DNA of 64,000 nt from Schizochytrium sp. TIO01 (lineage: Eukaryota; Sar; Bigyra; Thraustochytrida; Thraustochytriidae), in contig SMSO01000006.1 in assembly GCA_004764695.1 (NCBI GenBank), forward strand, positions 910,859-974,858, written 5' to 3'. Below are positions 1 through 64,000 of the stretch, piece by piece. A model generated the notes under the pieces. It worked only from the letters and a program-made list of their open reading frames with translations. It was not told where the DNA came from and did no database searches. A program made the translations under genes and the position numbers. The stretch's first letter is position 1. Each line of letters opens with the position of its first letter.

Positions 1-45
1 GCGCGAAATAGGGCAAAATATGGCGAAATAAGGCGAAGTAAGCGA
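1..45. repeat. degenerate ~10-bp tandem repeat at the window edge
   Basis: Four or five imperfect copies of a unit like gcgaaataag lie at the very start of the window. The repeat probably continues to the left, outside it. Confidence 0.5.
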
Positions 46-3000
46 GGCCGTCGCTGGCAAAGAGGCCTCCCTCGTGCTCTCTGTGGTTTCTCCTGTCCGT
101 TTGGGAGGCATGCTTAGGCTCTGCGGCGCGGCGGCTGTCCCGGCGGGCGGTTTTGCGCGAGACCCCCACGCATAAAAGCAGGTTGCGCCCCTTGTGGCAA
201 TGCCGGGAGGTTACTCCTGTTACGCCCAATAGGGCGGGTGTGTTTGGGGAAGCGGTTCGAGTCCCAGGGCGTGCCGTGGGAAAGGCGTCGAGACTGCGCG
301 CACTCTGAGGCAGTTCCCGACAGGGGCACTTCATGTAGGTGGGGTGTCCTGGTCGATAATGAGCAGCGGAACGCGTGAGGCTGGAAACAGAGCAACGAAA
401 AGCAGGCCTGAGCTGTCAGCAAGTGTAACACGCGGTTGAGTCCGGAACCGGGTCAACATGCTCTGGAATTCATCTGCAACCCCATTTCTAAATCCTTCTT
501 TTTATTTTCTTTTTTTTTTTTCCCTTTCTATTTCCTTCTTTCGTTTCCTGCTTCTGTGGTTCCTTGCTCTATGCGGAAACCGCATAGCGCTTTCGGATGG
601 AGAGCCACGGCTTCGTTTTGGTTTTTCTTTGGCTTGCCGACGAAGTTGGCACATCATATGAGGGCATCGGGGTGCTGGCGATGCGAAGGAATTCGAGGCT
701 CGGGTAGGTGTAGTATCTAAGTGTTTGTTTATCTCTTTTGCAGATGGAAATGGCGTTTGATTGCTTGAGGGTATTGAAAATGAGGGTGTATAGAACATGG
801 GGAGAAGAAGTGCTGTAGATAGGTGGTGTGCTTTATTTATTTTTCTTTGTAGATTAGCGGAAGGGATGAGAGCAGATGCCTCTCTGTGAACTGATGCCCC
901 ATATTGGTAGGTATTCACTCAAGGAAAGACACTTCCGATTGAAAAGCTATGTATTATCAACCAGCACAAACCCTTCGGGGGCTCCTGTCTCACCGAATGC
1001 GTTGGTAGTGGGCGTCCTGGAAGCACTTAGATCACGTTGAACAAGATGAATTGATCATAACTCTCCCTTTGTGCACATGAATTTATTTTAGGTTTTACGC
1101 GCAATTCCATCTTGAGAGGCAAGTTTTTAAAAACTGAAAATAAGACATGTATCATGAGGGAGCGAAGTTTTGGAGAAGTGAAGTATCGGCTTTTTCGAAT
1201 GTAAAATTCCCATAGGAAAATCCTGCTTTCCTATGGATAGATGAATTTTTGGCATGTATAATTTGAGGATGATGCCCAAGCCACACGACTTCTGAGAAGT
1301 ATTTGACTTCCAGGCGCTGTTCAACAAAATGCAAGTGTTCGGCAAGTTCCTAATTCTAAACGAAACCTTCAATTTAGTTCTTTGCTTTATAAAGAAGGTT
1401 TTATAAAAGCTTTTCAATATTCTGGTCGTACTGTGGACATCGCATATTTGGAATGAACAGAATTTGGGCATCACGGAAGGCTAATCACTGACCAGCTGGA
1501 GAATGTCTGGGTGGAAAGATCTCCAGTCGAAGGAACATATAGACAAGACATTGCTAGAAATGTTTACGTCCAATTGTAAGTCCTCGAAGAATTAGGACTT
1601 AGGGTTCATATAAAATTAGAACTAGAGAACTAGAGAACTAGATGCGTGGTTGCGAACCCAAGAAAGCCAAGAGCTGAAGGCTGACAGATGCATTCAATTT
1701 GAATATTATGAAATTTGGGTCGACGATGAAGGAGGCAAACTACCACTTCGTATTTATCTAATCTAGACCAAACTTTTCTCAGTCTCCGCGTTATAAAATG
1801 AGCCAGTCTGCTTGCAAGTGTAGCACATCGCTAGCTCTAAAAGCCCAAAGTCAATTAAGCCATCTTCAAGCCTCCCATTCTTGTTTTCGCTATTGATGAG
1901 TTTTATGCTTTAGCACTGGGGAGATGAAGGCAAGGTGTTTGGTGAGCATGGCGCGATGGCGCGATGGCTAAAGTAGGCAATGATAGAGTCTTTTGAAGCT
2001 TCTAACCTTGTAAATGAATACCAAGGTGGCTTGATTCATGCTTCATTTAGTAGACCATAAAACAATTTGATGTCTAGTACTCATAACTGAGGAGTTCAGG
2101 TAAAAGCAGATGCTCGACGACTACTCATTCGGACTTTCTCCTGACATTAATTTTCAAATCTGTAGTGGGGTTTTAGCTGATGTGTTCCCTTCGGCTTTAA
2201 ATCTTCGGAATCTAATTGTCTACTTAATTTCACTTCCTTGAAGACTTATAATATTGTGGCAAGGGATGGTCTAAAGGTTAAGCAAAATTATGAACGCATT
2301 GTATAATTCACCAGCCCATATATGGCTCATGCAGAAGCAAAGCAGGGCCTAATATCAGATTGAGGCGCAAAGGGGATAACTCAAAAGCAAACTTACGAAG
2401 CTGAGACTGTTAAACAAGCACCTTTGCTCCCTCAAGTAGATTAATCAACTTGATGTATCAGTCCTATTTGTAGAGTTGGAACAGGGTACATTATCTTTGC
2501 AACAATTTTCCTAACACAGCAACTCAACCGCCGACCGACTTCAGTTGTAATTATGCTAGTTTTCAAGGTATAGGTTTGCAGACTTTGTACATAGCTATGT
2601 TTATCCGATAAGTATATTGCTTTCGAGAGTCTCAAGGAGAAAAACATGCAATTGATCTACAAAATAGATGTACTTTCCCAAAAGGACCCCTCAAAAGTTG
2701 TTTTAAGGGGAGTTAGTGTTCATTTAGAGGCACATATTTCATTATCATCAGTTGTTTGAAGTGCCAAGAGCTCCCCATACCCTACCAAAAGAAAAACGAT
2801 CAAGGTTATAGCTTGAATAATATATTGTTCACTTATGCTTAGTATAGCAATGAGTCATTGAAGTTTAGGCTTGGTAGTATGCTAGCGCCCTTCGACTAAA
2901 TGTAGAGGTGGATGAATGTGTTGCACGTCATATCGATATATATACACATCTATTGAAATCAATTGTTGGGTGTATATGTACACATATAACACGCACAGAG

Positions 3001-3057
3001 CCCTCTATAAACTTGGACAACGTTAAAACAATGTCGAAAGATGAATCTGATCAGCTT

Positions 3058-3490
3058 TAGAGGTTGACTATGAAAATAAAATATATGAAAAGGGTTAAGG
3101 GGCGATGATAGCCTATGGTTTTAAAGAGTAAACAATCCACTGTCCTCGCAATTGGGTTCCAAGGCAGACTGGTTCACGCTCTAATTAGGAGACTAAGACA
3201 TACTTGATTTGTGCTAGGCATAGTTGACGATTTTAAGCTAACGCGCCTCTCCAACAACCAACTCAAGTTCCATCATACTTGATTCTAGCTAATGCGTACA
3301 TGCACTTTTGATGCATGAATTCACAACCACGCAAGTCTGGGTGATTAGTTCTGTTTCTATGTAAGTCCTTAATGCTTGAGGTCTTGCAATGGAGCACTTA
3401 GACCCCTGGTAGTGTCTTGTCCACTAGTCCCTTCGATCGGAGGCCTCTGCAGACAAGCATAAAAGAATGTATATGCTCTCTAGCTAATAG
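3058..3490. repeat. dispersed repeat, copy 1
   Basis: This stretch aligns collinearly with 17970-18400. Anchors shared by eye are 3181-3210 with 18083-18113 (taattagg, gactaagacat against gattaagacat) and 3412-3442 with 18320-18350 (tgtcttgtccactagt, then cccttcgat or tccttcgat). The distances between the anchors are about 231 and 237 bases. The copies are diverged and contain no open reading frame. The family (transposon relic, MITE or old duplication) is unknown. Confidence 0.7.
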
Positions 3491-5399
3491 CTTTGTTAAG
3501 TTCAGGTATGTTTTGGGGACATGTGTGCAAGCTCAATTTCAATTCAACACACGTTTAAACTAATGAGCGTAACCTCTTTTCGTTTCTAAAGCCTATTGGC
3601 CTCAGTGTTTTGTCAAGTCATAGCTGGAAAAGAACTTTCTTTCATTAAATACCAATGTTTTTGTCATCAGGGGAGTGAATATTCAGGTCTATACAAAAAC
3701 CCAATGGGTAATTCATCAAGAACAATGCAAATATCTCGGATAGAAAGAAACCAGTTCTAGCCTTGACACTTCAAATATGGAAGGATATGTTAAAAATCCG
3801 TTTATAAAACTGTTTCAAAGCATAGTCAGTACTGAATACCCTATCATAAACAACTATAAGGCGAGGCTTTGTGGACAATGCATGAGTCTGACCTATTAAC
3901 TGGGTATTATTGAAGTAATATACAGCTACTGTCTATTCAAACCAACCTAACCTAACCAAGCTCTCCTGGCATTATACATTCATTCCTGCCTGTATCCAGA
4001 CCCGAAACCCCAATAACCCATACATCCCCTTTCTCTTTCTCCTGAGTTCGCCATCCTTGTCATACGACCTCTGCACGCTTTACAGTACAAGCTATCCTGC
4101 AATAGGTATTCACTGAAGTTTGCATGCATTCCCAAGTAGAATATACGAATAATGCTAGTGTAAATTATCAGACAAGGCTTGGTTTACGTGAAGAAAGCAA
4201 GCAAAAGAGTGCTAAAAGAAATTTGATGCAGATGAACAAACTATCCTCTTCTAACAGAGAAGTTAGAGGACGCTACGGAGTTATCGAGACATGCAGAGAG
4301 TGACGAAGCTGTTGGCCGCGTTAAGGAATTGGCCATTGCCTTTTTATTTTACTTGATATGTCGTCAATGTAACAATCATGTTTCTTATGAAGCACAAACA
4401 AGGCATTCCGGCAAGCTCTATAAACTCACATCTCCCATCTTTCTCTACCCCTAGCATGATTCGAGCTGCCCATCATGATGATCCATCATCAGGGATCTGA
4501 GATGCTGTCATAGATATGCCGCCAAACGAATAAGCCCGCAACGGAGATATATTGACTATCCTCCAAAAGCTCCAATCCTGCGAAAGTTCTCTAGGCATCA
4601 TCCCTCGGCACTCTCTCCACTAAGGAGTTCGTTCACCCAAGCACCTTAATCTCCAAAAGGCAAACGGCAAATCGGGATTGCGACTCTTCCCCCACCTTAT
4701 CCCCCCAACGGTGTTAGAACATGATCAGCAGAACCAAATGCAAAGGCAGCATCCAAAGCACCACACGAACTGGAATTGATCAATCCAAGTAGAACCCACC
4801 ACCCTCCTTCTATTTAGCAGCCCTACTACCTTATCATCGCCCTAAGTGCTACCTATTAGGCAGTATAACTATGAAACTTTGTTTTTGATGTGAGGGCACA
4901 CACCTAAAACCTACTTGTCAATTTGATACGCTTGGTCCCTCCTATTTTAACACCATAGATCCGAAAACTCCTAGAATTTCCGGTGCCTGTCCCATTAGAC
5001 CTGAGAACCTTTTCGGTCAGGTGTTCTTAGTAAATATACTGTTACTGTGAGTATTAAGGTTTAGCATACAGGGACACTGGCATCTTCACAAGTACAAGTT
5101 TCGTGATTCTAATTTCCATGCTTTGTGTTAAATTCCCTAAAGGCTCGTCCAAGCAGGGCTCTGGCTTGCTCTCAGCGCCTCCAACCACGCCTGAGTAGGC
5201 CAGGAGTGCTTGTGGAGCCTTGGTGGCCTCCTCCTGCCCTTTCCTCGCCCTGGGAAACGTAGTTTCGGCCAATTCGATAAGGGGGTACCCTGCAACTTGG
5301 ACGTTTTTATAATTCTGGTAAATATAATACTGTTACAAGAACGCGAGTATCTCCTCGAGTTCTGATATGGGGTGGTGCAATCACCTTGTAGTGGCTTCT

Positions 5400-6480
5400 A
5401 TCGACAAAGGCTTCGGTGTTATACTCTGCCCCCCTCCTCCCTTCGCGCGCGTGTTGCGGCGAGGCCGCCGCCGCTCGGGCTGCGCGCAGGCCTGGGGCGA
5501 GTCGAGGCGGGCTCGGGGCGCCTTGAACGGCGATCGCCCGGCCTCCAGGCCCCCCGGGGGCGTCCAGAAAGGGCGATGTCTGAACGAGGCGATCCCTTAT
5601 GTAAAGCTGGTCAAGTGTGGTTATCGATCTTGCATAAGGAGTCTGACGCAGTACACAAGCATCGCGAGGTTGTCCTGCACAAGCTGCGGGCGCCATATTT
5701 TGCGAGCCCTCGGCCACAGTCCGCGGAGAGGGCGCCTTCCCGGCCCTATGCCAGGCGCTCCTCTGCGCTCCCCCGCGCTCCGGGCGCGGGGCAGGCCGCC
5801 GGGCGTTGCCAACTTGTCTTGCGGCGAGTCCCTTCGGCGCTCCTCAATTGTGTGGCGCTTCCACAGAGGGGAACCCGCACCCCTCGCCTCCCCTCACAGC
5901 TTTTGCCTAATACTGCGCCCCTTGAGAGGGGAATCTGCCCCACACCACGGGAATTTCGCCGCTGCTTTGTGATGCGCTGCTGCGTTACATCGCCTGTTCT
6001 GCGGCGAAACGCCCGCAGCGGGCACGTACCCCGGCGCGACCTGAGAGCGCTCCCGCTCGCGCAGAGGCCTCGAGCACGGCCTCGAGGGACCTCGAAGACG
6101 GCCTGAGCAGGGAGAGGCCGTGGTCGAGAGTCCTGGCTGACCTTTTACCCACTGCAAATAGTACTAGACTTTGAGCCGCTCCACCTGCACACAGATGTGC
6201 TCAGTAAGCTTCTAGGTCTACTTGTATTAAGCAGTCTAGAGGAGCCTTGCCCATAAGCACTCTGCTTTCACGCCGATCGCGGAGGCCCTCTTGCAGAGCG
6301 CTTCGAGCGGAGCACAGCGGCGGGAGAATGCATTCATTCACCAGTCGCTGCGCCTCCGCGGAGCTGCAAGGGCTGCCTGAGAGGGCTTGGGCCCGAGCCG
6401 CCTGCGCTACGACGAGTGCGGTACGAGCCGTTGAAAACTCCAATAGGAAGAAAGCGCGAGTGATGGCGAACTAGACAAAG
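5400..6480. other. GC-rich island without a supported gene
   Basis: Composition changes abruptly from AT-rich to strongly GC-rich. Several overlapping frames on both strands stay open for 60-244 codons, but their translations are Arg/Pro/Ala-rich, mutually exclusive and without motifs. That is expected of GC-rich non-coding DNA. A CpG-rich regulatory segment or an old repeat are alternatives. Confidence 0.4.
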
Positions 6481-6912
6481 ACTTTTCTAGCAAGGTGGTG
6501 CCGAGCTGAGTAGTACTACGTGGCCAGGCGAGCCTACCCCACGCTCCGGGGCGCAGACTTAGGCAGCTTTGGCCGTCTGCTTCGGCATGGGGTCACCTTT
6601 TGACTTTGCAGGCCTTGAACATGTTATGGCACATGAACTGTCTTTCGTCAGGGTGTTGATTAACTCCTTTTCGTTGGTGTGCGCTTCCACTTTCTAATAA
6701 GAACCGATCATCTTCAATCCAGGTTGGAGATAATCAGTTCGATTCTCAGCCGTGCCGAAGACAGGCCATAGTGAGATCTGCGATACGCTTTTGCGAGCGC
6801 ACCGTCATCAATCGAGAGATTTGCAAGGAAATCTATTAACCGACACACGGTCAAAGTAGTTTCCATATGGCCTCTAGGCAGACGAGCAGCATTGCGAACA
6901 GGCTCAGGTTGG

Positions 6913-6947
6913 CAGTCAGTCAGTCAGTCAGTCAGTCAGTTAGTCAG
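6913..6947. repeat. (CAGT)n microsatellite
   Basis: About eight consecutive CAGT units, the last ones imperfect. Confidence 0.9.
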
Positions 6948-8519
6948 CCGGCCAGCCCTCGTGACTACCGAAAGCAACTCACCCAGCTGTGACAACGTAT
7001 GAACCTGTGCAAGACACCACCGGAACAGTCACCAAAGTGCCGCGAGAGTTATCTGGAGCTCGACTTCACTTCCATTCAAGCGCTGACCAGAATAAGTAAA
7101 GATACTAACTACTACGTGCCTGCCCTTCATTGGATAAACTGGCGAGACTTGGGTGCGGTAGTCGCGGTAGTAGTATTGATTACAAGCAAGACATGGTTGG
7201 CCCACATAAGTTGCGCACACCGGGTGAGCTAGCTAGCTAGTTCTCTTACGGGCAGCGCTAGAAGTAGCAGATTGGAGGTCTGGAGCAAAGTAAAGCATTC
7301 TCGGCTCAAGACGTGGCAATCCATCTATCTTGGAGGCTTTCAGAACCCTGAAGACGCATCGCTTTAGAGCAAACGACAGCCACCGTAGACTCGTGCTTGG
7401 ACCCCACTTCCTCGACCGCTCTTCTTTTAAGGGGGACGAAGCTGGGTTGAAGGAGAGGTTAGGTACTTTGCTACAGCTGGCTGGCTGTCCATGATACCAA
7501 TCAATATCTTGGGTTCCGACGACCTCGAAGCACTTGGAGAAGATCTGCCTACGTGCCCAGGGCGTGCAACGATGAAGCTTCAAGGAGAGCTAAGCTAAGG
7601 TGGGGCTGGCAGAGCTCGGCCGAAGGCCCTGTGTGGTGGTATCGCCGATTCAACGGCAAGCGGCAATTGTACCGTTCTTAGCGTTCTCAAGTTGGGATCC
7701 ATTGGGTGGTCCCCGTCGCGGCATTGTAGCTATCTATACATACGCCAAGGAAAATGCTCTGGCGATGTACACAAAGAAACGAAAGGAAGCAGCCAGGCAT
7801 TTCTGCTTGACCAAACTGTCGTAAACTCATCAGAAGCACGTGTCGACCTGTGCGGGGTGTTGTCTGTAGCTCTGACAAGCATGACTTCCTTCGGCTCAGC
7901 CTGAACACGACCTCTTCAGCCCTACGTATACCTTGAAGACAGGTAAGTGCTGGATTCACAATCCTTTAGCACCGAGTGCACACCCTCGGCTGTATTTTAT
8001 TAGAAGCAGAGTTCTATAACTCGGGGCAATATCGCGCCGGATTCCAAGAGGCAAGTTAAGGTGTACGTGCCTTCACTCCTCGAGGGGTTTCCAGGCGAAA
8101 GCTAAGCCTTTGCAGGGTTGCAGATATCCCTGAGTTTATCTATCTACTCTTCATCCAGCCTCTGCAATTCCTAAGCTTGGGTCTGAGATACCTTTACGTT
8201 CCCTCGTCTCAGCTTCTGTGGCCATTCATGCTTTTCTGCAGTGCTGAGAATAGTCTCTTTAACAGAAGAAAAGAAAAAGAAATTGAGTTGTTTTTCTTTG
8301 AAGAGTGGTCAAACCCAGAAAAGATAGAAACCAACGCCAAGATAGACAGGCCTTGCTTCGCACGCATGCATGCACGCACGCACTCGCACAGCGAAGAGGC
8401 GTGGAGAGGACCGCGGTGGGTGGGCTTCCCATCGAGCAGCTTCATGTCCACCAGGTCTCGCTCTGCGGAAAGAAGGGCCCTTCGACACGGATATTCTGTA
8501 TCTTCTTGTATCTTCGCTG

Positions 8520-8590
8520 TATCTTCTTTCATTCATTCATTCTTTCTTTCTTTCTTTCTTTCCATTCATTCGTTTTCTTTCCTCTTTGAT
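8520..8590. repeat. pyrimidine microsatellite (TTTC/ATTC)n
   Basis: Runs of ATTC and CTTT units form a strand-asymmetric pyrimidine tract. Confidence 0.85.
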
Positions 8591-8709
8591 ACGATTTGCA
8601 CATTCTTTTCTCCGCACCTTCTCGCGCCACATAGGCAATTCTCTAGGCCCTCGCTAGAGAAAGAAGGAATCACGAGGAAGGAAGAAAGAAACTTATTGAA
8701 TCCTCATTT

Positions 8710-8850
8710 CATTGATCGATCGAACGATTGAAAGAATGAACGATTGAACGATCGAACGATTGAACGATTGAACGATTGAACGAACGAATGAATGGATGAA
8801 TGAATGAATGAATGAACAAATGAATGAACAAATGAGTGAATGAATGAATT
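8710..8850. repeat. (GAACGATT)n grading into (GAAT)n
   Basis: An 8-base unit gaacgatt is repeated several times and passes into a 4-base gaat/gaac array. The 8-mer is two diverged 4-mers, so the whole tract looks like one evolving tetranucleotide array. Confidence 0.85.
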
Positions 8851-9757
8851 GAGAAATAAAAAATCAAGCAATCATCGAATGCAATCCCGCGAGGACCTGC
8901 TGAGCCAGCAAAGCCGGCGCCTGCCGCGTATGCGTGCGTGTCCTTCGAAGACGCCTTTGGTGGCTAACCAGCACTCATTCATTCTCCATTCCAAGCACCA
9001 TCTCCAATCTCATAATCTATCCTGACAATAGAACAGAACAGATCCGCAGTTTTCCATTTCATTTCCTACGATTCCAGTCCCTCCAAAGGAACGCGAGGCA
9101 GAAAGAACGCCCCACTACTGCCAATATGCAAACCCAAAAGAACGGGTCTCGAGGCGCCCTTAGCGGCCTCCCATCCTAAACACTAGTCCTGGCGTTCTAT
9201 TCGGGCACACCTGTAGCCCCTATTGAATGGTAGGTACCCAAACACTACGGAAAAGCAGAAGAAAAGGCTGTGTAGTTCTTTCGAGGATGAGGGCGCCAGG
9301 GCGGTAGCAGTCGGATAGGCGCTCCTAGCGGCACAGGGCGGCGCCTTTTATGATCACTGATGCATGTTTTGCGGAAGGAAAGGAGCTCAAGTACGCTGCT
9401 GTTCGTTGGAGGAAAGAACCTCCGCTCGCTGTGCGAGGAGCAGGAGCAGCTCAGCGTCGATCTCTGCCTGGCCGCCCTGGGTTTGTCTGCCTGTGCTGTG
9501 CTGCGGAGGGCCACGAGACGCGGGTCCTGACGCTTTCGATTCCGGACTCGTTGCTTACATGTCTGTCTTTATTAAATTAAAGTTAGTCATGTATCTATTA
9601 TGATGATCTTCTGATTTTAATCTGATTTTGATCTCTTTTTAATCCAAAGAAAGAAAGATAAAAACTGATTGAATGAATAGCGCATTCACTCATTATATCA
9701 TTAAAGGGGCGAAGAGAGAGGACGAATACCTCTCAGGAATGAAAGCAGAAGGCAATC

Positions 9758-9788
9758 AACAGACAGACAGGCAGGCAGGCAGGCAGAA
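9758..9788. repeat. (CAGA/CAGG)n microsatellite
   Basis: Three cagA-type units are followed by four cagG-type units. Confidence 0.85.
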
Positions 9789-10520
9789 GACACCGCTGGA
9801 GACAGACCCGGGTCCCGCGCCCTCCCGCCCCGCCCTGCCTGGAGAGAGCAGCAGCGACTGCCTGCGAGAGAGGCCGCCCCCTTCCTGCGACGGTCGCACT
9901 CCGTGGTTCTTGTAGGAAAGAAAGCTCTGGCCTGGCAGCCGCGGGCCTGGCAGGACTGGACGCAGATCCAAACGCGGCTCCTCGTGCACGAGGAGTTGCA
10001 GCGGGGCAAGGTGCTCCGTAGACTGTTGTAGGGCCGGGGTTCATACAGCGAACGGCGAATCAGGGACCCGCGCTGGCGTTAGCTTGGGAAGGGTCGACTT
10101 GCTTCGGTCTGGGGAAGGAAGGGTACGTGCGACGCCTCGCGCAAGTATTCTCTGTCTTTTGCGGCGGTGCTGTGCTCGTTGACGTCCTTGGTGGTTGCTT
10201 TTTACTCGATTGGTGGACTTTGCTTGGCGCCGTCTTAGAGGTCCATCTATCTGTACCTGACTGTATCGATCTCTCCGAATAGACAAGGAAGTATAGATCT
10301 GTTTGATTTGAGCTCGCAAAAACCTGCAACTAACCCCCGGGAACTTGCGAGCGTTATACGATCGAGCGAGCTGTAAAGATTTACTAGAAGAATCTGGTGA
10401 CAAAGATTATTATTTACAGAACTTGGGATAAGCCAACTGTTGGGCATATAACTGAGTGAATAATTAGGTGGTCCAGAGACCCGAACTGTATACGCTAGAA
10501 TAGTATACCTTGGTTGAGGT

Positions 10521-12677
10521 ATGCCGAGCACAGAAATCCAGGCAAAGACATTGGAGGTTAGGGAAGCCGGCGGTGCTGTGGAAGCTTCGGCGGGGACTGC
10601 AATTAAGAAGGCACGAACTCACGAGAACGAACCAGGTTCTCCCGAATCTGCAGAAACCTGGGCTCAAGAAGCCGAGGCCAGGGCTTCAGGATCCAGATCT
10701 AACGCACCTTCGCATAGAGTTCACAAAGAAGCGAAGCATCAAGACTTTGTACAACAGAGTGGCACAGGAACTACGTCGTCAACTGCATCATCTCCGTTTA
10801 CATCAGCAGCTTCTTCCTCGTCGTTGACGTCACAGGGACCTCCATCGGCCATCAGTGAACTTGGCAAGACTTCAAGTGCCAAGAAGCATCCTCATTCAGT
10901 AAAAACCGCTGCAGGGTCACTATCAGCATCCTCGTTTGCATCTTGTGCTGCTAGCCTGTCAAAAAAACATCCCATCGAGGAAGAAAATAAAACCGAAAAC
11001 GAAGGCGAGAAGACTACACCTTCCGCTACGCCAAGATCAGGCAATATGAACGCAACTAGCACATCTAGTCACATCGCAGAGCATGCTGCAACTCAAGAGG
11101 CTCCTGCAACACCCTCGTCACATTCTTCACGAAGCGAATCAGCAGTTGCCACACCCGCTCCTGGCGCATTTGGTCTCAGGCTCTCGTCCTTTATTGAGGA
11201 CTCCTTTGAGAACTGGAAAGTTGGGGATCGTTACAATGTGATTAAGATTCTTGGTCATGGAAGCTACGGACAAGTTGCTGAAGCCTTTGATACGCAAGAC
11301 AAGATTCGTGTCGCTATCAAGTGTATCCACAATGTATTTGATCAAGAAATTGATACAAAGCGTATTCTGCGGGAAGTGTACATTCTGCGCCACCTCAAAC
11401 ACAAAAACGTTATTCGTCTCTTAAACATTGTTACCCCTCCGGAGGACCGTGAAAACTTCAATGAGATCTACCTTGTCTTTGAGTTTGTTGACACTGACCT
11501 TCATAAGCTCATCAATAGTCCTCAGTATCTCACTATTGAGCACGTGCGTACCTTTTTATACCAAATGCTATGTGCGCTCAAGTACATTCACTCATCTCTT
11601 GTGATTCATCGCGATATTAAACCTGCTAATATTCTCATCAGCGAGGATTGTGCACTCAAGGTCTGTGATTTTGGCCTGGCGCGCGTGGTACCTCCGAGCC
11701 GTTTCGTAGGTGACGCTGCGACGGCAATGGCGAGACAGGCCGAAAAAACCGCGCGTGCACGTAGGAAAAGACCTCGGTCGAGTAGTACGGAGTCCAGCGA
11801 GGTTTCTGACACGGGCGCAACTCCCGGTGAAACTGAATCATCAGGCGTTCCTTCGCGCCCTACCTCGCGACGAAAGACTTCACACTCACCGCACTCGCCA
11901 ACAACGCCTCGTGACGCCGTTGATGGTAATGTAGCTGAAGATGACCTTGCGCAAGACGATCAAGAGGGCGTGAGTAGTGCAGACGGCGAAGGTGAAGGTG
12001 AAGGCAACGGTAGTAACGAAGACAATACGACAACCGGAGGCGAGGAAAATGTCGAAGAACCTCGTCGTCTGCAGAGGCAGCTTACAAAACATGTAGTTAC
12101 CCGCTGGTATCGCCCTCCTGAGCTTATCCTCTTGCAAGAGTACACAAACGCCGTGGATATGTGGTCTGTCGGATGCATTTTTGCTGAGCTTTTGGGCATG
12201 GAAAAAGGGAGCGTGAACTCTTTTAAAGAGCGCACGCCCTTGTTTCCAGGCAAGTCGTGCTTCCCTCTTAGTGCTGAACACGACAAAACATACAAGGACC
12301 GTTTGGACCAGCTCAACGTTATTTTCAGAACCATCGGCACACCTTCAGCAGCTGAAATTGAAGACCTTGGTGAAGTTAAGCACTACCTAGGTCGTCTCCC
12401 ACCAAAGAAGCCGATTGACTTTGCTGTTAAATTTAAGGCCGCCACTGCTGAAGCCCTTGACCTTCTTTCCAAGATGCTCGTTTTTAATCCAAAGACACGA
12501 ATCAGCGTAGATGATGCACTACTTCATCCCTTCTTGCAATCTGTTCGGGATATGGAGGCTGAAGAAGTTGCTCCAGAAGGACTACTCAACAATTTTGACG
12601 TTGTTGAGCTTTCCCGCCACCAGCTCAAGGCCAAACTAATTACCGAGATTAACCGTTATCGCGCGGTGCCAATCTAA
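10521..12677 (+). CDS. atypical MAP kinase, MAP2-like, with T-K-H lip and long activation-loop insert
   Basis: Single-exon Ser/Thr protein kinase of 718 aa in the CMGC/MAPK group. Residues 1 to about 225 are Ser/Thr/Ala-rich and low complexity. The kinase domain follows: glycine loop GHGSYGQV near 244, ATP lysine in AIKCI near 265, catalytic loop HRDIKPAN near 363, DFGLAR near 382, then TRWYRPPELILL. Between DFG and the P+1 segment lies an insert of about 130 residues, basic-Ser-rich then acidic. The activation lip reads LTKHVVTRW (Thr about 522), so the usual TxY tyrosine is histidine. The text after the lip, including CIFAELL, LFPGKSCFPLS and LNVIFRTIGTP, closely matches my knowledge of the MAP2 (TSH-type) kinases of Plasmodium. 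The expected role is cytosolic or nuclear phosphorylation signalling; whether a MAP2K activates it is unclear. The insert has no stop and reads as coding, so I do not treat it as an intron. Confidence 0.92.
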   Translation: MPSTEIQAKTLEVREAGGAVEASAGTAIKKARTHENEPGSPESAETWAQEAEARASGSRSNAPSHRVHKEAKHQDFVQQSGTGTTSSTASSPFTSAASSSSLTSQGPPSAISELGKTSSAKKHPHSVKTAAGSLSASSFASCAASLSKKHPIEEENKTENEGEKTTPSATPRSGNMNATSTSSHIAEHAATQEAPATPSSHSSRSESAVATPAPGAFGLRLSSFIEDSFENWKVGDRYNVIKILGHGSYGQVAEAFDTQDKIRVAIKCIHNVFDQEIDTKRILREVYILRHLKHKNVIRLLNIVTPPEDRENFNEIYLVFEFVDTDLHKLINSPQYLTIEHVRTFLYQMLCALKYIHSSLVIHRDIKPANILISEDCALKVCDFGLARVVPPSRFVGDAATAMARQAEKTARARRKRPRSSSTESSEVSDTGATPGETESSGVPSRPTSRRKTSHSPHSPTTPRDAVDGNVAEDDLAQDDQEGVSSADGEGEGEGNGSNEDNTTTGGEENVEEPRRLQRQLTKHVVTRWYRPPELILLQEYTNAVDMWSVGCIFAELLGMEKGSVNSFKERTPLFPGKSCFPLSAEHDKTYKDRLDQLNVIFRTIGTPSAAEIEDLGEVKHYLGRLPPKKPIDFAVKFKAATAEALDLLSKMLVFNPKTRISVDDALLHPFLQSVRDMEAEEVAPEGLLNNFDVVELSRHQLKAKLITEINRYRAVPI

Positions 12678-13484
12678 TGTATCTATCTCTGGCCATGTAC
12701 CTCTCTCTGTTCAAACCTCACGGAAACACAAGTAAGACGTTCTTCTTTCAACTTTTAATTTTCTAATATAAGACACATTTCTGTGATTTGTAAGATTTTG
12801 GCTCCTATTGCTTTCTTTTCTCATCACTTTTCTCACTCCTTCCAAGAATGCAATCTTCAAAGCTGCTTCGACGAGGTAGTACTCTCTACTATACCCTGAA
12901 AATTATTACCAACCACATATGTTTTTATTTTGCTTATATACAATATCTATTGCATAGTTATCGATAGCTCCCCGACCTTCTCAATTCTCAGAAATTGGTA
13001 GTAGGTACTAGAGAATGCAAAACGTATATTCTTGTTTGAGGACCTTCATTTCACAAACACAACTTAATTTAAAGGCCCCCATCGACAACACAATCTTAAC
13101 TCTAATTCATGCACAGCTCAATAACTTGACCCACGCGATTACAAATTTTCCTATCGCGAAACCCATTAAACATTGATCTTACAGCTCCTATTTGTTATGC
13201 AACCGTATCTTTGTTCGTTATCTTGCAAGAATTTGCAAATAAGATGTAACGAGAAGTAATGCGCTCTTGTAAGTTGGTCATCACCTGAAGCTTTGCAATA
13301 CCTCCTCGCAGGAGCAGCGCGGGTGCTGCTGCCCCTCGCCCTTCGCGGATATATCGTCGCTAGATTCATCAATCTCTTCAGCGGCGTCCTTTTTTGCAAG
13401 CTTTGCCGCGTTCGCCAAGGTCTATAAGCTGCGGGAGGTTTGCCTGATTTCCAGCAGACCCGCTTCTCCTTTGAACCCGTGACC
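12678..13484. other. intergenic spacer between the MAP kinase and ABC transporter genes
   Basis: AT-rich 3' flank of the kinase gene and 5' flank of the transporter gene. I see no further coding or structured element. The minus-strand frames near 13166-13597 are shadows of the ABC leader. Confidence 0.6.
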
Positions 13485-16235
13485 ATGCTTGGCTGGAGCA
13501 GCCTCCGCACGTCCTCTTGCCTCGTAGGGGGCGTAGGCGGTGGGTCATCGTCTTCTGTGGCACGCTCTGTGCTACGCGAGGCGGTTCCCTTAAGCAAGAA
13601 GTCGTCTACATCGTCCTCATTGGCCTCATTCTCGAAATCCTCACCTTGCTCACCATGGCCTTCTCCAGCCTCAATGCGCCTTGCGGCTGCGCCGTTCTCC
13701 TCGCGGGCTTTTATTGCTCCTAATAGCGCTTGGCGTCATCTCCTCCAGCTGCTTCCGCGTCATGACCGTCGCCTGCTGGTTGCCGGAGGGTCTCTTGCGC
13801 TCCTCGGATTTGCCATGGCGGCGCCATCAATGACCATTTGCGAAGCGGAGCCTCGAACAAGTGTCCTCCGTCTCCACGGGGCCAGGAACGGGGACCTCAG
13901 GGGTATTGTTACTGGTTATGATAGCCCTGAGGCTGCCCCGAACGGGTCTCCTGACGGTAAGAAAGCTGCAAAGGAAGTCGAGAATGACGAGGGTAATGAT
14001 GAGAACAAGGACGAGGATGGCAAAGATGTAGACGAAGAGGCGGACGAAGACGCTGGAACAAAGAAGAAGAAAAAGGGTAAGAAGGAAAGTGAAGCGAAGA
14101 ACTCTGCGAGTGAGGATCGGAAACGATGGGCATTGCTATTGTCTCTTATGGCGAAGGATAAATGGTACTACCTGCTGGCGGCGGTCTCGTCGCTGCTAAG
14201 CTCTTTGGCAGCATCGGCCCAAGGAAGGGTTGTAGGCAAACTGTTTGATGCCATGGGAGGGAAGGAGTTTGAGAACCTCGTTCAGCCGCTTCAGCACTTG
14301 CTTGGATTGTTTCTGTCGCAAGCAGCGCTGTCTTTTGTGTCGTCATTTGCACTGGCAGTCGCTACTACGGAGTTTGGCAGACGCTTGAGAGTTATGTTTT
14401 ATGAATCTACTCTGCGTAAGGATATTGAAAAATTTGATGACTCCCGCACTGGAGAGATTACGCATCAGCTTACACAGGACATCGGATCGCTCCAGACGGC
14501 GGTACGCACGGCGTTCTCTAGAGGTGTAGAGGGTGTGACCTCTATAATCAGTGGCAGTATTTACCTGTACATGGCCTCCCCCAAGCTGGCCCTTGCAATG
14601 TTCTCCATCCTTCCAGTGATGAGTGGCGCAGCCCACGTTCTTGGTGTACTCTTGCGCGGGCTCTCAGATCGCATTCGCCGGGCAAGCAACCGTGCCACGG
14701 GTGTTGCCAACGAGGCACTGAGCGCTATTCACACTGTACGTTCCTTTGGCAGCGAGGATCGCGAGCTTGAGCGTTACAGCGACGAGCTTCAGACCGTCTC
14801 CGACCTTAAGCGTACGATGGCTCTCACGGCAGGCGGGTTCTACTCTCTTCTTCATCTTGGTATCAACTTGATCACATTGCTTATTTGTGGTTACGGTGGC
14901 CAGCTAGTGACGAATGGAGAGCTTACACGCGGTGGAATTGCTGCGATTGTCACTCAAGTGCAAATCTTGGAGCGCTCCATGGCTCGCCTTAGTATTGTCT
15001 CTGCTCAATTAGTCAAGGCGTTCCGCTCTTCGGAGCACATCTTCGACGCCATTCATGATATCCCTAAGGTTAACACTGCCGCTGGCGGACTTGGGCTCAT
15101 GCCAAATTTAAGTGATGTACATGGTGATGTATCCTTTCGTGGTGTAACCTTCGCTTATCCTTCGCGTCCGGAAATCACCGTGCTTGACAACTTCAGCCTC
15201 GATGTGCACAGTGGTCAAGGTAAGTATCTGTTCTCTGTTCCTAGCATTATGTTCTCATTTCTGAAAAGCACTGCAAGTATTGTGGAAAGGCAGGAAAAGG
15301 AGCATGGAGCAATTTAAGGCAGGATAGTTAGGATACAATATACATTGATGCAAGAGCGTAACTAACACGAAATACTAACATGGGCCATTAATGTTGCTGT
15401 AATTGTTACGTCGAATTCCTTATGAATGTAGTCGTCGCGTTGGTTGGTGCGAGCGGTTCCGGAAAAAGCACAATCGGTGCGCTCCTGTAAGTTTGTTTTA
15501 ATCTTATACAATTGTTCATCATGCATGCAGGCGAGCATGAGAAATTGTCGTGGTGGTAAGCTTGAAAAACTCACAAGTTTAACTGATTGCCCCAATTTGT
15601 GCATTTTGTTGTATAAATATAATTTATTGACTGCTCCCATAAACAGAAAACGATTCTATGATGTGGCGGGGGGACAGGTCACTATCGATGGTATTGATTT
15701 GCGCGATTTGGACCCTAAGGCGCTGCACAAAATCGTTGGAGTAGTCTCACAAGAGCCTACCTTGTTTGGCACCACCATTAAGGAGAACATCATGTACGGT
15801 CAGCCTGACGCAACTATGGACGATGTTATTGAAGCAGCCAAGGCAGCAAATGCCCACAACTTCATTATGGAATTTCCGGAAGGATATGACACCGAGCTCG
15901 GTGAGCGTGGCGTTCTTCTTTCTGGTGGCCAGAAACAGCGAATTGCAATTGCTCGCGCCATTATTCAGGATCCCTCAACTCTCATTCTTGATGAAGCAAC
16001 CTCTGCTTTAGATACGGAGTCAGAGCGTGTGGTCCAAGCTGCGCTCGACAAGTTGCTGCAGGATAAGAGGCGCACTACGATCATCATTGCCCACCGCCTC
16101 ACCACAATCCGAGATGCTGATGTCATTGTGGTTCTGGACAAAGGAAAGATCGTAGAAATGGGCTCACATGACGAACTTTTGCGCCGAAAGGGTGCTTACG
16201 CCCGTCTGTACCAAGTGCAGAAATCATCTGTCTAA
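13485..16235 (+). CDS. ABCB-type half-transporter, probably mitochondrial; three exons
   Basis: Spliced CDS: 13485-15219, 15432-15486, 15647-16235 (2379 nt, 792 aa). The donors are GTAAGT and the acceptors TGTAG and AACAG; phases agree at both junctions. The first 100 or so residues are Ser/Arg/Ala-rich and poor in acids, like a mitochondrial leader. A Lys/Glu/Asp-rich stretch lies at about 161-207, and the transmembrane domain at about 214-520 includes the ABCB signature [18 protein letters not shown]. The nucleotide-binding domain has Walker [10 protein letters not shown] (exon 2), Q-loop VSQEPTLFG, signature LSGGQKQR near 689, Walker B LILDEATS near 709 and H-loop AHRL near 745. It is a complete TMD-NBD half-transporter that should dimerise, resembling ABCB8/ABCB10/TAP. 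The substrate cannot be read from sequence. I chose ATG 13485 because the frame upstream of it has only a TTG. Confidence 0.93.
15432..15486 (+). other. 55-nt micro-exon carrying the Walker A motif of the ABC gene
   Basis: Bounded by TGTAG before and GTAAGT after. It joins phase 1 to phase 2, completes [19 protein letters not shown], and continues into KRFYDVAGG in exon 3. Skipping it would remove the ATP-binding loop and shift the frame. Confidence 0.9.
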
Positions 16236-18840
16236 TCTAGCAATGAAAAGAGAAACGTTTCAGCAGAAGCTGTATGCTTCACCTTTATCTAGCAAACAGT
16301 TTTAGTTTTAAACTGGATATGGGGTGAGAATCGTGGTCGTACATTGCCGATGTCGTTCTCTTATACTCCAAACAAAGTCCAATGCCTCCTAATATCTCTG
16401 TGATACGGATGGCCAGCTTAGTTGCTTGCCTCAAACACCAGCATACTGTTGTTTCTTTTCTTTTCTGTATCAACGAGCACAGTGTCCAGGGTCGATTCTC
16501 CGTCGTTTATTAGATGAAATGTCACCCGTGCTATCGTGTCTGTAGCACGTTTCTTGCTCTCTTTAGAGCTTTATAGATTGACTAGAATGAAGAATGACTT
16601 GTATAAACAATAATTCTTTTTCGTGTTTGTTCCTTCTTTTAGAGAGTTTCGTTTGCTTGGGTTTTCTAAAGTCTGCCCACAATGTTCTGTTCTTTATGAA
16701 AAAATAAGCAAACTTTGTCTTGTTCTCTCTCCCGGTCTTACTATGCCTCTCTTTATATTTAGTCGTCCTTTTGGTTAAACTATGCTAGGGGTATTTTATT
16801 TATATTTAGATTTCAATGTGTACAACGAGATGAAAAGGACATGTTTAGAACTTTGGCAACTACAAAGCAAGCAACTTGAAAGGGAGCAATATCATAAATG
16901 TTCAGTCGTGGTTGTACATGTTAAAAGTTAATTTATATCACTACTGTGACTGTTAATTGAACCTTTTACGTAAGCATCCGACGCAAGACTACATCAACTC
17001 ATAATCAAGATTAATAAGTGCTTGGAATTAGCACACAAATTGCCTGTATTATAAGGCAAGTAAAGATTCATATCAAGTCTTTAATCTTAGTTTAGAGTAC
17101 CAATGCTCCTCAAAATAGCTTCAAAGTGTTCATTTATGATCACTTAAGAATACTCAGCTCTCCTCAATCAAGCCTGACTTTCCAGTTGGGGGTAGCTTGT
17201 TAGTTGTTTCATTCGTGTCATGAATGAAGAGTCCATCGGCAACATGTATAAACCAAGGAAAAAAATTATTGATCAATTTGCGTGATTTCCGCGAACACGC
17301 TTGTTTGGTGTATATTTTATCCCATATTTACATATTTAAGCAGTTAAAATAACCGCTTGGTTAACTTTGCTTAGTCCTATGATGGGCAACATTTATTAGA
17401 ATTCTGCAATCTATTCGTAATTCCTACTAGAACAACGGTATGAACGTATTCCTGCATAGCATTTTGAGACTAGTATCTAATCGAAAGCCTTTGAAGAGTG
17501 TACAACATAGTAAAGACAGCCGAGAGGCAATAACATACGAAAATTGTCTAGTTGGCAGTGCTCGAGCTTCAACAGAGCTGTGGTGCGCATTGCCTGCGAA
17601 GGCAGGTGATGGAGACAGTTTTCTTTTAGGGAGATGAAAGCTAGTTTGATGCACGCAGAACTTTTGTGGAATGGTGTGAACTACCTTGCGCATCAGAGAG
17701 AATATTTAGCACAACACTATTTAATTCCGTCTCGTAAGCATGTATAGTAGACAAACAAAAGCAATATCTCATAGAATCGTTTCTTCTTCATTTGCTTGGT
17801 TCGATTTAGAAATGAAAAATAACATGTCTGTTATTACAATCCAAATCTAGATACCAAAAAACAAATAAAAATCGGGAACTGTCATTTGCATAAGCTGGCT
17901 TGTTTCTCCAGCCTGGGGCATGACATTATGTAAGTCACCATACTGCTGAAAGGTGATAATGATTTGCGTGAGGTTGACTGTAAAGATGAAGGCAAGAAGC
18001 TTGATGAAGGTTATAAGAAGGTTGATTTAAGTGTTAGCGAACTGCTGTCCTGAGGAATGAATTCCAGGACAGATGGATTCATCTAGTAATTAGGGAGATT
18101 AAGACATTCTTGAATGTGGTTGGAGATGATCGATGGGGTTAGGTTATCCACCCTTCTCCAACCATCGATTCAAGCTAAAACAAGCTTGGGTGTCGATAAT
18201 GGGCATTCACACTTCTAGTTCTTGGCTTCAGCAGCCACATAAGTCTGGCTGCCTATTCTTGTTCTAATGTAAACCTTATTGCTATTGGGTTTTACAAAGG
18301 GACACCAAGAACTCTAGCAATGTCTTGTCCACTAGTTCCTTCGATTGGAGATCTCAGCACATACGAAGTTAGAATGAAAGCTCGAGTTAGTAGATAGCCG
18401 GAAATTAGAGTTAAAAAGAGTGTATTATTGCACGCTAGCTTGCTTCTGTGCCAGATCAACAATGAAAAAATTGCGTTTCTTGTTTCCAGGAAGGTGAAGG
18501 AACAATGACTCTGTATCTTATATTCAATAGTGAAAATTACCAGTTTCCAACTACTAAGGCAGAGTTGGAATAGACGGTACATCAGGTACGATCTTCATTG
18601 TCTTACTAGTTTGGTACTCGATAATCATTCCTTATCAAAATGTTACGATAGGTTTCCTTTCCCTCCAAGAGCTATAGAATTGAGTTCTCAAGTGCTGAAA
18701 AGAAGGATCGACCCGGTTGCAAGCTAAGCTTGGACTTAGTCGCACAAGAATGTCTGTAAGAACGACGACAAGGTTGTACTTTGCCAGAGTCTCCTGGAAG
18801 GTTACCTCCATTTTAAAATAAGATTTCAAATTTATCAACG
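16236..18840. other. intergenic, AT-rich, no supported gene
   Basis: Stops are frequent in every frame and no motif is recognisable. The second copy of the dispersed repeat is at 17970-18400. The rest shows nothing I can name. Confidence 0.6.
17970..18400. repeat. dispersed repeat, copy 2, with internal hairpin
   Basis: Collinear with 3058-3490 (see that entry). It contains an imperfect inverted repeat at about 18110-18180: cttgaat..gttggaga on one side and tctccaac..attcaag on the other. The equivalent part of copy 1 is weaker. No coding capacity. Confidence 0.7.
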
Positions 18841-21735
18841 TTATTCCAATCTAAATCCGGTGCCGACGATATCTGGTGTTAGTAGGGGTAAGAGTTGTGC
18901 TCCTAGAATGCTGGGAAGGCTTTTGTCTTGAATATTTTTATGCCAGTACTCACGCAGACGCTCCGCGCGTAGCAACCGCCATGCCTCGCGAACTTGCTCA
19001 AATGAATCAGGATAAAATGGGTCTTTCCCAAGTTTTCTGGAGCAGGTTGCTACATGCCTGTGGCACGCGTCACTATCCTCTGAGCAATAACCCAAACACC
19101 AAGCGCAAAAGTTTTGCCCGCATGCCGTATTGCCACATTTCACAGCACAGCACCCATCAAAGGTATCGAAGCAGGCATTGCAGCTCGGACAATATGCATT
19201 CAATATTTTCTCCTGTATGTACTGCAAATGTCGCTGTGCGTCAAGCGCCAGGCCATCCAGCTGTAGAATTTCTGCCATGCGTCTCTGGATTACTTGCTCA
19301 GCATGAATGGCAGCTCCTTCTTCTGCCTTCATCTTCGCAATGAGCAAAAGATGGTTCAAAGCCTTAGGCGCAAGATGAGTAATTGCTTGACCTGTGATTC
19401 TTCCATCACATCCAAGCGTCATGCAGACCATTGTTCCATCAGCATCCACAGTTATAGAGGGGTGCGGTTGTGCAGCAGCCTCTACTGAGCGAACAATACA
19501 ATCTCGGCAGATGAAGTGCCCTTTCTCGCAGCTTGTGCCTTCACAGAGAGGGATTTCCTCGATACACACAAGACACTTCTGAACAGGAACCTCAGGAACT
19601 CCAAATGCTTCGTGCTGGAGTGCTTCTCGAGCGCTCATACGTTGCTTCGGGTTTGGGGCTTTAAGTTTCTTGATAAGGTCCTGCATTGCACTATCTGGCT
19701 GAGAATACAGTTCTTCTAGGACTACACCCACAGAGTACATATCCATCGGTGTTTCGAACCTATCTACTGGTCTACTTTGTAATTCAGGAGCAGCATATCG
19801 AGGTGTTGCGTAAAGAGATGTAAAAGTTGCGGTGCAATCTGCAGTTTTTATACCGTCGAAATCGCCCAGCAAGGGAGTTCCGTTGCTCGAGAGGAATATA
19901 TTTTCTGGCTTGATGTCACAGTGCACGATGTCATGCGAATGTAAGTCCGCCACGCCAACAAGTAAGCCAATGGCAAGTCGGTCACGAGCTGCTTTGTCTT
20001 CGTGAGGATATTTCTCAATCCATTCGGCTAGGCTGCCCTGCTCATAGAAAGGCATAACAATGCAGCCACGCGGCACTCCGTGCGTGGTGTCTACGAAAGC
20101 ACCAATAATTCGGATCACATGGTGAGAAAATACTTTGCCTAGATTTGCTACATTCGTGTAGAACGTCTTGGCGTGGCTTGGGTGTCCCAATTGGAACTGT
20201 TTCAGAACTAGAGTCTTGCCATTACTATCTAAAACCTTTTGCACCGTCTTGCCACCTCTCGATGCGAGGAGGTCACCAATAGGTTGGAAATCCGTAATCT
20301 GCACGTTTACCAGCCAGAGATCCGAGCTAGCCACCTCAAACACACCCTCCGCGCTTACATGTATTCTTCCTAGCCAGGCTTGATCTTTCAGCAGCTCTGG
20401 ATAATACTCTTGCGCATGCTGCAGAGTTTCAGCAAGCTTGTGACGAAACGCTTTACTTAGTTCTATAGGGGTCCCTTGGGAGAGGATCTCCTCTTGTTCT
20501 GCAACCTCATCTCTGTAAAATGCTCTCTTCTTTTCTGTACTTGCAGCCTGAAGGCTATCCTTAGCTCTTTTTAAGCCTTCCATCGCACGTCGTGACCTGT
20601 CTAGCTTTTCATAGATCAGTTCAAGGTTCGTAACGTCTGGCTGGTTTGAGCCTAAAAGCACGTACTCGTGTATCTCCGAAAGTTCTTCTGGTGAAAGCCT
20701 TCTAGTAAGTTTGTTGGACTTGCTACTTTCGGTAAAGTTTTCTACACGCTGGAGTGTTTCGCTGATATCGTAAAGTATTTTAGACACGGGAACACTAAAG
20801 GTGTCTGATTTCAACACTTCGAGCTCCTCTTGAAGAGAATTTTGCAGCTCAGAGAGCTCAAATTCCAGCTTTGCAGCCTTTCCAGGTCTTCTGAGGGCAA
20901 TCCAGAATACATGGCCAAGATTCAACTCAGTTGCTCGCGAGATAACGCTCTCAACAGCTCGTTCGCTTCGTTCTCCAATGTTGTTTAGATGTCCTTCTTG
21001 GTTCATTGTGTACTCTTCAATGCATTTCTCAGCCTCATGGACAAGTTCTTGGCTATGCTCTAAGTCGTCTGCACATGACCCTTCTGTGACTGATGCATCA
21101 CTTGTGTCTAGATCTTCTATCAAGCTTACAAGCCTTTCTTTGAATTTGCAAACGAAATCTTCATCACTTTCGCAATGCTTTGCATGAAGCCACGGATACA
21201 CGTCTTGCAAGAGTGATCGTAGACGCTCCCTTTCGGCATCTCGCTTCTGAACGAGATCATGCAAGCCACCGGGCGGGCTTGCACGAATCTGGACTTGTAA
21301 GGCATCTAAGCGTTCTTTGGAAATTTGGATGTCACCAGACACCTGTCGCAACTTCACTTGGCCAAAGTAGCCCTGGATGACCGGTTCTGTGAAATCCTTG
21401 AGCAAACCGATAGCGGTCTGCAGGAAACTGCCTCTGGTCTCGCCGAGACCCCCGCGCAAGTCGAAGACCTCCTTCGCAAGTTGGACCACATCAGCAAAAC
21501 TCACGCTGGCGGTACCTGGCCTGTCCCTGAAGCAGGCAGACAAACAAACGAACAGGAATGGGTGAGTGTCGGAATTTGAGTTTGAAAGAGAAAGAGAGGC
21601 CGATTGAGCGAAGACGCCAGCAACGGCAGCAGCAACAGCAGCAATAGCAACAACCAAAACAACAACAGCAAGTAATGAGCAAGTTAGGATCCCATTTTTC
21701 AACGCCACAACTTTTGAAGCAAGCCACGAATTCAT
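18841..21735 (-). CDS. protein kinase fused to RBR-type (RING/IBR) ubiquitin ligase module
   Basis: Open frame of 964 codons. Residues about 90-460 are charged and helical, likely coiled coil. The kinase domain covers about 480-705: VLKQF lysine near 512, HCDIKPEN near 604, DFDG (instead of DFG) near 625, and APE near 649. Next comes a RING1-like set, CLVCIEEI..CEKGHFICRDC, from about 722, and a RING2/IBR-like CPSCNACF..GCCAVKCGNTACGQNFCAWC near 850. It likely phosphorylates a partner and transfers ubiquitin. The first 69 residues may not be coding: TGCCTGCTTCAG at 21527 is a strong acceptor, and a GTAAGT donor at 21792 matches it in phase 2 (266-nt intron). Splicing would drop a Val/Ala-rich hydrophobic stretch and add the upstream exon. 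If unspliced, that stretch would be a membrane anchor starting at ATG 21735. A fusion with the LRR gene upstream is possible. Confidence 0.85.
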   Translation of the reverse strand: MNSWLASKVVALKNGILTCSLLAVVVLVVAIAAVAAAVAGVFAQSASLSLSNSNSDTHPFLFVCLSACFRDRPGTASVSFADVVQLAKEVFDLRGGLGETRGSFLQTAIGLLKDFTEPVIQGYFGQVKLRQVSGDIQISKERLDALQVQIRASPPGGLHDLVQKRDAERERLRSLLQDVYPWLHAKHCESDEDFVCKFKERLVSLIEDLDTSDASVTEGSCADDLEHSQELVHEAEKCIEEYTMNQEGHLNNIGERSERAVESVISRATELNLGHVFWIALRRPGKAAKLEFELSELQNSLQEELEVLKSDTFSVPVSKILYDISETLQRVENFTESSKSNKLTRRLSPEELSEIHEYVLLGSNQPDVTNLELIYEKLDRSRRAMEGLKRAKDSLQAASTEKKRAFYRDEVAEQEEILSQGTPIELSKAFRHKLAETLQHAQEYYPELLKDQAWLGRIHVSAEGVFEVASSDLWLVNVQITDFQPIGDLLASRGGKTVQKVLDSNGKTLVLKQFQLGHPSHAKTFYTNVANLGKVFSHHVIRIIGAFVDTTHGVPRGCIVMPFYEQGSLAEWIEKYPHEDKAARDRLAIGLLVGVADLHSHDIVHCDIKPENIFLSSNGTPLLGDFDGIKTADCTATFTSLYATPRYAAPELQSRPVDRFETPMDMYSVGVVLEELYSQPDSAMQDLIKKLKAPNPKQRMSAREALQHEAFGVPEVPVQKCLVCIEEIPLCEGTSCEKGHFICRDCIVRSVEAAAQPHPSITVDADGTMVCMTLGCDGRITGQAITHLAPKALNHLLLIAKMKAEEGAAIHAEQVIQRRMAEILQLDGLALDAQRHLQYIQEKILNAYCPSCNACFDTFDGCCAVKCGNTACGQNFCAWCLGYCSEDSDACHRHVATCSRKLGKDPFYPDSFEQVREAWRLLRAERLREYWHKNIQDKSLPSILGAQLLPLLTPDIVGTGFRLE

Positions 21736-21792
21736 AATAGAATAACTAAAATAAATCGGTCAATCACCCGACCAAAGAACGCATGAACTTAC

Positions 21793-22034
21793 GAAGATCC
21801 ATCAGCAGCGCAAGGCTCCACAACGCGCCCAGCTCCACCAACGTTATCATGCTCGCTCTCGGGCTCTGCAGAAGGCTCGCTCGCAGGGTCTCCCGAGAAA
21901 CAGGAATCGGCTGAGGAGTCAATGTCCTCTTCGGGAGCACACACCTTTGCAAACAGTTCTTTGGGGCTTAAACCACGATAAACACCTTCCAAAATCAGAA
22001 CTGTCTCAGAGGAATAGAGAAAACCCAAGAGCAC
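21793..22034 (-). CDS. probable upstream exon of the kinase-RBR gene
   Basis: An open stretch on the minus strand translates to a short hydrophobic start, then LSPKELFAKVCAPEEDIDSS and an acidic Ser/Glu-rich tail. It ends exactly at a GTAAGT donor (21792) in phase 2. That phase matches both candidate acceptors of the kinase frame, TGCTTCAG at 21527 and TTTTAG just before 21735. It contains no Met and has an in-frame stop just upstream, so it must be an internal exon. The 5' border is unclear: CAG at about 22035 would need phase 1, and an AAG acceptor at 21967 (exon from 21966) fits the phase-2 donor of the last LRR exon at 22154. Confidence 0.55.
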
Positions 22035-22154
22035 TGGTTAGTTGAAATTGAAGATCACAGAAGGTCTCGCAACTCCATGGATATAGTTTCGAGCAACCAA
22101 CGAAGGAAAGGCTCTGTGCAAACTAAGAGCAGTAGCAGAGGCGACTCAACTTAC

Positions 22155-25100
22155 TAAATTTTAACAGAATCGCGTGCTTTGTGAAGAGACTTCGCGATGG
22201 CCTTGGCGCCCTCAGTGCCAATGTTGGTGTTGGAAATACTGTGTGTGCTCAAGAAAAGAGACAATACATTTTCATCAGTCAGCGAGTTAGTGAGTGAGTG
22301 CGTCAGTGAGTTAGTGAGTGAGTGCGTCAGTGAATTCCATCCACGGAAGAAGTCTTCTTGCTTTGCTTTTCTCTTAGCGTTGTGGGTTTTGAGTTGTTTC
22401 TCCACTTTTACAACAGTGCAATGCTGAGCTCATTCCAGTTCTTCTCCTCTATTATTCAATCACCTGATTGTTCACTATTTGAAACTGAGTTCTGCAAATT
22501 AAGAATCAGCTGCAGAGAATGAAACTGCAGAGAATGAAAAGAAGAAAACAGAGATGTGATCTTTCTGTGGATCAAACGTACTACAATGATTGAAGGTTCA
22601 CGCATTTCTCCAGTGCCTTGGCGACGGAGATGGCGCCCTCAGTGCCAATGTTGTTGTTGTCAAGACTGTGTGTGCTCAAGAAAAGAGACAATACATTTTC
22701 ATTTCATCAGTCAGTGAGTGAGTGCGTCAGTGAGTTAGTGAGTGAATGCGTCAGTGAATTCCATCCACGGAAGAAGTCTTCTTGCTTTGCTTTTCTCTTA
22801 GCGTTGTGGGTTTTGAGTTGTTTCTCCACTTTTACAACAGTGCAATGGTGTGCTCATTCCAGTTCTTCTCCTCTATTATTCAATCACCTGATTGTTCACT
22901 ATTTGAAACTGAGTTCTGCAAATTAAGAATCAGCTGCAGAGAATGAAACTGCAGAGAATGAAAAGAAGAAAACAGAGATGTGATCTTTCTGTGGATCAAA
23001 CGTACGACAATGATTGAAGGTTCACGCATTTCTCCAGTGCCTTCGCGACGGAGATGGCGCCCTCAGTGCCAATGTTGTTGTTTCAAGACTGTGTGTGCTC
23101 AAGAAAAGAGACAATACATTTTCATTTTCATCAGTCAGTGAGTGAGTGCGTCAGTGAGTTAGTGAGTGAATGCGTCAGTGAATTCCATCCACGGAAGAAG
23201 TCTTCTTGCTTTGCTTTTCTCTTAGCGTTGTGGGTTTTGAGTTGTTTCTCCACTTTTACAACAGTGCAATGGTGTGCTCATTCCAGTTCTTCTCCTCTAT
23301 TATTCAATCACCTGATTGTTCACTATTTGAAACTGAGTTCTGCAAATTAAGAATCAGCTGCAGAGAATGAAACTGCAGAGAATGAAAAGAAGAAAACAGA
23401 GATGTGATCTTTCTGTGGATCAAACGTACTATAATGATTGAAGGTTCACGCATTTCTCCAGTGCCTTGGCGAAAGCTTCGGAACAATCAATTTTGTTGTT
23501 GGAAAGACTGTGTGTGCTCAAGAAAAGAGACAATACATTTTCATTTTCATCAGTCAGTGAGTGAGTGCGTCAGTGAGTTAGTGAGTGAATGCGTCAGTGA
23601 ATTCCATCCACGGAAGAAGTCTTCTTGCTTTGCTTTTCTCTTAGCGTTGTGGGTTTTGAGTTGTTTCTCCACTTTTACAACAGTGCAATGGTGTGCTCAT
23701 TCCAGTTCTTCTCCTCTATTATTCAATCACCTGATTGTTCACTATTTGAAACTGAGTTCTGCAAATTAAGAATCAGCTGCAGAGAATGAAACTGCAGAGA
23801 ATGAAAAGAAGAAAACAGAGATGTGATCTTTCTGTGGATCAAACGTACTATAATGTTTGAAGGTTCACGCATTTCTCCAGTGCCTTCGCGACGGAGATGG
23901 CGCCCTCAGTGCCAATGTTGTTGTTTTCAAGACTGTGTGTGCTCAAGAAAAGAGACAATACATTTTCATCAGTCAGTGAGTGAGTGCGTCAGTGAGTTAG
24001 TGAGTGAGTGCGTCAGTGAATTCCATCCACGGAAGAAGTCTTCTTGCTTTGCTTTTCTCTTAGCGTTGTGGGTTTTGAGTTGTTTCTCCACTTTTACAAC
24101 AGTGCAATGGTGTGCTCATTCCAGTTCTTCTCCTCTATTATTCAATCACCTGATTGTTCACTATTTGAAACTGAGTTCTGCAAATTAAGAATCAGCTGCA
24201 GAGAATGAAACTGCAGAGAATGAAAAGAAGAAAACAGAGATGTGATCTTTCTGTGGATCAAACGTACGACAATGATTGAAGGTTCACGCATTTCTCCAGT
24301 GCCTTCGCGACGGAGATGGCGCCCTCAGTGCCAATGTTGTTGTTGGAAAGACTGTGTGTGCTCAAGAAAAGAGACAATACATTTTCATCAGTCAGTGAGT
24401 GAGTGCGTCAGTGAGTTAGTGAGTGAGTGCGTCAGTGAATTCCATCCACGGAAGAAGTCTTCTTGCTTTGCTTTTCTCTTAGCGTTGTGGGTTTTGAGTT
24501 GTTTCTCCACTTTTACAACAGTGCAATGGTGTGCTCATTCCAGTTCTTCTCCTCTATTATTCAATCACCTGATTGTTCACTATTTGAAACTGAGTTCTGC
24601 AAATTAAGAATCAGCTGCAGAGAATGAAACTGCAGAGAATGAAAAGAAGAAAACAGAGATGTGATCTTTCTGTGGATCAAACGTACGACAATGATTGAAG
24701 GTTCACGCATTTCTCCAGTGCCTTCGCGACGGAGATGGCGCCCTCAGTGCCAATGTTGTTGTTGGAAAGACTGTGTGTGCTCAAGAAAAGAGACAATACA
24801 TTTTCATTTTCATCAGTCAGTGAGTGAGTGCGTCAGTGAGTTAGTGAGTGAATGCGTCAGTGAATTCCATCCACGGAAGAAGTCTTCTTGCTTTGCTTTT
24901 CTCTTAGCGTTGTGGGTTTTGAGTTGTTTCTCCACTTTTACAACAGTGCAATGGTGTGCTCATTCCAGTTCTTCTCCTCTATTATTCAATCACCTGATTG
25001 TTCACTATTTGAAACTGAGTTCTGCAAATTAAGAATCAGCTGCAGAGAATGAAACTGCAGAGAATGAAAAGAAGAAAACAGAGATGTGATCTTTCTGTGG

Positions 25101-27533
25101 ATCAAACGTACTATAATGTTTGAAGGTTCACGCATTTCTCCAGTGCCTTCGCGACGGAGATGGCGCCCTCAGTGCCAATGTTGTTGTTGGAAAGACTGTG
25201 TGTGCTCAAGAAAAGAGACAATACATTTTCATTTTCATCAGTCAGTGAGTGAGTGCGTCAGTGAGTTAGTGAGTGAATGCGTCAGTGAATTCCATCCACG
25301 GAAGAAGTCTTCTTGCTTTGCTTTTCTCTTAGCGTTGTGGGTTTTGAGTTGTTTCTCCACTTTTACAACAGTGCAATGGTGTGCTCATTCCAGTTCTTCT
25401 CCTCTATTATTCAATCACCTGATTGTTCACTATTTGAAACTGAGTTCTGCAAATTAAGAATCAGCTGCAGAGAATGAAACTGCAGAGAATGAAAAGAAGA
25501 AAACAGAGATGTGATCTTTCTGTGGATCAAACGTACTACAATGATTGAAGGTTCACGCATTTCTCCAGTGCCTTGGCGACGGAGATGGCGCCCTCAGTGC
25601 CAATGTTGTTGTAGGAAAGACTGTGTGTGCTCAAGAAAAGAGACAATACATTTTCATTCAGTCAGTGAGTTAGTGAGTGAGTGCGTCAGTGAGTTAGTGA
25701 GTGAATGCGTCAGTGAATTCCATCCACGGAAGAAGTCTTCTTGCTTTGCTTTTCTCTTAGCGTTGTGGGTTTTGAGTTGTTTCTCCACTTTTACAACAGT
25801 GCAATGGTGTGCTCATTCCAGTTCTTCTCCTCTATTATTCAATCACCTGATTGTTCACTATTTGAAACTGAGTTCTGCAAATTAAGAATCAGCTGCAGAG
25901 AATGAAACTGCAGAGAATGAAAAGAAGAAAACAGAGATGTGATCTTTCTGTGGATCAAACGTACTATAATGTTTGAAGGTTCACGCATTTCTCCAGTGCC
26001 TTCGCGATGGCCTTGGCGCCCTCAGTGCCAATGTTGGTGTTGGAAATACTGTGTGTGCTCAAGAAAAGAGACAATACATTTTCATCAGTCAGCGAGTTAG
26101 TGAGTGAGTGCGTCAGTGAGTTAGTGAGTGAGTGCGTCAGTGAATTCCATCCACGGAAGAAGTCTTCTTGCTTTGCTTTTCTCTTAGCGTTGTGGGTTTT
26201 GAGTTGTTTCTCCACTTTTACAACAGTGCAATGGTGTGCTCATTCCAGTTCTTCTCCTCTATTATTCAATCACCTGATTGTTCACTATTTGAAACTGAGT
26301 TCTGCAAATTAAGAATCAGCTGCAGAGAATGAAACTGCAGAGAATGAAAAGAAGAAAACAGAGATGTGATCTTTCTGTGGATCAAACGTACGACAATGAT
26401 TGAAGGTTCACGCATTTCTCCAGTGCCTTGGCGACGGAGATGGCGCCCTCAGTGCCAATGTTGTTGTAGGAAAGACTGTGTGTGCTCAAGAAAAGAGACA
26501 ATACATTTTCATCAGTCAGTGAGTTAGTGAGTGAGTGCGTCAGTGAGTTAGTGAGTGAATGCGTCAGTGAATTCCATCCACGGAAGAAGTCTTCTTGCTT
26601 TGCTTTTCTCTTAGCGTTGTGGGTTTTGAGTTGTTTCTCCACTTTTACAACAGTGCAATGGTGTGCTCATTCCAGTTCTTCTCCTCTATTATTCAATCAC
26701 CTGATTGTTCACTATTTGAAACTGAGTTCTGCAAATTAAGAATCAGCTGCAGAGAATGAAACTGCAGAGAATGAAAAGAAGAAAACAGAGATGTGATCTT
26801 TCTGTGGATCAAACGTACGACAATGATTGAAGGTTCACGCATTTCTCCAGTGCCTTCGCGACGGAGATGGCGCCCTCAGTGCCAATGTTGTTGTTGGAAA
26901 GACTGTGTGTGCTCAAGAAAAGAGACAATACATTTTCATCAGTCAGTGAGTGAGTGCGTCAGTGAGTTAGTGAGTGAGTGCGTCAGTGAATTCCATCCAC
27001 GGAAGAAGTCTTCTTGCTTTGCTTTTCTCTTAGCGTTGTGGGTTTTGAGTTGTTTCTCCACTTTTACAACAGTGCAATGGTGTGCTCATTCCAGTTCTTC
27101 TCCTCTATTATTCAATCACCTGATTGTTCACTATTTGAAACTGAGTTCTGCAAATTAAGAATCAGCTGCAGAGAATGAAACTGCAGAGAATGAAAAGAAG
27201 AAAACAGAGATGTGATCTTTCTGTGGATCAAACGTACTCTAATGATTGAAGGTTCACGCATTTCTCCAGTGCCTTCGCGACGGAGATGGCGCCCTCAGTG
27301 CCAATGTTGTTGTTGAAAAGACTATTTGTGTTTTGTATGTTGTAGAAAATGAGTAAGTACGCCATCTTCAAGTCACTATTACCATTCCAAAGCTGTTGCT
27401 AAAACCTTGCTTTACATTTTGAATCACATTGAGAACGCCGTGTCGCGATCTGTCGATTCATTCCGCCATGGCCGACTTACTATATCGTCGTGGTATCTTT
27501 GCTGATGTCTCCAATGCTATTTGCCTTGGTCAT
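22155..27533 (-). CDS. LRR protein gene in which every 28-residue repeat is its own exon
   Basis: Exon 1 is 27533-27481 (ATG, 17 codons plus TA, donor GTAAGT). Thirteen LRR exons follow: 27321-27238, 26902-26819, 26475-26392, 26048-25965, 25620-25537, 25195-25112, 24770-24687, 24351-24268, 23932-23849, 23507-23430, 23088-23006, 22665-22582 and 22238-22155. Eleven are 84 nt (28 codons, phase 2 at both ends); the tenth is 78 nt and the eleventh 83 nt. The consensus LSNNNIGTEGAISVAKALEK plus CVNLQSL is the ribonuclease-inhibitor/NLR-type LRR, which forms a curved protein-binding scaffold. Acceptors read CACACAG or ACAAATAG. Array donors are GTACGT, while the first and last exons have GTAAGT. No signal peptide is visible, so it is probably cytosolic. 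The last exon either ends at TAG (after SVKI) or splices on towards the kinase-RBR gene. The 83-nt exon breaks the frame unless skipped or miscalled. Confidence 0.8.
23006..23088 (-). pseudogene. LRR exon with 1-nt deletion
   Basis: This exon is 83 nt. The stretch ttgttgtttcaagact has three Ts where the related unit at 23932 has four. On the minus strand the frame then leaves the LRR register and meets TGA before the exon ends. The neighbouring exons are all phase 2, so skipping this exon would keep the frame. It is a decayed exon, an alternatively skipped exon, or a homopolymer sequencing error. Confidence 0.75.
23430..23507 (-). other. divergent 26-residue LRR exon
   Basis: 78 nt, in frame. 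It reads LSNNKIDCSEAFAKALEK and then the common end CVNLQSL. The middle (about 23469-23495) is unrelated to the standard NIGTEGAISVA text, while both flanking introns are the standard ones. The change is confined to the exon. Confidence 0.85.
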
Positions 27534-28074
27534 TGTCTTGCAGTGCCACCACCGATCAAGCTTGTCACGCTGTTTGTCTCTGCTTTGCTTTGTCGCTCTC
27601 AAGATCAGTTCTTAGAATCGCGCAACTTTCAAGAAAGGGAGAACTCCACGTGTGCGCTCGCGAGAGGGTCTGCAGACCAAGCCTTGTCCCGAAGCAACGC
27701 GGTGGTATGGCACGCGAGAGGATGCGGGATTGTCGTGGTAGCGTCTCTGTGTTAAAAATCTTCAAAGCTCAGGCTGACTTCGTTGTTTTGCTTTGCTTTG
27801 CTTTTTGTTTTTTCACTTTCCCTCTTTCTTTCTCTTCTTTCAAAGGTCCACTGTAAGAGTCAATTTTCCTGAGAGCGTGAAATGTGAAAACTGGATTCGG
27901 CAGTCCAAGCTGCATTACGCTATGGTAGGTCGGCTCTAACGCCAATGCAATAAGTCGCTGGACATCGGGGGCAGATGCGCAGGGTAGCGAAAGCCACGCA
28001 TGGGTTTCGCTTCACCTTTTTAACTAGAGAAAAGTAAAGTCGACTGAATAAATCAGATTGACTTTGATGAACTT

Positions 28075-28130
28075 ATTGGACGAAGTCCTTGGACGAAGTC
28101 CTTGGATGAAGTCTTTGGATAAAGTATGGA
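28075..28130. repeat. 13-bp tandem repeat (ggacgaagtcctt)
   Basis: Two perfect and about two degenerate copies (ggatgaagtcttt, ggataaagta). Each unit contains the near-palindrome gac-aagtc. Confidence 0.8.
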
Positions 28131-30303
28131 AGGGAGGGATGTGATCTCATTATGATGCGCTAACTAATCAGTGTGATGGCAAAGGAAAGTCGAGTAGGGT
28201 GGACAATCTTCTGAAGTTTGGTGCAGGGTACTCTGGAAATATTCCTTATGAATTTTGAGGTAAAGCTGTGAAAACTTCAAAATCCCTTTTTATTCCTTTG
28301 CTTGATGCTTAAAGACCAACACAGATTCGCAGATGCTGCTATTTAATTTGTTTGGATTGCAGATAAGTTTGTGTATGTGTGTACAGACGCACAAAAGCTA
28401 TGAGTCTTACAATGGATGTTGTAGAATTTAGCAACTGTTCAACCTACTTGCCCTTCCGGTCGTATATTTCAACAGGCTCTACAGAAGACATTGAGCATGC
28501 TGGGGTTGCTAAAAGGACTTTGTTGTTGTACCACACGAAACGCCGTATTTTTATGCTAGAAAGTACTCTATATTGACACTAGTCCTGATAGGCTTACATA
28601 CTACGAATCAATACATGGAGTTAGCAAAACCCGATTACTATCTTCGGGGTCGACAGCGTTAGAAAAAGTAGATAAGCTGTTTCATCTTTCAAGTGCTCAA
28701 GTTGCATTGATAATTCTTATGTATCTTAAAATAAATGTTATACTTTGGGGGTTAAAATAAATAGGAAAGCTAAACTGGATAAACTGTTTACCTCAGAGTA
28801 TTGATTCGCTAGATTCGATTGCTTTTTATACTTTATAAAAAGTCGTTTTGATGCCTATGTTTTCTTCATCGGTATTTAGGGTCCTCGCGAACGTAAAAAA
28901 CGTGCGTCGTATCTGTTTTCTATGCACACTCCTTTTGGTTCTCTGTTTATGCTGCTTGTAGTCTGGAAGAAGAGTCAACTCAGCATCTTGCAAATTCTGT
29001 GTGACGCAGTAGTCCGCTCGGAATGTATTCCATTTGCCAGCAGATTGCTGACTTTTAATACCTCAGTCCACAAAGTCTTCGCAAGTATGTTGCGAGCCTT
29101 TAGACATTTGTCTTTATTTTGCTAACAAATCTGCTTTCAGCATACACTGATTGCTTTAAGTATTTTATAAACAAAGTTTTGTTAATAAATTTGGAGATGA
29201 GATAGCCTTCCTTTGTATTGTTTTCTAGTTGAACGGATTGGATTGCATAAAATCACTATATAAAATACTACAATTGTTCATATCAATTAACTTGACTTTC
29301 CAGCTGACTAAAGAAGTATCCAATTGTATTCGTTGCTTGAAATATGAATGGTGGCATTATAAACAGTGATTTTTTCTTGACCAGAAGGTATAGATCGAAT
29401 ACATCAATGTGAGTGGCCATTTACCTTTCTTGAACTCTTTGTTTCTAAAGCTCAATCTCAAACTCAACCTAAAGTAGCTCAGGTTGGCCATTATGCAAGG
29501 GTCTGGCGAACAATACTAATACTATTGCTCGCAACCACAACTTGTAATACCAACTGAATTTATTTAAACACAAAATGTCGTATAGCAAGCGTTCTATCAA
29601 TATTGTTTGTATGGTAAGCCTTCAAAGCATGTACAACAAATATAAACCCCACATAAAGCTGCAGCAGGTTCGCAGATAGCGCATAAATATTCCCGCAGAG
29701 CTAACGAGCTAGCTCTAGGGTGCAATATTGCAGACAAGACAACGCCGGCGCCAACGTTCTAACGGATGGAAGAAGATATGTTTCAATACAAGCAAACGCA
29801 TGCGACTGGGCAAGCTTAGTACTCCATGCGCTGTTTTTATCAAGCTAGAGTACTGGAACCAATGAATCGATACTCCTTTCGCAATACACAGCTCAAAGCA
29901 TCGACATCAGACACACAGCACAAAACATCGATATCAGGTAAAAGCTCAGCTGGTTTCGCGCTACGGCTTTTGCGTGAGTGTGTTGTGCCATCGCTAGCTG
30001 TGTCAGCTTGTGTCGCGTGGTGCCGTGCCAAGTTCACCTCACAGGCCGCCAGCAGCGTTGAATTGCCAAACACCAAATTGAGACACTTCGTTGACTTGTG
30101 GCGTGCTGCCACGCCCACTGTGAAACTTGTGGAAGTCTGTGTAATGGAATGCGTAGGAACAAGATAATACTGTATTGCTGTAGCAGTGAGCCACAGTGTA
30201 GACCCACGAAGCAGAGCGCACAATATGCCTGGCCACCCTGGAGGCTAAAAGCTGTTGTGAGTTGCTCTAGCCTGGCAGGCTGTGTCTTTCATCACTATTG
30301 ACC

Positions 30304-30395
30304 GCATCACATTGCATCACATTGCATCACATTGCATCACATTGCATCACATTGCATCACATTGCATCGCATCGCATCACATCACATCGCATCGC
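30304..30395. repeat. (gcatcacatt)n 10-bp minisatellite
   Basis: About six perfect copies, passing into gcatc/acatc pentamers. Confidence 0.9.
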
Positions 30396-32043
30396 TATCT
30401 CGCTCTCGGTGCTTCCTCAGCGTCCGAGTCGTCAACTGACGCATTGAACTAATTTTTATTTTTATTAATTCTTATGATATATATATTCCAAATTAAAATT
30501 AACATAACGATAATAATGATTTATAAAACAAGATAGTTATTATAATTGTTATTGTTATAGTAATTGTTGTTTGGGGAAATAATAATAAACAAGCATGAGC
30601 CGATTCACATGCACTAACCTTTTGCTGGCCTTGGCGCAAAGCCTGCTTAGATGCGCGGAAGAACACGCATGTCAAGTTCCGCCAGACTAACTTGCCCTGG
30701 GCGTAGGTGACCTCAGCCGCCTCGACCAACATCGAAGCATCAGCAACCCCTCTGTGCCGCTCTGAGGGCAAAGATAAGACGAAAGCTTCCCTCAATCGCA
30801 TTCTCGTGTAGGTATCAATCGATCCGTAGAGCCCCTGAGATGATTATCGCTAGCCACAATCTCTTTCTTTGTGTGAAGGTCTACTTGCTCTGCGTGCTCC
30901 TCGCTGGCCATCGCCATGCGAGCCCGCCCGTCGCCGCCAATACCGTCTTCACAGTCGTCTTCGAGGCCACATCGAGAACCAGCAAAGGACTCCAAACGGA
31001 GATAGGCGCTCTTGAGAGTTTTGCCAGCATTGGGAATCCGCCGAGAGCCATGCAACGCACGCCTGGTTCTGACTTAGACCAGGGCGTCATTGTGAGTGCG
31101 AGAGCAATCAATCAATCAATCAATCCTCAGAGACAAGCGCTCAGCCACGAGGAGCGAACCTAAGAGCTGCATGTCTCTTGGAGGGCCCAGATCAACAAAC
31201 ACGACGACAACGGAGACTCTGAAGCACAGTGGCGATCGCTTAGAGGCGTCGCAGACTATCTCTCATCTCGCTCCTTGTGCCCAGTTCGTTGAGCCAATCG
31301 CAGCGCAGTGCCGACACGAGCAGAGAGCGGAGGAGGCACACTGCTCAGAGGTCCGCAGATCAACCTTTGGGCCCTGAGCCTGAAATGGAGCTCGTGCATC
31401 CCACGCAGCAGAGCGTTGCCGAAGGAGGACGTGTCCTCGTTCCTGCGACGTTTGCATTCATGGTGCTGCTCCGCTTTCGTACGATTAGAGCACGGCACAT
31501 CGATCGTGAGCATGGATGAGCTTGAAGCTCGCGATTGCGCACAGCAGCAGCAAATGCTCCTGCGATTGATTCATGGAAACGACGACAGCAGTTGAGCTCC
31601 CGATCCAGGACCTCAGCTCAAGCCGGAGGAGCGGAGCAGCTGGCGCTCTTCCCGTTCCTTGAGAAGCCAATCGCCGCCAGCGTCAGCGTGGGCTCGTTCG
31701 TGTGCTCTTCAAGTCGAGGAATGGTCGAGTTGGTTATGAAAGCAGTCGAAGAGGTGAGTGGAAAGAAGTCCGTCTTTCTGATCGACTGAGTTCGGGTTCG
31801 TCCACCACCACTACAAAACTAAACTGAGGTGCCTGCATCATCCGCTCTGACGCGGGCGCCGTCTCGTCTCGGAGGGAGCAGAGCAGGAGAACCAGCTTGA
31901 GGAGAATGAGGAGACGGAGAAGAAAGCTCTGGGCTGCGCTCCGTCGAAACGCCGCGCGAGGCCATTGAGCTATGGCAAGCGAGCAAAGGGCAAGATTCGA
32001 GGAGGGATTCATTCTCAGGCGAAAGCATTGATTGACTCGAATA

Positions 32044-32165
32044 GAGAAAAAAGAAATTAATAAAAGAAACGAAAAGAAATGAAAAGAAATGAAAAGAAAT
32101 GAAAAGAAGTGAAAAGAAAAGAAAAGAAAAGAAATGAAAAGAAATGAGATTAAAAGAAATGAAGA
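32044..32165. repeat. purine tract, (gaaaagaaat)n
   Basis: Repeats of gaaaagaaat with single-base variants form a homopurine-like tract of about 120 bases. It is followed by gctagctagctagcta at about 32171-32196. Confidence 0.85.
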
Positions 32166-32487
32166 TCCTCAGTCGCTAGCTAGCTAGCTAGCAAGCTAAG
32201 TAGGTACTAGTGGCGCTACTCTCCTCTTCGGCCGGTGGGGCGTTGAGAGGGGGCCCGCGAACTCTCCCACACCCAAGAGGGAGAAGGGCGGCGGCGTAGA
32301 GGGTCCACTGTGAAAATCGCGCATGTCGGGAGAAATTATTCCCTCTTGAGCCTCGCTGTGTGGAGGGCGGAGACCCCCGTCACAGCCGAGCTGCGCATCG
32401 CAAAGCAGCGCCCTCTCCCTGCAGCTCTTTCCCTCCTTTCATGACGCCCTGCCCTCTTTGCCTTCGCAGTTTGTGCATCGCGGCGAC

Positions 32488-32575
32488 CCATCAATCCATC
32501 AATCCATCAATCCATCAATCCGTCAATCCGTCAATCCTTTCATCAATCCTTTCATCAATCCATCAAAACTATCTG
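32488..32575. repeat. (atccatca)n microsatellite
   Basis: Units of atcaatcc, with ccgtca and cctttc variants, over about 88 bases. Confidence 0.85.
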
Positions 32576-33070
32576 CTTATTATCCGAGTCTGAGCTCAGA
32601 TCTGCGACTTTGTTTGCACCATCTCAGTTGTAAAGGCTGGGAAGAGCGCGTCGCTAGGTGCCGCCTACCGACTGCTACGCACGCCTGCTGCCTGCCCCCG
32701 CAGTCTGTGTAGCACAGTGTGGAGGGGAAGCTTGTTTTCGCGCTGTTTGGGGATGTTTGCTACTTCCAGCTTCGACTGCCTCTCTTATCTTTCGTCGCGA
32801 CCTCTGCCAAATCAGCCAAAGCGCTCCCTCTGACTGACTGAGGCAGAGAGAGAGAGGCCAGGATAGCGCAGAGGCGAGGACAGAGCGCCCTCAAGCGCCG
32901 CCCTGACCGCCCGCCTGTGGCTCTGGACAGGGCTTATGGCTGGGGCTTCGAAGGTCCTGGAGGGAGGAAGGCAGGAAGGAAGTCGAACGCGGACAAGAAC
33001 AAGGAGAAAGAAAACACTACATTTTGCTACTTTTTCAATCACTTTTTTCATGATTTGTTTTTATAATTAA

Positions 33071-33104
33071 AAAGGAAAATGAAAATGAAAATGAAAATGA
33101 AAAT
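33071..33104. repeat. (gaaaat)n microsatellite
   Basis: Five hexamers gaaaat in a row. Confidence 0.85.
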
Positions 33105-33306
33105 AAGTGCACATGTTTTTTAGAACTAGCAAAGGCAACGAGAGTCGTTCGCCCTGGCTTTTAAAGACCTGGGAATAGCGTATAAGCTTTGGGACGTATG
33201 GCGCAGGATAGTTGCGGGAATTGGGCCGTTCATCGTTGGAGGCCGTGCTAGGTGGTCAGCTAGTAGCACTAGTTGAGTTCATTCGTATTTCAGAATACTC
33301 CTGTAC

Positions 33307-33402
33307 TTTTTTCTTTTTCTTTTTTCTTTTTTCTTTTTTCTTTTTTCTTTTTTTCTTTTTCTTTTTCTTTTTTCTTTTTCTCTCTTTCTTTCCTTTTAAA
33401 AC
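33307..33402. repeat. pyrimidine tract (cttttt)n
   Basis: About 95 bases of T with periodic single C. On the plus strand it reads as a run of Phe/Leu/Ser codons, which explains the artefactual hydrophobic frame at 33212-33409. Confidence 0.9.
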
Positions 33403-33585
33403 TTATTAGTATGCATTGAGAAAATATATTGAAAAGAGAGAAGAAGAAGGGGACAATTAATTACATGATGGCAGAGCAGAAGAATGAGCGTGATTCAGGT
33501 CTCTCTGTCTTTTTCTCAGCAACTTCGTTTGGGCTCTGAGTTCATTCTTTTCGTGGACCCTTTGTTGATTGACCCTCAAAGAGAG

Positions 33586-33632
33586 ACTTTCATTCATTCA
33601 CTCATTCATTCATTCACTCATTCATTCATACG
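33586..33632. repeat. (attcattcactc)n microsatellite
   Basis: Alternating attc and actc units. Confidence 0.85.
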
Positions 33633-34515
33633 TACATCATACACGCAAGAAACAGCTCTGGAAACGTCCATTCATTGATTCTCTTTTCTTTTCCTGACTG
33701 ATTGTCAAAGGGTTTTTAAAAGAAGAGAAGGTTTCGGGGTGGGCATTAGGGATATTGGTAGGATACAGTAGAGGTTGAAATTGTAAAGACTTTGGAAAGA
33801 AAGAGGAAATGGTTGAAAGAAGTCTGTCTGAGTTGGACTTTGGTCGAGTTTGAGCAAAACCAGCCAGAAAAAACCGAGACCCTTCCCGTGCTGCATTCGC
33901 AGGCACCTAAATCAAAAGTGGCGCGATACAGGCGAGCGAAACAGGGCATCCGCGACGCTGGAGGAAATCGTGTGCAGGCCTCGTGTGGTTGGTCCCGTCA
34001 CTGCAGCGGGAGCAGACTCGTTTTAGTGAACCATTGTCGTTCCCATCAGCCAGAAGCGGCAAGCCTGGCACTGACAACGAGGCTGACGATACAAGCAAGA
34101 AGGGGTTGAATCAGTACGACGCTTCGAGCTGTGCTACGCAAACAGCGTATTAAGCTTGAAGGACATTGTGGCTTAGTTTTTCTGCAGCTGCTGTCGGAGC
34201 AGGCAAACTTTGAGAGGAGCCAAGGCAACTCTTTTTTTAAGATCGGGATAGACGACACCTTGGTTTATGGTGACAGGTGCAAGCAATACTCATCCAACTC
34301 GCTTGGAAGTATTGGATACAAGACAGATCTCGCGATTATTTAATTTTTTAAATTGTCGCTTTTCTCAGACTCGACTTGTTCGTCTTGAGCTTTTCCTTCT
34401 TTTCAGATTCTGAAGCAAGCAGGACGAAACGTGGTGTGATTGCCAGGATTCACAAGGCAGAATTATACGAGCTGTTTCTGTAGTAGGAAGATCTAGATCG
34501 AAGGAAAGGGACCTG

Positions 34516-35478
34516 ATGAACTCGAGCTTTCACAGCAACCAGCAAGCTTCGTCTGATTTTGACGCAGATTTTGCCATGCCATCCATGTCTTCTTCAGCCT
34601 CATCCTCAATGTCACTGAACAGTTCCATGGTCTCAACAGGGGGCTCTTCTGATTCTCAAAGATCGCCTGTAGATAACAATGATGACAATCATCAAGATGG
34701 GTCATTTCATAGCTCAGGCGGTGAGCCGTCAGAAGATAACAAAACAAATGAAATTGCAAGTGATGCAGACAGTCGCACCTTGCAATATCAGCTTTCTCAC
34801 TCACACGACGAAGACCGAAACCAAGATATCGACATAGATCTTGATGATGCTGATGCACAGAGCGATGGTCCAGACGGCGATACTTCTCACGAAGCAGGAA
34901 GCTTGCAAAACCTTCCACAAACTAAAAGCCTTTTGTCGGCTTGTCTGGCAGGTCCTGAAGAAGTGCAGCGAACGTTGTCCTCCGAATTTGATTTGAACGA
35001 GGATGTTGTTTTTTATGTTTTAGACAAGGTGCTGAGCTGGCCAGAAGGTGACGCAAATGACGCAATTTTACGTGCTTTCCTTCGGGATCCCCGACTTGAC
35101 CTTAGTACAAATGATTGGTGGATACTTCGCAATGCAGCTCGTTTTGGCCGAGCTCATTTCATTCGGGATGCACTGCGTGCACTCGATTGTTCACCAACGG
35201 AGAAATGGGCTATTGTCACATCAAACATTCGAGGGTTATGTACGCTTTCGTGGGCTTGCATCAATAATATGAGTAACGTCATCGATGTACTTCTCGAAGA
35301 AGTAGCCTCCCAAACTCATCCTTCTCTAACGAACCAGGATCTCACGACAGCAATAGCATTTTCAAGAGAACTCGGAAATGCTGATGTCTATGAGCGCTTG
35401 GTCAAATTTACCGCACAGCGAAATTTACCACAACATACACCCTACGCCATTGATGAAAGATTCGCGCATATTGTGTGA
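34516..35478 (+). CDS. hypothetical protein with ankyrin-like C-terminal half
   Basis: Single-exon frame of 320 aa from an ATG at 34516. Residues 1 to about 130 are disordered in appearance, first Ser/Met-rich and then Asp/Glu/His-rich. From about 135 there are helical pairs: LLSACLAGPEEVQRTL, ILRAFLRDPRLDLS, ILRNAARFGRAHFIRDALRA, TLSWACINNMSNVIDVLLEE and TAIAFSRELGNADVYERLVK. These resemble diverged ankyrin repeats (the AARFGRAHFIRDAL and ACINNMSNVIDVLL patterns) without the TPLH core. That points to a protein-binding role, but no function can be assigned. The gene stands alone, converging on the Tudor-HNH gene 1.3 kb away. Confidence 0.75.
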   Translation: MNSSFHSNQQASSDFDADFAMPSMSSSASSSMSLNSSMVSTGGSSDSQRSPVDNNDDNHQDGSFHSSGGEPSEDNKTNEIASDADSRTLQYQLSHSHDEDRNQDIDIDLDDADAQSDGPDGDTSHEAGSLQNLPQTKSLLSACLAGPEEVQRTLSSEFDLNEDVVFYVLDKVLSWPEGDANDAILRAFLRDPRLDLSTNDWWILRNAARFGRAHFIRDALRALDCSPTEKWAIVTSNIRGLCTLSWACINNMSNVIDVLLEEVASQTHPSLTNQDLTTAIAFSRELGNADVYERLVKFTAQRNLPQHTPYAIDERFAHIV

Positions 35479-36790
35479 TAAAAGCATGTGTTCCGAACAA
35501 CTCTGGCACCTAGTAAGCAGCTTCTTTCTGCCTTGGTTATTTTGCTTCCTGCTGTTTCTACTGTTATCTACGTAAAGGCATCCGCGTCAATGTATATGTT
35601 GAAGAGGTTTCTGTATACTTGTCTGTGCAGTTACAGGCTAATGTGGAATGCGTACCGTGCCTTTGAGACATGTATCATTCCGGTAGGGTAAAGAGTTACA
35701 GGCTCTTGACGAAAATCGCATTGGGGGAAATGGATAACCCAAAGTTTAATTCCTTCTAGCTCGCATGCGATAATGACTACATGCAGATGTATTGCCTCAT
35801 CTATTTCTGATCCATAGATGAAGCTTTGGCATGCAAAGGGCTTTTCATTTGCTTTCTATGCTTTCATGAGGGCAATCAATATATTATAATCCACCTTCGC
35901 ATCGTCAGGAAGAATAGTGCTTTCAGGCCAACATCCCTTTGAAGTGTTTCTCTCTTTGTATGTTTATTTCTTCGTAAAATTTGACTTCTGATCATTCGCT
36001 GCAGAAAAGTGATTTCCCTATAAACCTCAGCACAGGGATTAAACATTGCCTACGTTAGCGTCAAGTGTCAAGTGCGAGTTAGCCTTGCTGCATCTTACGA
36101 ATTTCGCATGCTTTGTTCTGTGCACGATTGTGTTCCTTTCCTAGGTGCGTTTACTCTTTGCCCGCATGAATTGCACGTCCAATCGAATTATTGTTTTGGT
36201 GGGCGATCACCTAGGTTCACCTTGATTGACTATTCTTTTCACAGATCTGCTATAAGCATAGCACTGAATCACAAACATGGATGCATCTACTACTTATGGT
36301 GTCTAAAGCTGTCATGTTATCACCTTCAGAATTCATGAAGTAAGCAGTTAGTCTTGGGTTTGGATTCGAACCTGTTCGAAACAAGCTCGCATAAGCGATT
36401 CAGCTCTATCTTTCCTGGCAGACTTTCGCACCAGGATTTGTTTAAAGCCCGCCCTGAAAACTCGATATATATCCTTAGCTTGAATACTATACACTAAACT
36501 TTAAGACAAGAAAAATGTATTTTGCCATTTGTTTTAGTAACTATAGAGCTGAAACTCTCCACTTGCTATTTCTAAATTGTAAGATATGTTTCGGATGATT
36601 TGTTTTCATGAAATCATTTTGAGCGAACAAGTAGAGAAGAGCATTAGATACATTGACGTACTATTGAGAGTGTATTATCGCTGATTCTTCGTCATCTTAC
36701 ACATTATCACCACAACTAGCACTCAACTTCCAATATCTTTTTGTTTTCGAAAGGAATGAATCATAATCATTTAATATAAAATAGACACGA
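35479..36790. other. convergent intergenic region
   Basis: Lies between the 3' ends of the ankyrin-like gene (+) and the Tudor-HNH gene (-). It is AT-rich. The frame at 36072-36338 has no recognisable feature. Confidence 0.6.
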
Positions 36791-37786
36791 CTATTTTTGC
36801 TTTGTCGCAAATGCCCGCCACCGACGTAAACCTGGATGAGCAAATAATTTGGCTTGTGAATGATACTCTAATGCGAGGCTCATGTTTGACTCAAGGCGGT
36901 GCACTTGAGAGTGACAAGCACGGCAAATGTTTACACCATGTACATGGAGCCATTCTTTTCGTGCCAGACCACTACGAGTATCTTGGTAAACCTTTTCAAG
37001 AGCATCAGGAAACTTATTCTTTTTCAAAAGCGCACTATGCGTTTCACGAGGGACAAGATGGTGAAAAGTCAGCTTAAGAGGACGCGTGCACAAACAGCAT
37101 TGGTTGTCTTCCAAAGCAGACTCATAACAATCCTTATCAAGCGCCATACGTGCCTCTGTTGATGGCTGCACATTTCCGTATTCTTTGAAGCGCACCGTGT
37201 ATTGAGCCTTAGATAGTCCTTCTATGACTTGAACACTTTCAACCTTGGCTGGGTGCCATTCATCGTCCTGGTCAAGAATAGCCAGGACATGGTCACCAAC
37301 ACCAAACTTGCTTTTAACATTGTCAGCATCAGCCCCCAGCACGAATTGCGAAAAGAGGCCTTCAGCAAGAGTCAATACTGAGTCTGGCTTGGCGTTAATC
37401 TTGTCAGCCACCTCTGGGTCACTGTCCGCAAGCCATTCTTGTGCTTTCACGATCCAGTCTGCAATATCCTGTGGCAAACCTTCCCCACTAGTTTTTTGCT
37501 CTTCGATAGCTTCTTCAAGACTCGCTGCAAGGTATGTCACAAGCGTCAGCTCCTCGTCTTCCTCTGCAATATTGTCCTCCTCCTCCTCCTCCTCAGCGGC
37601 ATCTGGTGATTCGCGATCCTCATCCTCGTCTGCAGCTCGAAGCGTCAACAGCACTAGCCGCTCAAGTTCTGTTGGGCTTTCATCCTCACTCGCAACACTC
37701 CCTGCCATATCTTGCTCCCTTGATGCGGAATCGGTGCGCCTCGATGTGGAACTGCTTTTCTCTTTTGCCAGAGGCTCCGTTTTCAT
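36791..37786 (-). CDS. Tudor-like plus HNH-nuclease-like fusion protein
   Basis: Single-exon frame of 331 aa. Residues 1 to about 90 are Ser-rich, then Glu/Asp-rich. A helical segment follows to about 150. At about 160-215 is a Tudor/SMN-like barrel: FGVGDHVLAILDQDDEWHPA..YTVRFKEYGN. At about 230-325 is an HNH-type zinc module: CCLCTRPL, HHLVPRETH near 244, and NICRACHSQVHRLESN near 289. The two CxxC pairs plus the histidines match the fungal and bacterial 'HHLIP' HNH family. Tudor domains of this kind bind methylated ligands or RNA partners, and HNH modules cleave or bind nucleic acid. The combined role in chromatin or RNA is inference. The second strand's frames (37245-37893) are shadows of its acidic tract. 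Confidence 0.82.
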   Translation of the reverse strand: MKTEPLAKEKSSSTSRRTDSASREQDMAGSVASEDESPTELERLVLLTLRAADEDEDRESPDAAEEEEEEDNIAEEDEELTLVTYLAASLEEAIEEQKTSGEGLPQDIADWIVKAQEWLADSDPEVADKINAKPDSVLTLAEGLFSQFVLGADADNVKSKFGVGDHVLAILDQDDEWHPAKVESVQVIEGLSKAQYTVRFKEYGNVQPSTEARMALDKDCYESALEDNQCCLCTRPLKLTFHHLVPRETHSALLKKNKFPDALEKVYQDTRSGLARKEWLHVHGVNICRACHSQVHRLESNMSLALEYHSQAKLFAHPGLRRWRAFATKQK

Positions 37787-38392
37787 TGAGTTCTCTTATC
37801 GTGGATTTCATTCTTCTTATAAAAGACTGTTTGTTTTCCCGAACAGAGGATCTAAATCGTAAAAAGAGACCAGAATATTCATCGTCACGGTAGCAGTAAT
37901 ATGTGTTCATTCACAATCATGAGAGTATGCAAGGGTTCCAACCCAAGGAATGCTGGAACCAGCCAAGAACGAAAGATGAGAGTCACTCTTCGCAAGATTA
38001 CACACCGTGGAACAACTTCAGAACCAGAGAACCTTCAGTGTGGCGATCCAGCTTACGAGCTTACAGATGACCTGAGCCAGAAAAGATACTTCTGAATGGT
38101 AAGAACTGCAGGAGACATAACGATTTAAGTTCACAATTTACCGAAAAACTTGACTAGAGCAGTGCTTTCCAGTAGGTCTCGCAACATTCAAGTGAAACAG
38201 TATGGTCAGACTATTATTCAAGAGTCAGAAAACGATATCGAGGCAATGCCGACTTTTAAAGCGGAGGTTCATGTATTTTGAATTCATAGCAGTGAAGAGA
38301 CAGCGTTTATAAAATGTCGAGGTAGAAGTCTTAAGCAATTGGCATGAAAAATTATCAAAAAACAACGTAGTGATCCATTCTCGATTGGGAAC
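37787..38392. other. intergenic spacer
   Basis: Promoter side of the Tudor-HNH gene and 3' flank of the WD40 gene (both on the minus strand). No coding feature seen. Confidence 0.6.
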
Positions 38393-41300
38393 TCAGCATG
38401 CTTTGGGACGCTGAGAATCATCCATACTAGCTTCTAGCATCGCCTGAAGATGAATTAGACGTGGGCTTAGTTTTACAGAAATAGATCGGGGTTGATGAGG
38501 AACATGTGGTACAAGACTTTGTTGTGATGATGATCCTGTTGAGACGGAACTGGCATATTCAGACGTGAGAGATCGAGTTGATACTCGATGCGGGATGAGA
38601 GCTTTTCTAGCTGCTGTGTCGCCAATTATGTCTGTCGGCGGTCGCAGTGACTGGATCTTTAAGCCTTTCAACTTTCGTTTTGACATTTTTTCTTTCTTGC
38701 GCGAATTCTTTCTCCTGCGAGATCTTCTTTTTTTAATGTTAATGTTTTCGTTGGAATTGTGGGGAGTGCTTGACCGCAAGAGTCCAGTTGTAGGGTCTAT
38801 AAGACGAATCAAGGGGACACCTCCGGAATCTGTTACACCATCTGTGTCCTCATCGCATTGGTTGTTTTTGCTACTTTGGGCGTATGGAACGTTTGTAGTA
38901 TCTTCAAGATTTAGATGCGATTCGGGGCCTTGGGATGCTTTTTGTTGTGCTACTTCAAATCCCTCCGTCGAGAGAATCTTAGGAGGGCCGTTCTGCGGAA
39001 CAGGTTCTGAGATATTTAAGTTTTCTAGGACTTTCGCTGCAGACTTACGCTCTAGCTCATAACTAAATACTGAAATAAATCCACCTGGGCGCTTGAGGTC
39101 TGCAATGTCCAAGTCAGTTTCATGTTGAGCAGGAGCTATGAACGCTTCTTGGTCCTCAGAAATGGAGTCTAATCGGCTAGAGTTGCTGCGCGCGACGAGA
39201 GGGGTATGCATCAATAAATCAGCATTTGACAATTCATCCGAAGAAATTATACCAGAAGAAGAGGACATGTCGTGAGAAGCTTCGAAGAATTCAGATGCTA
39301 CACTTGCCGAAGTTTCGTTTAAAGTCCTATATAGGTTTTCGTGACACACTATTTTATGCAAAAGCTGCTTTCGTAATTTTTCATAGCGCTCTGGGAATGC
39401 GTCTTTTGCTCTGACACAAACTACATTATTTCGCTCTCCAAGAAGAATCTCCCCAAGACCATGATTTAAAACGGTAAGTGCATGAATTGGATCTCCATGA
39501 ATATCCAGCATTCTAATGAGTCTTTTGCGTTCATTCCACACTTTGAGGCGGCCATCTACACCAACACTCAGGAGGATTCGAAGTGGGTCAACAAATACTG
39601 CTGCTGAAACCATGCCTTCATGGGCGTGATCCTGTGAAATGCCAGAAATAAGAGTCACTGATTCTAAGTCTACCAAAAGGGATTCGCCAGATTGCAACCC
39701 GAGGTAAGCTAATGGGCGTTCTTGACTCACAGCGACACAGGAAATTGGAGTCCATCCAGAAAGATCAATCTTACCTAAACAAGCCCATTCTTGCATGTCC
39801 CATACACTAACAGCATCGACCCCTGCTATTGTGCTCGTGATGACTAAAAGCTCATCTCGGATAGCGAAATTTGTAATTGGACTTTCATGCACCGTCAGAA
39901 ATTGATGCCGAAGCTCACCATATGATTCTCTACAAAGATCCCAAAAAAATAGAGAACCTCGAGCTGACCCACCAACAAGAAATCGTGGCGTGACTGCGAT
40001 TGTACATATTTCATCTTTGTGGGGTTTAATATGTTGCCAGAAACCTGCAACAAGTGCAGGGTCGTGAGAAGCATCATAAATAATGATTTTACTGGATGAG
40101 AGTAAGACGAAAATATACTGACTCTCCTCATCAAAGGCAACCTGTCGCACAGAATCTAGTTTGCTGTTTGGTACAATTCGACATGTAGTATCGCCAGACG
40201 TGCTATTCACAAGGCGAATACTCCCATCCATGGAATGCACTAAGACCTGCTCAGTTTCAGGCAGAGACAAAAGGTGAGAGATAGGTGCACGCTCTGGTGC
40301 AAATGGAGCGGTCAAATGTTGGAGTTTCCAAAGCTCCAATTTACATCCTACCGTAACTAAAAGATGTTGGTTAGGCATGACCTGAATGTTTGAACATCCC
40401 TCATTGCCGACTTGGAAACGATACCTTTCTTGTAGTAGATCCAAACTTAACACAGAGATAATCCCATCCATGGAGCTGCTGATAATTAGTCCAGACTCAT
40501 TAGGGGTAGGGTGATGACACAAGTTCGTAATTCCTTTAGAGTGGCTGCGAAACGTATGCACGAGAACTTGATGTTCTGCATCTGTCCAGACGCATATCTC
40601 TCCTCCAGCACTGCCTGTCACTAAATAATGACTATCTTCATATGCAATACAACATGTGACAGGATGCTTGTGTAAATGATGCAATGAATAGCATTTGGTG
40701 CCTGTTTGAGAATGAAATATGTGAATGTCGTCGTCTTTCAACACATATATCTTTTGCGAGTTTTCATCAACTTCAACCTTGCGAGCCCAGTTAGAATCCG
40801 AGAGAACAAGTCGTGGTCGGAGATCATGCACAGTAACCGATTTCCACAATTTGCTCTGTGCATCCCATACTTCGGTCTTGTGTTCGCTCCAGCTCCACAG
40901 GGTAACCCCATTGACTCCCGCACTAACAAGCTCCTGGGATCCGTGCAGATACTTCAGGTCATAAACTGCGCGCTGATGGAGAGGTACGGAACCAACATAC
41001 TCCAGAGTATGTATATCATAAAACTTGCAGGAGAGATCTGCAGCTGTTGCAACAATGACATGTTTTTCAGGAATTTGAAGCACCGTGCTCAAAAACTCAG
41101 ATTTCCCAGTTGGAAAGACAAGTCGTCGAACTTCATGGAAGTCCTTCCACAGACGTAAGGAACGCGGATCCAAGGAAGCAACCCAAATTTCTTCCTCAAT
41201 TTCTCCATTTGTCCTCTTTTTATTATGTTCGCTGTCCAATCGAGAACCAGTCTTACTTAGACTTGATTTGACAATACTTACGATCCCTGACGAACCTTTG

Positions 41301-41410
41301 ATTTTATGTGAATGGCTTAAAGATGCTTCGAACTGGAACCCAAATGATCTGAGAAGGTTCGTATCTTGGACACGTGTGGCCTGCAACTCAATTGGGGCTG
41401 CGATCGTCAT
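38393..41410 (-). CDS. large WD40-repeat protein with basic tail
   Basis: Single-exon protein of 1005 aa. I start at ATG 41410 because the frame above it opens only with GTG. WD40-type blades run from about residue 100 to 660: YDLKYLHGSQELVSAGVNGVTLWSW, HYLVTGSAGGEICVW, LIISSSMDGIISVL, FLVGGSARGSLFFWDL, VSVWDMQEWACLG and LSVGVDGRLKVWNERKRL. That length suits two seven-bladed propellers. The C-terminal third is polar, with a strongly basic cluster (KKRRSRRRKNSRKKEKMSKR) near residue 890 that could be a nuclear-localisation or nucleic-acid-binding tail. The propeller ending NERKRLIRMLDIHGDPIHAL resembles large ciliary WDR proteins such as WDR87/WDR97, but I cannot confirm orthology. It is a scaffold for protein complexes. 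Confidence 0.88.
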   Translation of the reverse strand: MTIAAPIELQATRVQDTNLLRSFGFQFEASLSHSHKIKGSSGIVSIVKSSLSKTGSRLDSEHNKKRTNGEIEEEIWVASLDPRSLRLWKDFHEVRRLVFPTGKSEFLSTVLQIPEKHVIVATAADLSCKFYDIHTLEYVGSVPLHQRAVYDLKYLHGSQELVSAGVNGVTLWSWSEHKTEVWDAQSKLWKSVTVHDLRPRLVLSDSNWARKVEVDENSQKIYVLKDDDIHIFHSQTGTKCYSLHHLHKHPVTCCIAYEDSHYLVTGSAGGEICVWTDAEHQVLVHTFRSHSKGITNLCHHPTPNESGLIISSSMDGIISVLSLDLLQERYRFQVGNEGCSNIQVMPNQHLLVTVGCKLELWKLQHLTAPFAPERAPISHLLSLPETEQVLVHSMDGSIRLVNSTSGDTTCRIVPNSKLDSVRQVAFDEESQYIFVLLSSSKIIIYDASHDPALVAGFWQHIKPHKDEICTIAVTPRFLVGGSARGSLFFWDLCRESYGELRHQFLTVHESPITNFAIRDELLVITSTIAGVDAVSVWDMQEWACLGKIDLSGWTPISCVAVSQERPLAYLGLQSGESLLVDLESVTLISGISQDHAHEGMVSAAVFVDPLRILLSVGVDGRLKVWNERKRLIRMLDIHGDPIHALTVLNHGLGEILLGERNNVVCVRAKDAFPERYEKLRKQLLHKIVCHENLYRTLNETSASVASEFFEASHDMSSSSGIISSDELSNADLLMHTPLVARSNSSRLDSISEDQEAFIAPAQHETDLDIADLKRPGGFISVFSYELERKSAAKVLENLNISEPVPQNGPPKILSTEGFEVAQQKASQGPESHLNLEDTTNVPYAQSSKNNQCDEDTDGVTDSGGVPLIRLIDPTTGLLRSSTPHNSNENINIKKRRSRRRKNSRKKEKMSKRKLKGLKIQSLRPPTDIIGDTAARKALIPHRVSTRSLTSEYASSVSTGSSSQQSLVPHVPHQPRSISVKLSPRLIHLQAMLEASMDDSQRPKAC

Positions 41411-43663
41411 TCTTTCTCTGAGCACTCATCCAACGCGACTATGTTAAAACGCTAGAAGCCAAAATGTCCTAATACTGTAATTGAACTCATACGCCTTTGT
41501 CAAAAGTCCTTGTCAGAGCTAAAATGTTATTAGCCAGAATCGCTGCTGCCAACTCAAGTACAGAGAGTTAATATTATTTTTGACTTTCAGGCTTCTTCAT
41601 TGCCCACTCTTCCTTGTTCAATCTACTCGGGTCTCTCCAAAATAAGGCACTAGTCACACAAGAAGGTTGTTGTAGCATAGATAAAAGCTTCAGGCTGCAT
41701 TGCTCATCAATCCCACTCTCTCACCTTTACATAGTTTCCTTTTCTTGCGGAGCTTGTTATTTCTTGTTATACTCTCCTTATCTCCCGTATCAACGGATCT
41801 CTGTAAATTGCGTTCTGCACAGCATGTACCTCTGTACTAGCTAGAGTAGCAACTTGAGAACTAAAAATGTCAAACCTCTCTTACCATCCACAGATCATAT
41901 AGCTGCTCCTTCGAAGCCCAAATCAGAACAGAGTGGGGTATTTCGTTTAAATCCGGCTGCAGACTGAATGACGAAGCCAGTGTCAAGAAGAAAGGAAGAA
42001 GGGTTACTGACAGAGATAATTTGGGGGTCCTTCAGTTCGCCTTGCAAAGATGCAAATGAGCCAACCCCAGACGAGCAAAGTTGAGGAGGGCATATTTCAA
42101 TACCTATGTAGTCTAGTACTGATATTTTACTTAAAGATCTTGGATAGAGAGTGCCGAGTTAGTAGTTCTTTGAATAACGATTCTGCTCAGAAAACATTGA
42201 AAAAATAATAAAAGCTAGGTTATCATACTTTGATAAATTCCATAATACCAGAATGAAATATTACACTAAACTGTATTTTTTGTTAATACAGGTTACGGGA
42301 GTAAACCTATTTTGAAATACGCTGCGGATTACGGGTACATGACTCTACTACATGCAACCCATTTCAGAGCATGATGCTTAAAATTTGTTGCTTAGCAAAT
42401 GAACAATTCCTCTTCAGAGAGTTCATCTTATAATTGCTAAGCCTGGGTTTCCATCCCATATTTTGGTTTGACTGCAAGCAAATGCTGCTTCTTTAGAATG
42501 GCCTACATCGGAAAGTTATCTTTTCTTGTGAACTGTTAAAAGAAAAAAATATACTCTAAAGCAATTTATAACATGCTATAATTGAACTCTCTCCAAAGTT
42601 TCATGTGGTGTCTATTGTTCAACTACATTGAATTATATTTATTGCACGATACTCTATAAGCGTTGAAAAGAAAGAGCTTCTTTACTCGTACATATTTGCA
42701 ACGCCATTCAAAGGAAGGAAGTTTCGATTCTAAGTTTGTTTATTTCAGTACTATCATCGCAGGCCCTACGGCCCATGTAAGAATAATAATTAAAGTACAG
42801 TTAATGGTTCTACAATTAAATCCGCATTTATTATCTATGTTTGTGACTTCTGGATGTAACAATGGGCCTTCATTTGAGTTGGTTATTCGATAATTGGGTT
42901 TTAGATCTACTCTTCAATGAAATGTCTTAAACGATAACTTTGTCCTGCAATATTGATGACATCTCTCGCAGACTGTATCTCATATGGTGGCAAGGGGATT
43001 GAATTAGTAATTGCGAAACGAAATCTCCAGGCTCAAACCTTGCAGTATTGAACAATAGTTCGACCTTGTTTCCCAAAAATTGTCTCTATCCATAGTCAAG
43101 TTAATTAGGCCGCAATTGTTATCGGAGCCTTTCTCAGTTTATGTTTTTAAATAATAATTTTCTTAAATTTTTAATAATAATAATAATAGGAAGTAAAAGT
43201 AGTCTCTAGCTAGTAGTGGTCTATATTTAGCAGAAATGGTGATCATTATTGAGACAAAACTAATAACTTAGCAGATACTAGACTCAAAAATAGAGGAGCC
43301 GTCCATACGGGTGGCAAGCTCCTCTGCGCCAGAGTGTATGTTCCCGGGGGAGCAAGGCTTCGAAGTAGTTGCTTCTCCAAGCGGAGGCTCACCAACAAAG
43401 GTGGGGAGCTGAGGGACTGATTGTGTGGTTGTAGCGTTCGTGGCAACGTGTAGCTTCTAAGAAAACCATCATCAGAACCGTGGTTAGCCTACACTAAATA
43501 ATCCGAACAAGGGCTTTCATCCTTCGCTGAGTCTACAAAGAGTGCAAAAGCTGTGAGCTTTACAAGGGTAGTGAAGATATCCTTCGTTTACGCAATTTTA
43601 GGGGCTCAAAGTTCCTAGTGATTGTTCTTCACTCCCTTTCGCTTTTGAGGAGTCATCATCAGT
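41411..43663. other. divergent intergenic region between WD40 and GT31 genes
   Basis: About 2.25 kb between two genes transcribed away from each other, so it should hold both promoters. It is AT-rich, with a (TAA)n run near 43172-43190. The frames at 41614-41844 and 42663-42893 have no recognisable feature. Confidence 0.55.
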
Positions 43664-44932
43664 ATGGTAAAGAACCTTGGTAAACGGTTTTTGCCCTTGG
43701 CTGTGGCATTGATATTTGCGGTATTGCTGTTCATGGTGTGGCAAACAAATGTTGCATTTACATCACTAAGCTATAGCTCTGCCGAGCAGGTGCAAGAGTG
43801 GAGACACCAAATAGAGGAGCAACTTTCATCAAGTCTCCAGCAAAGTAGCCCATCACAAGCAGTGTCTTTACGAACCTCGTCGACAGAGAGTTTTGTTGAG
43901 GTGAAAGACGTGGCATCATACCAAGCTGCAACAGGTCGCTTAGACCGTGTATACTGTATGATTCCTACTATGTACGAGGCAAGCCGCCTGCGTCTATGGT
44001 CAGCCATTCTGAAAACTTATGGCTCAAGGTGTGACATTATTAAATTTTTTGTAGACCCGTCCACAAAAAACGAAACAATTCCAGCCACCTTTCAACCTAA
44101 AGGGTCTACAATTTCTGCAGAAATTGTTGTTGTTCCTATGAGGCGGAGAGGCGGAATTTGCGCAGACGGGAAACCATGCCGACATATCTGGGAGAAAGTA
44201 TGGCGGAGCTGGTTGCATGTTTTTATGCATGACTTGAACAAGGCTGAATGGTTTGTGAAGGTTGATGACGATACCTACTTCCTGCCTTCAAACTTGCGGA
44301 AGTTCGTGCGGGAGAAGCAATGGGCACATGACGACCCACATTATTTTGGATATCTTGAAAATATCGAGCGCCCTCCCTACCGGTTGGTGTCAGGTGTTTG
44401 CACGACGTTCAGTCGTGGTGCCATTTCTCGTCTCGGTAGCCGAGTAGAGTTCATGAAGTCCGAGTACGGTCCGCGCTCAAATTTTCCGAATTCGCATGGC
44501 GCTTGTGTGGATCGTGATGGTGCTACAGAGGAGCTCGTTACCAGCAAATGTCTTTCAGAAGTGGGGGTCTATGCGGAAGATGCATTGGAGGATGGAACGC
44601 GCGAGTACGTGATACCACTCGGAATACCTTTTACATTGACACATCAACATCGACCAGGGTCAAAGAGCTGGTTCTGGAAAGGTAAGACTGCCACTCGTGG
44701 AGTGATGCGTGACTGTTGCTCTGCGCATGCTTGGGGAATTCATGGTTATAAGCACCCAGATCGTATGTTTGAAATGGAGGGGATGATGACTGGCACTTCG
44801 CGCGAGGAGATTCTCAGATTGCGAGATCATCAGGAACCTGGCACACTTGAATGGGAGCAATTCGACTACGTTCATCGTATGCGTGTTGCTATTGCTAATG
44901 ATCGATACGCATATCCTCCAATGTCAGTCTAG
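43664..44932 (+). CDS. GT31-family (core-1 beta-1,3-galactosyltransferase-like) glycosyltransferase
   Basis: Single-exon type II membrane protein of 422 aa. It has a short cytosolic tail (VKNLGKR), a transmembrane anchor at about residues 8-30, and a Ser/Gln stem to about 90. The catalytic domain begins with RVYCMIPTMYEAS. The metal-binding DxD motif is DDDTY with aspartates at 201-203, preceded by KAEWFVKV. Further family features are HYFGYLE near 228, a GxxxxFSRGAISRL segment near 248, and EDALEDG near 306 in place of the usual EDV/EDD. This matches C1GALT1-like members of GT31, which add galactose to O-linked GalNAc in the Golgi lumen. Donor and acceptor in this organism are unknown. Confidence 0.88.
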   Translation: MVKNLGKRFLPLAVALIFAVLLFMVWQTNVAFTSLSYSSAEQVQEWRHQIEEQLSSSLQQSSPSQAVSLRTSSTESFVEVKDVASYQAATGRLDRVYCMIPTMYEASRLRLWSAILKTYGSRCDIIKFFVDPSTKNETIPATFQPKGSTISAEIVVVPMRRRGGICADGKPCRHIWEKVWRSWLHVFMHDLNKAEWFVKVDDDTYFLPSNLRKFVREKQWAHDDPHYFGYLENIERPPYRLVSGVCTTFSRGAISRLGSRVEFMKSEYGPRSNFPNSHGACVDRDGATEELVTSKCLSEVGVYAEDALEDGTREYVIPLGIPFTLTHQHRPGSKSWFWKGKTATRGVMRDCCSAHAWGIHGYKHPDRMFEMEGMMTGTSREEILRLRDHQEPGTLEWEQFDYVHRMRVAIANDRYAYPPMSV

Positions 44933-46189
44933 ATTCTAGGCCCTCCTGGACGGTTCCTAAACACCAAATTGCATTGGTTTTTCAACGTTTGTATACGCTT
45001 CTTTGATCCTGTGCAAGTGTTGTATTCTTTCTAATTTCTTATTGAGTACAAACTCGGACCTAAATATGTGATCAAACTTTTAGATTAGCATGCAAATTTC
45101 TTGTACAAAGAAATCTGGCTTGCACATGTGTTGTTGTTCAACACTCTCTTAGCTCTAATATCTGCGCTCAGGGGAAACGCAATTACTACAGGGTTCATCC
45201 AAATATTTGTTGTGTCACATAAATAACACGATCTAGGGGAAATTAAACTTGATCTCACAAGTCTGCTTGCAAATTTTCCACTGGCGCACGAACCAAATCA
45301 GATCATGCCGTACTGTTCATAATCTTGAGGTGGCGGATAGGTCATTTTCCTTTTTTAAAATATATAAAAAAAAACATGAAATTCGAAGCAAGTTCACTTC
45401 ATCGATGGTATATATCATTGAAATCCTTTCTTCTTTTCATTTTTTTTAATTTAAATATAATGAAATGGGGGGAATGGTTCATCCGATACTGTGAGAGACA
45501 ACATTCATTTTAGATCCAAAGCACCTCGTCTTGAGAGTTTGCCATAGAACTAAGTTTCCATATTTTATAAAGAAAAGTTTCGTTTGTGGGCTAAAACCTA
45601 CAAAATACAACAAGGTTCAAGATAACAAGGAGAAGAAATAGTGAAAGGACTGAAAAATATTTCGTTTGATCATGAAACAACACGAGGTCGAAGGACAGAT
45701 GCATTAGAAAGAGCTCTCCGACGACTTAAGTGTAAATACGCAATATCGAAAGCTCGACAGCAATAAAGCACTTGTATAGGTGACACAAAGGAGCGAGTAA
45801 TCTCACTGTCCTGTAGACCAACGCGGTTTTAAACTCAGACGCATGAGAAATAGCATTAAAAAAATGAGTGCTTATGGTAATGGTGACGTATTGATTTGAA
45901 AACAATACTAAGATCACGCGAAGGCACAGCAACTAATCGCTTTAGATAGTATGGCAGAAGTTTCTCTTTGAGAAGTGGTATAGCCAGCAGTAGACAAGAG
46001 GATCCCCCATCTTCAAATGCATCCACGCACGCCGAACGGAAGGATAGTACATTTGCCAATGAACTTATTGTTGTTGTTGATGATGATGGTAATGATTGTG
46101 ATACGGTTGCGTGAACGAAGAAGAGTTGATGCCGGCAAGAGATTCATTGTCTTAGATTCTGTTGGAGCACATTGCACGACAGAGTAAAT
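44933..46189. other. convergent intergenic region
   Basis: Between the 3' ends of the GT31 gene (+) and the PEX11 gene (-). AT-rich; nothing recognisable. Confidence 0.6.
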
Positions 46190-47514
46190 TTAGGCCTCCT
46201 TCTTCTCTGGGGCTTCTGGTGCCGGGGCAGCCTGGATCCACTTGGAAAGGCAGCCAGCAAGGCCACCCCAAATGCCGATAATGGTGATGATACGCTCATC
46301 AACAATCGGGGTAGCAAAAGAGTACTGAAGGCCGAGGAGGATATCACCAGCGGCGGAGGAGGCAGAGAGGTTGGTGAGGAAGCGCTGCTTCTTGAGGGCA
46401 GCGATTTTACTCTCCTGCTCAGAGCTCTCCATTTTGGCATTCTTAGTGTCCTCAATTTCCTGAGTGAGCTTGACACTAGCCTTCATGCAGCGGTATACAG
46501 CAGCGATGCAGTAAACCACGAAGGCACGAAGAGACCACTGGCTCCACTTAGGGGAGTCAATGTTGATCATCTTGGGCTCGATGATGCTCATGAACCAGCC
46601 AAGCTCGAGAGGGAAGTAAGCGAGCATGGAGTAATCCATGATTTTTGAGGGAAGATCGCCGCCCTTGTTAGTGAGCATGCTGTGGATCTGGATCGGCAAA
46701 CTAAAGGTGCGGTTGATGAAACGTGCAACTGAGACCTTCATGTAGTAGTCGGCCAAATACTGGCCGAGAGGGGTAGGTTTTCCATCATTAAGGATCTGGA
46801 GCACATGCGACACACCGAGGCCAGTATAGCTGATAAGCCGCAGGATCGTGTCAAGAGAAAACCTGTTTACAAAAATCAAAATTAAAAAGAGGATACATAT
46901 AATACCAGCACAAAAACGTATATTTCAACATATCAATAAACAGGCAGTACATATCCCAGCAAAGAGTTGGTTGTATTGGTCAGTCATTTTCTCATGCTAC
47001 ATATTCACACTCTTGCCATCGTGCGCATTCTATCAGTATTTTTTTTTTTTTTTGCACAGCAGCTATATTGAGCATACATGAAATCATACACAGCAAGCTT
47101 GCGCCGCCTACCTTGCCCTGGCCAAAGCAGGGGCACAAGCTTGTGTTTTGTTTTTTAACCATAGATCATATGTATGCACATCTCATTGTTGCAAGACTCT
47201 CTTCTGGGAATTTCAAGCTAACAACTGGGCTTTCTAAGCTGGAGTCACATAAATCACCCTACTCCGCTCCCTTTTCCAATCTCTCGTTGCATGTGCTCGG
47301 CCTCGAGCAGAAACTCTTCACGTTTCGCCTTTCCCGCCTAAAGCCATTGTGCCGGAGGTGGTGGTGCTCTTGGTTGATAGATAGCGCGCCTGAATATTTC
47401 TCAGGTTATTTTTGCATTCAAGGCCGGGGAGCCAGAAACTTACACGTTCATTGTAAGCTTGTTGAAGCGGCCAAGCTTCTCAAGGGTTTCGGGGGAAAGC
47501 TGAATGTTCTCCAT
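46190..47514 (-). CDS. PEX11: PEX11-family peroxisomal membrane protein; two exons
   Basis: Spliced CDS: 47514-47444 (ATG, 23 codons plus GT) and 46862-46190. The 581-nt intron has GTAAGT and ACAG borders, and the total is 744 nt (247 aa). The protein begins MENIQLSPETLEKLGRFNKL, then FSLDTILRLISYTGLG, an amphipathic helix typical of PEX11. Next come a hydrophobic middle (WSLRAFVVYCIAAVYRCMKA), a charged linker (EIEDTKNAKMESSEQESK), LKKQRFLTNLSASSAAGDIL and a final hydrophobic segment (IITIIGIWGGLAGCLSKW). Length and layout fit PEX11, which elongates and divides peroxisomes. Without exon 1 the open frame would start at ATG 46879 with intron-derived codons, so I prefer the spliced form. It converges on the GT31 gene. 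Confidence 0.85.
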
Positions 47515-50500
47515 CTTGTCTTAATCCACCGCTCTCCAGAGTGCAAACTGTCCTTGCGAGCTGCTTCTGTGCGTGCGTCCAAGGAAGGGTCTCAGGTCTT
47601 GCGTTTGCGAATTGCTGCTGCGTGCAGAGCCTCCCCTTGCCTGACAATATCCTTATGCCTGTATTAGACGCACTTCATCAATCCTGAAAGAAATTAAAAG
47701 CGCTCAAAATTACCTTCTACAACGAAAGAAGCAAAGCCATCAAACGAAAGACTCGCGCCTCCCTTAATTCATAAACCACCCAACACATCTAAACGTGGCT
47801 TATGCACCTGTCAGCCGACCAATATGTGTTTCAAGGGATACTCATCAACTTATTTCGATCAACCTTCTTCTTCACCTCCACTGCACTCCATTACCAGCTT
47901 ACAACATTGCATTTCTTTCTACCTACTGGTAGGTACTACTCAGCACATACTACTTCTACCTTCTTCATTTGGCCATGCTAGCGCCCCCTAAGTGCCTCCT
48001 ACTGGAACCAGTGTTTTATAATTCTTATCGATCAGCGCAGCTCCAAAACCAGCAGGCACCTCTGTTCAGATTCTGCCAAAGAAGGTCATACAATTCTTCC
48101 CGATAACCCACTGCTGGTGCTTAAGCCGTTGGGAGATCCGTGGCAGAGCTCTCGTTTCTTGTTCCGGTTGTGGTCGCATCAGTTCAAGATCACCACAACA
48201 AAGTTATCTACACAGAAACTCATTTTCGCCTCACAGGGTGGGCACCTTGAAACCGGACCCGGTGCACGATCGACCTTGGTCACACTATCATCATCATCTT
48301 CAATCTTCCGCCGTCTCGTGGACCGGTAATTCTCCTGCGACATTCTCAAGTTCATTCCCTTCCACGGCTCTTCCCACGCCACTTATTTACACGCACATGA
48401 ATCTCTGCGGCTATCCCTCGCACCAGCTTCTCAAGATCTTACCAACCTTGAACCTCAATCGTCTTCTGTCAATCTTCATCATCAATTCCTCTCCATCACA
48501 TTACATTCTTCTGCTCCTTGGTGCGTATTTTATTTCTTGCTCCTACCCACCCCTCATACGCTTTACCATGGCCTTGCCCTTTTAAGACGTCTCCAGTTGT
48601 CCTAAACTCCATATAAACCCCCATCAATTGGCCATTAAGGACGAAAAAGGGATTCAAATCCGATCTCGCGGGTCGGACTCACGGCAAGATAGGGCTGAGA
48701 AGCGGCGAGCGCGCTTTTGGATTTTAGGACGGTCTGAAAAAGGGGGCAGAGGCGTCCTAAATTCTGCGAAGGCGATTGCACGTGAAAATGCGCTTTGTTG
48801 ATTTAGATCTTCTTGGACGGGTTCGGGTTTGTGGAAAGCTGCGGCGAGCGTGAGGAAAGCCCTTCTTGAAGGCGTGGTGGACGATAGAAGGCCGGATGAT
48901 GGGGCCACGCTGGTATGTTTTGGTGGGTACTAGCTATGCGCAGGAATATGGATGATATGATGGTCTATCAAAGGTGCGAAGGCAGCAGCTTGAAATTTGG
49001 CCTGTCTGGGAAATGACAAATGCCTCGGCGGAGCTGGCGTCGACGATGTCAAGCTGTACAAGGTCGGGGTGCTCCTCATGCCAGTCCGATTCGTGCAGGT
49101 GCTTTCCGAAGTATGGCACTGCCCCATCAACAGCCCTCGAGTTAAACTGTCGTGAAGAACGAGGGTCATACAACACATTCTGAACTGATGCCGATTGATT
49201 GAGCAAGCTTAAGACAAGAATCACCTCCAAGTTTTTCATTGCCGTCTTGATGCCGACGATGCGATCTCATTGGATACGAGAGGCCTTGGCAACATAAGAG
49301 GCTGGCTCAGACATTCATCTTTTAGTTTGTCTTTGATTTAGTACATAGAGACTTCTTTAGAGGCTCTCTCACAAAGAAAGGTAGTAGTCTTCAGAGTCCA
49401 TATCTGAGAACTGGTGAAAGCAAGCTTGCAGACGGCAGTTCTGAATGGAGTGAGCAGCATATACACGGGTTGACAGATACGAGTGACTTACCTAGCAGCT
49501 TGGATGGGGCCCAACGTAGATCTCTGAGCGACTACATAAACTGGTGTATGGGTGAAGCATTGCAGTGCTCCACAGACTTTGCGCCTAAGGAATCATTGAA
49601 GAAGACCTTGGTCTCGACGCCGCGCTGAAATAGGCTAGGCATGAGTTGATAGCGTTATTTGTGACCATAGCTACCTCTTTTGAGACAATGTGCTTGCGAT
49701 AGGTGGACAAAACCTGCTTTGTAGGAAAACCTAGCTAGCAAGGATTCAGCACGGTTGAATCTAATTTGGTTATTGTATGTGGCACAGCAGAATGCAGAGT
49801 AGGCCTGTCTTGACAAGCTCTAGAGATTGCCAACGTGTTTCCAAGAGAATGGCATGTGGTCTTTGACGACAAGCTGGTTTTCTAAACTTTGAGTTGCATA
49901 GAACTTGGGCTGTTTCGACGCTGTAGATACGTTATCAAGCGCCCGGTGCTTGAGAGAAATATATTCCGGCCGAAGCAAGGCAATCATATGCGTTTTGGAG
50001 TTGAACTTGTGCAGATCCAGCGAGTCGTTATGGCAAGGGGCGTTACAGATTGGAGAAAAATAGCCTCTCAGACTCTGGCGAGAGAATGTGCAACTGTTAT
50101 GGAATGGGTTTTTGTTTCTTGGAATGTTAGTTTGTGAAAACTTCTGCTCTATCTAATATAAATGATCAACATTCAATAATAGTGCAATACGAATTGTGGT
50201 TTACAGTTGACTTAAATGGAGATTGGTTTGTACGATATTATCGTTTTGTTGATGTTGGTGTGTATCGGGATTTTCATTCACAGGATCATGGTGTTACCAA
50301 GACTATCATAGATGTCAAAAACCAGGTGAATATGTTTAAGGGTAGGACTGCACAACCAGATAGCGTTTAAGAACACTACTATGGCCACTCACGTTGTTCA
50401 TCAGATTGTCTGTAGTAATCTAACACATGGGTGGATGGGTGGTGGCCGATTCTACCTCGATAGTATAGATAATGTATTTAAGATGATCTAGTCCAGTCCA

Positions 50501-53500
50501 CCTTAGTATGCTTCTTCAAGGTAAGCATCATGCTCTCCGTAGAAACCTAAGGCAAATTATCTTTGTTCACAGAACGTGCAGGGGTATTCTTACCAGAAAG
50601 TGAGCCCTGGCAAGTAGTTGGGCGAAGGCTGTCGAAGAAACTGAAAAAGCAAAAGATGGTATTTAGGTATGAATACAGGCTGAGACTTTCCGATACGAAA
50701 GGTGAAGCAGATAGAAATGGACCGAAGAGTAGTTTAGATTAGTCAGCCGGCTAGCTAGATATCACTTCAAAAGTCTACAATGGCCTTTAAAGCATTCTTT
50801 AATCTTTTTGGAATCTTGCTTGAAATCTTGTCAGTGAATCTCTCATTAACTAACAATCTTGTTGTATCCTATACGCAGTGTACTTGATTGAAACAAGATT
50901 TACTTGACCAAGCATTCACGGGGATCTGTAATGCGCTCTACTGAAAGATGAATTCTAAACATGCAATATCCCTAGTAACGAAGGTCAATACTGCTATTTT
51001 ATCATATCATGTTAGACACTTTGAATATTTTGTATAATGTTAAACAAAGAAAAGAGAGAATCTACTGTACGAATCCGGTCATCGTTTGTAAATCATTGTT
51101 TCACTTCAATTTTTTATAGTTCTGAGGTTATATCATATCATAGGACGAATGCAAATCTTCAAGTAGACCCTTTGTCAGTTTCTATCTATGATTTGCCTGA
51201 ATGTTTAATGCGTTAGTATCCTTAGAGGGGGCTACATTGTTTCTCACGCAAAGGGACGCGCTGTGTTCTTGGTTAATAGCTATGTAGCGATGAGATTTGT
51301 TTTGGGAATAAGTAGTGTTCTACTTTAGAAGCTGGCTTTAGATTGTCGCCCTAACCTTCTCTGGAATACAACTTTTGGGACCAAGGTCAGCAAAGGTTAA
51401 AGGAGCACTAGGACTCGGGGCTCAAAAGAATTGACAAAGTTTGTCTATTTACGGTTTTATTTATTTATTACAAATCTTGCTGAAAACCTAGTTTCAACAA
51501 CTAACCAAGAACACCCAAGGAGATTCGAAGGGGCCTCTTCTTGCCATCGTCCATCGCAGATAAGAAGTCAACTATGCGAGGTAAGACACGTCTGTTTTAA
51601 TTCAATAATAACGAGTTCTCTAGTCCTCCATCAGCCATTCGCTAAGAGTTCTAACGGCACCGAAGGTAGCAATTCATATTCTTCTTCTCGCCGAGTCATT
51701 GAATGCACTCTCCATCAAAGGAGGCCTAAGAAACAGCACTCGAGGATTTGTATGCGAAGGAAGTCTCCCTTCAAGTTGGAGGAATATGACTTCTTTTAAG
51801 TTTGGCAAGTAAGTCCTGGTTTCCGCAAAATCGGAAGCAGGTTGACCACGAGCGGCTCTATGCTTTGTCATGAGTAGAGTCTCGAGTCTGTGAACCTGGT
51901 CCCGCGCAATTCATGGAGACAAGGCGAGAGGCACGAGGGCACAGGTTCGTCATCAAACACTGCAAGGGACATTGCTATGAAACCTGAGAAGAGCTTTCGT
52001 TGAGACATTTGTTTATCGCGGGGAGTTTAGCGAACTCTAGCAGCAGTTGTGCTTTCGAGAGTGTGTGACGGAGGACCTATTCTTGGCTATTCTATTCCTT
52101 AGGATATCCTAATGTTCTCTTACGTTGGATGCTCGTAGTAGTCGTTATTGAGTTGCATTGGCAGAATAGCGACATCCTCGCACATGTCCCGAGCCAATTT
52201 CACCACGCTGAGTCGGTCAGCTGCCGCAGAATCTGGTGCTCTGCGCGTGAATGCCATCACAAATGCAGGGAGGTGCTGCTTGAACTTTCTTCAGTGACGT
52301 GGTAGCTTTTAACGAGGTTGCCAATGCTCCAAAAAAGTTAACAAGCACAAAAAAAAAAGAAAGAAAAAAGAAAAGAAAAAAGAAGCAAGCGAGGCGGTAG
52401 AAAATCGCCTTCGATCATTAGTAGTGATAAGTAGAGAGGAAGTCGCAAAAGGGAGAAGAAAGTACTTGTTCAACTTGTCGCAGAGAATCAGCAAGAGAAT
52501 GTTGTTTCGCCTCTGTGTATGCCCAACCCGACTATGCACCACAAGAACAAGCTGGAGACATGCTCGAAAGGGCAAGTGAGATTCATTCAGGCTAAACAAC
52601 TACCCATTCGTACAGGGATTTATTTGACTTCTGACGTCTAGAAGAAAAGAAAAGAACACTAGGTTTGTGTATATGTAAAAAATGCTGCATGTATTGTTAC
52701 GAAAGAAAGATGAGATAGAGAGAAGGTATGAAGACCAACGCGATGATTTAACCGGCTAAGAAACGAAAAGCGGAAAGCGTATGATTAACTAGATCGTATT
52801 ACTCAGGTGATGCACTTGTAACTGCCATGCTATCATTGAGAGGTTTCGTCTACTTTTTTTCCTCCTACCAGTTGTCAAGGCTCAAAGGGAGAAAAGACGG
52901 CGATCAGATGATGCACACAAGATAGAAAGGTTGTGGTAGGATCATCAAATAGACGAGTGAAAAGATCTAGAGAAGATAACGAGTGAGGTTTCTGCGCTTG
53001 GTGGATGTTTTTTATAACCTGAGAAAATAGACTCCAGCTAACTGGTTCCCCAGTAGTCTAATGGCACTAAAAAAAAAGAGCTCATACATTTTTCACCGAA
53101 TGCATCGCTACAAGCGAATGCACCAGTTAAGGTCGGCCCCATCTTGTCCAGGTTAGAAAAGGAGAAAAAGGGCGGAAAACAGGCATTCTCTTGAGCACAT
53201 CCACAGGCTCAAGTGGTGAGTACTGCCTAATATGATTTTTTTTTTGGGTGTGAAGGAACACGCGACTTGGGATAGAGTAGGCCGGCCAGCAGGCCGTTTT
53301 TGAATAGGACACTGCATGTAGAAAGAAAAGAAAGAGGGACAGGGAAGGGTAAGCTTGGCTTGCCTTCTTCTTTTCTTCAAAAGATCTTGTGTGTGTGCAA
53401 ATTATACCTACTTCATAATACTGTAGCGGTCGATGGCTTGCGGGTATTCACGAATTCCTTTCTCGAGGTAGTTGAGAATAGTATTGTGCAGAGTGCATTT

Positions 53501-53786
53501 TCTCTCAATTATTCAAAGCTTGGTCGTTCTTTGATTCTCTAGCAGTAAGTGCTGGATGAGGAGAAGAAAAAAAGGATAGAGAGACAATGATCCTCCTCAT
53601 GGACGTTGTTGATATTGCGTCGATGACGGTTTATAGTATATGTGTTTGCGTAAAACGGAGTTTGTTTGTTTGTTTGATTGATTTTGAGTGGCGGCACCTT
53701 GGCTCTGGTGGGCAAGTGAGGTCAATTTGTCAGGCGGCCCCAACCAAGAAATAGAGTAGGTGGATGAATTAAGAACAGAACCATCC
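47515..53786. other. gene-poor interval
   Basis: No frame with recognisable domains. 47.7-48.6 kb is pyrimidine-rich and may be the PEX11 promoter side. The minus-strand frame at 48934-49239 (101 codons) starts with a hydrophobic stretch but has no supporting feature. The rest is AT-rich or mixed. Confidence 0.5.
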
Positions 53787-54239
53787 TTACCACTGAGGGC
53801 AAGGCCTGTCTTTGCCATGCGGGGTGAGATACCTAAACTTAATGTAGGCACTCGTGCTCCAGATGCCAACAACAAACAAAACACAAACTCCGAGAAGACA
53901 CCTGGCAAAGAAAGCAAGGTGTGCTGAGTTTCCGCGTGCGAAGAGAATACTACCGATGATCGTGTCAGATGCGTCCTGAGCGTGGAAGGCGTCCCAGAGC
54001 TCGTCGAGCGCCCAGCTCAACGTGACCAGGAGACATGCAAAGAAGACGAGCCCGTTAAGGTTAACGCTGCGGACTGAGCAGTCTCCATTCTGCACAATCA
54101 CGTCATCGTATGGGGTGCGCCATGGCTTGCGGGCCATCTCGCCGTCGTCGTTGCGGCTGATCTCCTCTATCCTAACGTTGACTACCACTTGCTGCTGGTG
54201 CTGCTCTTGCTGCTGCTCGCAGTCCGCAGGTGAAGACAT
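53787..54239 (-). CDS. small membrane protein with two predicted transmembrane helices, unknown
   Basis: Frame of 150 aa if started at ATG 54239; the frame stays open to ATG 54320 (177 aa). I prefer the shorter form because CACACACACAG just above 54239 looks like a splice acceptor or leader. The N-terminus is Gln-rich (CEQQQEQHQQQVV), followed by a polar region. The first helix is LVFFACLLVTLSWALDEL and the second CLLGVCVLFVVGIWSTSAYI, and it ends with a short basic tail. A possible 52-nt intron (GTAGTATT to TTTGCCAG) would change the frame after the first helix; the unspliced frame gives the better second helix. I do not recognise the family. Confidence 0.5.
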   Translation of the reverse strand: MSSPADCEQQQEQHQQQVVVNVRIEEISRNDDGEMARKPWRTPYDDVIVQNGDCSVRSVNLNGLVFFACLLVTLSWALDELWDAFHAQDASDTIIGSILFARGNSAHLAFFARCLLGVCVLFVVGIWSTSAYIKFRYLTPHGKDRPCPQW

Positions 54240-54999
54240 GTGATGAACAAATACGCCTGCGACGGCGCCTGTGTGTGTGAGTTGAGAGAGAGGTTGGTTT
54301 CCAACCGATTGATCGACCACTAGATCAAATTGCGAAAACCTATTCCAGATTTGTTCTCTCGCTGGCTTCAGGTCAACTTCTTACTCTCGCACACCCAATC
54401 AGTCGATAGCTCGCTCGCTTGCTTATGTGTTTGTTTGTATTGTAGTTGACTTCGCACGCCGAATTGGACTCGACCTGTTAAGTTCCCTTTCCTAGCACCT
54501 CGCTAGTACCAGCTACGACTCCTCTTCTTCCTTTTCCTCAGTACAGTCCGTGCACCGCGGCCCTGCTTCTTGCGGGAGCGAGGTCGGCGTGGAAATCAGA
54601 AGCGAGCGTCTGCCTCTTTTTCCAGGCACGCACGAGGCCCAGAGCACCTGTACCGAAGTTTGTTTTTCTTCCGCCGGAGCTCTCGCGTGGTACCTCGCGA
54701 AGAAGGAGAGAAAAGGGAATACGAGCGATCAGTCGATTGAGGATCCACCGCGATCCCGATTGGCACGGTCCACTCAACTAAGTGGTCGTCGCTCCGTCAG
54801 CGCCTGGCTGCCGGTTTGCGTCCGAGCACGTCGCTCAGTAGCTACCTAGCTCGCAGGCAGGAGCTGCTGTTCGCGCTGCGCTGCGCTACTACGACGCTGC
54901 TGGCTGGCTGCCGCGGAACAGGCGGCGGGCACTCTGCCGGCCTCAATAGGGGTTTGCTGCTTTGGGGTTTTGGGCGAGACGCTCTTTTTTAATGAATTA

Positions 55000-55210
55000 T
55001 TTACTCTCTTTTGTTTCTTTCTTTCTTTGTTACTTTGTTTCTTTTCTTCTTTCTCTCTCCTTCCTTCCTCTTTTGTTTTTTGTTTTGTTTTCTCTTTCTT
55101 CGGTTTAGAAAGAAAAAGAAGAAGAAAAGAAAAAGTGAAAAGAAAAACACTCAAAAAGTTCTTCCGTCGATTTCTTTCTTTCTTTTCTTTCTTTTCTTTT
55201 CTGTTCGAAC
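55000..55210. repeat. polypyrimidine tract adjoining polypurine tract
   Basis: About 100 bases of C/T on the plus strand are followed by about 55 bases of A/G (from about 55108) and again by C/T. The halves could pair as an imperfect hairpin or form triplex DNA. Confidence 0.7.
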
Positions 55211-55764
55211 GAACGAATGATTTTTTGAATTTGAAAAAAATAAATGCGAAAGAGAAGTGGCGAGAAAGCCGTAAGAGTGTCTTAGCCGCACCTAGGATAA
55301 ACCAGCACCGGCACGAGCCACACGCTCACGAGGCGCAGCGCTCTCGCTGCGTCTGGCGCGCCTTCGCGCTGCGTCCGGTGCTGCTGCAGCCGCCTCTGCT
55401 CGCTCCCCCCGGGCTTCCTTCCTCGCGGTCCTTCCTCGCGGCTGCCGCTTCCTTTCCCTGGCGTCCTGGCGCCGCAGAGGATCGATCCGCAGCGTGGCCA
55501 AGCAAGGGATCCGGGCGAGGCGAGGAGGCTCTCGACCGCTCTGCGCCTCTTTCCTTCTTCCTGCCTTCCCCTGCTTGCCTGTCTGCTTGCCTGCTCCTGC
55601 TGCCGCTCTGCTGCGAGGCGGGCCTCCCTCTGTGCGTCTGCGTGTCTGCTGTCTCGCGGGGCTGCGCTGCGGTCGTGGCTGCGAGCGCGCGGCGGCTCGA
55701 GACTCTGCTTGCTCAGTCTCAGGTCCCGTGATGCTGCTTTGCTGATTTCCAATTCTTCTGCATA

Positions 55765-55860
55765 TCTATAATATATTCATATATATATGTATTTACTCAT
55801 ATATATATATATTCATATATATGTATATATGTATGTGTATATTCATAAATATATATTCAT
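55765..55860. repeat. (AT)-rich microsatellite with tatgtat/attcat interruptions
   Basis: About 95 bases of atatat, broken by attcat and gtatgt. Confidence 0.9.
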
Positions 55861-56295
55861 TCCTATTGAAGTAAGGAACGAAGCGCCGCTTTAGTTCTTC
55901 TCTTCTTCTTCTTCTTCTTTTTATTGAAGGTTCAATCAAACAGATCGAAGAACTTCAATGAGACAGAGTTTGTTTATCTATTTTCCGTGTCTTCATTTCA
56001 TGGTTTTCATGTTATTGAAAAAAGGGAAAGAAGAAGAAGAAGAAGAAAAATAAACGAGATAACAGTATTTATTATTAAGTGATCGTCGTTATTGCGTGTT
56101 CTGCAGTAGTTAGGAATTCGTTCATTCTTATTGCTTTTCCTTTCCAACTTTCCATTCATTTATTTATTTATTTATTCTATTTTTTATTTTTTCAATTGCT
56201 GTTGGCTGTGTATGGATATGTTGTGGAGGTCGTCGCTGCAGATGAACTGAGCACGGCAATTCGTGAGATGCAACTTGGTTTCTTCAGGACGCAGC

Positions 56296-56297
56296 TC

Positions 56298-56342
<45 letters not shown>

Positions 56343-56390
56343 AATTGATTGATTGATTGATTGATTAATTGATTGATTGATTGATTGATG
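56296..56390. repeat. (GATT)n microsatellite
   Basis: More than twenty gatt units, with a taatt variant at two places. Confidence 0.95.
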
Positions 56391-58247
56391 GGTGCGCTAT
56401 GGAGTTCTGCGCAAAGCACGCAAAGCTGATGAGCCTCGGCGAAAGTAGTACTAATCCTTATCAACTCCAACAATTCTTCAGTCGCACTTAAAAGAAAAGA
56501 AAGTTTTATTATTACTATTCCTATCAAAAACAACAATTGTTCATCAAAATAAACAACAAATAACTAAATGTTATTCACGCATCATCAAACATAGTTATTC
56601 ATTTATGGAATCTATGAGTGGATGGAAAGGTACTGTGATAAGTGCCTAAAGGAAGCTAAAGAGGGAGGAGGCAGGATCTTCCATAAGTGCGGTTAGTTGA
56701 CACTTTCCCTAGTAGTCTCCTCTAATGGTCTATGGTTTTCCATAATTCAAAAAGGCCTTCTCACGAGAAAGTGTTATTTTGCAGGGAACCTGGTGGATTA
56801 ATAAAATTAATTGCATTTGAACTATCTTTCTTTTGAAAGCAGTATTGGCTAATAACACACATATTTAATTTTTCCTTTTAATTTTAAAAAAAGTATCGGG
56901 GAAACCAACGCCTGCTCGATAAACTTTTACCATTCATTGCATGTGGAGCGTTTAAGCATTTTATTCTTGACATTATATATCTATAAACTATACGTATGGG
57001 AGGAAGGAAGGCTGAAAAGAAAGAAAAGAAAAGAAAGTGGGCCTTTGTTTTCCCGTGGTTTCTTGGCGATCGATCAAGTGGTTCATTCGTTCCCTCTTTC
57101 TTTGTTCTGCCACTTCTTTCGCACCTTTTGTTTTGTCTTCGATTCGCTCCTCTCTTTAAAGAAGGAGGCGCTCTTCTTCAAAGCACTCCGTCTGTCTGTT
57201 TGTTTGTTCAGCATGATTGCTATGATATATCTTCCTTTCGACTGTTCACGAATATATATATCATGTCTGCTTCGATGGAAAGAAGGGGATTCCCTCTCCA
57301 TGCATGCATGACAAGATGAACGCAGCAAAACATGAACACGATCGATCATGCGCGAAGTGGAATCTTATTATCCGAAAATCCCATCATCCTTCAGTGGTTT
57401 CGCTTGATTCTTCAGCCCTGCCCATGCTTTCCCTTAGCTTTGAAAAAACAAACAATTAAAAAATAAAAAAACACTTTAGCCATTTCCAAGGGAAAGTCAA
57501 GTTTTTCCGCCTCTTTTCCTTTCTTTTTCTCTTTCTTCGGCTTTCTCTTTACTATTCGTGCTTCATGGAAAACCTACGTGGAAGATCCCTGGTGCCCGCC
57601 TTCTTCCCTCTCTGCCCCCCAGCGTTGCTCCTCCGCCCTTCCACTCCAAGCCCCTTTCTCCTGTTGGGAGGGCCCCGCTGCGAGTTTACCCGTGCGTAGA
57701 AAGTGACTTCCTACGCTCGTCACGTCGCCGTCTGTCTCCTCTAAAAGTTTTCAAATCAAAAAGGCCCTTTTCCTTCTTCAAAGTCTCTTCTTCTCGAGAG
57801 CTGTTCTCCACAAAGCGGCGGAAGGAGCGGAAGACCGTCTATTTCACTTTATATGAAAGCTTCAGAAACAAGGGTTCTCTCTCTTTCCCTTCTTTTTCAC
57901 TAACCATTGCGAATAAAGCAAACTGCGCTCATGAAAGAAAGTTTCATTATTGTTATTAAAGGTTTAACGGGGTTTTTGTTTTCACGGGGAAATACAAACC
58001 TTCCTTGGATTCCCCGAAGAAGCGCAGCAGCCCATCATGGAGTGCGTATTTCTTTAGCCGGCGCCATCGCAGAAGAAACGAGCACCCGAGTAAAGCTCCT
58101 CACGATTGGGACAGAGCCTTGGGGAGTCGAGGCCAAAGATTCCTGCCCCAGGCCGGTCAGCTCTGCGGCAGAGAGGCCTCGAATGGCGAGGAGAGAAGGT
58201 CTGCTCTTCAGCCGCAGGTCTCGAGAGCCCTATTATCGCGGCTTCCT

Positions 58248-58325
58248 TCATTTGTTTATTTGTTTATTTGTTTCTTTATTTATTTCCTTCTTTCCTTCTC
58301 TCTTTTTTTCCTTCCTTCCTTCAAG
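58248..58325. repeat. pyrimidine-rich (TTTG/TTTA/CTTC)n tract
   Basis: Runs of tttgtttatttg followed by cttcctt units. Confidence 0.8.
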
Positions 58326-58611
58326 TGAGTCTCTCTCTCTTCGAAGTAATGGCCCTTACGCTTTACTCATCTTCTTTAGAGTGGTCGTGGAGTCAAGTTT
58401 CCCTTTTCTCTCTTTTCTTCTTCCCTTCTTTTTTCTTTACGCTATTCTTTTATTCTCTTTTTCGGCGGCTGTAGAGATTCTTTCATTTTGCTTCAATTAA
58501 AAGGTCCTTGTCACAGGTTTCCCCGACGCAGCTTCAAACCTAAAGAGGGCGGCAAAACTCCTATCTGAGATGGTAAGTTGGAAAAGAGAGAAAAAAAGTA
58601 AACGAATGTAC

Positions 58612-58637
58612 GAATGAATGAATGAATGAATGAACGA
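58612..58637. repeat. (GAAT)n microsatellite
   Basis: About six gaat units ending in gaacgaaa. Confidence 0.85.
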
Positions 58638-58907
58638 AACTATGGTAGTATATATATGTGTATGTACGTGTGTAATTCCCTGCGCTTGGAAAGAAGAGAT
58701 GCACGGGCCAAGCAAGTAGCCAGCAAAAGCCAAAAAAGCAAAGGATCCACACCGCGAAGAGGACACCGATATCGCTGTGAAATGCCAGGGAAGCAGGCGC
58801 TTGCTGCCGAATGACCGGCTCGACCTTCGTCTCTTCTTCTTCTTCATCTCTTCGAGTTTGTTCCTTCAAGTTGGCGGAGAACTGCGCTCAGAGATACTGC
58901 TCGAAAG

Positions 58908-58942
58908 GAGAGATCGATCGATCGATCGATGGATGGATGGAT
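58908..58942. repeat. (GATC)n then (GATG)n microsatellite
   Basis: Four or five gatc units are followed by four gatg units. Confidence 0.9.
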
Positions 58943-59111
58943 CTTCTCCTTCTTCTTTCTTTCTCTCTTTCTCTTTCTCTCTTTCCTTTCGTTCTTAGGA
59001 CTTGCGTGAGTGAAAAGAAAAGAGACAGAGGAGAACGACGCATTTAATACGTGTCGGAAACTCGCACCGCTGTCTTTTATTCACTTTCTTTCACTTTCCC
59101 AATTTCCGATA

Positions 59112-59166
59112 GCCTTTCTTTTATTCTTTCTTTTATTCTTTCTTTTATTCTTTCATTTATTCTCTC
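59112..59166. repeat. (tttattctttc)n tandem repeat
   Basis: Four to five copies of an 11-base unit with minor changes. Confidence 0.85.
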
Positions 59167-62100
59167 TTATGTTCTTTTCCAAGGAGTGCCGTTCTCGTTC
59201 TCTCCACAATAGAACAACGAGGTACTATCATCATCTATGGCGTTCATGAAGATCAAAAGAACGCGCAGAAGAACGCGGGAAGGGAACGGGAGCGCAATAT
59301 GGAGGATCGAAAGCAGCGTTTTGGGCGGTGCGCGCTCATCGTCTTCATCCACAGAGGGAGAAACCTCGAAATTATGACCAAAGCTGGTCCCGGCCTCGCG
59401 CTGTCCTCCTCCTGCAACCGCCCTGTCTCTCCTCACTCCTCTTCGGTGGTCTCCGCTCTACGCATCAGAGTCCTTTGACGAGTCATGGCGTCGCATCAAA
59501 GTTGATGTGTTTGCAACGAACAAATGGAGCTCAGCGCGCGTTCACGAAATCGCTCTTTTCGACCCTACTAGGACCAACTTACCGCTCCATGTAGGAGTAA
59601 AAGAACGTTCTTTTAACCAGAGAGAGGGCAAACTATAGTGCGATGGTATCGCGCAATTAATGCAATGCAATGCGAATCGAGTTGCAGATTTTGGGGGGCG
59701 CCAATCGCTCTTCGCTTTGCAGATCTGGCCGTGTAGAAAGTGAGTAATAGAAGCTCCAAGGTAGCGAAGGGAGGGCCAGCTTTCGGGGTGCATTGCTGGC
59801 AAATCGGCGGGTTTGCGAGGAGCAGGGCTGAAAATGCTCTTCGAGTTCTAACCTACTACGAACTACCTACTGGTTGCGGAGGGCCAGCTTTCGCAAAGGC
59901 CTTTTATAACCTGTTTAGAGGTGGTTTGTTGTACAGTAAAGGGGCGTTTGTTCTATTTGTGCACGGTTTGTTCTAGAGTGTGGAGTGGAGATTGCTGCAC
60001 TTTAGCCTTCGGGCTAGGAGCTCGCTGGGTCCGCTACAAAGAGGCGTTACGACAGCCGAAAAGCTCACGAGGAAGACCTGCTTTGGGACTGAGATTGCCG
60101 AAACGATCCATTCTCGCCAAGTGGGTGTGACATTGAAGCGTAATATTAGGCACTACTTTTATATTCACAGGAACTTCAGCATTTGCTTCGAGTTTGGCTG
60201 GAGAATCATCATTTTCATCATCATCATCATCATCTTTATCTGTCCGGTAAGCTGTAGAGAATCTTTCTGATAGAAGCAGTATACCATATCACGGAGAAAG
60301 CGGCTAGTACGGATTGGGAGACTGTGGGCCATGGACCCACAGCACATTCGCTCCGTGTAGCGTAGAGTAACGACTCTTGGAAGCACAGGCCCTCTGTGGA
60401 CAAGTAGGTCTCAGTGGCGTAAGAGGTGGTGAGTTATGAGTCTTCGATACAACAATACTTAATGAATTGAGAGGGGATGTGAGGGAGCAGACTACAGAGG
60501 TGCCTGCATTTCCTTGGAGTTGATAGTCTCTGGGAATATGGAAAGATTCCCCACACTCATGTTGAATGGAATATGAGACTTTCGTTCGTTCGTTGCTTGG
60601 GAAAACTTAACCTCGGAGAAACCTAATTTTATTATAAATATAGTTTTACTTTGAAAAACCTTTTAATAAAAAAAGGGAAAAGAATAAAAGAATAAAAAAA
60701 AAAGAATAAAACGAGTTTTAAAGTAGAAACCCTTTTTAAAACTTAATTTAAAATTAAAACAATACAAAGGTATATATTTATTTGATCAATTACTTTTTAA
60801 AGTTTGGCACGAAAAGAGGTAGGTTGACCAAAAATTCCTTGGTTAGGCTTTTCTGGGATATCCTACACTTGAAACGAATAAAAAATCGAGATCCACGCTG
60901 AGGCCAAGCCACGATTTTATACAAACTCAAATAGTTCATGCGCACATGATTTTGGACAGTTGTGAAATCGCGAGACTTCCTCAGGAGGGACGATCAAAAG
61001 TAGAAAGGCAGCAGGTCTATGCGATTCGACAGTTTCGATAATTTACGAAGGTCTGGAATTCCAAGCACGCTCGGCAAGCTTTGCTACCCTAGTCATAACG
61101 TCGTCAATTTGTATTTTATGCTAATGTCTCAAGCATTTTCTGTACCAAAAGATTCGGAGATCGTGGGTGTTCCGAGGGAAGGACATGGCCTGAGATTTAT
61201 TTACAATGGCTTGAAAATGGCTCCATAAGGTACCAATTTTCGCAAGTCCTACTAGTAAATGAATGACCTATCGTCTAAAAGAAGCAAGCTTCTTGAAAAA
61301 CCAGTCCTGTTGACAAACTCGAGAGACCCAACGGTGCTTATTTGTTTGTTTGTTTATTTATTTGTATTATAGACAGTTACTTCTCTCTTCTCACTTGGAA
61401 AACACGATGTAACGTAAGCGACTCACTTCATTTGGTCATCCATCCACCAATATGTGGCATATGTGGAGTTCTTCCCCGCCCTGAGGGCGTCAGATTCGAG
61501 AACCTGCGTCCACCTCGAGAGCATTGCTGCTGTCCCCATCACTCTGTCATCTCGGTCCTCCCCGTCGCTGTCATCGCTTCTTCAACCCTAGCACATTCCA
61601 ATCTTGTGTGCATGTGTAGGTCTGGCCAGAGCAATCTGCAGGCCTCACAAAGCCACCACAAGCAAGCTCAACTTCCACAGATTCCTGTCAGCGCCTTCTT
61701 TTGGGCAGTCAGTCAGCGCACAAATCACTGGACAAATGCACTAAGCTTTTCATGAAGACACTGTTTTGACAAAGACACCTATCGAAATCCGGTAAACTCG
61801 AATAACCAGATCGTGGGACGACGCGTCTTGAGGACATTCTACGTTCGAACAAGTGATCTTCATGCGCAATATGTCATGCGAAAGTTAAGGTTGCACTTGC
61901 AAGGGAGCTTGTCGCAAACAAAACCGGTTGGCCAACATGAACCAGGTGAGCAAAGACCAAACCAACGCTTAAAAGCTTACAATATGTACTTGGGCTTTCA
62001 CGTAATTGAAGTGCACTGGTATTGAGCATCTTCAAGTCGATGCTGGGAAGAAAGGCTATATCGTGCGGTCCTCGGTCGATACAGCCGCACGTCATCCTCG

Positions 62101-64000
62101 TTCGCGGTGCTCTGATCCGAAAGCACGATTTCGTTTCCCTACCCAGGTTTCACCTTTCGCAGTAGGATAACGATCGCATCCATCTACGCAGTCAGTTATA
62201 CGCACAAAAGCAAACGACACAGGGCTTTCACTCAAGGGTAGAAGAAAATCAGCCGACAGCAATTTGTCCAACTTCTTCGAGATTGCACCTCGACGAGCTC
62301 CACGTACACGGGCATGGATGGATGGCGTGTGCCAGTCCCCTGCCGAGACTCAGTTGTGTACTTTTGTTGCTCAATAGACATCGGAGTCGCTTCGTTGGAG
62401 AAAGATTTTCTTTTTTCTTTTCTTTTTTCCTTTTTGGTGCAAAGTACCACCAACACGAACGTGTCCCAGCCGGGCGGCACAATCGTGCGAAGAGACGGAC
62501 CTCCTGCGCTGCGCACTCGAGAACGAAGTGCTTCAGGGAGAGCATCCTGCGCCCGACGTCCGCGACGAGGGCAATCTCAACATGGTCGTGCCAGCATTTG
62601 TCATGATCGAGGGCGTCCAACCGGCGCTGGCTTGCGTCACAGCTCCGAGGTTTGGCTGCATTTTCACTCAATCTGCGAAATGTACCAGGTCGAAAAGGGC
62701 TCTGAAAAGCAAGAGCCAAAATAGACCTCCGCTTTGGCTGCTGATGAGTCCGTGGAGATCCGCATGAATTGCTGTTCGAAGAGCTGCGCAGCGCAGGCCC
62801 GAGTTGGGATTCTTCTGCAGCCAAAGTTTGGGCAGGCTGTCAAACCAGAGCAGGAGAACCTCACATAGACAAGCCCAGTTGGCCAATGTGATGAGAGGTG
62901 TAGCATAAACCAACGAGGGGCTATCTCTATGTTTCTTTGACTCACAGCAAGTTGATCATGACTGACGACTTCCATTTTATGAAGGCTCATGTCTAATTTG
63001 GGTCTCTCTTGGTCCCTCCTATCGAAGACGGTTTCCAGATCTCCAAAGCAACAGTTGTTACTCGCAGAGAAGGGAGAAGGGAAATTGAGCAAAGCAAACT
63101 GATGTCGATATTTCTTCATCTTTATCATAATTGTTAGACGCGCAAAAGCTTATCCAGTTCGATGGTCTTCAAATTGGAGCATACAAACTTTTGCATTGCA
63201 TTGTATTGCACTACGCTTAAGCCTCAGAGCCCTCGAATTCGCAAGTTCTCCAATGATTACAGTTGCAGATGTTGATGATGTAATTTTAGAAAAAAGAAAA
63301 GAAAAAAAAAGAAACTTTTTTACATTAAAAAATGACTTCTTTTTCCTTCTTCAAAGTTATAAAATAATAGTTATATATGGTTTTCGTTAATGAAAGTATG
63401 GCGTGGCAAGGGAATTTAGAAATCAAACAAACTTTTATTCCAAGAAAGAAATAAAATACACCATTCAGATTCAAGCAACTGCCAGGGGTGCACAGTTCAT
63501 CGTAACAGATCTATTTGAGGTTAAAAGGATGCAATAGGGCGAGACAACAAATACATCTCTCCGCTCCTCTATGCATAGTGCTATTTAGGTTTGATCTGGT
63601 TATAAACACGACAGAACGCGAGCTTTGAATTCTCAATTTATGTGCTCCGCTCTAGAAGCTAAAATTGATCATGTGATGAGTGTAACTCCCTGGCTGGCAT
63701 AGTACTCGATGTAGAATATGTATTTCGAAATCTGCTGATAGACTTAGAAGCCGAAGGAAATGAAGGCGTCCGCAATAAACGTTTTTTTGAACATTGTTTA
63801 CAATGCAAAGCGCTGCAACTCGACGACTAGCACAAACCGAACCTCCCAAGTATTTGCGAACCACATCATTAGAGAAAAGTTTACTTTACCGTTGAGCCTC
63901 CTTTTATATGTCTTTTAAAATAATTAAAATATAGAGATGAGATATTATTATGATACGTTCAGAGTTGGATACAAGAACGTAACGAACATATTCTGTCTTG

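What the first reader, a model, noticed from the sequence alone, without database searches (positions are those of the whole stretch)
22155..27533. One exon per leucine-rich repeat: a modular LRR gene
Thirteen consecutive exons each encode exactly one LRR. Eleven are 84 nt and all but one keep phase 2 at both ends. Any subset of exons can therefore be joined without a frame change. This would allow LRR number to vary by splicing or by unequal crossing-over, a plausible way to diversify a recognition surface. Mammalian RNase-inhibitor and NLRP genes pair two LRRs per exon of about 171 nt; a single-repeat exon array with interchangeable introns is unusual.
Basis: partly seen in the sequence, partly recalled or inferred. 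Interest (0 to 1): 0.9.

Follow-up and report, generated by a model that had tools for sequence, protein, structure and literature searches.

The report
Modular, hypervariable LRR-kinase gene family
The window holds one member of a large gene family in a single-celled marine-type protist, in which strings of one-repeat exons with highly variable contact residues are joined to a protein kinase, probably a set of diversified sensors built the way some algal and animal immune receptors are.

Summary
On the minus strand, 13 consecutive exons each encode one LRR of about 28 residues; 11 are 84 nt, one is 78, one is 83 (frame-breaking as assembled). The 17 arrays examined all use 84-nt, phase-2 exons, with 2 to at least 16 LRRs.

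One LRR per 84-nt exon is not unusual: human NOD/NLRC genes do it, and brown algal ROCO (72 nt) and Tetrahymena (90 nt) genes share the plan.

What is striking is the variation. In six young arrays, introns differ by 2-5% between units, but about half of the sites in four concave-face codons (2, 3, 26, 28) differ, while the exon core barely varies; the window array shows this more weakly. The variable blocks show no detectable linkage to each other or to flanking introns. A recent gene duplicate has no change there, against targeted hypermutation. Best reading: intracellular sensor kinases diversified by recombination among LRR units plus diversifying selection. Splicing, function and strain variation are untested.

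The parts
27481..27533 (-). exon 1, 17 codons plus 2 nt, N-terminal cap
   Evidence: same length and motif in 13 of 15 arrays searched
27238..27321 (-). LRR exon 1, 84 nt
26819..26902 (-). LRR exon 2, 84 nt
26392..26475 (-). LRR exon 3, 84 nt
25965..26048 (-). LRR exon 4, 84 nt
25537..25620 (-). LRR exon 5, 84 nt
25112..25195 (-). LRR exon 6, 84 nt
24687..24770 (-). LRR exon 7, 84 nt
24268..24351 (-). LRR exon 8, 84 nt
23849..23932 (-). LRR exon 9, 84 nt
23430..23507 (-). LRR exon 10, 78 nt, in frame
23006..23088 (-). LRR exon 11, 83 nt, breaks the frame as assembled
22582..22665 (-). LRR exon 12, 84 nt
22155..22238 (-). last LRR exon, 84 nt, C-terminal cap with GTAAGT donor
   Evidence: similar cap exon ends the paralogous arrays
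21793..21966 (-). linker exon, 174 nt (predicted; acceptor TTTAAG differs from that of the paralogues)
18841..21526 (-). large last exon, 894 codons and stop
19702..20247 (-). protein kinase domain
   Evidence: Pfam Pkinase E 1.9e-29, residues 505-686 of the 972-aa ORF
19042..19575 (-). Cys/His-rich region, possibly RING/RBR-like (tentative)
   Evidence: invariant Cys/His columns in 15 paralogues; weak and partly unspecific hits

Best explanation
The gene belongs to a family with relatives at 42 places in a thraustochytrid-like genome. It encodes a protein with a short N-terminal cap, a run of ribonuclease-inhibitor-type LRRs, a linker, a further conserved region, a protein kinase and a Cys/His-rich, possibly RBR-like tail; no signal peptide is apparent, so it is probably cytosolic. 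The LRR horseshoe most likely recognises a ligand (pathogen molecule, self/non-self cue or altered host protein) and the kinase, perhaps with a ubiquitin-ligase-like tail, passes the signal on. Because each LRR sits in its own 84-nt phase-2 exon between long similar introns, units can be duplicated, lost and exchanged within and between loci without breaking the frame. Recombination plus diversifying selection on four concave-face residues per repeat would give different binding surfaces on a constant scaffold. Shown here: anatomy, family, hypervariability, similar introns across loci. Inferred: splicing, binding, signalling, immune role, cytosolic location, the kind of organism.
For: Family: 48 matching stretches, merged by hand to 42 places; 20 of the 47 besides the window's own are 60% or more identical over at least 880 residues. 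Spliced models are open from ATG to stop in 6 of 6 paralogues modelled, 1147-1291 aa. Codons 2, 3, 26, 28 have entropies 2.9-3.3 bits, at most 2.05 elsewhere, over 83 inner exons; their mean exceeds that of the other 24 positions in 11 of 11 arrays (read from the rows). In 7 of 11 arrays introns differ by 1-5% between units while nonsynonymous difference at those codons averages 0.27-0.64. In 43 exons of six young arrays: p 0.54 at the four codons, 0.030 at third positions of core codons 9-23. Array introns of those loci differ 0.037-0.054 between loci, 0.028-0.051 within an array, although their kinase exons have dS 0.12-0.28; introns outside the array 0.07-0.15. Blocks within one exon are uncorrelated (Mantel P 0.17, 0.87, 0.12) while codons 25-26 and 27 are linked (r 0.68).
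Against: No transcript, protein or strain data. The window copy carries a frame-breaking unit; it may be a pseudogene, or need skipping of that unit, or the assembly may be wrong there. 8 of the 42 places have stops in the matched part, and five of the 42 are only 32-41% identical. LRR arrays were looked at for 17 of the 42 places only. The tail's RBR likeness is weak: IBR_1 also rings below its cut-off in 11 of 14 prokaryote control genomes. 30 of 47 introns have their nearest neighbour in the same array (permuted mean 7.7), so exchange between loci is partial at most. Unlinked blocks could also come from independent change of each block. In the other four arrays introns differ by 19-47%, so similar introns are not universal, and in the window array the variable codons are less diverse (p N 0.27). 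Non-significant Mantel tests are weak evidence of absence.
Confidence: 0.6

Rival explanations
1. Targeted hypermutation: a dedicated mutator (for example of the diversity-generating retroelement kind) rewrites the variable codons.
For: Variation is confined to a few codons beside nearly invariant sequence; 16 of 16 young-clade unit pairs with introns under 1% different differ at 3 or more of 5 variable codons.
Against: In the recent duplicate pair L047/L048 introns differ at 15 of 1021 sites but exons at 0 of 336, variable codons included. Codons are reused: Thr at codon 26 is ACT in 22 of 22 exons. In the window array 3 of 31 unit pairs with introns under 1% different share all five codons.
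Confidence: 0.05
2. Tandem duplication with point mutation and positive selection only, no exchange between loci.
For: Nearest-neighbour introns are in the same array for 30 of 47; repeated multi-exon blocks are visible in L039 and L041; third positions of the exon core (0.030) are not above array introns (0.042 within, 0.046 between), as expected if core and intron share one history.
Against: Array introns are about as alike between loci as within an array, while the kinase exons of the same loci are more diverged. In the seven arrays with similar introns, synonymous difference outside the four codons (0.06-0.15) exceeds intron difference, though this excess comes from codons in or beside the variable blocks.
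Confidence: 0.25
3. The window copy is a decaying pseudogene; other copies are functional.
For: Exon 11 (83 nt) shifts the frame to a stop; 8 of 42 family places have stops in the matched part.
Against: The 894-codon last exon and the other 12 LRR exons are open; a model without exon 11 is open for 1304 aa.
Confidence: 0.35
4. The modular exons serve mainly alternative splicing, giving many isoforms per gene.
For: 108 of 110 LRR exons as placed have a length divisible by three; brown algal ROCO LRR exons are alternatively spliced (PMC11378527, passages).
Against: No RNA evidence here; the variation found is below exon level.
Confidence: 0.25

Closest known systems
Brown algal LRR-ROCO genes (PMC11378527, passages; Zambounis 2012 not held, known from recall and from its citation there)
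   Same: one LRR per exon, phase 2, shuffled exons, four selected sites on the concave face, candidate immune receptors in a stramenopile
   Different: 72-nt exons; ROC-COR GTPase instead of kinase and Cys/His-rich tail
Human NOD/NLRC genes (PMC6642158, abstract and passages)
   Same: one 28-residue LRR per exon, exon border inside the beta-strand region
   Different: LRRs follow a NACHT domain (recalled order); here they precede a kinase and no NACHT is found
Tetrahymena 90-bp-exon LRR genes (PMC6564038, passages)
   Same: uniform LRR exons, phase-2 introns, variable repeat number, recent copies in pericentromeric and subtelomeric regions
   Different: exactly 90 bp; thousands of genes; no kinase-RBR architecture in the passages seen
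Ribonuclease-inhibitor-type LRR domains in the PDB
   Same: the spliced LRR domain matches 5irl and 5irm (NOD2, from recall; listed as uncharacterized), 3tsr, 1dfj and others by sequence; the best hits are the repeat proteins 4r5d and 4r6g
   Different: sequence similarity of the LRR part only

Membership tests
NLR (NOD/NLRC type) | one 28-residue LRR per 84-nt exon | tested here: met
   compared with passages of PMC6642158
NLR (NOD/NLRC type) | NACHT domain in the same gene | tested here: not met
   Pfam scan of the 972-aa ORF shows kinase families only; none of the 7 listed NACHT places overlaps a family place
Brown algal LRR-ROCO | single-LRR phase-2 exons | tested here: met
   (84 nt, not 72)
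Brown algal LRR-ROCO | ROC-COR tandem | tested here: not met
   Pfam scan of the 972-aa ORF: kinase families only
Tetrahymena 90-bp LRR genes | exons of exactly 90 bp | tested here: not met
   104 of 110 exons are 84 nt, none is 90
LRR domain | match to LRR_6 over its cut-off | tested here: met
   LRR_6 E 4.7e-59 on the spliced product
Eukaryotic protein kinase | Pkinase match and HxD motif | tested here: met
   E 1.9e-29; HCDIKPEN seen, the DFG position reads DFD; activity untested
RBR ubiquitin ligase | RING1-IBR-RING2 with catalytic Cys | tested here: inconclusive
   window tail: no Pfam match at E 1; among 15 paralogues Sina_RING in 2 (0.0034) and IBR_2 in 1 (0.81); RNF4 0.0025, Ariadne-1 0.09, parkin 0.73, ARIH1 0.76, but also unrelated chains such as acyl-CoA dehydrogenase 0.049; IBR_1 in three family members below cut-off, as also in 11 of 14 controls
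Plant-type LRR receptor kinase | signal peptide and transmembrane segment | tested here: inconclusive
   exon 1 is 17 mostly polar residues and LRRs follow at once (by eye); no topology predictor was run
Diversity-generating retroelement target | accelerated change at the variable codons | tested here: not met
   0 of 336 exon sites against 15 of 1021 intron sites in one recent duplicate pair

The most novel reading that the evidence does not exclude
A single-celled stramenopile keeps a genome-wide pool of recombining LRR units spread over dozens of sensor-kinase loci; hypervariable codon blocks assort independently even inside one 84-nt exon, so recombination alone (meiotic or even mitotic) renews the repertoire of binding surfaces, a combinatorial receptor system outside multicellular life.
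Probability: 0.25. Interest if true: 0.85.

Novelty: new variant of a known kind. Interest (0 to 1): 0.62.

Why it matters
It joins an exon design known from animal NLRs, brown algae and ciliates to a different effector (kinase plus Cys/His-rich tail) in what looks like a single-celled stramenopile. It offers a case in which introns, exon core and contact residues of the same unit have very different amounts of variation, so that the roles of recombination and selection in building recognition surfaces could be measured by sequencing strains.

Tried and rejected
Targeted mutagenesis was considered and set aside after the duplicate pair. Crossing-over confined to introns was tested by correlating intron thirds with adjacent exons: r 0.142 (P 0.12) for the 5' third with the upstream exon, the others near zero or negative; neither supported nor excluded. 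A viral origin was checked by one IMG/VR scan: one confirmed match, 41 kinase residues at 39%, uninformative. The LRR_6 search of the own genome (17 rows) lists none of these arrays, presumably because single short exons score low. Structure prediction could not be run. A second frame break at the linker exon of the window copy was suspected and withdrawn: in-frame acceptors exist.

Searches of print for this family: (listings; no paper in them is seen to describe it). PMC8917795, a thraustochytrid transcriptome, was seen in one passage, which reports relatively few LRR proteins. Zambounis 2012 is not held.

Choices and dropped rows: non-84-nt, first and last exons are left out of the entropies (83 of 110 exons used). 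One search leaves out last and non-84-nt exons, so L040 counts three units. The six gene models use a linker exon picked by hand among several in-frame candidates, for L040 a hand-set first LRR exon of 96 nt, and for L043 the first of two linker copies; without a linker 4 of 6 stay open. The 42 places are 48 rows minus six that I judged parts or neighbours of another row; the length of contig C24 was not known to the script. The coordinates of LRR exons 7 and 8 repeat those of exon 2, because the three share identical context; searches give the right ones. The line 'sign ... 11 of 11' only counts arrays; my 11 of 11 is read from its rows. On checking, I lowered two confidences slightly (best explanation, and the no-exchange rival raised), because core third positions are no more diverged than array introns and the IBR_1 control is unspecific.
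Full report
Observation. The minus strand of 22155-27533 holds a 17-codon first exon and thirteen LRR exons. Eleven are 84 nt, exon 10 is 78 and exon 11 is 83. The 83-nt unit reads into a stop, so a model that includes it ends at residue 318. The tandem unit is about 419 bp, 12.1 copies at 96% matches.

The gene is longer than reported. Downstream on the same strand lies an 894-codon last exon (18841-21526) with a kinase domain (Pkinase E 1.9e-29) and a Cys/His-rich tail conserved in 15 aligned paralogues. The tail of the window protein has no Pfam match even at E 1; among the 15 members Sina_RING matches 2 (best 0.0034) and IBR_2 matches 1 (0.81). A profile of the tail gives RNF4 at E 0.0025, Ariadne-1 0.092, parkin 0.73 and ARIH1 0.76, but also unrelated chains, such as an acyl-CoA dehydrogenase at 0.049. 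IBR_1 hits three family members at E 0.06-0.22, below its cut-off, and rings below its cut-off in 11 of 14 prokaryote controls too. A pairwise profile alignment to an IBR_1-positive protein of the same genome covers the Rcat-like part with P 2.3e-4, probability 44%; two others gave 27% and 6%. I call it possibly RBR-like and no more.

A family. The window protein finds 48 matching stretches in its own genome of 64.06 Mb, which I merged by hand into 42 places. Of the 47 rows besides its own, 20 are 60% or more identical over at least 880 residues; five of the 42 places are only 32-41% identical, and 8 of the 42 have stops in the match. Eleven of 42 lie within 100 kb of a contig end, against 11.6% expected at most (binomial P 0.007; not corrected for clustering or for near-identical copies). 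LRR arrays were fetched for 16 relatives; with the window 17 arrays were examined. In the first 11, 104 of 110 LRR exons are exactly 84 nt. The two arrays have 8 of 8. In one search, of 22 matches, 20 are 84 nt with a recognised donor, one is cut by the locus edge and one has no donor in the expected place. That is 132 of 140. LRR number runs from 2 to at least 16; L041 and L060 may go on beyond the fetched DNA. Donors in the first 11 arrays are GTACGT (91), GTAAGT (15) and GTATGT (4); 108 of 110 acceptors are AG as the script places them. The array L060, whose units match the profile less well, keeps the same exon length.

Gene models. For six paralogues whose array and kinase loci overlap, splicing exon 1, the LRR exons, a linker exon and the last exon gives an open frame from ATG to stop in 6 of 6 (1147 to 1291 aa; the linker was chosen by hand among in-frame candidates, and the first LRR exon of L040 was set by hand). 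For the window gene, leaving out exon 11 gives 1304 aa. This is a prediction from frames and conservation; no RNA was available. Exon limits are also supported by comparison: most matches outside the window cover only about 100 bp or less, many of them the exon with its splice sites (others are simple-repeat stretches), and the window's introns match those of other arrays only in stretches of about 30 bp.

Variation. Over 83 inner 84-nt exons the entropy is 3.31, 3.26, 2.97 and 2.86 bits at codons 2, 3, 26 and 28; the next is codon 8 with 2.05. In the motif L24 x x L27 x L1 x x N4 these are exposed beta-strand positions of the concave face (placement from general LRR knowledge). In each of 11 arrays the mean of these four exceeds that of the other 24 (rows), although in L045 codons 14 and 20 vary as much as codon 26. 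In seven arrays (window, L036, L037, L040, L042, L043, L044) introns differ on average by 1.0 to 4.7% between units, nonsynonymous difference at the four codons averages 0.27 to 0.64 and synonymous difference in the rest of the exon 0.06 to 0.15. The window array is at the low end (0.27). In the other four arrays introns differ by 19-47% and the contrast is weaker or absent. In 43 exons of six young arrays the four codons differ at 0.54 of sites and core third positions (codons 9-23) at 0.030, no more than the array introns, so the synonymous excess sits in or beside the variable blocks.

Recombination. For six young loci the kinase exons have dS 0.12-0.28, yet array introns differ by only 0.037-0.054 between loci, about as little as within one array (0.028-0.051). 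Outside the array, introns differ by 0.07-0.15, the 5' flank by 0.108 and the 3' flank by 0.373, the last perhaps in part not homologous. Still, 30 of 47 introns find their nearest neighbour in their own array (permuted mean 7.7), so local duplication matters too. Intron similarity does not detectably predict exon similarity (Mantel P 0.12-0.89): 16 of 16 young-clade unit pairs with introns under 1% different differ at three or more of five variable codons; in the window array the 31 such pairs differ at none (3), one (4), two (14) or three (10). The 5' block, codon 8 and the 3' block of one exon are uncorrelated (P 0.17, 0.87, 0.12), while codons 25-26 and 27 (r 0.68), 25-27 and 28 (r 0.29), and 2 and 3 (r 0.14, P 0.002) are linked. 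I read this as short-tract exchange among units plus diversifying selection; independent change of each block is not excluded.

A control against hypermutation. The gene pair L047/L048 has four LRR exons each: 0 of 336 exon sites differ, 15 of 1021 intron sites differ, 24 of 683 sites before and 4 of 1200 after the array. If the variable codons mutated fast on their own, this pair should show it. It is one pair and four exons.

What is known. PMC6642158 (abstract and passages) says that most NOD and NLRC genes have one 28-residue LRR per exon, NLRP genes two. PMC11378527 (passages) describes 72-bp phase-2 LRR exons, shuffling, alternative splicing and four selected concave-face sites in brown algal ROCO genes. 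PMC6564038 (passages) describes 90-bp phase-2 LRR exons in Tetrahymena, the youngest in pericentromeric and subtelomeric regions. The design is thus known; the kinase architecture, the organism group and the measured uncoupling of introns from contact residues are what seems new, as far as the searches named in Tried and rejected show.

Organism. Two PfaD-type domains in ORFs of 2044 and 1647 aa fit a thraustochytrid PUFA synthase (recalled). The name is an inference; rRNA searches failed.

Verdict.

Noticed in passing
window 202-486 (+): Signal recognition particle RNA-like gene, Rfam Metazoa_SRP 92.8 bits.
   Followed up: no
L038, eighth LRR exon: The acceptor reads AA instead of AG, so this unit may be skipped without a frame change; the kinase part of this gene has stops.
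   Followed up: no
L043, between array and kinase: The linker exon appears in two copies.
   Followed up: partly
L040 LRR exons 3 and 5: Both are 99 nt with the same in-frame 15-nt longer start.
   Followed up: no
G000 C31:8490350-8511872: Three family copies and a fragment lie in a local cluster.
   Followed up: no
G000 C24:3555-5816 and C32:2893089-2895350: LRR matches with the same spacing at two places, though the C24 kinase part has stops.
   Followed up: no
L058 (C6:1078500-1083500): Only two LRR exons and no recognisable exon 1 before a family copy; one further LRR exon match lies about 35 kb away at C6:1113715.
   Followed up: no
window 10518-16232 (+): A protein kinase ORF that looks MAPK-like (by eye) and the membrane and ATPase parts of an ABC transporter.
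   Followed up: no
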